DNA from: Cytophagaceae bacterium
Lineage (GTDB): Bacteria; Bacteroidota; Bacteroidia; Cytophagales; Spirosomataceae
Assembly: GCA_947486835.1 (NCBI GenBank)
Contig: CANKVC010000004.1
Coordinates: forward strand, 1-33,011
Length of the DNA stretch: 33,011 nt
Direction: 5' to 3'
Part shown: one piece after another, positions 1-33,011 of the stretch
Numbering within the stretch: position 1 is the stretch's first letter
Layout of the letters: each line of letters opens with the position of its first letter
Translations under genes and position numbers: made by a program
Notes under the pieces: model-generated
What the model was told of the DNA's origin: nothing
The model's input: the letters and a program-made list of their open reading frames with translations, nothing else
Databases searched by the model: none

Positions 1-1
1 T

Positions 2-1408
2 TTATTGCATCAAAAATTTCCATTTGAGCCTACACCATCGCAAGTCCAACTATTTGAAAAATTAAGTGGATTTATCTTGAATCAAGATGAATGGGCTCCC
101 CTAACTTTTATTATTAAAGGGTATGCAGGAACTGGAAAGACAACGGTTATTTCGACCTTAATTAAAGTGCTAGGTTCATTTGAATATAAGACGCAATTAA
201 TTGCTCCTACAGGTAGGGCGGCAAAGGTAATGGCTAATTATTCTAAAAAGAAAGCCAGTACAATTCATAAAAAAATCTATCGCCAAGTAAGTAATCCAAG
301 TTCTGGGACGCTCACTTTTCAACGAATGAATAATTATGCCACAAACACAGTTTTCATTGTAGATGAGGCATCGATGATTACAGATGAAGCTGAATTTGGT
401 TTCAATAGTCTATTGACCGATTTAATTGAATATGTATTTACCAATCCAGAGAATGGACATAATGGGAATAAACTCATTTTTGTGGGTGACACGGCCCAAC
501 TTCCTCCCGTGGGTAAATCGCTTTCTCCAGCCTTATCGAAAGACTACATTAGCCAAGAATTTCACATGGAAGTTATGGAGCATGAATTAATCGATGTGAT
601 GCGCCAAGATTCACAATCTGGTATTCTATATAATGCAACAGCTCTACGCCTATTATTGAATGAAAAATCAACTCAAATAAAGTTCAATACAGCTTCTTTC
701 AAAGATTTCTTTCGAATGACCGGAGAAAAAATGGAAGATGGCATGCACTATGCGTTTCGAAAATTTGGCAAAGAGAATACCATCCTTTTAACGCGATCCA
801 ATAAAAGTGCCGTGATGTACAATCAATTTGTTAGGCGAACCATTTTATATCAAGAAGATGAAATTTCGAGTGGCGATTTACTCATGATTGTCCGAAATAA
901 TTACCATTGGTTAGACGAAGACTCCCCCGCTGGTTTTTTAGCGAATGGTGATTTTGTGGAAGTGATGAAAATCAAAAAGGAAGAGGAAATGCACGGTTTC
1001 CGATTTTTACAAGTTTCTTTAAGGCTTTGTGATTATGAGGAACATCCAGAGGTAGAAGCCAAAATTTTATTAGATACCTTACATTCCTCGGAATCCGCTC
1101 TAGGAAAAGATGGAAATAAAAAATTATATGATTCCGTTTGCAATGATTATGCCCATATCACCAAAAAGAAAGAGCGAATGGAGGCAATTAAAAAAGACCC
1201 CTATTTGAATGCGCTACAAGTAAAATTTGCCTACGCATTAACCTGCCATAAATCTCAAGGTGGCCAGTGGGGCGCGGTTTTTGTAGATCAAGGATATTTA
1301 AAAGAGGATCAAATCGATGCGGAGTATATTCGTTGGCTTTACACGGCGATTACTCGTTCCACGCATGAATTGTTTTTGGTCAATTTCCATGAGCGGTTTT
1401 TTGATTAA
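2..1408 (+). CDS. RecD/UvrD-like superfamily 1 ATP-dependent DNA helicase, 5' partial
   Basis: Predicted SF1 DNA helicase acting on DNA ends or in repair. Counting from the TTG at position 5, a Walker A motif (GYAGTGKT, residues 39-46) lies in an N-terminal AAA_30-type domain. Walker B is VDEAS (about 119-123), followed by a Q-containing motif III-like stretch GDTAQLPPVG (about 161-170). Near the C-terminus, a UvrD_C_2-like segment carries CHKSQGGQW and WLYTAITRS, the helicase motifs that contact ATP and DNA. The frame is still open at the window edge (positions 2-4 read Leu), and I recall family members with a few more residues before this point, so the true start is probably just upstream. 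A small ORF follows after 3 nt. No nuclease domain is visible. The helicase superfamily is clear; the exact pathway is not. Confidence 0.88.
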   Translation, partial: LLHQKFPFEPTPSQVQLFEKLSGFILNQDEWAPLTFIIKGYAGTGKTTVISTLIKVLGSFEYKTQLIAPTGRAAKVMANYSKKKASTIHKKIYRQVSNPSSGTLTFQRMNNYATNTVFIVDEASMITDEAEFGFNSLLTDLIEYVFTNPENGHNGNKLIFVGDTAQLPPVGKSLSPALSKDYISQEFHMEVMEHELIDVMRQDSQSGILYNATALRLLLNEKSTQIKFNTASFKDFFRMTGEKMEDGMHYAFRKFGKENTILLTRSNKSAVMYNQFVRRTILYQEDEISSGDLLMIVRNNYHWLDEDSPAGFLANGDFVEVMKIKKEEEMHGFRFLQVSLRLCDYEEHPEVEAKILLDTLHSSESALGKDGNKKLYDSVCNDYAHITKKKERMEAIKKDPYLNALQVKFAYALTCHKSQGGQWGAVFVDQGYLKEDQIDAEYIRWLYTAITRSTHELFLVNFHERFFD

Positions 1409-1411
1409 ATC

Positions 1412-1597
1412 ATGGTTTTAGTCATGAAATCAATTATAAAATCCATGATGGGTAAAGCGATTAAGCAAATTGTACTTGATGCTATTCAAAAAACCTTAGA
1501 AGAATCTCAATTGCAAAAAGAAAATATTTACTTACAAATCAACTTGCAACAATTAGAACTCTTGAAAATCAAAGGGTTGAAATTTTGGGAATTATAA
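1412..1597 (+). CDS. small hypothetical protein (61 aa)
   Basis: A 61-codon ORF starting 3 nt after the helicase stop, probably co-transcribed with it. An alternative ATG lies at 1424. The product is mostly helix-forming and charged, with Lys/Gln/Leu-rich heptad-like spacing over residues 20-55 and no signal peptide, cysteine pairs or known motif. Its last codons overlap the 3' end of ald on the other strand by 6 bp. I do not recognise the family. The tight spacing supports a real gene, but its size leaves room for doubt. Confidence 0.45.
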   Translation: MVLVMKSIIKSMMGKAIKQIVLDAIQKTLEESQLQKENIYLQINLQQLELLKIKGLKFWEL

Positions 1598-2677
1598 ATT
1601 AAACGAAGCGGCCAAACCAGGATGGAATAATTTTCCATCATAGATAGTCAACCCTTTATTTAATGCTTCATTGGACGTACTAGCCCCTTGCCAACCTAAA
1701 TTAGCTAGCAGTTGAATATAAGGCAAAGTAGCCTGAGTTAAGGCTAAAGTTGACGTTTGGGGCACTGCACCCGGCATATTCGCCACACAATAATGTAAGA
1801 TTCCGTCGATTTCATACACAGGATTTTCATGTGTGGTAGGCTTACACGTTTCGATACAACCTCCTTGGTCCACCGCCACATCCACCAAAACGGTCCCTAA
1901 TTCCATTTTCCTTAAATCTTCCTTTTTAATTAATTGGGGTGCTTTTGATCCATGCAATAAAACAGCTCCAATTAGTAAGTCCACTTGGGGTAAATGACTC
2001 TGAATAGCATGAGAAGTGGCAAATTGCGTGTGGACATTAGCCGGCAAAACTTCATCTAAATACCGCAAACGGGATAAATTAGTATCCATGATGGTTACAT
2101 TGGCTCCTAAACCAGCAGCCATTTTTGCCGCTTGCGTGCCCACAACTCCCCCTCCTAAAATTAAAACATGGGCTGGCTGGACTCCTGGTACACCGCCCAA
2201 CATCTTTCCCTTTCCACCCTGTGGCTTTCCTAAATAATAGGCGCCCACTTGGACCGCCATACGACCAGCCACCTCCGACATTGGGATTAAAAGGGGTAAT
2301 GTTCGATCAGCTAACTCAACAGATTCATAAGCAAAGCAAATGGCCTTTGACCTAAGCATTGCTTCAGTTAATTCACGTGAAGCAGCAAAATGGAAATAGG
2401 TGAAAATGATTTGACCCTTTTTGATCAAATCATATTCAGCGGCAAGAGGCTCTTTAACTTTTACAATTAGATCTGCAAAAGCATAAACTTCTGCCGCAGT
2501 GGGCAATATACTGGCGCCTTCATGGACATACATTTCATCTGTAAACCCAGAACCTATTCCCGCATTTGTTTCGATCCAGATTTGATGACCCTCTTTCTGT
2601 AACGCATGAACTCCTGCCGGGCTTAGGCCAACACGGAACTCTAGATTTTTTATTTCCTTAGGGATGCCAATATTCAT
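1592..2677 (-). CDS. ald: alanine dehydrogenase
   Basis: NAD-dependent alanine dehydrogenase, which interconverts L-alanine with pyruvate and ammonium in the cytoplasm. The 361-residue product starts MNIGIPKEIK and has the family's catalytic and substrate residues at the expected places: Arg15, Lys75 (KVKEP) and His96 (YFHFA). A Rossmann fold follows (LILGGGVVGTQAAKMA), and near the C-terminus there is an NMPGAVPQTST segment. I chose the ATG at 2677: the frame stays open back to 2815, but the extra 46 residues look like translated leader, and the likely promoter at 2752-2759 lies inside that stretch. The gene is divergent from an Lrp/AsnC-type regulator, a pairing known from aldR-ald systems, so alanine-responsive control is likely. 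A strong hairpin sits in the leader. Confidence 0.95.
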   Translation of the reverse strand: MNIGIPKEIKNLEFRVGLSPAGVHALQKEGHQIWIETNAGIGSGFTDEMYVHEGASILPTAAEVYAFADLIVKVKEPLAAEYDLIKKGQIIFTYFHFAASRELTEAMLRSKAICFAYESVELADRTLPLLIPMSEVAGRMAVQVGAYYLGKPQGGKGKMLGGVPGVQPAHVLILGGGVVGTQAAKMAAGLGANVTIMDTNLSRLRYLDEVLPANVHTQFATSHAIQSHLPQVDLLIGAVLLHGSKAPQLIKKEDLRKMELGTVLVDVAVDQGGCIETCKPTTHENPVYEIDGILHYCVANMPGAVPQTSTLALTQATLPYIQLLANLGWQGASTSNEALNKGLTIYDGKLFHPGLAASFNL

Positions 2678-2695
2678 AATTTTAAGGTAAAATAG

Positions 2696-2726
2696 AAAAG
2701 CCAACGAATTAAATTCGCTGGCTTTT
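2696..2726 (-). promoter_or_regulatory. terminator-like hairpin in the ald leader (candidate attenuator)
   Basis: Two 14-bp arms (2696-2709 and 2713-2726) flank a 3-nt loop. Read on the minus strand, the single imperfect position becomes a G-U pair; on the plus strand it is an A-C mismatch. This suggests the structure is maintained in the ald transcript. It is followed by a U-rich stretch (CUUUUCUAUUUUA) and ends 18 nt before the ald ATG. The shape is that of an intrinsic terminator, placed between the likely promoter and the gene, so an attenuator or RNA-level switch is possible. The hairpin is seen in the sequence; the function is inferred. Confidence 0.55.
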
Positions 2727-2751
2727 TCCAATGATGAAGAATAATAGAGTA

Positions 2752-2759
2752 CAAATATA
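2752..2759 (-). promoter_or_regulatory. ald -7 promoter element
   Basis: TATATTTG on the minus strand matches the Bacteroidota -7 consensus TAnnTTTG. It predicts a transcript start near 2745, about 70 nt before the ald ATG and upstream of the leader hairpin. No convincing -33 TTTG was found at the usual spacing. Confidence 0.5.
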
Positions 2760-2808
2760 AAGTAAACAATAAAATATTTTGTGTTAATTCGTTTAATAAG
2801 TAAATAAA

Positions 2809-2850
2809 CTGACAATTATCATAATTATCAGAAAATATTACTAATATTAG
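2809..2850. promoter_or_regulatory. candidate Lrp/AsnC operator palindromes
   Basis: The divergent ald/regulator spacer holds a 23-bp near-perfect palindrome at 2809-2831 (11-nt arms CTGACAATTAT and ATAATTATCAG around one base, one mismatch). A perfect 10-bp palindrome CTAATATTAG follows at 2841-2850, centred about 26 bp away. AT-rich dyads in such spacers are typical Lrp-family binding sites. The role is inferred. Confidence 0.45.
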
Positions 2851-2880
2851 GATTATTTATTTCAAAAAACAGAAAAGATT

Positions 2881-3351
2881 ATGGCCATAAAATCCGCTTT
2901 AGATGCTTTGGATATTAAAATTTTGAAAATTTTACAGAATAATAGCCAACATACCCTTAAAGATATCGCTGAACAGGTTAATTTATCGTTGAGTCCAACA
3001 CATGACCGAATAAAGCGATTGGAAATGGATAATTACATAAAAGGATATGTAGGAATCTTGAATCGTAAAAAGTTGAATTTGGGATTAATGGTGCATTGTC
3101 AAGTAACTCTAGAGAAGCAAAATAGAAGTAATTTCTCTGAATTTGAGCAATCTATCAAAGAGTTTCCTGAAGTGATATCATGTCATTTGGTTTCCGGGAA
3201 CTTTGATTACTATTTGAATGTGATCAGTGAAGATGTGGAGAGTTATAACCGTTTTTATCAAGAAAAACTAGCTGTTCTGCCATCTGTAGCTCATATTAGT
3301 TCGTTATTTGTGATGGATGAAATTAAAACAACGACATCACTTCCCTTGTAA
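2881..3351 (+). CDS. Lrp/AsnC family transcriptional regulator
   Basis: A 156-residue regulator with the standard two-part layout. The N-terminal winged helix-turn-helix (about residues 5-60) includes LDALDIKILKILQNN and a recognition segment around LSLSPTHDRIKRLE. The C-terminal RAM/ligand-binding domain (about 68-150) includes FPEVISCHLVSGNFDYYLNV, where the G-x-x-D turn normally sits. Length is normal for the family. Divergent placement from ald points to control of alanine catabolism and autoregulation through the palindromes between them, by analogy with AldR. The effector is probably an amino acid, but the sequence does not show which one. The tmRNA gene follows 28 nt after the stop with its own promoter. 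Confidence 0.93.
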   Translation: MAIKSALDALDIKILKILQNNSQHTLKDIAEQVNLSLSPTHDRIKRLEMDNYIKGYVGILNRKKLNLGLMVHCQVTLEKQNRSNFSEFEQSIKEFPEVISCHLVSGNFDYYLNVISEDVESYNRFYQEKLAVLPSVAHISSLFVMDEIKTTTSLPL

Positions 3352-3359
3352 ATATTTCG

Positions 3360-3367
3360 TATCTTTG
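3360..3367 (+). promoter_or_regulatory. tmRNA -7 promoter element
   Basis: TATCTTTG matches TAnnTTTG and lies 12 nt before the mature tmRNA 5' end. This leaves a short leader for RNase P to remove. No well-spaced -33 element was seen. Confidence 0.5.
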
Positions 3368-3379
3368 TCCACCTTTTAT

Positions 3380-3748
3380 GGGGTCGACCGGTTTTGACAG
3401 CTTTAGCAGTCTGGTTGTAAGCACGTCGGGAGTTGTAGGCATTTCCTGTTAAAAAAACCTTCGAATTATAGCTGGCAATACACAGTATGCCATGGCTGCC
3501 TAATCTGATAGATTAGACAATTTGCCATCGTCCGGCCTCTTCCAAACTCTGCCGAGGAGGATTTCTGGGCGTCGACATGCAGAGTCGATCATTAAGATTT
3601 TACTAATTAATGATTAGTACCCAGTAAATAAGTGTTAGGTAAGGTCTGATTTGAACCTATTTAACATCGAAAATGAATCAAATCTAAACGTGTAGAAGGC
3701 AATTTTACTCTAGGTTTGGACGAGGGTTCGAATCCCTCCGACTCCACA
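3380..3748 (+). ncRNA. ssrA: transfer-messenger RNA (tmRNA)
   Basis: One-piece tmRNA that rescues stalled ribosomes and tags the nascent chains. The 5' end GGGGTCG pairs with CGACTCC at 3739-3745 to form the acceptor stem, and a T-arm GAGGGTTCGAATCCCTC lies at 3722-3738. Discriminator A is at 3746; a full CCA is not encoded (ACA follows the stem). The resume codon is GGC at 3474, placed like the E. coli one after a TAG trinucleotide. The reading frame 3474-3503 encodes GNTQYAMAA and a TAA stop. The YAMAA ending resembles the Cytophaga tag as I recall it. Further downstream are several hairpin-forming stretches, consistent with the pseudoknots. The open minus-strand frame here is spurious. Confidence 0.95.
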
Positions 3749-4001
3749 AGTTTTAACAATCCTAAAAGATTTAGGCGCTCGGCCCGGTGAAAATCCGGGC
3801 TTCGCTTAAACAAATCATCCCAAACAAGCGAACATATAATGTGCAATGATTTATCTAAAGGTAGCCTTATGTTTTTTATAAGCTGAAAATTTAGCTATTC
3901 TATTAATTCATGAATTTCTTAAGTAAATAGGGCAAAACTTTTTTTTCAATTATTCGTTTAAAAAGGCAGATAATAGTTATTCAACAAATCCGATAAACCA
4001 T
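3749..4001 (+). other. intergenic region after tmRNA with stem-loops
   Basis: No gene seen. A small dyad (CCTAAA/TTTAGG, 3761-3775) is followed by a GC-rich stem-loop, GCCCGG (3782-3787) with CCGGGC (3795-3800), extendable with bulges to about 3771-3808. It could help end the tmRNA transcript, but no T-tract follows directly. The rest is AT-rich with an isolated T8 run near 3938-3947. Confidence 0.35.
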
Positions 4002-4009
4002 TATATTTG
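4002..4009 (+). promoter_or_regulatory. -7 promoter element of the barrel-protein gene
   Basis: TATATTTG matches TAnnTTTG and lies 23 nt before the ATG at 4033, giving a short leader. No clear -33 element. Confidence 0.5.
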
Positions 4010-4032
4010 CTCACAAAAAAAATTATAATTGT

Positions 4033-5043
4033 ATGAAAATTATCCATACACTCCTTTTTTGCCTAAGTACATTGATTACTTATTCGCAAACAGATACAAC
4101 AGAGACATTTGATTATAGTAATTTTGGAGATGCCGATGGAGTAAAAAGGTTTTGTACAGTCAAGGTATTAAATCAGACCCCCCAACGAATTATCAGTTTT
4201 GGATTTGAAAATAACGGTCACTTTGCCATGCCAAGTGTACGATTTAATGACAAAGATTTACCAAAAACGATTCACATTGATCAAGTAAATGCCATAAGAG
4301 CACAGTTAAATATCCCAGTAATTTCAACAAATAAAATTATCTGGCAAATGGGACTCAATTATTGGGGAAGTAACTTCACCGTTGAAAATCCAAATATCAA
4401 TGCATTTGCGAACTCTTTGTCAACAAACTCCTTAATAACCGCAGGCATTAATACAACGGTTTTTAAACCATTAAACGAAAAGAATTTTATTATTTTCCAG
4501 GCAAGTTCTGATTTAAATGGATTATTTGGTGGAACTAAGGATATTCAATCCAATGCCATTACCACGAGTGCTACACTCATCTACGGATGGAAAACATCTG
4601 AAAATAATATGATTGGTACCGGAATCGCAAGAACTTATCGAGCGGGTCAACTCATCCACGTGCCCGTTATATTTTGGAACAAAACGTTCAATGAAAAATG
4701 GGGAATGGAATTATTATTACCTGCGCGCGCTTACCTGAGGTATAATTTTTCCACTTCAAATATATTGCAAGCTGGATTTGAATTAGAAGGCAATCAATAT
4801 TGGGCGAATATTCCTGGAGTAGAAAACGCCTATATACAACGAGGAGAAATTAAACCTCGTATCATGTGGGACAAAAAGATTAGCGGATTTTTATGGCTTA
4901 ACCTACAAGCGGGATTGCGTTACAATTACCGGTTTGATGTAGCAAAAACCTACAATGCCAAAGATGAAAACCAAAATTATTTTTCAAGTAATTTAGGAAA
5001 TCCGTTTTTCTTTAATGTCACTTTAAACTTTGTATCACCTTAA
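4033..5043 (+). CDS. predicted outer-membrane beta-barrel protein (DUF6268-like)
   Basis: A 336-residue exported protein. It starts with a signal peptide (MKIIHTLLFCLSTLITYS, likely cut after about residue 18). The rest is rich in alternating hydrophobic/polar strands with many Asn, Tyr, Trp and Phe, and it closes with an aromatic-rich strand (FFFNVTLNFVSP), as outer-membrane barrels do. Phrases such as LIYGWKTSENNMIGTGIARTY and LQAGLRYNYRFDV look like successive barrel strands with short turns. The overall pattern resembles the DUF6268 group of Bacteroidota barrels. That assignment is from memory of the pattern and not certain. The gene is single, with its own promoter, and converges on a DUF2147 gene 3 nt away. 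Function unknown. Confidence 0.65.
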   Translation: MKIIHTLLFCLSTLITYSQTDTTETFDYSNFGDADGVKRFCTVKVLNQTPQRIISFGFENNGHFAMPSVRFNDKDLPKTIHIDQVNAIRAQLNIPVISTNKIIWQMGLNYWGSNFTVENPNINAFANSLSTNSLITAGINTTVFKPLNEKNFIIFQASSDLNGLFGGTKDIQSNAITTSATLIYGWKTSENNMIGTGIARTYRAGQLIHVPVIFWNKTFNEKWGMELLLPARAYLRYNFSTSNILQAGFELEGNQYWANIPGVENAYIQRGEIKPRIMWDKKISGFLWLNLQAGLRYNYRFDVAKTYNAKDENQNYFSSNLGNPFFFNVTLNFVSP

Positions 5044-5046
5044 TCG

Positions 5047-5508
5047 CTACTTGGCTTGTTGACGAGTCCAGTTGTCCGTTCTACCAATTAAAGAAACTCC
5101 GATGTAACCTCGAACCTCTAGGGAGTTGGGAGATGTTAGTTTAATTGTACATGAATAGGTATTTCCATTTTTGGGATCGTAAATATTTCCATCATCCCAG
5201 GTATTATTATCCTTATACAAAAATCCCCAAATATTAATAAGTCCGAGAACTGCTCTCTTTCTAGATGCCTCATCGGGATGATTCTTGTCTACTTTCGGCT
5301 TACCTGTTTCAGGATCAATTGGTTCCTTTAACCAAACCACTTTGCCTTGGTATTTGTCTCCATTCTTATAGATACGCACCATAGCAGTCCCTTCACCTGT
5401 TTTCCAAACCCCTACTATATCATCAGGATTATTGGGATTTGATGCAAAAGCTGAGTTAACTAATAATAAAACAGATAAAAACAATGAATGTATAATTGAA
5501 TTTTTCAT
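5047..5508 (-). CDS. exported DUF2147 family protein
   Basis: A 153-residue small exported protein. The signal peptide covers about residues 1-22, ending in a small-residue region (NSAFA). The mature part is a single DUF2147 domain, recognisable by DIVGVWKTGEGTAMVRIY near its start, the middle stretch KYQGKVVWLKEP, and the later GNIYDPKNGNTYSC and LEVRGYIGVSLIGRT segments. DUF2147 proteins are small periplasmic lipocalin-like barrels, and no biochemical function is firmly established. It has its own -7 element at 5543-5550 and no partner genes. Confidence 0.88.
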   Translation of the reverse strand: MKNSIIHSLFLSVLLLVNSAFASNPNNPDDIVGVWKTGEGTAMVRIYKNGDKYQGKVVWLKEPIDPETGKPKVDKNHPDEASRKRAVLGLINIWGFLYKDNNTWDDGNIYDPKNGNTYSCTIKLTSPNSLEVRGYIGVSLIGRTDNWTRQQAK

Positions 5509-5542
5509 GGTAAGTTTTTTTTGATCTAAAAAATAATAGCAA

Positions 5543-5550
5543 CAAATATA
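5543..5550 (-). promoter_or_regulatory. -7 promoter element of the DUF2147 gene
   Basis: TATATTTG on the minus strand, 35 nt upstream of the ATG at 5508, fits TAnnTTTG. Confidence 0.45.
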
Positions 5551-5680
5551 TAATACACTTTTATAAATAAAAAAAAGGCCCTGAAAATTGGTATTATTTA
5601 TAATAAAAAACCTTATTTGAATTCATGTTTTAAACCCAAATTCATATTTATTTTATAAATTGGGGCCTAAATATTACACC

Positions 5681-7072
5681 ATGACATTCAAATCAACCTC
5701 ATTATTTCTTTTTGGAATCCTTGTAAGCTTTTGCAGCATCGCACAAGATTATCCAACTGATTATTTAAGCGCATCTTTTCATGCAGATCGACGAGCCGCT
5801 GTAAAAAAGCAATTATCGGACAAGGGCGTAGGTATCTTTTTTGCCGGACAAACGCGTCAACGAAGCAATGATACCGATTTTCCATATGCACAAAACAAAA
5901 ATTTCTATTATTTAACTGGCCTAGATGAGCCAAATGCTGTTTTATTATTATTCAAACAACCTGTGAGCCTCTTAGGTAAAACAGGAACTGAATTTATATT
6001 TGTCCAAAACCGAGATCCTTTCAAAGAATTGTGGACTGGAAAAATCTTGGGTGTTGATGGATTTAGGGCGAAAAGTAATATGGAAAACATATTCATTAAT
6101 GAGGAATTCAAAGCTAGCACACTCCCTATGGCTAGCATTGACTCGGTATTTAGCCTATTTCGCACGGAAGGAATTTTCAATAAATACAAAGCAAAGGAAG
6201 ATGCACTTTCACGTATGGCAGGAACCGTTGACAGCCTAATCGCAACCTCTAAAAAACCTGTAGCAACGCGTTCTACCTTAAACATTATGCGAAACTTAAG
6301 AGGAATCAAAACAGCTGAGGAAATCACATTAATCAAAAAAGCTGCTTCAATCAGTGCATTGGGACATAATGATGTCATGCGTTCTATAAAACCTGGTATG
6401 AAGGAATTCCAAGCACAAGCCATTATGGAATATCATTTTAAAAATAATGGTTCTGAATTTCCAGGCTATGGCAGTATTAATGGATCAGCCGAAAACGCAT
6501 GTGTGCTCCATTATGTAACAAATTTGAAAACAATCAAAAATGGTGATTTACTTTTAAGTGACTGTGCTGCTGAATACCACGGGTATACAGCAGATGTAAC
6601 AAGAACTATTCCGGCTAATGGAAAATTCACTGAGGCTCAAAAAACACTATATGAGATTGTATTAGCTGCCCAAGATGCTGGAATCGCCGCATGCCAAGCA
6701 GGTGCTCCCATGGCCAATGTAGATGCAGCTTCACGCGCAGTTGTTTATGCCGAATTAATAAAATTAGGCATCGCCAAAAATAATATGGAAGCTAGAACTT
6801 ATTTTCCCCATGGAACTTCCCATCATTTAGGATTAGATGTTCATGATTTAGGACCCAGCACACTTCTACCAGGTGTTGTTATCACCGTTGAGCCAGGAAT
6901 TTATATTCCAGCAGGCAGTAAATGTGATAAAAAATGGTGGAACATTGGTATTCGAATTGAGGACGATATTTTAATTACAGAAAAAGGCCCTGAGAACTTA
7001 TCTGCTGGTTCACCTAGAAAAGTGGCAGATATCGAGAAAATGGCTAAACAGAAAAGAGTTATTCAAAATTAA
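5681..7072 (+). CDS. secreted Xaa-Pro aminopeptidase (M24B family)
   Basis: Exported metallopeptidase that removes an N-terminal residue preceding proline. The ATG at 5681 gives 463 residues beginning with a clear signal peptide (MTFKSTSLFLFGILVSFCSIAQ). A TTG at 5660 is possible but would place charged residues before it. An AMP_N-type N-terminal domain (about 30-200) precedes the pita-bread catalytic domain. The metal ligands are visible in order: two Asp in LLLSDCAAEYHGYTADVTRT, His in FPHGTSHHLGLDVHDLG, Glu in VEPGIYI and Glu in IRIEDDILIT. All are present, so it should be active with two metal ions. It stands alone and ends at a strong terminator. Its likely role is salvage of proline-containing peptides in the periplasm. 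Confidence 0.92.
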   Translation: MTFKSTSLFLFGILVSFCSIAQDYPTDYLSASFHADRRAAVKKQLSDKGVGIFFAGQTRQRSNDTDFPYAQNKNFYYLTGLDEPNAVLLLFKQPVSLLGKTGTEFIFVQNRDPFKELWTGKILGVDGFRAKSNMENIFINEEFKASTLPMASIDSVFSLFRTEGIFNKYKAKEDALSRMAGTVDSLIATSKKPVATRSTLNIMRNLRGIKTAEEITLIKKAASISALGHNDVMRSIKPGMKEFQAQAIMEYHFKNNGSEFPGYGSINGSAENACVLHYVTNLKTIKNGDLLLSDCAAEYHGYTADVTRTIPANGKFTEAQKTLYEIVLAAQDAGIAACQAGAPMANVDAASRAVVYAELIKLGIAKNNMEARTYFPHGTSHHLGLDVHDLGPSTLLPGVVITVEPGIYIPAGSKCDKKWWNIGIRIEDDILITEKGPENLSAGSPRKVADIEKMAKQKRVIQN

Positions 7073-7089
7073 ATAATTGCTAAACCTAT

Positions 7090-7119
7090 AAAAAATGGCC
7101 TTTCACCAGGCCATTTTTT
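7090..7119 (+). terminator. bidirectional intrinsic terminator
   Basis: Perfect 12-bp arms AAAAAATGGCCT (7090-7101) and AGGCCATTTTTT (7108-7119) around a 6-nt loop. There is a T-run on the plus strand and the mirrored A-run gives one on the minus strand. It serves the peptidase gene and overlaps the stop codon of the converging sulfatase gene. Confidence 0.85.
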
Positions 7120-8614
7120 ATTTATTCATTTCATGTTCTAAGAGAGATTTAAGTTCTGCTGACTTTTCTTTCTGTGCAGTAGATACATTATTTTTTTCTG
7201 TAGGATCAGTTTTTAAATTATATAGTTGGTCTTCCGAATCATTCCCTAGTTCAATATTAACCAGTGGATTTAATCTAGCTCCTTTCCCACTTTTTATGAA
7301 TTTCCAATCTCCTTTTTTAATCGCTAAGGTTCCCGCTTGTTCAATGATATATTCGCGTCCGATCTTATCTTTTCCCAACCATGCATTCAAATTAGCTTTG
7401 GAGTCTTTGGCAGAATTCTCGTTATATTCAGTACCCAGCAATTGATTCATCGTAGCTAAAAAATCAATCTGAGAAATCAAGGCATTTGACTTACCCGCTT
7501 GAACTTGCTTCGGCCATTTAACAATGAACGGAACCCTTGTACCAGCTTCAAAAGAACTATATTTTCCTCCCCTTAAAATTCCAGCAGGTTGGTGCAATCC
7601 TAAATTCTCCTTGGAACCGTCGATATATCCATCATCCACCACGGGACCATTATCGCTTGTCAAAATAACTAATGTATTGGGTGTTAAACGTAAAGAATCA
7701 AGCGTTTTCATCAATTGGCCCACCGAGTCGTCCAATTGCAATAAAGCATCTCCCCTATTGCCAAAACCACTTTTTCCCAAAAACCTTGAATGTGGAATTC
7801 TGGGTACATGAATATCATGTGTAGCAAAGTATAAAAAGAAAGGACTTTTTTGATTACGAATCATGAAGGACTTCGCTTTATTAGCCAATGTTTGGGCCAT
7901 GTCTTCATCATCCCATAAAGCTTGCTTTCCGCCCACCATAAAGCCAATTCTGCCTACTCCATTGACAATCGTATTATCATGTCCATGGGAATGTTTCATC
8001 TTTAAAAGCTCCGGATTTTCCTTGCCTGTCGGCATACTACCAATTTTTTTAAGGTAATTCACCTCAATGGGATCTTTTGTATCCAAGTTTCGAACATGGT
8101 CATTTTCAATATAAACACAGGGAACTCGATCACCTGTAGCAGGCAAAATAAACGCTTCCTTAAAACCGATATCTAAAGGACCATGTTCGATTTTTCCATT
8201 CCAATTAGGGCCACCCAATGGCCCTAAACCTAAATGCCATTTGCCGATAGCCGCTGTATTATACCCCGCTTTTGAAAAAATAGTCGCAACGGTTTGTTGG
8301 CCTGCGGGAATTAACGCCGACGCGTCTCCAGTCGCCACACCCGTATCTTTTCTGCGAAAAGCATATTCTCCTTTGAGCAAAGAATATCGTGAGGGAGTGC
8401 AGGTAGCAGACGTTGTATGCGCCTGGGTAAACAATAGCCCTTTTCTAGCTAATTGGTCTATATTAGGCGTTTTAATCGTCTTAGATCCATAGCAACCTAA
8501 ATCACCAAAGCCTAAATCGTCCACATAAATGACGATTACGTTGGGTTTTTGCCCAAATGTTAAAAACGACACACACACGAAAAGAAGTACTTTGATACTA
8601 GATAAAAACTTCAT
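7118..8614 (-). CDS. exported type I (formylglycine-dependent) sulfatase
   Basis: A 498-residue sulfatase that removes sulfate esters, here probably from a glycan in the periplasm. A signal peptide spans about residues 1-21. The catalytic motif CTPSR at 72-76 contains the Cys72 normally converted to formylglycine. Asp32-Asp33 (YVDDLGFGD) and the later TSDNG motif supply the metal ligands, and GKWHLG near 123 supplies the usual Lys and His. Architecture and length fit the S1 arylsulfatase-like family; the subfamily and substrate cannot be read from sequence. It is the last gene of a run with a GH105/88 hydrolase 13 nt upstream and rhaM before that, which points to a sulfated rhamnose/uronate polysaccharide. 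The maturase is not in the window. Confidence 0.92.
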   Translation of the reverse strand: MKFLSSIKVLLFVCVSFLTFGQKPNVIVIYVDDLGFGDLGCYGSKTIKTPNIDQLARKGLLFTQAHTTSATCTPSRYSLLKGEYAFRRKDTGVATGDASALIPAGQQTVATIFSKAGYNTAAIGKWHLGLGPLGGPNWNGKIEHGPLDIGFKEAFILPATGDRVPCVYIENDHVRNLDTKDPIEVNYLKKIGSMPTGKENPELLKMKHSHGHDNTIVNGVGRIGFMVGGKQALWDDEDMAQTLANKAKSFMIRNQKSPFFLYFATHDIHVPRIPHSRFLGKSGFGNRGDALLQLDDSVGQLMKTLDSLRLTPNTLVILTSDNGPVVDDGYIDGSKENLGLHQPAGILRGGKYSSFEAGTRVPFIVKWPKQVQAGKSNALISQIDFLATMNQLLGTEYNENSAKDSKANLNAWLGKDKIGREYIIEQAGTLAIKKGDWKFIKSGKGARLNPLVNIELGNDSEDQLYNLKTDPTEKNNVSTAQKEKSAELKSLLEHEMNK

Positions 8615-8627
8615 AAACTTTAGATTT

Positions 8628-9743
8628 TTATTTTAAATATTTAATTAATTCCACTCCGGCCAATAAAAAACAACCTGTCCCAAAATCTTCAAAGTCAGGC
8701 ACATGAGTATATGAAACGGGCTGTGAATCTTTAGGCTCCTTTCCAGTTCCTTGTACATTTCCTAAAAAACCATTGGGATGGACGCAGGTTGACAAAGCAT
8801 CCCAACCAGCTAAAATAGCTCGATCAAATTTCTTTTTAGGCAATAATTTATTTCTAACTCCCCAAGACATGCCATAGACAAACAAGGAAGTCCCTGTGGC
8901 TTCAGGACCACCAAAATGGGTAGGGTCCTTCAAGCTTACATTCCAAAAGCCATCTTTTCGCTGCAAAGGCAAAAGTGAATTAGCTAAATCAATAAAATCT
9001 TGTTCGTATTCAGCCCGGTGAGGAGCGTTTTTTGGCATCAATTCCAAGGTTCTCACCAAGGCCGCAAATACCCATCCATTTCCCCGGGACCAATAACAAT
9101 TCTCTCCATTGGGTTCTTTATAGGGAGGAACAAAATCTTTATCACGCCACCATAAGCCTGCATTTCTATCATACAATCCCGAAGCCCCATGTTTGTTTTT
9201 CGTAAAGGCATATAAATCATACATTTTTTCAAAATATCGATTGTCGGAAAATCGAACGCCCAAGCGCGTAAAAACTGGCATACTCATTTGCAAACAATCC
9301 ACCCAGGACCAATCATCCGCTTTGACTGAATTCACCATTAAATCCACATTAGCCTTGATGGGGAAAATTCGCAAAGAATCTGCTTGAAAATCGAATAAGT
9401 CGAGGTAAATCTGTCCGCAGGCTTGATTGTCGGCATTACGTGTTTTTATCCCGTCTCGTAGATTCCATTGATGGAAATTCGCCCAGTCCAACATATATTT
9501 CATGTCAGAGGCTTTGGGATCAATCTTATATAGTTCCATCAGCCCCTCATAAAAAACAGCACGGGTCCAAATATTAGATGGCCGAATGCGATCTGGCCGA
9601 GGAATAGGAGCTGAAACATCTGGCCATTTTTGTTGGAAATAGGCTTTAGCTACATGTAATTTCGCCAAAACTTCTGTGGTTTTTGGCTTAGCAAATCCAT
9701 GAAAACTTATTATTAATAAAATTAAAAAGATAAGTTTTTTCAT
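8628..9743 (-). CDS. GH105/GH88 unsaturated uronyl hydrolase
   Basis: A 371-residue exported (alpha/alpha)6-barrel glycosidase of the YteR/GH105-GH88 type, which hydrates and cleaves 4,5-unsaturated uronic acids left at chain ends by polysaccharide lyases. The signal peptide covers residues 1-18. The key segment DWSWVDCLQMSMPVF places the likely catalytic Asp at 149, and the CYWSRGNGWVFAALVRTLELM block (about 215-236) is characteristic. A conserved Asp is also seen in NLRDGIKTRNADNQACGQ. The gene follows rhaM by 1 nt and precedes the sulfatase by 13 nt, so all three are surely co-transcribed. A rhamnogalacturonan or ulvan fragment is the likely substrate; this is inferred from the neighbours. 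Confidence 0.9.
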   Translation of the reverse strand: MKKLIFLILLIISFHGFAKPKTTEVLAKLHVAKAYFQQKWPDVSAPIPRPDRIRPSNIWTRAVFYEGLMELYKIDPKASDMKYMLDWANFHQWNLRDGIKTRNADNQACGQIYLDLFDFQADSLRIFPIKANVDLMVNSVKADDWSWVDCLQMSMPVFTRLGVRFSDNRYFEKMYDLYAFTKNKHGASGLYDRNAGLWWRDKDFVPPYKEPNGENCYWSRGNGWVFAALVRTLELMPKNAPHRAEYEQDFIDLANSLLPLQRKDGFWNVSLKDPTHFGGPEATGTSLFVYGMSWGVRNKLLPKKKFDRAILAGWDALSTCVHPNGFLGNVQGTGKEPKDSQPVSYTHVPDFEDFGTGCFLLAGVELIKYLK

Positions 9744-9744
9744 T

Positions 9745-10059
9745 TTAAGCTAGATAAAACACAGAAGGCAAATTAACTGATACTGGGGAATTATCTGGAT
9801 TGGCTTTCATAATATCACCCATAAAAGCCCACCATTTTTGCATGATTGACATTGCAGGTAATCCGTCCAATAAACGCAGATCTTTGGCTTCTAAATAGGC
9901 AAACAAGGTCAGCGTCTCTTCATCCAAAAAAATAGAATAGTTTTGTATACCCACTTCCTTCAAAAGCTCGCTCAATTCTGGCCAAATTTCATCATGGCGC
10001 TTCTTATATTCTGCCTCAAAACCAGGTAATAAAAACATTTTAAATGCTTTACGTTCCAT
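9745..10059 (-). CDS. rhaM: L-rhamnose mutarotase
   Basis: A 104-residue cytoplasmic mutarotase that interconverts the alpha and beta anomers of L-rhamnose before isomerisation. Length matches the family (about 104 aa). Tyr18 and His22 (EYKKRHDEIWPEL) fall at the same positions as the catalytic Tyr18/His22 reported for the E. coli protein, and the conserved Trp pair is seen in MQKWWAFMGDIM (76-77). No signal peptide. It sits 1 nt before the GH105/88 gene and 7 nt after the threonine aldolase gene. Rhamnose isomerase, kinase and aldolase are not in this window, so the rest of the pathway must lie elsewhere. Confidence 0.93.
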   Translation of the reverse strand: MERKAFKMFLLPGFEAEYKKRHDEIWPELSELLKEVGIQNYSIFLDEETLTLFAYLEAKDLRLLDGLPAMSIMQKWWAFMGDIMKANPDNSPVSVNLPSVFYLA

Positions 10060-10066
10060 ATGTATA

Positions 10067-11077
10067 TTATTGCTTTATGATTTTTATGAATTTATACAAT
10101 GCCTCATCATCAAAATTCAAATGGGTGACAAATCGAATATATTGAGGACCAAACGGCGCACATTTAATGCCCAAGGAATCTAATTCGGCAACTTTAAGGG
10201 AAGCCTTTATATCATCCTTTAATTTAATAATAACAATGTTCGTGGTCACAGGCATTACTTCTGACACCCAAGCTAAACCTTCACAAGCTAATCCTATTTG
10301 CGTAGCGCGGGCATGATCATCCTTTAATCTTTCAACCTGATTATCTAATGCATATATTCCCGCAGCGGCCAATAATCCCGCTTGGCGCCAACCGCCTCCC
10401 AATCTCTTTCTAATTCTTCGCGCTTTTTTGATAAAATCGTTGGAGCCCAACAAGACAGAACCGATAGGAGCACCCAATCCTTTGGAAAGACAGACAGAAA
10501 TGGAATCAAACCATTGGCCAAATTGCTTAGGATTTTGTCCACTCGCAGCCATAGCATTAAAAATACGAGCACCATCCAAGTGTAAAGGAATCGAAGCATG
10601 TTTACAAAAATCAGCTATTTCCTGAAGCGATTCTGAAGTGTAAATACTTCCTCCGCCCTTATTCACCGTATTTTCTAAACTGACTAATTTACTTTCACAG
10701 GCATGAATGTCATCAGGTGAAATGGCATTTGCAATTTGATCTTTAGACAATCGGCCCAAATCACCCTTTAATAATTTAACCGAGGCACCCGCATTCGCCA
10801 TAATTCCTCCCCCTTCATATAAATAGATATGCGACAACTCATCACAGATAACCTCTTGGCCTTTAGAAACATGTGCCGAAATAGCAATCTGATTCGTCAT
10901 GGTACCGGAGGGACAGAATAATGCATTTTCCATTCCAAACAATTCAGCTACTTTAACTTGCAAATTATTTACCGTCGGATCCTCCCCAAAAACATCATCC
11001 CCCAAAGGTGCCGAAAACATCGCATCGCGCATTCCTACAGTAGGTAAAGTAAACGTATCACTCCTCAGTTCAATCAT
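10067..11077 (-). CDS. ltaE: low-specificity L-threonine aldolase
   Basis: PLP-dependent cytoplasmic aldolase that cleaves L-threonine/allo-threonine to glycine and acetaldehyde. The 336 residues match the usual length. It begins MIELRSDTFTLPT, typical of the family. PLP-site residues are visible: a stacking His at 83 (DELSHIYLYEGGG), Asp168 in HLDGARIFNA, and the Schiff-base Lys199 in CLSKGLGAPIGS. The start overlaps the end of the upstream DUF4105 gene by 8 bp, suggesting coupled translation. Its link to the rhamnose genes downstream is probably only transcriptional. Confidence 0.93.
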   Translation of the reverse strand: MIELRSDTFTLPTVGMRDAMFSAPLGDDVFGEDPTVNNLQVKVAELFGMENALFCPSGTMTNQIAISAHVSKGQEVICDELSHIYLYEGGGIMANAGASVKLLKGDLGRLSKDQIANAISPDDIHACESKLVSLENTVNKGGGSIYTSESLQEIADFCKHASIPLHLDGARIFNAMAASGQNPKQFGQWFDSISVCLSKGLGAPIGSVLLGSNDFIKKARRIRKRLGGGWRQAGLLAAAGIYALDNQVERLKDDHARATQIGLACEGLAWVSEVMPVTTNIVIIKLKDDIKASLKVAELDSLGIKCAPFGPQYIRFVTHLNFDDEALYKFIKIIKQ

Positions 11078-12224
11078 GGGAATTTTTAATAAAATGAGAT
11101 AAGAAAAATAGTCGAATCAATGGCATCAATCCAACTAAAGCAATGTATGGAAAGTAAAATAGGGTCCAAATAACTCCAATCGTAGTTAATATAAAGACAA
11201 TTCGGCAATATAAGGTCCACCATTCAGCCCTATTTTTTCTCGCAAACCAAATAACCGCCGGAAAATTCAATGGAAACAACAACAAGGAACTAGGATTATA
11301 TGCCATTACTTCGTGATCTGTGCCAATAGCCAAAAAGAATATAAACCAAGCTAAAATTCCTAAAAGCGAAAATAAAATGACATCAAAAATGAAGATTTCA
11401 ACCTTTCGTTTTTTGAATGAGATGAAAGCAATCAACAAATTAATCAACAACAATAAAGGAATGGGGCCAAACCAATCATAATTTTCTTGCTCTGATGGTT
11501 TTGAAACAAATACATCGAAAGGGGCATCTGCTAATTTTTGACCATTCACCTCAGCTTGTTGGACCGAAAGATTTAAATTATCAGGTAAATAACATGACTC
11601 TGAGGCATTGGCAACATGATTAGCGGGAACCCCTAATGCTAAATTCATCCCAAACGTAACCCAGGAATTCGTTTTCAAATAGTCGTTCATCCAATCACGA
11701 TATGATTTACCTTCTAGACTCTTATAATTCTTCCATTTAAATGCGCCTGGAGATGCCTTTTCAATCATATCTCTGAGCCTAGTGGAACAGTTATCATAAA
11801 AGAATTTGTACTGATAGTTTTTATTTTCGGGTAATAAATTGGTTTCTAATGCGGAGAAAATCTGCATTTTCTGTGGATCGGTCAATTTTAAATTTTGAAT
11901 TTGGATGCCTCTTTTTTCAATTTCAGAATAATAGTACACTAAATCATTCATGGAATTATATGAAATCGAATAAGGCAGCGTTCCTCTTAAAAATTTGAAA
12001 TAAAAATTATCCGTATTAAAATCAAAAGTTCCATAACTGTATGCCCGATCAATCCCTTGATCCGGATCATTCACCCAAATAACAGCATGACCAAAAGCAG
12101 CATGCAGTTCTTTTCCAGGAGCAAAAGTAACCAAAGAGACCTGAGCACGCGGGCTTAGTGTGGGAATAACGGCTGTTCCAATGAACGGTAAAAACAGAAA
12201 AAGGTATAAATAAAATTTCTTCAT
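11070..12224 (-). CDS. DUF4105 membrane protein, possible lipoprotein N-acyltransferase (Lnb-like)
   Basis: A 384-residue membrane protein. A signal-like segment (1-19) is followed by a DUF4105 domain (about 28-160) with a His in AAFGHAVIWV (His46) and a Cys in FYDNCSTRLRDM (Cys146). The spacing suggests a thiol-based active site as in NlpC/P60-type folds. The C-terminal part (about 250-375) has four hydrophobic segments that should span the membrane. DUF4105 proteins of Bacteroides have been reported as lipoprotein N-acyltransferases (Lnb). I recall this from the literature and have not checked it, so the activity is tentative here. The gene shares the TAATG overlap with rsmI and overlaps ltaE by 8 bp. 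Confidence 0.75.
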   Translation of the reverse strand: MKKFYLYLFLFLPFIGTAVIPTLSPRAQVSLVTFAPGKELHAAFGHAVIWVNDPDQGIDRAYSYGTFDFNTDNFYFKFLRGTLPYSISYNSMNDLVYYYSEIEKRGIQIQNLKLTDPQKMQIFSALETNLLPENKNYQYKFFYDNCSTRLRDMIEKASPGAFKWKNYKSLEGKSYRDWMNDYLKTNSWVTFGMNLALGVPANHVANASESCYLPDNLNLSVQQAEVNGQKLADAPFDVFVSKPSEQENYDWFGPIPLLLLINLLIAFISFKKRKVEIFIFDVILFSLLGILAWFIFFLAIGTDHEVMAYNPSSLLLFPLNFPAVIWFARKNRAEWWTLYCRIVFILTTIGVIWTLFYFPYIALVGLMPLIRLFFLSHFIKNSHD

Positions 12225-12895
12225 TATTTTCCGGCAATGACAATGACAATTTCCCCTCTAATTTTATCAGGATTTTGATCAAAATAGGTTAAAACTTCTG
12301 TAGCACTCCCTCGCACCATTTGTTCATGCATTTTACTTAATTCGCGTGCCACCATTATTGGCCTATCGGGCCCTATAAATTCAATAATCTGCTCTAAAGC
12401 TTTATGCAAACGATGGGGAGACTCATACAAAACTGTTGTTCTTTCCTCTTCCGCAATGGCTTTCCAACGGGTTTGTCGGCCTTTTTTATGAGGCAAGAAA
12501 CCTTCAAAAACAAATCGATCTAAAGGAAATCCTGAATTTACTAATGCGGGAATAAGCGCCGTGGCACCCGGTAAGGTTTCTACATCGATACCCTGCTCAA
12601 TACATGTTTTGACTAATAAAAAACCAGGATCTGAAATCCCTGGAGTACCGGCATCTGAAATTAAACCCACCACCTTGCCTTCTTTTAACAACTTAATGAC
12701 TCCAGCTACACCCACATGTTCATTGTGCGCATGGTGAGCAAAAAGAGGTTTGGAAATATCTAAATGTTTAAGGAGTTGGCCCGAAGTCCGCGTATCCTCT
12801 GCAAAAATAACATCCACCTCTTTTAAAACTCGGATAGACCGTAAAGTCATATCTTCTAAGTTGCCTATGGGAGTGGGAATCAAGTATAATTTCAT
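12224..12895 (-). CDS. rsmI: 16S rRNA (cytidine-1402-2'-O)-methyltransferase
   Basis: SAM-dependent tetrapyrrole-methylase-fold enzyme that 2'-O-methylates C1402 in the decoding centre of 16S rRNA. The 223-residue product starts LYLIPTPIGNLEDMTLR and has the FAEDTRTSG, SDAGTPGISDPG and LPGATALIPALVNSG blocks that bind SAM and define the family. VLYESPHRL and MVARELSKMHE follow. It is shorter than the E. coli enzyme (about 286 aa) because the C-terminal extension is absent. Its stop and the next start share an A (TAATG). It is the first gene of the minus-strand run to the sulfatase; no consensus promoter was found in the spacer before it. Confidence 0.96.
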   Translation of the reverse strand: MKLYLIPTPIGNLEDMTLRSIRVLKEVDVIFAEDTRTSGQLLKHLDISKPLFAHHAHNEHVGVAGVIKLLKEGKVVGLISDAGTPGISDPGFLLVKTCIEQGIDVETLPGATALIPALVNSGFPLDRFVFEGFLPHKKGRQTRWKAIAEEERTTVLYESPHRLHKALEQIIEFIGPDRPIMVARELSKMHEQMVRGSATEVLTYFDQNPDKIRGEIVIVIAGK

Positions 12896-12999
12896 ATTCG
12901 AAATTTAACCAAAAATGATTGAAATTATTTCATCGACATTAAAAGCTTTTTAAAAGCGCTAACAGAAATGACAAGCATGGGAATAAAGGATAAAAACAA

Positions 13000-13027
13000 A
13001 AAAGGGCCTGCATAAATGCAAGCCCTA
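13000..13027 (-). terminator. intrinsic terminator after tRNA-Ser
   Basis: On the minus strand AGGGCTTGCA pairs with TGCAGGCCCT across a TTTA loop (13003-13026; the C of the right arm opposite T is the only irregularity). A T6 run follows. It lies 5 nt past the tRNA 3' end, so it ends the tRNA transcript and separates it from rsmI. Confidence 0.8.
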
Positions 13028-13031
13028 AACG

Positions 13032-13116
13032 TAGAGAGTGAGGGATTCGAACCCCCGGGCCTGTAACAGCCAACAGTTTTCAAGACTGCCTCGATCGACC
13101 ACTCTGACAACTCTCT
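13032..13116 (-). tRNA. tRNA-Ser (anticodon UGA)
   Basis: An 85-nt class II tRNA. The acceptor stem AGAGAGT/ACTCTCT encloses an anticodon stem GCAGT/ACTGT with loop CTTGAAA (anticodon TGA), a long variable arm (GGCTGTTACAGGCC region) and a T-loop TTCGAAT. The long variable arm confirms serine. The discriminator position reads A rather than the usual G of tRNA-Ser, and CCA is not encoded. The D-stem is weakly paired. Confidence 0.93.
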
Positions 13117-13189
13117 ATTTCCTAATCAGGATGCAAATTAAATCAAAAAATACTTTTTATGCAACCCTAAAGCCTTAAAATTGTTGAAA

Positions 13190-13951
13190 TTAAATTCTTG
13201 ATTGAATGAAGGCCAACTTACCTTCCAACGAAAGTTCATCAGGAATCCAATGAATAGGAATGCCAGAGCGTTCCATTTTTCGAAAAAATGTCATTTGGCG
13301 TTTAGAAAATTGCTGAATAGCGATGGTCAAACCTTGTTCAAATTCAACTCGGTTAATATCTCCTTGAACTAAATTTACCAGCCATTTATATTCTAAACCT
13401 AATCTGATTAAATCATTTGGATTAATGCCATCAGCAATCAATTGTTCTACTTCTTCGACCAATCCATTATTTAAACGATTCGTTAATCGATTAGCACATC
13501 GCATTCTTCGAATTTCAGCCATAGGATTTAGGCCAAAAACAATAAAGTCACGATTCAACTTAAGAGACTCGTTTGCAAAGTCGGTCATCCTAGAAAATTC
13601 ATAATCTCGCAAAAGTGCGTCTAAATAAAGTCCCGTACCCCCACAAATAATAACTTGTTGGCCCATTGCCTCAACTTTCTCGATGGCTTTTAAAGCATCA
13701 AATTGGAAATGAGCCACAGAATAAGGTTCACCTACATCAAGAATATCAATCAAATGATATTTGACAGGGACTCCCCCATTTTGATATACATCCAAATCTT
13801 TTCCGGTACCAATGCTGAGGCCTCGATAAATTTGCCTAGAATCCGCTGAAATTATTTCCCCTTGAATGAATCGCGCCAAAGAAACAGCCAACTCAGTTTT
13901 ACCCGATGCCGTAGGTCCTAGAACAACAATGATTGGCTTATTTTTTTCCAT
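13190..13951 (-). CDS. short MiaA-like tRNA dimethylallyltransferase
   Basis: MiaA-superfamily prenyltransferase, expected to move a dimethylallyl group to A37 of UNN-reading tRNAs. The 253 residues are well short of the usual 300 or so. Present are the P-loop GPTASGKT (12-19), the catalytic-type Asp37 in ADSRQIYRG, GGTGLYL (104-110) and the C-terminal KRQMTFFRK (217-225). Missing is about 70 residues between GGTGLY and the FIVFGLNP strand, the helical insertion with the R-x-x-RALEV motif that grips the tRNA. The usual G-Y-R motif reads EYKW (187-190), and IGTAKP reads IGTGKD. It could be a core-only MiaA, or a paralogue with another acceptor. It overlaps the upstream gene by 14 bp, and tRNA-Ser(UGA), a likely A37 substrate, lies just downstream. 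Confidence 0.8.
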   Translation of the reverse strand: MEKNKPIIVVLGPTASGKTELAVSLARFIQGEIISADSRQIYRGLSIGTGKDLDVYQNGGVPVKYHLIDILDVGEPYSVAHFQFDALKAIEKVEAMGQQVIICGGTGLYLDALLRDYEFSRMTDFANESLKLNRDFIVFGLNPMAEIRRMRCANRLTNRLNNGLVEEVEQLIADGINPNDLIRLGLEYKWLVNLVQGDINRVEFEQGLTIAIQQFSKRQMTFFRKMERSGIPIHWIPDELSLEGKLAFIQSRI

Positions 13952-14792
13952 GAATCAAGAGCCTAGATTTAATGTTTCCTGAATTACAGGCATCAGCTGT
14001 TTTAACATCTTTTGCAAGAACTCGTTTCCCATTTTCTGCTATATTGAAATGCAAAGGAACAGTAATGAGTTCGTTTTTAAAACCAATTTTCTGAAAGGCC
14101 ATTCCACCACTCCATTCCAAATCCGAATAGGTCATTATATTATCTACCTGATGCATGTTGGCATAAAATGAAATCAATTTTGTGAGTCCGCCTACGAGCC
14201 TAACGGAAGGATCCGTACAAATTTGAATCAATTCGGCTGAAATTTGAGCATTTCCATTCTCCGTTTTAAATACTCGGTCCTTGCCAAAAACGGCTATAGC
14301 AATCAGTGGATTTCCATCTACGTCAAATTCAGATTGAATATTACGAAATTGTCGGTGTGGCGGAACAATACAAGCCAAATAGGTTTTACCTCTTAAAAAG
14401 CCCAATAAATGATTTTTATCTGCAAATTTTCGAGCGTCCTTTTCCTCTAACATCACAACTTTCGTATCACGCGCAAAAATAGAAATGGGTTTATTGATTC
14501 GAAATGTCAGAAAATTCAAAATCCAATTCTTTTTATAATTCCAAACATCTTCCCAAATTCGAAAAGCTGAAAAACCATCACTTCTAAGGTTTACAATTTC
14601 TTGTTGGAAAGCAGCTAATTTACCTGAATCCAACCTTTTAAATTCAGCTAAACAAATCCCCTGAATGATGATTGAATTTTCTTTCGATTTCCAAATTGGA
14701 AAACTATCTTGCATATATGTTTGTCGTTCAAACCCTAATGAGGCAAGATGAACATCCAATTCAAGATAAAAATTTGATTTTTCGGGAATCAT
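13938..14792 (-). CDS. uncharacterised protein resembling the C-terminal module of phage Hef-type endonucleases
   Basis: A 284-residue cytoplasmic protein without signal or membrane segments. I do not recognise a named family, but the motif order is familiar from phage Hef-like homing endonucleases. An I-(F/W)-E-D-x-W segment with following Lys appears here as IWEDVWNYKK (79-88). Next comes IFARDTKVV (105-113), then KNHLLGF (126-132), a strand with VFGKDR (168-173), VGGLTKLISFY (200-210), TYSDLEWSGG (221-230) and QKIGFKNE (234-241). The second half looks like a GNAT-like fold. The N-terminal 20-75 region may be the remnant of a VSR-like nuclease fold. The gene overlaps the short miaA-like gene by 14 bp, so the two are translationally coupled. 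No transposase or phage gene is near. Function unknown. Confidence 0.65.
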   Translation of the reverse strand: MIPEKSNFYLELDVHLASLGFERQTYMQDSFPIWKSKENSIIIQGICLAEFKRLDSGKLAAFQQEIVNLRSDGFSAFRIWEDVWNYKKNWILNFLTFRINKPISIFARDTKVVMLEEKDARKFADKNHLLGFLRGKTYLACIVPPHRQFRNIQSEFDVDGNPLIAIAVFGKDRVFKTENGNAQISAELIQICTDPSVRLVGGLTKLISFYANMHQVDNIMTYSDLEWSGGMAFQKIGFKNELITVPLHFNIAENGKRVLAKDVKTADACNSGNIKSRLLIHGKK

Positions 14793-14810
14793 TTAATAAA
14801 AATAATGGTT

Positions 14811-14818
14811 CAAAGATA
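14811..14818 (-). promoter_or_regulatory. -7 promoter element of the 14792-13190 operon
   Basis: TATCTTTG on the minus strand fits TAnnTTTG, 19 nt before the ATG at 14792, predicting a very short leader. It probably drives the unknown gene and the miaA-like gene, and perhaps reads on to tRNA-Ser. Confidence 0.45.
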
Positions 14819-14875
14819 CAGTGAAATTGAGTAGAAAGTGGTTAACAAACGCTTTGTAAATTTTAAATATACATT

Positions 14876-15706
14876 ATGCAATTTAGATTTGAGTCGAGTA
14901 GAAATGAGGTGTCAACGTTCACAACCCAACAAATCAGAGATAATTTTTTGATCGAAAATATTTTTTCGGAAGATCAAATTGAACTAACCTATTCCATTTA
15001 CGATCGAATGATTATAGGAGGGGCAATGCCAATAAACAAAACCCTTACTTTGGGAAATCCTGATAAACTCAAAGCCACCTACTTTTTAGAGCGCAGAGAG
15101 ATGGGAATCATTAATGTGGGAGGAGAAGGTACAGTTTCGGCAGACGGAGTGGAATTTGAAATAGGCAAATTGAGTGCGGTCTATTTAGGAAAAGGGACGC
15201 AAAATGTCTCATTTAGTTCGAAATCGGCTAATGACCCAGCTTTATTTTATATTTTGTCATGTCCCGCCCATGCGACTTATCCGAATGTAAAGTTGGAAAA
15301 GGAAAATGTCATTACGGTCAACATGGGTGCTTTGGAAACTTCAAACCATCGCACGATTTATAAATACATTCACCAAGAGGGTATCCAATCTTGCCAGTTG
15401 GTCATGGGATTAACCATTTTAGAACCAGGATCTGTTTGGAATACCATGCCATCACATGTGCATGATCGCAGAATGGAAGCTTATTTGTATTTTGATGTGG
15501 ACCCAGAGCATGCTGTATTGCATTTATTAGGTGAACCTACGGAAACGAAACACATGTGGGTGCACAACCATCAAGCAATTATTTCGCCACCTTGGTCGGT
15601 TCACAGTGGTTCAGGGACGAAAAACTATTCATTCATATGGGGAATGGCAGGTGAAAACAAAGATTATACAGACATGGATTTTTCTCCAATTAAGGATCTA
15701 CGATAA
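14876..15706 (+). CDS. kduI: 5-dehydro-4-deoxy-D-glucuronate isomerase
   Basis: Cytoplasmic Zn-dependent cupin isomerase converting 4-deoxy-L-threo-5-hexosulose uronate (from unsaturated uronates) to 3-deoxy-D-glycero-2,5-hexodiulosonate on the route to KDG. The 276 residues match the family length. The zinc ligands are visible as H-x-H-x4-E in PSHVHDRRMEAY (His194, His196, Glu201) plus His243 in PPWSVHSGSG. RMIIGGAMP and TYFLERREMGIINVGGEG are family blocks. Its stop overlaps the start of the next gene (TAATG), coupling it to a GH105 hydrolase that makes its substrate. The next enzymes, KduD and KDG kinase/aldolase, are not in this window. Confidence 0.96.
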   Translation: MQFRFESSRNEVSTFTTQQIRDNFLIENIFSEDQIELTYSIYDRMIIGGAMPINKTLTLGNPDKLKATYFLERREMGIINVGGEGTVSADGVEFEIGKLSAVYLGKGTQNVSFSSKSANDPALFYILSCPAHATYPNVKLEKENVITVNMGALETSNHRTIYKYIHQEGIQSCQLVMGLTILEPGSVWNTMPSHVHDRRMEAYLYFDVDPEHAVLHLLGEPTETKHMWVHNHQAIISPPWSVHSGSGTKNYSFIWGMAGENKDYTDMDFSPIKDLR

Positions 15707-17601
15707 TGAAAAATATAGGATTAATTTGCTCGTTCTGGTTGGTGACTTTTGTGGGCCTAAGCCAAAATACACCCTATTCAGTTCAAATGGCTGAGTCATT
15801 AATGCATACGCATCAAGATTCCATTCAAGTAAAATTGGGTAAACCCGCGAACTGGGATTATGAACAAGGATTATATTTAAAAGCATTAGAATGGGTTTAT
15901 CAACGTACTGGAGATGCTAAATACTTTACTTACATTCAGAAAAATATCAACAGCTTTGTGAGTCCATCGGGGGACATCAGAACCTATAAAGCATCGGAAT
16001 TCAATTCAGATAATATCACGACGGGGAGAGCTTTGTTATTTTTATACCAAGAACTCAATACAGAAAAATACAAAAAGGCGGCCGACCTATTAATGAAGCA
16101 AATTTCAACGCAGCCAAGAACAAAGCAAGGAGGCTTTTGGCATAAAGATCGATATCCTGACCAAATGTGGCTTGATGGACTTTACATGCTTGAACCATTT
16201 TATGCCGAATACGGAAAAATCACAGGTCAAGATTATTGGTCAGATATCGTCATGCAGTTCCAATTAATGGAGAAAGGCGCATTAGACCCTAAAACTGGTT
16301 TATTGTATCATGCATATGACCATGAGAGGAAACAACCATGGGCTAATAAGTCAACAGGTCAGTCGCCAAATTTCTGGGGCAGGTCTATGGGTTGGTACAT
16401 GATGGGCTTAGTGGATGTGCTGGATTATATGCCCACAAATCATCCTAAAAGATCCATTTTAATTAATCAATTAGCTCGATTATCAGCTGCCATATTGAAA
16501 ATTCAAGATGCGAAAACGGGCCTATGGTATCAGGTACCTAATTTTCCTGGGAGAAAAGGAAATTACTTTGAAGCATCGTGTGCGAATATGTTTGTTTATG
16601 CGATAGCGAAAGGAATGCGAAAAGGGTATTTGCCACAAAATTATACCGATAAAGTTTCAAAAGCCTATGGAGGCATATTGAAAAATTTCATCACAAAAGA
16701 TGCGCAAGGATATATTCACATTGAAAAAACAGTTAGTGTGGGTGGCTTAGGTGGCCAGCCCTACCGCGATGGTTCTTATGAATATTATTTAAGTGAGCCA
16801 TTAAAAACGGATGATTTAAAAGGTGCAGGGCCATTTATTATGGCTTCATTGGAAATGGAAATTGCGAAAGAATTGGCGATTGGCCAAGGGAAAAAAGTTG
16901 TCCTAGATTATTACTTCAACCATGAATATAAGGTTTCAAAATCAGGCAAAAAGGAATTTAATAAATTTTATACCTGGGAAGAGCGGAAAGATCGCGGGTA
17001 CAGTTTATTTGCTACTCAATTAGAGCAAATGGGACTTAAAACGGATTCATTATCAGTTGCCCCTACTTTTGAAAATTTAAAAAATGCTAATATCTACATC
17101 ATTGTGGATCCTGATAATTTAAAGGAGTCTCCTACCCCAAATTATGTCCAAGCAAAGGATATTGATGAGATTGAGAAATGGGTGAAGCAAGGAGGTAATT
17201 TGATTTTGTTGGCCAATGACACAACAAATTGTGAAATCCCTAAATTCAATGAATTAGCTAAAAGATTTGGAATTGAGTTTGTGGGACCTAATTTAAATTT
17301 TGTACAAGGAACTCAATGGGAACAAGGAGCGGTGTACATTCCTGAGGGAAATCCCATATTTGCACCTTTGAAAAAGATTTATGTCAAGGAAATAACTCAA
17401 TTGAAACTCAGTAAAACGGCAAAATCAATATTGAACATCAAAGATGCGGTTGTGATGGCAGAAGCGCAAGTTGGTAAGGGGAAGGTGATCGCCTTAGGAG
17501 ATCCTTGGATTTATAATGAATATTTGAATAATCGAAGAACTCCTTTAGAATTTGAGAACTTCAAAGCTGCCAAAAAACTGATCGAATATTTATTAAAATA
17601 A
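15706..17601 (+). CDS. GH105 unsaturated rhamnogalacturonyl hydrolase with C-terminal GATase-like domain
   Basis: A 631-residue exported enzyme. A signal peptide (1-19) precedes a GH105 catalytic domain (about 25-385). Its marks are DQMWLDGLYMLEPFY with catalytic Asp157, LLYHAYDHERKQPWAN (about 199-214) and WGRSMGWYMMGLVDVL (224-239). This domain removes 4,5-unsaturated galacturonate from the non-reducing end of rhamnogalacturonan oligomers. A second domain (about 395-631) resembles DUF4350/class I glutamine amidotransferase-like folds: IYIIVDPDNLKE, EIEKWVKQGGNLILLAND and KGKVIALGDPWIYNEYL. It seems to lack a catalytic Cys, so it is probably structural or sugar-binding. Classical GH105 enzymes are about 370-400 aa. 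Coupled to kduI by TAATG. Confidence 0.92.
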   Translation: MKNIGLICSFWLVTFVGLSQNTPYSVQMAESLMHTHQDSIQVKLGKPANWDYEQGLYLKALEWVYQRTGDAKYFTYIQKNINSFVSPSGDIRTYKASEFNSDNITTGRALLFLYQELNTEKYKKAADLLMKQISTQPRTKQGGFWHKDRYPDQMWLDGLYMLEPFYAEYGKITGQDYWSDIVMQFQLMEKGALDPKTGLLYHAYDHERKQPWANKSTGQSPNFWGRSMGWYMMGLVDVLDYMPTNHPKRSILINQLARLSAAILKIQDAKTGLWYQVPNFPGRKGNYFEASCANMFVYAIAKGMRKGYLPQNYTDKVSKAYGGILKNFITKDAQGYIHIEKTVSVGGLGGQPYRDGSYEYYLSEPLKTDDLKGAGPFIMASLEMEIAKELAIGQGKKVVLDYYFNHEYKVSKSGKKEFNKFYTWEERKDRGYSLFATQLEQMGLKTDSLSVAPTFENLKNANIYIIVDPDNLKESPTPNYVQAKDIDEIEKWVKQGGNLILLANDTTNCEIPKFNELAKRFGIEFVGPNLNFVQGTQWEQGAVYIPEGNPIFAPLKKIYVKEITQLKLSKTAKSILNIKDAVVMAEAQVGKGKVIALGDPWIYNEYLNNRRTPLEFENFKAAKKLIEYLLK

Positions 17602-17642
17602 GATTATCAGTTTTTAAATTGCTTAAATCAAATGCCCCCTTT

Positions 17643-17673
17643 AGCTTTAAAAATTTTGAAAATTTTTAAAGCT
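17643..17673. repeat. 31-bp perfect palindrome between converging genes
   Basis: AGCTTTAAAAATTTT (17643-17657), one central G, then its exact reverse complement (17659-17673). It lies between the stops of the GH105 and nuclease genes. No T-run follows it on the plus strand. It could end transcription both ways or bind a protein. Confidence 0.6.
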
Positions 17674-17708
17674 GGTTGCTGAAGCTCTGTTTTACAAATT
17701 ATCAATTA

Positions 17709-18365
17709 CTAAGGAAACTTATATCCCGTCATTTTTTTTAGTTGAGCCAAAGGTATTGAATAGCTTTGCCAATTAGGATTCAAGGTCTTTTCATTCGGAA
17801 ATAAAATACACCAAACCTTATCTGGGGTGTAAACGACTTTCCAACAATATTTTGGGATGGGCATTTTGGTTGACCCTAGAGCGTCTTTGGCCCCAATGGC
17901 TCCTGCATAAATAACTAGCTTTTGTCCTCTCTTAGCCAATTTACGGCAATATGCTTCTAAACGTTCCCAAGGTCCCCGATTCAACTCTGGAGTTTGGGGC
18001 AACATATTGGACATCAAAAATGTTTCTCTGTTTAAAAAGACAGTAGACGTTCGATCTTCTGAATTACATAAATGTCCTCGGTCGTATCCCGTATACTTGT
18101 AATCAGACTCGTCAATCACATAAAATGATCTAGGAAAGCTATCGTCTTGAATAAATTTATTTGAGCGAGAAACAGAACCTACATCAGCGTCCACTAGCGT
18201 CCAGGCAACCCAATTGGCCCGACCCAAAACACCATCATAGGACATGACATAACCCGATTTTACAGATAAATAATTGGATGTAGATGCAGTATTTGCACCT
18301 GAAATATTCATAATTCCTACAGGCAAAACCTGTAGAAAAAATGAAATAATAAGATTTAAAATCAT
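17709..18365 (-). CDS. secreted DNA/RNA non-specific endonuclease (NUC/beta-beta-alpha-metal)
   Basis: A 218-residue exported nuclease. The N-terminal hydrophobic stretch (1-17) should act as a signal. The catalytic DRGH motif is at 95-98 with general base His98. MSNMLPQ (118-124) and the metal-ligand Asn129 in PELNRGPWERLE complete the active site. It is shorter than some relatives, with the core intact. It would cut extracellular or periplasmic DNA and RNA for nutrient use. It is the last gene of a six-gene operon, with a 4-bp ATGA-type overlap with the esterase gene upstream. No immunity-protein candidate is next to it, and its export argues against a toxin. Confidence 0.92.
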   Translation of the reverse strand: MILNLIISFFLQVLPVGIMNISGANTASTSNYLSVKSGYVMSYDGVLGRANWVAWTLVDADVGSVSRSNKFIQDDSFPRSFYVIDESDYKYTGYDRGHLCNSEDRTSTVFLNRETFLMSNMLPQTPELNRGPWERLEAYCRKLAKRGQKLVIYAGAIGAKDALGSTKMPIPKYCWKVVYTPDKVWCILFPNEKTLNPNWQSYSIPLAQLKKMTGYKFP

Positions 18366-19138
18366 CTTTTAAACGAAAATAACCAAGATAATAAGGCTGG
18401 CTGCGCAAAGGTATTATCCCATGAATTATGATTCACCCCGGGATATTCCGTATACGTCACATTAGCTTTAGCCTCTTGTAAGGCAGCTACTAATTCCCTC
18501 GAATGTTTTACTGGAACTACCGCATCTGCATCTCCATGATTCACCCATAAAGGTAATTTTTTAGCATATTTTTTCACATAGGTCAAATCCGCCCCACCAC
18601 AAATTGGAATGGCAGCAGCAAACATTTTTGGATTTCTTGAAACCGCTTCCATGGTCCCCATGCCACCCATCGATAAGCCCATGATGTATAAACGTTTTTT
18701 ATCGGCAACTTTCGATTTAACCAAACTTTTGACCAAATCTATGGCAGATTGTAAAGGCCAATTGATATTTTGGGAATAGTCGAATACAAAGGAAGTTGGC
18801 TTTTGTGTTCGATCAATCTTCACTGAAGACCAATAGGAATCTTTGGGACATTGAGGAAAAATAACAATCGCAGGGAATTTGGCTTGGTTTTCCGGATTCA
18901 AAAAAACTTGAGTTCCATATTTCATTTGTGCCACGTTATCATCTCCCCGCTCACCCGCACCATGCAAAACCAAAACAACTGGATATTTGGTAGAAGGGTT
19001 ATAATTGGTCGGGTATAAAATCTGATAGGATAAACTTTGACCTGACTCATTCACATAGGATTTCTTTTCAAAAACACCTTGAGCGAAAATTTGTACACTT
19101 AAAAAAAGAAGCGCTAAGGCAATAAATAATTTTTTCAT
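18362..19138 (-). CDS. exported alpha/beta-hydrolase (PHB depolymerase/prolyl oligopeptidase-like esterase)
   Basis: The 258-residue product starts at the ATG at 19138, where ATGA overlaps the madM stop; a longer frame to 19186 has no signal and would run into madM. The signal peptide (1-20) ends in FAQ. The catalytic Ser156 is in GLSMGGMG, the Asp is in HGDADAVVPV (probably Asp205), and His237 is in GVNHNSWD. VLVLHGAGERG (56-66) forms the oxyanion side. This is the fold of feruloyl/acetyl-xylan-type and dienelactone-like esterases. Substrate not determinable; it may deacylate glycans handled by the neighbouring GH20 enzyme. Confidence 0.88.
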   Translation of the reverse strand: MKKLFIALALLFLSVQIFAQGVFEKKSYVNESGQSLSYQILYPTNYNPSTKYPVVLVLHGAGERGDDNVAQMKYGTQVFLNPENQAKFPAIVIFPQCPKDSYWSSVKIDRTQKPTSFVFDYSQNINWPLQSAIDLVKSLVKSKVADKKRLYIMGLSMGGMGTMEAVSRNPKMFAAAIPICGGADLTYVKKYAKKLPLWVNHGDADAVVPVKHSRELVAALQEAKANVTYTEYPGVNHNSWDNTFAQPALLSWLFSFKR

Positions 19139-19893
19139 AAGATTTTTTCTAAAATTAAATAAAATACGGATGGACATAATAGGCAACCCATCCCGGTTGC
19201 AAAAGTAGCTGTTAATGCGCCATAGGGAACTAATTTGGTATCTGTAGCCGCTAGACCAGCTGAAACACCTGATGTGGTACTCATCATTCCCCCATAAATC
19301 ATCGCACTATGTGCATTATTTAAACCAATATAGGGGGCAATAAATGGGGTAGAAATCGTGACAAAAATAGATTTTACAACGCCAGTAGCAATGCTTAATG
19401 CAATTACCTCAGAACTAGCTTGTAAAGCGGCTCCTGTCACTGGACCTACGATAAAAGTACAAGCGCCTGCTCCAATAGTGGCTATACTTTTAGCATCATG
19501 ATAGCCCAAAAAAACAGCAATAATGGCGCCGCCAACAAAAGATACGGTTGTTCCTAAAACTAAAGAAATGGCTCCGGCTAAACCTGTTTGACGAATCAAC
19601 ATAAAACTGGCACCCATCGCGGTAGATACAATGGCAAAATCCCTAAACATGGAACCACCTAATAATGACATTCCTGAGAAAATAGAAATGTCCGCAATTC
19701 CCTTAGATCCACCTGTATATAATCCTGAGAAATAGGCGACAATTAAACCTAATAAAATGGCAACTGCCGCTCCAGGTATCTTATTTTTCAAGACATGTTT
19801 GGAAATTAAAAAACCCAAATAGCTAATGATACCCACCGCCACAAACGCAACAATCAAGCCATTCTTTTCGAAAAAGTTGACAATAATTTCCAT
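19135..19893 (-). CDS. madM: malonate transporter subunit MadM
   Basis: A 252-residue integral membrane protein with about seven to eight hydrophobic segments and no signal peptide. It resembles MadM, the larger subunit of the sodium-dependent malonate importer MadLM: conserved glycine-rich blocks include SGMSLLGGSMFRDFAIVSTA, GAGACTFIVGPVTGAALQAS and MIYGGMMSTTSGVSAGLAATD. The madL gene lies 1 nt upstream. Malonate decarboxylase genes, with which madLM normally sits, are absent; the flanks are an esterase and a hexosaminidase instead. The true substrate may therefore be another small carboxylate. Confidence 0.88.
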   Translation of the reverse strand: MEIIVNFFEKNGLIVAFVAVGIISYLGFLISKHVLKNKIPGAAVAILLGLIVAYFSGLYTGGSKGIADISIFSGMSLLGGSMFRDFAIVSTAMGASFMLIRQTGLAGAISLVLGTTVSFVGGAIIAVFLGYHDAKSIATIGAGACTFIVGPVTGAALQASSEVIALSIATGVVKSIFVTISTPFIAPYIGLNNAHSAMIYGGMMSTTSGVSAGLAATDTKLVPYGALTATFATGMGCLLCPSVFYLILEKIL

Positions 19894-19894
19894 C

Positions 19895-20263
19895 TTAGTT
19901 GTTTAATGGTGATTTAGTTAATTTAACTAATAATGGAATGCATGCGAAACACATAAAAACAGGAATGACACCCGCGAGAATGGCTAATAAACCAGAATTA
20001 AGTGCCACCACCACGTTTTGGGTGGCTGACATAGCCACAATAACGGGAATGTACATTTGGCTCCAAAACAAAATTCCTTTTTCCGCTTCAGCAGAAAATA
20101 AATTCCGTTTGTTAAAATAGTCATGTGCTAAAATCAAAAATAACATGGCAAATCCAACTCCCCCGACATTGGCTTTAACACCAATCCATTTGGCTAAAAA
20201 TTCGCCTACCAATTGGCCTAATATATAACAGGCCCCTAAAAATGAGACTCCATAAATAACCAT
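19895..20263 (-). CDS. madL: malonate transporter subunit MadL
   Basis: A 122-residue, four-segment membrane protein of MadL type, the small partner of MadM. Recognisable stretches include GACYILGQLVGEFLAKWIGV and VNANVGGVGFAMLFLI-like text (residues about 27-45 read VKANVGGVGFAMLFLILAHD). Length is as expected for the family. Its ATG shares the last A of the GH20 stop (TAATG), so translation is coupled to the hexosaminidase gene, and madM follows after 1 nt. The two subunits should form one carrier in the inner membrane. Confidence 0.87.
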   Translation of the reverse strand: MVIYGVSFLGACYILGQLVGEFLAKWIGVKANVGGVGFAMLFLILAHDYFNKRNLFSAEAEKGILFWSQMYIPVIVAMSATQNVVVALNSGLLAILAGVIPVFMCFACIPLLVKLTKSPLNN

Positions 20264-22158
20264 TATTTTATTCGTTTTAACATGTCAGAAATAGGAAATC
20301 GAATCGCTTGACCCATGGGTTTTTTACCTCGATAGCCAATCACGCGCATTTCGACAGCATCCTTGGGCACAGTGATAACTCCTAATGCAGCAGGATAATA
20401 ATGGTCGGGCAACGAGTGATCGAAACTATAGTGGAATGAAATGTTCCCCACTTCTGCTGTCATATTAACTTGAATCTCCCCCTTTGATGTTTTTGAAAAC
20501 TTGAAAATAGGGTCATACATGCTTCGAGCGTATTTAATTTCAGCCATATCTGATCTTTCAAAATGATTTTCGACTCGGCTGATAAAATTATCCCAATTTT
20601 TATTATCGTTTTTTGACCATAAATCTTCTGCCACAGCCCATGCCCGAGGATATAACATATATTGAAGATGTCGGTAATTAAATAATTGCTCAGACCATAA
20701 ATTTGCTTGGCCACCTTTAATTAATTCAGCATTTACGCCTTGAGGTACCGGATTGAAATCATAGGAGTTTTTCAGCCGAACGGTTTCATAGACAGGAGGC
20801 TCAATAATTCCATCGCCCTGCATTAAATCTAGATATACATTTGAATTAGGCGTCATGACCACTTGGTGTCCATCATTTGCCGCCTGAATACCTCCTTTAA
20901 TACCTCTCCAAGACATAACAGCTGTATTTTTTGGTAGTCCACCGCCTTCTAATATCTCATCCCAGCCCATCATTTTTTTCCCTTTTGAAGTAATGATTTT
21001 TTCCAATCGGCGCGTAAAATAGGCTTGAACTTCCTGAGAATTTTTTAACCCTTCCTTGATTCTCAAGGCTTGTATTTGAGGATTTTTATCCCAATAATTT
21101 TTGGGACATTCATCTCCACCCATGTGAATATATTCAAAGGGGAATAATTCAGACACTTCACCAAAAACCTTATCTAAAAAGGTGTACACCTTTTCATTGG
21201 CAGGACATAATGTATTATCCTGCAAAGCAATCGCATGATCGGTAGACCAATCAATAAAAGGCTCCCCGGAAATTACTTGGTAATTTACTGCCTCAGGGGT
21301 ACATGAAAGTTCTGGATAAGAAGCTACAGCGGCCATTGAATGCCCAGGTACATCGATTTCAGGCATGATATCGACAAATCGATCTTTGGCATATTTAACC
21401 AATTCTCTTATGTCATCTTGCGTAAAAAATCCACCAAAATCACGAGGTTCATTCGGCTCAGGTTTAGAAAACTCCGTAAATCGGCCTATTTTCTTCACAT
21501 TAAAAGCGCCCTTTTTAGTCAAATTAGGGAATGATTTTATTTCAATGCGCCAACCTTCATCATCCGTCAAATGCAAATGCAATAAATTGTATTTATAAGC
21601 GACCATTTCGTCAATAAATTGCTTTACCTGATCCTTAGTAAAGAAATGCCGCGCTACGTCAAACATCATTCCGCGCCATGCAAATCTTGGCGTGTCCTGA
21701 ATATTCGCAAAAGGAATTTTCCAAGATACACCATTTACTATCGTTTTTGACTCTATTTCTTTGGGTAATAATTGGCCTAACGTTTGAATTCCATAAAACA
21801 AACCAACGGGATTATTAGCCAAAATCTGCACTCCACTCTGATTCACTTGAAGGCGATAACCTTCTTTTCCAAGCGATGAATCAAACGATTTATTTAAAAC
21901 AAATCGAATATTAGCTTTCGCCTGATCCCCATAAACCCATTTTAATTTATAGCCAGTGGCTTTTTTGAGTTTTTCAGAAAATAAGCTGAAAGCCACTTTT
22001 AGGCTAGGATCATTAGGTCCCGACAAAGTCAAAGATGAAGGCAGAGAATAAGAACCCTTTGGGTATTCAGCCTTTAATGGAATGGGAATAATAGAAGGTG
22101 TTTGACCCCTAAAAACATAGGATGTCAAACAAATGAAAGTTAAAATTACATACTTCAT
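20263..22158 (-). CDS. GH20 beta-N-acetylhexosaminidase
   Basis: A 631-residue exported exo-hexosaminidase that removes terminal beta-linked GlcNAc or GalNAc from chitin fragments, peptidoglycan or glycoconjugates. The signal peptide is residues 1-19. A GH20b N-domain (about 20-155) is followed by the TIM barrel (about 157-500). The barrel carries HLHLTDDEGWRIEI (194-207), PEIDVPGHSMAA and the catalytic pair Asp349-Glu350 in HMGGDECPKNYW, which works by substrate-assisted catalysis. The Trp-containing VMSWRGIKGG and LWSEQLF segments line the pocket. A small C-terminal domain of about 80 residues ends it. The gene follows the carboxylesterase gene by 7 nt. Confidence 0.95.
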   Translation of the reverse strand: MKYVILTFICLTSYVFRGQTPSIIPIPLKAEYPKGSYSLPSSLTLSGPNDPSLKVAFSLFSEKLKKATGYKLKWVYGDQAKANIRFVLNKSFDSSLGKEGYRLQVNQSGVQILANNPVGLFYGIQTLGQLLPKEIESKTIVNGVSWKIPFANIQDTPRFAWRGMMFDVARHFFTKDQVKQFIDEMVAYKYNLLHLHLTDDEGWRIEIKSFPNLTKKGAFNVKKIGRFTEFSKPEPNEPRDFGGFFTQDDIRELVKYAKDRFVDIMPEIDVPGHSMAAVASYPELSCTPEAVNYQVISGEPFIDWSTDHAIALQDNTLCPANEKVYTFLDKVFGEVSELFPFEYIHMGGDECPKNYWDKNPQIQALRIKEGLKNSQEVQAYFTRRLEKIITSKGKKMMGWDEILEGGGLPKNTAVMSWRGIKGGIQAANDGHQVVMTPNSNVYLDLMQGDGIIEPPVYETVRLKNSYDFNPVPQGVNAELIKGGQANLWSEQLFNYRHLQYMLYPRAWAVAEDLWSKNDNKNWDNFISRVENHFERSDMAEIKYARSMYDPIFKFSKTSKGEIQVNMTAEVGNISFHYSFDHSLPDHYYPAALGVITVPKDAVEMRVIGYRGKKPMGQAIRFPISDMLKRIK

Positions 22159-22165
22159 AAATTAC

Positions 22166-23812
22166 TTAAACTAAAGATTTTCTTGCCTCACGATCGGGAT
22201 CTAAAGCAAGCATTGATTGATCATTTAATATCATGGTCTCCCCTTTTTCTGACGTATAAGGCTTCCAGTTAGGCAAACCACCTCCATTTGGGTTTCCTGT
22301 TCTAACAAAATTCAAAAAGCTTTTAGCCATTTTTTCTGACAATGCTCTAGGACGTTTACCACCTCCGGTATGAGTTAGCATTAAGTCCGTATTATAAAAC
22401 CAAAAGCAAATGTCATCGCAATGAAAAGCACGCATTCTGCCGTCAAATAGCGGTGGTTGCCAGCCGAACCAAGAAACATACACGGGAGCTTTTTTCTGTC
22501 CCGACTTCACATTCGCTGTTGCTATAGCATTTTTACGATTGGAATTAATTAATGCCCAGATTTCAATCGGCTTAGCCTCAGGGAAATTTTTAGCATAAGC
22601 ATCAACTACATTACTAGTTTGATCAGCAAACCTTGTTTTTAGTTTCTCTTTGACTCCTGACAAAGTTATTGTTTCCAAAAGAGCATCTGTTCTAGATGGA
22701 GATTGCTCATGAAAAGTTGTATTAATTAATAAAGGAATATCGGCTGAAAAATGAGAAGAATCTTTAAAGAATTCCCCGGCAGCTAGGTATTGACCATCGC
22801 CTACAGGTGAAAAACCTGCTCGGGCAATATTCATACGCTTAGCTTCATCCCCCATTTTAGCGGCTGCTTTATTGGCCACGTCAATGTATTCACGCCAAGA
22901 AAGTTTCTGCAAACCTTTGATATCACCCGGTTTCAAACCAGCTTCTTCCATAATTTTAAGTCCAACTTTCTCAGCAAATTCTTTGTTGGTCCCACTCAAT
23001 GAACTACCACTCAAAGCCACCGCTTTATGAAACAATCCTTTGGCAGATGGCATATTCATTAAAGTTGTCACTTTAGAACCTCCGCCAGATTGACCTATAA
23101 TGGTCACATTACCTGGATCGCCACCAAAATTTGAAATATTATCTCGGATCCATTCCAATGAAGCGACCATATCTAAATTACCTACATTTCCTGAGGCTGG
23201 ATGACCACCAGCCGCAGAAAGCTGACTATAACCTAAGGCCCCTAAACGATGATTAATTGAACAAAAAACAACATCACCAAACCTCGAAAGATTTTCCCCA
23301 TGATATCCATCCTGCTCTATGGCATTCCCATTCGTATATCCACCCCCGTGCAACCATAAAATAACAGGCCTTTTTTTCTGATCTAATGTAGGAGTCCACA
23401 CATTGATGCGCAAACAGTCTTCAGAAACATCATCATAATTCCAATGATCCACAAAAGAAGCATATTGATTTGCATACCGATTGTCCATGATTTGAGGAGC
23501 TGTATTTCCCCACCAAACGGCAGGACGAGTTTCGGTCCAAGGATTAGGTTTTTGAGGAGGCATAAACCGATTGCTTCCCGACGTATCCGCTCCATAAGGT
23601 ATGCCTAAAAAAGTATGGATTCCGCGAAGTATGAAGCCGCGAACTTTTCCGTATTGTGTGTTAGCGACTGCAATATTATCGCCAACAAATAATTGTTGAT
23701 CATCTAAAGATAGAGATTTAGAATCCTTTGAATAACCGTTATAATGCCCTAGGCTTAAACTTGCTGAGCCAAGGCCCAAAGATTGAATGAAATCACGACG
23801 ACTTGCTTTCAT
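22166..23812 (-). CDS. exported type B carboxylesterase
   Basis: A 548-residue carboxylesterase/lipase of the type B (cholinesterase-like) family. The N-terminus MKASRRDFIQSLGLG has the RR-x-F-x core of a Tat signal, so it is probably exported folded. Oxyanion-hole motif HGGGYTNG is at 155-162, nucleophile Ser242 is in IIGQSGGGSK, and SEDCLRINVW (130-139) is the second family signature. A His in MRAFHCDDICFWF near 457 probably completes the triad. First gene of the minus-strand operon ending with the nuclease at 17709. The substrate is an ester of unknown kind, possibly an acylated sugar. Confidence 0.93.
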   Translation of the reverse strand: MKASRRDFIQSLGLGSASLSLGHYNGYSKDSKSLSLDDQQLFVGDNIAVANTQYGKVRGFILRGIHTFLGIPYGADTSGSNRFMPPQKPNPWTETRPAVWWGNTAPQIMDNRYANQYASFVDHWNYDDVSEDCLRINVWTPTLDQKKRPVILWLHGGGYTNGNAIEQDGYHGENLSRFGDVVFCSINHRLGALGYSQLSAAGGHPASGNVGNLDMVASLEWIRDNISNFGGDPGNVTIIGQSGGGSKVTTLMNMPSAKGLFHKAVALSGSSLSGTNKEFAEKVGLKIMEEAGLKPGDIKGLQKLSWREYIDVANKAAAKMGDEAKRMNIARAGFSPVGDGQYLAAGEFFKDSSHFSADIPLLINTTFHEQSPSRTDALLETITLSGVKEKLKTRFADQTSNVVDAYAKNFPEAKPIEIWALINSNRKNAIATANVKSGQKKAPVYVSWFGWQPPLFDGRMRAFHCDDICFWFYNTDLMLTHTGGGKRPRALSEKMAKSFLNFVRTGNPNGGGLPNWKPYTSEKGETMILNDQSMLALDPDREARKSLV

Positions 23813-23873
23813 AATTTAATGGTTTAGTTTCCTTAAAGTTGACGCAAAATGTATGTAAATCCAAATCCTTTTT

Positions 23874-23881
23874 TATTTTTG
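23874..23881 (+). promoter_or_regulatory. amtB -7 promoter element
   Basis: TATTTTTG fits TAnnTTTG and lies 31 nt before the amtB ATG. No NtrC/sigma-54-type site was seen in the 100-bp divergent spacer. Confidence 0.45.
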
Positions 23882-23912
23882 TAACAATAAGCATTATATA
23901 CGAAACAAAATC

Positions 23913-25166
23913 ATGAATGAAACTGCCACGCTTGCTGCTCAGCAAGTAGAACTTACACACGCTATTGACACAGTTTGGGTCGCCATTTGTGCGGCATTAA
24001 TCTTCCAGATGGAAGGTGGATTTGCTCTTTTAGAAGCGGGATTTGTCCGATCTAAAAATGCGGTCAGCATTATCGCCAAAGTAATGATTGACATCTTATT
24101 TGGTGGGGTTGCCTTTTACTTAGTCGGTTTTGGAATTGCCTATGGCCATTCGAATGGCTATTGGGCCTTCGATTTTGGTATTTCAAAAGAAGATTTAGGA
24201 TTAGGATTGACCATTTCGAATAGTCTATTTTGGTTTATCCAAATGGGCTTTGCGGTGGCTGCTATTTCCATTGTTTCCGGTGGAGTAGCCGAGCGAATGA
24301 AAATGTGGTCCTATGCCGTTTTTGTTACGATATTTTGTGCTGTGATGTATCCGTTGGCAGCTAATTGGGTTTGGAATCCAAACGGCTGGTTAGCCGTGCA
24401 AGGCTTTAATGATTTTGCAGGTTCTGCTGCTGTTCACGCGATGGGTGGATTTGCAGCCTTAGCTGGTGCAATCGTTTTAGGACCTCGATTAGGAAAATAC
24501 AATGAAGATGGGAGCATCAATGCGATACCGGGACATAATCTAACTTTATCGGCCGTTGGAGCTTTTATGTTGTGGTTTGGTTGGTTCGGATTCAATCCCG
24601 GATCCACCTTAGGGGCAGTCGGAAAATGGGAATTAATAGGTTCAGTCGCTACAAATACATTTTTAGCTTCAGCCGCAGGAGGAATTTCAACGATCTGTTA
24701 TACTTTTTTACGGTACAAAAAAGTGGATATAACCATGGTGATCAATGGAGTATTGGCCGGTTTAGTGGCCATTACGGCAGGATGTAATGTAGTAAGTCCA
24801 AACAGTGCATTAATCATCGGATTGGTGGCTGGAACTTTAGTAGACATGGCTGTCGTGATCGTAGATAACATGAAAATAGATGATCCCGTGGGAGCCATCG
24901 CAGTTCATGGAATAAATGGTTTCTTTGGAACGATTGCCGTAGGTTTATTCTCAGAAAAAAATGGCTTATTTGTGACCGGTGAAACGAGCCAATTAATCGT
25001 TCAATTTACAGGGGTAGCGGTGATCAGTGTATTCTCATTTGTTCTAACCTATACCATTTTTAAAATATTGAAAGCGACCATGGGAATTAGACTAAGTCAT
25101 AAAGCAGAGTCAGCGGGTATTGACGCAGTTGAATTTGGAGTAGAATCTTATACAACATTTGAATAA
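23913..25166 (+). CDS. amtB: ammonium transporter (Amt/MEP/Rh family)
   Basis: A 417-residue inner-membrane channel of the Amt family with about eleven hydrophobic segments. The N-terminus lacks a separate signal peptide. The pore histidine pair is visible in AAVHAMGGFAALAGAIVLGPR and in AIAVHGINGFFGTIAVGLF. The conserved GFNPGSTLG and the FQMEGGFALLEAGFVRSKN block near the start are typical. It imports ammonium/ammonia when nitrogen is scarce. The PII gene follows 18 nt later, the classic amtB-glnK pairing, in which unliganded PII plugs the channel. Confidence 0.96.
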   Translation: MNETATLAAQQVELTHAIDTVWVAICAALIFQMEGGFALLEAGFVRSKNAVSIIAKVMIDILFGGVAFYLVGFGIAYGHSNGYWAFDFGISKEDLGLGLTISNSLFWFIQMGFAVAAISIVSGGVAERMKMWSYAVFVTIFCAVMYPLAANWVWNPNGWLAVQGFNDFAGSAAVHAMGGFAALAGAIVLGPRLGKYNEDGSINAIPGHNLTLSAVGAFMLWFGWFGFNPGSTLGAVGKWELIGSVATNTFLASAAGGISTICYTFLRYKKVDITMVINGVLAGLVAITAGCNVVSPNSALIIGLVAGTLVDMAVVIVDNMKIDDPVGAIAVHGINGFFGTIAVGLFSEKNGLFVTGETSQLIVQFTGVAVISVFSFVLTYTIFKILKATMGIRLSHKAESAGIDAVEFGVESYTTFE

Positions 25167-25184
25167 TAGCTAAATAAATTAGAT

Positions 25185-25526
25185 ATGAAAAAGGTAGAAG
25201 CCATTGTAAAACCATCGAAATTAAAAGCTATTCAAAAGGGCTTGATCGATGCCAATATCCCTTGCATGACCGTGGTTCCCGTTCGGGGAGCCGGTTTACA
25301 ACAAGGCTATTCAGAGATTTATCGGGGTACCGAAAAATCATTAATCTTATTACCTAAAATCATGATCATTTGTGTGGTCAGCGATGAAAACCTAGAAAAA
25401 TGCTTAAGTGTGATCTTAGACAATGCCTCAGAAGGAAACACGGGGGATGGAAAAATCTTTGTTTATGATGTCCAAGATGCGATTAGGATTAGGACGAGAA
25501 CGAGGGGGATTGAGGCGATTAGGTAG
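25185..25526 (+). CDS. glnK: PII nitrogen regulatory protein, GlnK-type, without the uridylylation tyrosine
   Basis: A 113-residue PII signal protein that senses ATP/ADP and 2-oxoglutarate and, by position, regulates the AmtB encoded just upstream. The core is intact: KKVEAIVKPSKL start, Gln39 at the 2-oxoglutarate site, Tyr46 and RGTE in the T-loop, and the nucleotide-binding GDGKIFV (87-93) with Arg101 and Arg103. The T-loop residue 51, which is Tyr in enterobacterial PII and is uridylylated, reads Lys here (RGTEKSLILLPK). Control must therefore be by ligands only, or by another modification. The C-terminus is Arg-rich and repetitive (RIRTRTRGIEAIR); its DNA runs into the heptamer array that follows. 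Confidence 0.93.
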   Translation: MKKVEAIVKPSKLKAIQKGLIDANIPCMTVVPVRGAGLQQGYSEIYRGTEKSLILLPKIMIICVVSDENLEKCLSVILDNASEGNTGDGKIFVYDVQDAIRIRTRTRGIEAIR

Positions 25527-25530
25527 GTTT

Positions 25531-25593
25531 AGGTAATAGGTAAGAGGTAAGAGGTAAGAGGTATTAAGTAATAGGTATTAGGTAATAGGTAAT
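25531..25593. repeat. nine-copy heptanucleotide tandem repeat
   Basis: Nine uninterrupted 7-bp units between the glnK stop and its terminator: AGGTAAT, three AGGTAAG, AGGTATT, AAGTAAT, AGGTATT and two AGGTAAT. A further unit AGGTAGG overlaps the glnK stop at 25521-25527. All variation lies in the last three bases except one unit with a second-base change. Confidence 0.9.
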
Positions 25594-25597
25594 CGTA

Positions 25598-25627
25598 GGG
25601 GACGGGTTTACCCCGTCCTAATTTTTT
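25598..25627 (+). terminator. intrinsic terminator of amtB-glnK
   Basis: GC-rich stem GGACGGG (25600-25606) with CCCGTCC (25612-25618), loop TTTAC, followed by TAATTTTTT. It overlaps the stop codon of the converging crtA-like gene; the opposite strand lacks a T-run. Confidence 0.8.
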
Positions 25628-26289
25628 ATCGTTTTTATGACGCGCATGCGGATAAACATCTCCTCAGAATACCATTTTAGCGCACGAGTCTTTTTAATCA
25701 TGGGCGCGTGCTCTTTACTTTTATAAGCGAAACTATCCAAGATTTCTTCCGACTCCCAAAGACTTAATGTGGCTTGTTCCAACAGGGGGAATTCCCCTAC
25801 CCCTTTGGCAAATAGCAAACCACTTTTTGAAGATAAGTACTTGCTAGCATGAGAGACATTGAACCAAAATAATAGGGATTTATACCAAACGATACTCGCA
25901 CGCGTCAAAACCAAAACAGGTCCACTTCCTGGGTCTTCTTTGATTTCAAAAGGATTGTTTCCATTCCAAGTTCCATGACCCTTGATGGCCACGGTATCCC
26001 AGCCTTTCATTTCGCTTATTTGGTTTTTTAAAGCAGACCAACGCGCGTTCGTTTCAAAAAAATCATCCGAAGCTTTTTGAGACTCAAATACACCCAAAAA
26101 GGCATACATAGAAAAATCAGGCCAAACAGAAAAACCATTTCCAGCACCCACACCCAAATGTTTTGAAAATAACAAACCCGCATGATTCCAAGGATTCACT
26201 AATGAAATTCCCATTTGAGCAAAAGCAAAACGCTTATTTGAAAAGCCCTCAAAAGTTAAAAATCGAATTGAAATAATTTTTTCACTCAT
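25618..26289 (-). CDS. CrtA-like (spheroidene monooxygenase family) protein
   Basis: A 223-residue protein resembling the CrtA family of haem-dependent carotenoid monooxygenases, which in phototrophs put keto groups on spheroidene. In Bacteroidota, relatives hydroxylate carotenoids such as those leading to flexixanthin-like pigments. Marks are GNGFSVWPDFSMYAFLGVFE (about 50-69), PVLVLTRASI (123-132), EFPLLEQATLSLWESEEILDSFAYKSKEH (spread over about 166-194) and LKWYSEEMFIRM near the C-terminus. No signal peptide. No other carotenoid gene is in the window, so the link to pigment synthesis rests on the family alone. Some relatives annotated this way are uncharacterised. Confidence 0.75.
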   Translation of the reverse strand: MSEKIISIRFLTFEGFSNKRFAFAQMGISLVNPWNHAGLLFSKHLGVGAGNGFSVWPDFSMYAFLGVFESQKASDDFFETNARWSALKNQISEMKGWDTVAIKGHGTWNGNNPFEIKEDPGSGPVLVLTRASIVWYKSLLFWFNVSHASKYLSSKSGLLFAKGVGEFPLLEQATLSLWESEEILDSFAYKSKEHAPMIKKTRALKWYSEEMFIRMRVIKTIKN

Positions 26290-26306
26290 TTACATCTAAA
26301 TTAGCC

Positions 26307-26314
26307 TAATTTTG
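26307..26314 (+). promoter_or_regulatory. -7 promoter element of the VWA/AAA+ operon
   Basis: TAATTTTG fits TAnnTTTG, 33 nt before the ATG at 26348. It is only 2 bp from the opposing -7 element of the crtA-like gene. Confidence 0.45.
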
Positions 26315-26316
26315 AA

Positions 26317-26346
26317 CAAATATATCGACAATAAGGTTTAAAACAA
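26317..26346 (-). promoter_or_regulatory. -33/-7 promoter of the crtA-like gene
   Basis: On the minus strand TTG (26346-26344), 19 nt of spacer, then TATATTTG (26324-26317). This is the best two-part match to the Bacteroidota sigma-A-type consensus I found in the window. The gene starts at 26289. Confidence 0.55.
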
Positions 26347-26347
26347 C

Positions 26348-27466
26348 ATGAACAATTCTGGTAAAAAAGGTTTTTATTTTAAACAATATGAGGAAAAAGG
26401 CACATCCCCTTTTGATAAACTTTTTGGCATATTTAAAGAATTAATCACTCATACATCGGGAGATTTTGATGAAGCCATTGATTGGCTACGTGAATTGGAC
26501 AAGGAATACGAATTGACCGATGAGAATTATACCATTGAAGATTTTATTGAGGATTTAAAAGCCAAAGGCTATATCCGAGAAGAAATAGACGCCGAAGGCG
26601 GATCTGGTTTAGGCATTACGGCAAAGACGGAAAGGGCGATACGCCAACAAGCTTTAGAAAATATCTTTGGGAATTTGAATAAAAGCGGTGCTGGAAACCA
26701 TAAAACCAAAGCTGCTGGACTAGGAGATGAACTCACGGGCGAATTCAGAAGCTATCATTTTGGAGATGGATTAGAAAAAATATCCCTAACCGAGAGTTTG
26801 AAAAATGCGCAAATAAATCATGGAATTGGGTCTTTCGAATTAACAGAAGACGATTTAGTGGTGGAGGACTCAACCTATAAATCCCAAATGAGCACCGTAT
26901 TAATGATCGACATCAGTCATTCCATGATCCTTTATGGGGAAGATCGCATTACACCGGCTAAAAAAGTGGCCATGGCTTTAGCGGAACTCATCACAACTCG
27001 CTATCCAAAAGACACGATTGACATCTTGGTTTTTGGAAATGATGCATGGAGCATCTCCATTAAAGATATTCCCTATTTGAAAGTTGGGCCTTATCACACC
27101 AATACCGTCGCTGGATTACAATTAGCCATGGATATTTTACGAAGAAAAAGGAATACCAACAAACAAATCTTTATGATTACGGATGGTAAACCCAGCTGTG
27201 TTAAGGAAAGAGACGGGACCTATTACATGAATAGCAATGGCTTAGATCCTTATGTAACAGAAAAATGTTATACCCAAGCGGCCCAAGCGCGGAAATTGCA
27301 TATTCCGATTACCACATTTATGATTGCCAGAGATTCGTATCTCCAACAATTTGTAGACAAATTCACCGAAACTAACCAAGGAAAAGCATTCTATACGGGT
27401 TTAAAAGGTTTGGGAGAAATGATTTTTCAAGATTACGAAACAAATAGAAAGAAAAGACTAAAATAA
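26348..27466 (+). CDS. VWA-domain protein (chelatase subunit D-like)
   Basis: A 372-residue cytoplasmic protein. The N-terminal 160 residues are charged and helical, without a known domain. A von Willebrand factor A domain follows (about 180-365) with an intact metal-binding MIDAS: D-x-S-x-S at 188-192 (MIDISHSM), a Thr in TNTVAGLQ and an Asp in MITDGKP. It pairs with the AAA+ gene that begins 1 nt after its stop. Such VWA + MoxR/ChlI-type ATPase pairs act as chaperone-like machines that insert metals or mature proteins. No Mg-protoporphyrin or cobalamin genes lie nearby, so the target is unknown. Confidence 0.88.
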   Translation: MNNSGKKGFYFKQYEEKGTSPFDKLFGIFKELITHTSGDFDEAIDWLRELDKEYELTDENYTIEDFIEDLKAKGYIREEIDAEGGSGLGITAKTERAIRQQALENIFGNLNKSGAGNHKTKAAGLGDELTGEFRSYHFGDGLEKISLTESLKNAQINHGIGSFELTEDDLVVEDSTYKSQMSTVLMIDISHSMILYGEDRITPAKKVAMALAELITTRYPKDTIDILVFGNDAWSISIKDIPYLKVGPYHTNTVAGLQLAMDILRRKRNTNKQIFMITDGKPSCVKERDGTYYMNSNGLDPYVTEKCYTQAAQARKLHIPITTFMIARDSYLQQFVDKFTETNQGKAFYTGLKGLGEMIFQDYETNRKKRLK

Positions 27467-27467
27467 A

Positions 27468-28907
27468 ATGATCAAAAATTTAGGTGAATTAAAAGCTTCT
27501 GGTTACGCCAGCAAATCAATTAAAGACGAATTAAGAGATAATTTAATCAAGCACATGCAGGCGGGAACGACTGTTTTTGAGGGCGTTCACGGTTTTGAAA
27601 ATTCCGTTATTCCTGAATTAGAGCGAGCCATTTTATCACGCCACAATATAAATTTATTGGGTTTGCGAGGCCAAGCAAAAACACGTTTAGCCAGGTTGAT
27701 GGTCAATTTATTAGATGAATACATTCCCTTCGTTGAAGGCTCTGAAATAAATGATGATCCATTGTCCCCTATTTCGCGTTTCTCACGTGATTTAATCGCT
27801 GAAATGGGAGACAAAACACCCATCGCATTTTTGCATCGGTCCGACAGGTTTGCCGAAAAATTAGCAACTCCTGATGTTACTGTGGCTGATTTAATAGGCG
27901 ATGTGGATCCCATCAAAGCTGCTAATTTAAAACTATCCTATGCAGATGATCGAGTGATCCATTTTGGAATGATCCCGAGAGCAAATCGGTGCATTTTTGT
28001 CATCAATGAAATTCCAGACCTTCAAGCGAGAATTCAAGTAGCCTTATTTAATATTCTTCAAGAAGGTGATATTCAAATTCGTGGATTCAAATTGCGTTTG
28101 CCCTTAGATATGCAATTTATTTTTACGGCAAATCCGGAGGATTATACCAATAGAGGAAGTATTGTGACCCCTTTAAAAGATCGAATTGGCTCTCAAATTT
28201 TGACTCATTACCCAGAAAGTATTGCGATAGCTCGTAAAATTTCCTCACAAGAAGCTAGGATAAATTCAAATCAAATAAGTGCAGTGCATGTGCCTGAATT
28301 AGCTTATGATTTATTAGAGCAAATTTGTTTTGAAGCTAGAGAGAGTGAATATGTGGATAATAAAAGTGGAGTGAGTGCTCGGATGAGTATTTCCATGTTA
28401 GAAAGTTTAATTAGCACGGCAGAACGTAGAGCGCTGTTAGCAAAAGAAACATCGACAAGCGTTCGATTATCCGATTTCATGGGCATTATCCCTGCCATTA
28501 CAGGAAAAGTTGAGTTGGTATACGAAGGCGAACAAGAAGGCGCTGCATTCGTAGCTGAGCAGTTGATCGGCTCAGCGATCAAAACATTTTTACCTGGCTT
28601 ATTTCCTAAGATAGAGAAATTGACCAAAAAAATAGAAGACACCCCTTATTCCCCGTTAATGGAAGCCATTTTTACTGAGGGAGGTATCGTAATTTATGAC
28701 GAAAGTACAGAAGCTGATTACCGAAGCTCGTTAGATGCCATTAAACCCTTGGAGGATTTGGTTAAAAAATACCAACCCAATATCCTGGCAACTGATCGTT
28801 ATTTTCTGAAAGAGTTTGTGTTATGGGCATTAGCCGAACACCACAAACTAGGTAAAGATCGGCTCACAGATGGGTTCCAATTTAAAGATTTATTAGATAT
28901 TTTATAA
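27468..28907 (+). CDS. AAA+ ATPase of the magnesium chelatase ChlI/MoxR type
   Basis: A 479-residue AAA+ ATPase with a Walker A motif GLRGQAKT (65-72), a ChlI-like insert (DLIGDVDPIKAANL, 141-154), and a Walker B stretch RCIFVINEIPDL (174-185) in which the usual Asp is Asn180 while the catalytic Glu181 is kept. Sensor 1 Asn222 is in FTANPEDY, and the arginine-finger region is LKDRIGSQ. A helical C-terminal region (about 260-479) follows. It should form a ring ATPase working with the VWA protein encoded upstream. Not a sigma-54 activator: the GAFTGA loop is absent. Operon ends at the terminator at 28914. Confidence 0.9.
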   Translation: MIKNLGELKASGYASKSIKDELRDNLIKHMQAGTTVFEGVHGFENSVIPELERAILSRHNINLLGLRGQAKTRLARLMVNLLDEYIPFVEGSEINDDPLSPISRFSRDLIAEMGDKTPIAFLHRSDRFAEKLATPDVTVADLIGDVDPIKAANLKLSYADDRVIHFGMIPRANRCIFVINEIPDLQARIQVALFNILQEGDIQIRGFKLRLPLDMQFIFTANPEDYTNRGSIVTPLKDRIGSQILTHYPESIAIARKISSQEARINSNQISAVHVPELAYDLLEQICFEARESEYVDNKSGVSARMSISMLESLISTAERRALLAKETSTSVRLSDFMGIIPAITGKVELVYEGEQEGAAFVAEQLIGSAIKTFLPGLFPKIEKLTKKIEDTPYSPLMEAIFTEGGIVIYDESTEADYRSSLDAIKPLEDLVKKYQPNILATDRYFLKEFVLWALAEHHKLGKDRLTDGFQFKDLLDIL

Positions 28908-28913
28908 AAAATT

Positions 28914-28938
28914 AAGCCTCATTTAGAGGCTTTTTTTT
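28914..28938 (+). terminator. intrinsic terminator of the VWA/AAA+ operon
   Basis: AAGCCTC (28914-28920), loop ATTTA, GAGGCTT (28926-28932), then a continuing T-run. Seven nt past the AAA+ stop. Confidence 0.88.
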
Positions 28939-29022
28939 ATATAATTTGTGTTTATTTACCCCTCTAATCTCTTAGATTTTAAATAGATTAAGTTAAACGC
29001 TATTTCTATTACATTGAAAACC

Positions 29023-30249
29023 ATGAAACACATCCATAGGGAAACTCATTCGCGACGTAAATTTGTTGAAAAAGCAGGAATCGGATTAGCATCTATGGCA
29101 TTCATCCCAAAATTCAATTTCTTAAACACGTCACAAGCCGAAAATAAAGTACGCATAGGCATTATCGGAGGTAGATTTGGTGCTAGCTTTCAATTTCATG
29201 AGCATCCAAATTGTATCGTAGAGGCAGTCAGTGATCTGCGCTTAGATAGGCGCGAAAACTTGATGAAAGTCTATAAATGTCGCAAAAGTTATTCTTCCCT
29301 AGAAGAGTTAATCCAGGACTCTAACATCGACGCAGTGTTCATAGCCACCCCTGCTCCAGATCATGTCAAACATGTTATAGCAGCATTGAATGCAGGAAAA
29401 CATGTTTTATGTGCCGTGCCAGCCGCTTTAAATTTGGAAGAATGTTATCAATTGAAAGAAGCGGTCATCAAATCGGGTTTAATTTATATGATGGCTGAAA
29501 CTAGTTATTTCAGACAAAACACAATTTCGGTTAGGAAATTATATCAAGAAAATAGCTTTGGCGAAATCTTTAGTGCGGCGGCTGAATACAACCATCCCGG
29601 TCTTGAAACTTTATGGTTTGAGGACAAAAAACCTACTTGGCGACATGGATTACCCCCAATGCTCTATCCCACCCACTGCACCTCATTTTTAATTTCAGTC
29701 ACAGGAGAGAGATTAACCAGTGTGAGTGCATTGGGTTATGGAGATCAAAGTCCACTATTAAAAAACAATCCGTATAACAACCCATTTTGGAATGAAACGG
29801 CCTTTTTTCAAACCAATAAAAATCATCCATTCCGAGTGGAAGTTAATTGGAAAGGTGCATTAAGGAATGCGGAACGTGCAGAGTGGCGTGGTGAAAAAAT
29901 GAGTTTTATTTCATCAGCATCTGAGTCGAATGAACACACGATTATTCGTAGTGTAGAAACGATGGGGAAAGATGATGCGGGTTTTCAAATAAAAGAAAAC
30001 AGAATTGAAAAATATGCCCAAGAAAAATGGTGGCAGTCCCCACTATTACCTGAACCATTAAGACATGATAGTGGGCATGATGGCTCGCATTCATTCATTA
30101 CTCATGAATTCATTGAATCCATTGTACAAAAGCGTGAATCGAAAATTAATGTATTTGAGGCCTTAGCCTACACAGCCCCAGGAATTATTGCACATACCTC
30201 AGCACTTAAAAATGGAGAATTTTTAAATATCCCGAGTTTTGATCTTTAG
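29023..30249 (+). CDS. exported Gfo/Idh/MocA-family oxidoreductase-like protein
   Basis: The ATG at 29023 gives 408 residues; a TTG 9 nt upstream is less likely. The N-terminus has a Tat signal (SRRKFVEKAGIGLASMAF). A Rossmann domain begins with RIGIIGGRFGASF and carries the conserved ATPAPDHVKHV and GKHVLCAVPAAL segments, followed by the mixed alpha/beta substrate domain. The canonical E-K-P motif of this family, whose Lys is catalytic, reads A-V-P here; an E-V-P variant is found in NAD-dependent glycosidases (GH109) and related groups. It is probably a periplasmic sugar-acting protein, perhaps a glycosidase-like or non-redox member. It stands alone, and converges on mnmE. Confidence 0.82.
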   Translation: MKHIHRETHSRRKFVEKAGIGLASMAFIPKFNFLNTSQAENKVRIGIIGGRFGASFQFHEHPNCIVEAVSDLRLDRRENLMKVYKCRKSYSSLEELIQDSNIDAVFIATPAPDHVKHVIAALNAGKHVLCAVPAALNLEECYQLKEAVIKSGLIYMMAETSYFRQNTISVRKLYQENSFGEIFSAAAEYNHPGLETLWFEDKKPTWRHGLPPMLYPTHCTSFLISVTGERLTSVSALGYGDQSPLLKNNPYNNPFWNETAFFQTNKNHPFRVEVNWKGALRNAERAEWRGEKMSFISSASESNEHTIIRSVETMGKDDAGFQIKENRIEKYAQEKWWQSPLLPEPLRHDSGHDGSHSFITHEFIESIVQKRESKINVFEALAYTAPGIIAHTSALKNGEFLNIPSFDL

Positions 30250-30261
30250 ATTTTAAATGGA

Positions 30262-31629
30262 TTATTTTCCGATACAAAACTTGCCAAAAATATTTTTCAA
30301 CAAGTCATCGTTCGATATTTGACCTGTTATTTCACCCAAATGATGTAGGGCATATCGAAGGTCTTGAGCAATTAAATCGCCTGTCAATCCGGTTTTTAAC
30401 GCATTTAGAACTCCAATAAGCGTTTCCTGGGTTTGTACTAATTGCTGATAATGCCGGATATTCGTCACCAAAGTACCACTGGCATTGGCTTGGTCAAGCC
30501 CGATAATATTTAAAAGCGCCTTTTCTAATTCGGGTAGGCCAACCTGATTTTTTGCCGACATCAATATCAATTCAGGCAGTGCCACTTTAAAATCATCCAA
30601 AATTGTAGAAGAAACTTGGTCTACTTTATTTAACACTTGAATGATCGGAATTTCTAAAGTCCCCAAAGCCATAATCCCAGCCTTTAGTCCTTCCACAGAT
30701 TCAGTCATTGCATCGGCCATGTAAATAACCACTTGGGCTTTTTTAACCCATGCCTGAGTTCTCTCAACACCTAATGCCTCAATCACATCGACAGTTTCGC
30801 GCAAACCTGCTGTGTCTACTAATCTGAATTTAATGCCCCCTAAAGTCCATTCGTCCTCTAAACTGTCACGAGTAGTTCCAGCGATTTCAGAAACAATGGC
30901 ACGATCCTCGTTTAATAATGCATTTAATAAGGTCGACTTACCAGCGTTAGGTTTACCGACAATAACAGTCGCCACGCCATTCTTGATTGCATTTCCCGTC
31001 CGAAAACTTTCCACCAGTGGGCGAACATGATCTAGCAATTGGATGACTAAGGCCTCCAAATCTTTACGGTCAGCAAACTCCACATCCTCTTCACCAAAAT
31101 CAAGTTCCAATTCGATTAACGAAGCAAAATGAATCAACTCCTCGCGTAAAGCGGCTAGTTCTTTGGAAAATCCACCTCTTAATTGGTGCAATGCAGCTGA
31201 TTGTGCAGCCGCTGAATTTGCCGCAATGACATCGGCAACTGCCTCCGCCTGAGCAAGATCAAACGCTCCGTTCAAAAATGCACGTTGGGTAAACTCGCCA
31301 GGGCGAGCAAACCGAGCCCCTTTTTCGGTAAATAATCGGATTAAACTTTCTTGAATAAAAGGAGAACCGTGGCATGAAATCTCCACGACATGTTCCTTTG
31401 TATATGATTTTGGGGCAATATATAAACTAACGACTACCTCGTCATACACGCGACCTGCTGACTCAATCCGACCATAATGAAGGGTATGAGAAGTCTGAAT
31501 GGATAAGTCCTTGGGTTGAAATAGTTCATTCACAATTTCGATCGCTCGATCTCCTGAAAGCCGTATGACCCCAATAGCTCCTAACCCAGCCGGTGTCGCT
31601 AATGAAACGATGGTGTCTTTAAAGTCCAT
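30262..31629 (-). CDS. mnmE: tRNA uridine-5-carboxymethylaminomethyl GTPase MnmE
   Basis: A 455-residue GTPase that, with MnmG, adds carboxymethylaminomethyl groups to U34 of several tRNAs. The formyl-THF-binding N-domain (1-120) begins DTIVSLATPAGLGAIGVIRLSG. A helical domain encloses the G domain, with P-loop GKPNAGKS (225-232), IAGTTRD (249-255, switch I), DTAGL (272-276) and NKVD. The chain ends with the diagnostic FCIGK, giving Cys452. All key residues are present and the length is normal. It lies 3 nt after an SCP2-domain gene with which it shares a promoter. Confidence 0.97.
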   Translation of the reverse strand: MDFKDTIVSLATPAGLGAIGVIRLSGDRAIEIVNELFQPKDLSIQTSHTLHYGRIESAGRVYDEVVVSLYIAPKSYTKEHVVEISCHGSPFIQESLIRLFTEKGARFARPGEFTQRAFLNGAFDLAQAEAVADVIAANSAAAQSAALHQLRGGFSKELAALREELIHFASLIELELDFGEEDVEFADRKDLEALVIQLLDHVRPLVESFRTGNAIKNGVATVIVGKPNAGKSTLLNALLNEDRAIVSEIAGTTRDSLEDEWTLGGIKFRLVDTAGLRETVDVIEALGVERTQAWVKKAQVVIYMADAMTESVEGLKAGIMALGTLEIPIIQVLNKVDQVSSTILDDFKVALPELILMSAKNQVGLPELEKALLNIIGLDQANASGTLVTNIRHYQQLVQTQETLIGVLNALKTGLTGDLIAQDLRYALHHLGEITGQISNDDLLKNIFGKFCIGK

Positions 31630-31632
31630 CGA

Positions 31633-31917
31633 TTAGATCAAATTCGTCAATTTCATTGCGACGGTCATGTCACCCGATATCTTTACTTTTCCAGTCATCA
31701 CTGCCATCATGGAATTTAATTCGCCATTTAAAATAGCTGTAAAAGTCTCTTCTGAAGTAGCTATGGTACAATCTGTATCCAGATTTTCATTGGTTACTTG
31801 GCCCTCTCCGGTAACAACGATGATACCTGTAGGAAATGCGAATTTAAAAGAAACCCCTTGGCCTCCTTTTTGTGCTGCTAATGAAACAATTTTGTCGTTG
31901 ATTTCTTGAAATGTCAT
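31633..31917 (-). CDS. SCP2 sterol-carrier-domain protein
   Basis: A 94-residue cytoplasmic protein consisting only of an SCP2 lipid-binding fold: an N-terminal helix, VSFKFAFPTGIIVVTGEG strand pair, TDCTIATSEETFTAIL and the closing GKVKISGDMTVAMKLTNLI. Such single-domain proteins bind fatty acyl chains or similar hydrophobic ligands; the role in bacteria is mostly unassigned. It precedes mnmE by 3 nt and has a -7 element at 31940-31947. Confidence 0.88.
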   Translation of the reverse strand: MTFQEINDKIVSLAAQKGGQGVSFKFAFPTGIIVVTGEGQVTNENLDTDCTIATSEETFTAILNGELNSMMAVMTGKVKISGDMTVAMKLTNLI

Positions 31918-31939
31918 TTTGATAAAATTTATTGTGAGG

Positions 31940-31947
31940 CAAAATTA
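31940..31947 (-). promoter_or_regulatory. -7 promoter element of the SCP2-mnmE operon
   Basis: TAATTTTG on the minus strand fits TAnnTTTG, 22 nt before the ATG at 31917. Confidence 0.45.
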
Positions 31948-31979
31948 ATTCTTTTTGTGCGTTTTATATAGGGACAATC

Positions 31980-33011
31980 CTACAATTCCCGTTGGCATAT
32001 CACCTTAAAATCGCAATACTGACAATCTGAAACTTCTTTCGTTTTTTCAAACTTCGTATTTACGTCTAAAATCTGATGAACCCAACCTTGTATTACATCC
32101 TGAGATTCCTGTAAGAATTGATCCCAATTAGGTCCAGACTCAAACCATAAATCATGCTCTTCATCGCTTAAAACACCTTCCTTTAAATTTCTAAAGGAGA
32201 TAATTCCTGGCTTGATCGAATGTGATTGTAGACTTAATCCTGCCAAAACTTGTTCATTTTTTTCAGATACATGTACTAGTTCGGAGGCCAACAAAAATTT
32301 ATATAACCAAAGTTGGAGTATTTTAGGCTTTAATTCGCCCAACAAAATTGAATTCCGCAAACCTAATTCTCCAGATTTCAATTCCGACCTCTCCACTTTG
32401 CCTGTTTTATAATCAATAATTCGAATTTCACGGTTGTCCAATACATCCAATCGATCGATTCGCCCGGTCACTTTTACATCAAGGTGTTCTTGGCCCCATA
32501 GAATCTTCAGGTTTGTGGTCAGCGTGGATTCTAAATCAATTATTTTAGTATTTTTCGAAAAATCAGATTTGGAATAATAGGACTCCAGCAACGTTTTAGC
32601 GACTTCTTTGAGCACAAAATTAAATCCCTTCTCTAGTTCAAAGACACCTTCTTTTTCTTGAATGGACTTCATTGCTTTTTCCAGGTATCCATCTAAACCA
32701 GAAACAACCTCTGCTAAATTGACCCGATCATATACCCCATCGTAATTTTCTACAACCTCCTGGTCGACTATTTCCAAAACTTTATGTACCCAAGTTCCAA
32801 ACACATCCGCACCTAACTCATCTTCTAATTGCTTTTCCTTTCGCATGCCCAATATTTGAGCATAAAAATATTTAAGACTACAGGTGGAAAACATCGTCAT
32901 CGCGGAAGTAGAAAGCCCTGAGTTGGCCAATTTCCCTTTAATTTTATCAAGGATGGCCGGCGACTTTGCAACAGATCCATCATTTCTCTCAAAATCAGAC
33001 TCATGAGCCGA
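31980..33011 (-). CDS. PD-(D/E)XK nuclease (AddB/Cas4-type C-terminal part), 5' partial
   Basis: The frame stays open through the window edge: 27 codons precede the TTG at 32930 without a stop, and the first recognisable motif (STSAMTMFSTCSLKYFYAQ) is the kind found inside larger AddB-like proteins. The visible 343 residues are therefore the C-terminal part of a longer protein, probably a helicase-nuclease subunit in double-strand break repair. Nuclease motifs: G-x-x-x-H in FGTWVHKVLE, GRIDRLDVLD and IIDYKTGK (catalytic D-x-K-type). A Cys in FSTCSLKY and the C-terminal CQYCDFKVICQ cluster would staple a 4Fe-4S cluster. No helicase motif can be seen because of the truncation. Confidence 0.85.
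   Translation of the reverse strand, partial: SAHESDFERNDGSVAKSPAILDKIKGKLANSGLSTSAMTMFSTCSLKYFYAQILGMRKEKQLEDELGADVFGTWVHKVLEIVDQEVVENYDGVYDRVNLAEVVSGLDGYLEKAMKSIQEKEGVFELEKGFNFVLKEVAKTLLESYYSKSDFSKNTKIIDLESTLTTNLKILWGQEHLDVKVTGRIDRLDVLDNREIRIIDYKTGKVERSELKSGELGLRNSILLGELKPKILQLWLYKFLLASELVHVSEKNEQVLAGLSLQSHSIKPGIISFRNLKEGVLSDEEHDLWFESGPNWDQFLQESQDVIQGWVHQILDVNTKFEKTKEVSDCQYCDFKVICQREL

Follow-up and report, generated by a model that had tools for sequence, protein, structure and literature searches.

MiaA and Mom, two of the closest described systems, both modify adenine at N6 (PMC8234997 for MiaA, PMC7824862 for Mom). In E. coli MiaA, K23, T24, H67 and R217 take part in DMAPP binding, K56, R167, R170 and K280 contact the tRNA, T19 and Y47 serve the transition state, and D42 is the general base (PMC8234997). 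A survey of jumbo phages described fusions of Mom and nuclease domains and counted five momylating enzymes in phage PA5oct (PMC7824862). Here we describe a bacterial locus in which the gene for a MiaA paralogue overlaps the gene for a Mom-like protein.

The window, the whole stretch of 33,011 nucleotides that was analysed, is contig C4 of a draft genome that totals 2.09 Mb and is 89.9% complete. On its minus strand, positions 13190..13951 encode a 253-residue P-loop prenyl transferase (MiaA2) that is reduced to the core and lacks the helical insertion of MiaA, and positions 13938..14792, also minus, encode a 284-residue partner with a Vsr-like nuclease remnant and a Mom-like GNAT domain. The end of the partner gene overlaps the start of MiaA2 by 14 bp (13938..13951, minus strand); a first-pass annotation of the window had given both reading frames and this overlap, and both were borne out. 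A similarly tight, same-strand spacing of the two genes was found again in other genera. In a tree, the window MiaA2 clustered with those of Aquirufa aurantiipilula, A. nivalisilvae and A. antheringensis, placing it in the Aquirufa clade. Compared with close relatives, dN/dS was 0.09-0.20 for MiaA2 and 0.18-0.31 for the partner, and both are thus under purifying selection. The window also holds a tmRNA gene at 3380-3747 on the plus strand (tag GNTQYAMAA).

A tRNA-Ser(TGA) gene with the sequence A36-A37-A38 (13031..13116, minus strand) lies 73 bp downstream of MiaA2. It was found at this place in 16/16 Aquirufa-clade loci tested and also in the sister genus, and in 0 of the other genera tested. 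It therefore belongs to the locus as local synteny, and a functional link is only suggestive. The tRNA gene is followed by a terminator-like stem-loop (13003..13026, minus strand; a consensus match only), which is possibly the end of the transcription unit.

The window MiaA2 is clearly related to MiaA, as shown by profile searches. It matched Pfam IPPT (PF01715) with an E-value of 6.9e-40 and 137.7 bits, compared to a weak match of 28.5 bits to PF01745, and scored 150.1 bits against TIGR00174 (miaA), barely above the cut-off of 148.65. The first-pass annotation had asked whether the genome holds a second miaA, and a canonical copy is indeed present in the same draft genome, as two pieces at contig ends, which rules out the housekeeping miaA as the identity of the window gene. 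These fragments (L001, at the end of contig C89, and L002, at the end of contig C118) differ at several residues in their common stretch, from which we conclude that the draft genome is probably a mixture of strains. Related genomes contain a complete canonical miaA (~300 residues) alongside the short MiaA2. A MiaA tree, computed without the insertion columns, split the canonical proteins from the paralogue clade to which MiaA2 belongs with support of 100/98, so that the window protein is not an orthologue of canonical housekeeping MiaA.

The two groups also differ in sequence motifs. In MiaA2 proteins, GTGKD and GLEYK/R stand in place of the canonical GTAKP and LGYK. In the window protein, the clade signature GLEYK (residues 185-189; 13385..13399, minus strand) replaces LGYK/VGYR and corresponds to V-G-Y-R of E. 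coli. Among 136 MiaA-like ORFs, 124 had GLEYK/R, 6 the canonical LGYK and 6 neither. The altered G-Y-R motif noticed in the first-pass annotation is therefore real, but it is a trait of the whole clade and not decay of the window copy. MiaA2 is common across Bacteroidota, often without the partner. In one genome (G038, 98% complete) the sole MiaA detected was of the MiaA2 type (G038:C31:26625-27335; L069, L310), which suggests that the long form of MiaA2 is able to do the housekeeping job, and another (G207) has two MiaA2-type genes (C3:88857-89570 and 580432-581142) in addition to canonical miaA. Five records titled 'Spirosoma fluviale' (L210, L212, L216, L220 and L235) have an Aquirufa-type short MiaA, two of them sitting beside the window MiaA2 in the tree, and their titles are probably misassignments.

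The residues needed for chemistry are retained in the window MiaA2. Alignment with E. coli MiaA placed its P-loop, GPTASGKT, at residues 12-19 (13895..13918, minus strand), with Thr14, Lys18 and Thr19 equivalent to E. coli Thr19, Lys23 and Thr24. The IPPT core with its P-loop and catalytic Asp, Thr and Arg is present, and the set of chemistry residues comprises Thr14, Lys18, Thr19, Asp37, Tyr42 and Arg155; H67 of E. coli aligns with a Tyr that adjoins a His. Judged by this alignment, the chemistry of the enzyme looks intact. The helical insertion with which MiaA grips the anticodon stem-loop is absent: E. coli residues 124-175 and 185-193 were unmatched, and the junction left by the loss of 124-175 falls at about residues 119-134 of MiaA2 (13550..13597, minus strand). 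R167 and R170 were lost with the insertion, so that two of the four tRNA-contact residues tested are gone, and the equivalents of the other two, Lys51 and Lys217, are kept. The loss had been put at about 70 residues; the gap is smaller, about 60 residues relative to E. coli and about 50 relative to longer members of the MiaA2 clade.

Insertion length was measured across the clade as the spacing from the GG.G.Y motif to the next R-rich motif. This spacing was 37-38 residues in all Aquirufa-type MiaA2, 28 in a protein in which partner and MiaA2 are fused, and at least 87 in the other MiaA2 measured. The core-only form was thus limited to Aquirufa, its sister genus and the one fused protein, and loss of the insertion was confined to MiaA2 from lineages that also carry the partner. 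Most partners accompany a longer MiaA2 that retains the insertion. The core-only form arose late, in Aquirufa and its sister genus, with the fused protein as the one further case.

What is the partner? Direct searches of the window protein against Pfam, NCBIfam and PDB sequences gave nothing significant, and it had no direct match to Mom models, although its relatives and profiles do match. The resemblance to the C-terminal module of phage Hef-type proteins noted in the first-pass annotation was confirmed by matches to the C-terminal part of the phage profiles phrog_3339 ('homing endonuclease', 1e-23) and phrog_559 (1.3e-19), and phrog_3339 was matched by 37/37 partner relatives. Of these relatives, 12/37 also matched the Mom-like phrog_1384 (best 6.8e-9) and 3/37 Pfam Mom (best 4.3e-4). 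An AlphaFold2 model of the partner, built with 19 relatives in the alignment, reached pLDDT 89.0 and pTM 0.85 and has a GNAT fold. Foldseek matched it to many GNAT enzymes, including phage Mu Mom (PDB 8bv8, probability 1.00), and with the fused relative Mom was the best small-GNAT match. A profile-profile alignment (hhalign) of partner and Mom gave an E-value of 3.8e-8 and placed H128, E187 and D224 of the partner opposite H48, E98 and D139, which are invariant in the Mom family. The Mom serine whose mutation inactivates the enzyme aligns to V200, and a nearby S/T position (T204) varies to D or G; the alignment therefore shows no clear counterpart of this essential serine. Searching viral contigs with Mu Mom returned near-copies only.

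The Mom-like GNAT domain spans residues 103-262 (14007..14486, minus strand) and is preceded by a degenerate Vsr/REase-like domain (residues 1-100; 14493..14792, minus strand) that has IWEDVW at its end. These first 100 residues align with the nuclease domain of phage Hef-type / REase-Mom proteins, PA5oct proteins being among the best phage matches, and for a homologue from Klebsiella phage Muenster the annotation lists an HHpred match to 1CW0, the Vsr endonuclease. The phage nuclease motif (E/D)xxGxxWH was present in 3/3 phage proteins (as IEYNGCYWH, FEFNGMYWH and IEFDGLYWH), compared to 0/37 partners and 0/80 of those in named genomes. Given its relation to Mom-type GNAT enzymes and the missing catalytic motif in its nuclease domain, the partner is a dead-nuclease, Mom-like protein. 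The earlier reading as GNAT-like or Hef-like was right on both counts, but the partner is better described as a GNAT protein related to Mom, preceded by a Vsr-like nuclease domain that is dead. The missing motif also excludes an active homing endonuclease. As for homing-type mobility, the partner lies beside miaA2 in many genera, and all 16 genomes of the genus that are at least 90% complete carry it adjacent to MiaA2, a distribution that speaks against such mobility. Phages such as PA5oct, RaK2, Muenster and Campylobacter phages themselves encode many 'homing endonuclease' proteins with a C-terminal Mom-like GNAT domain, at up to 11 places per phage, and this name probably conceals a base-modifying domain.

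The two genes occur together well beyond one species. Among 242 genomes of the order, the partner was found in 45, MiaA2 in 44 and both in 43, where MiaA2 was counted at an E-value cut-off of 1e-40 with the addition of three Aquirufa genomes with the known short form. Fisher's test gave 4e-44 when counted by genome and 1.4e-17 when counted by genus; these values take no account of phylogeny and overstate the evidence. A large share of the genomes were draft assemblies. The genes were neighbours in 22 of the 43 genomes and apart in 21, so linkage alone does not explain their co-occurrence. In a sample of the phylum, MiaA2 was present in 8/8 partner genomes. The pair extends across Cytophagales and related groups. 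Among named genomes, 473 partner relatives were recovered, and gene order was examined at the best 80 of these: partner and then MiaA2 were same-strand neighbours in 77 and a fused ORF in 1, and MiaA2 was absent at 2 (at one the contig ended 180 bp downstream, and at the other a different gene was next). The existence of a real module is strongly supported by these data. Comparison of neighbouring genes revealed no third gene common across genera like the pair.

No tie of the pair to a mobile element was found within the genus, where it is stable, and there was no plasmid match, so that a plasmid origin was rejected. A known defence system was also rejected, as the partner had no PADLOC match; a weak match of MiaA2 to mads_8 covered the P-loop region only and was taken as cross-talk. 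No common ancestry of the partner and MiaA was found. In the open-licence literature we found no earlier description of a MiaA-Mom pair, and one may exist outside it.

In Cytophagaceae bacterium SCN 52-12 (L250, 3833-5443), the partner and MiaA2 are joined by a linker in a single ORF of 537 residues, and the MiaA2 half again has no insertion. As this fusion is one ORF in a draft genome, an assembly error is possible. In the tree the protein sits on a long branch apart from the Aquirufa clade, and a single loss of the insertion shared by it and Aquirufa was not rejected (AU p 0.119). Both halves of its structural model were predicted with high confidence, including a MiaA2 core that folds confidently without the insertion. 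The linker was disordered and the packing of the halves was not confident (pTM 0.63), which makes the model unusable for the partner-MiaA2 interface. Foldseek with this model favoured tRNA isopentenyltransferases (9e-16) over adenylate isopentenyltransferase (1e-7; 2ze5 among the matches).

What might such a pair do? The partner hardly ever occurs without MiaA2, and MiaA2 often occurs without the partner; it is thus most likely that the partner acts on the product or the substrate of MiaA2. MiaA and Mom both act on adenine N6, and the simplest reading is a joint modification of adenine in RNA, probably tRNA. Judged from sequence, the partner and MiaA2 may form a two-protein module that jointly modifies adenine N6, with tRNA A37 as the likeliest target, and we give this reading a chance just short of even. 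MiaA2 would be a catalytically competent dimethylallyl transferase for N6 of adenine, and the partner a putative Mom-related enzyme of GNAT fold whose target would be that same adenine or the RNA that holds it, with its dead Vsr-like nuclease domain as a possible nucleic-acid grip. The end product could be i6A carrying an additional modification, or a tRNA on which both enzymes have acted. A complex of the two proteins is probable in Aquirufa, and in it the partner would replace the grip of the MiaA helical insertion; this would account for the loss of the insertion from MiaA2. More tentatively, the pair might be one machine on tRNA making an uncatalogued adenine hypermodification, with the partner as the first RNA-linked relative of Mom, a possibility that we regard as somewhat doubtful.

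Several observations argue against joint modification. Many other Bacteroidota have MiaA2 but no partner, and in one genome MiaA2 stands alone as the sole MiaA, so that it does not need the partner. Two partner genomes have no MiaA2, and in one of these the partner lies 180 bp from a contig end. The essential serine has no clear counterpart, and the halves of the fused protein showed no confident packing. In addition, the Mom proteins known so far act on DNA.

Of the alternatives, a partner that only binds survives best, followed by modification of DNA and then by prenylation of nucleotides. In the first, the partner would be a non-catalytic accessory subunit that selects or holds the substrate, and MiaA2 would produce ordinary i6A in some of the tRNAs. 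The retention of a dead nuclease domain, the unclear Mom-type serine and the confinement of insertion loss to partner-bearing lineages would all fit such a role. However, H128, E187 and D224, conserved on invariant Mom columns, exceed the needs of binding, and the MiaA2 of most partners still has its insertion, and we consider this explanation unlikely.

Vsr-like domains bind DNA, and the module could modify DNA adenine in the manner of Mom, with MiaA2, freed from tRNA by the loss of its tRNA grip, as a DNA prenyl transferase, perhaps against restriction. Both Mom and the phage REase-Mom proteins are linked to DNA modification (PMC7824862). We nevertheless find this improbable, as the loci share no common nuclease or defence gene, PADLOC had no match for the partner, the pair is vertical, stable in the genus and not on plasmids, and MiaA2 retains K51 and K217, tRNA contacts in E. 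coli.

It is very improbable that the core-only MiaA2 prenylates free nucleotides, as a cytokinin-type adenylate isopentenyltransferase does, and that the partner acylates the product. Adenylate isopentenyltransferases of the Tzs type do have the same mechanism without the large tRNA-gripping domain (PMC8234997), and the 2ze5 and weak PF01745 matches point the same way, but tRNA isopentenyltransferases fitted far better by both bit score and Foldseek, MiaA2 was not closer to Tzs or plant adenylate isopentenyltransferase than to these, and most partnered MiaA2 retain the insertion. A relic origin, in which a phage homing endonuclease was domesticated and the resulting partner adjoins miaA2 without a common function, is hardly credible: homology to phage Hef-type proteins and the lost nuclease motif would fit it, but it is contradicted by co-occurrence of the genes even when unlinked, by their repeated adjacency, by the one fusion and by purifying selection.

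Joint modification of adenine by MiaA2 and its partner, if true, would be an undescribed two-enzyme adenine modification in a group of environmental bacteria that is widespread. The Mom superfamily, discussed until now for DNA, would be tied to RNA, the unexplained second miaA of Bacteroidota would gain a role, and there would be an example of how the tRNA clamp of a MiaA can be lost. Strains of Aquirufa, Dyadobacter, Pedobacter and Larkinella are available in culture.

How does the pair compare with known systems? MiaA2 resembles MiaA (TIGR00174, PF01715) in its P-loop core, general base Asp, Thr, Arg217 equivalent and KRQ.T motif, and its best PDB matches are tRNA isopentenyltransferases. 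It differs in lacking the insertion, in having GLEYK and GTGKD, and in being a second copy, from a separate clade, beside canonical miaA. Adenylate isopentenyltransferases (Tzs, plant IPT) are likewise core enzymes without a large tRNA clamp that use the same mechanism (PMC8234997), but the sequence and fold scores of MiaA2 are clearly lower against them than against tRNA isopentenyltransferases. The partner shares with Mom its fold, a profile alignment (E 3.8e-8) and the conserved H, E and D positions; in contrast to Mom, it has an additional degenerate nuclease domain and no clear counterpart of the essential serine, and it is bacterial and tied to MiaA2, not to Com or phage DNA. With the phage Hef-type / REase-Mom proteins (phrog_3339, phrog_559; PA5oct, RaK2, Muenster) it has in common the two-domain layout, the IWEDxW linker and the entire C-terminal domain, whereas it lacks (E/D)xxGxxWH, is probably not mobile and is teamed with MiaA2.
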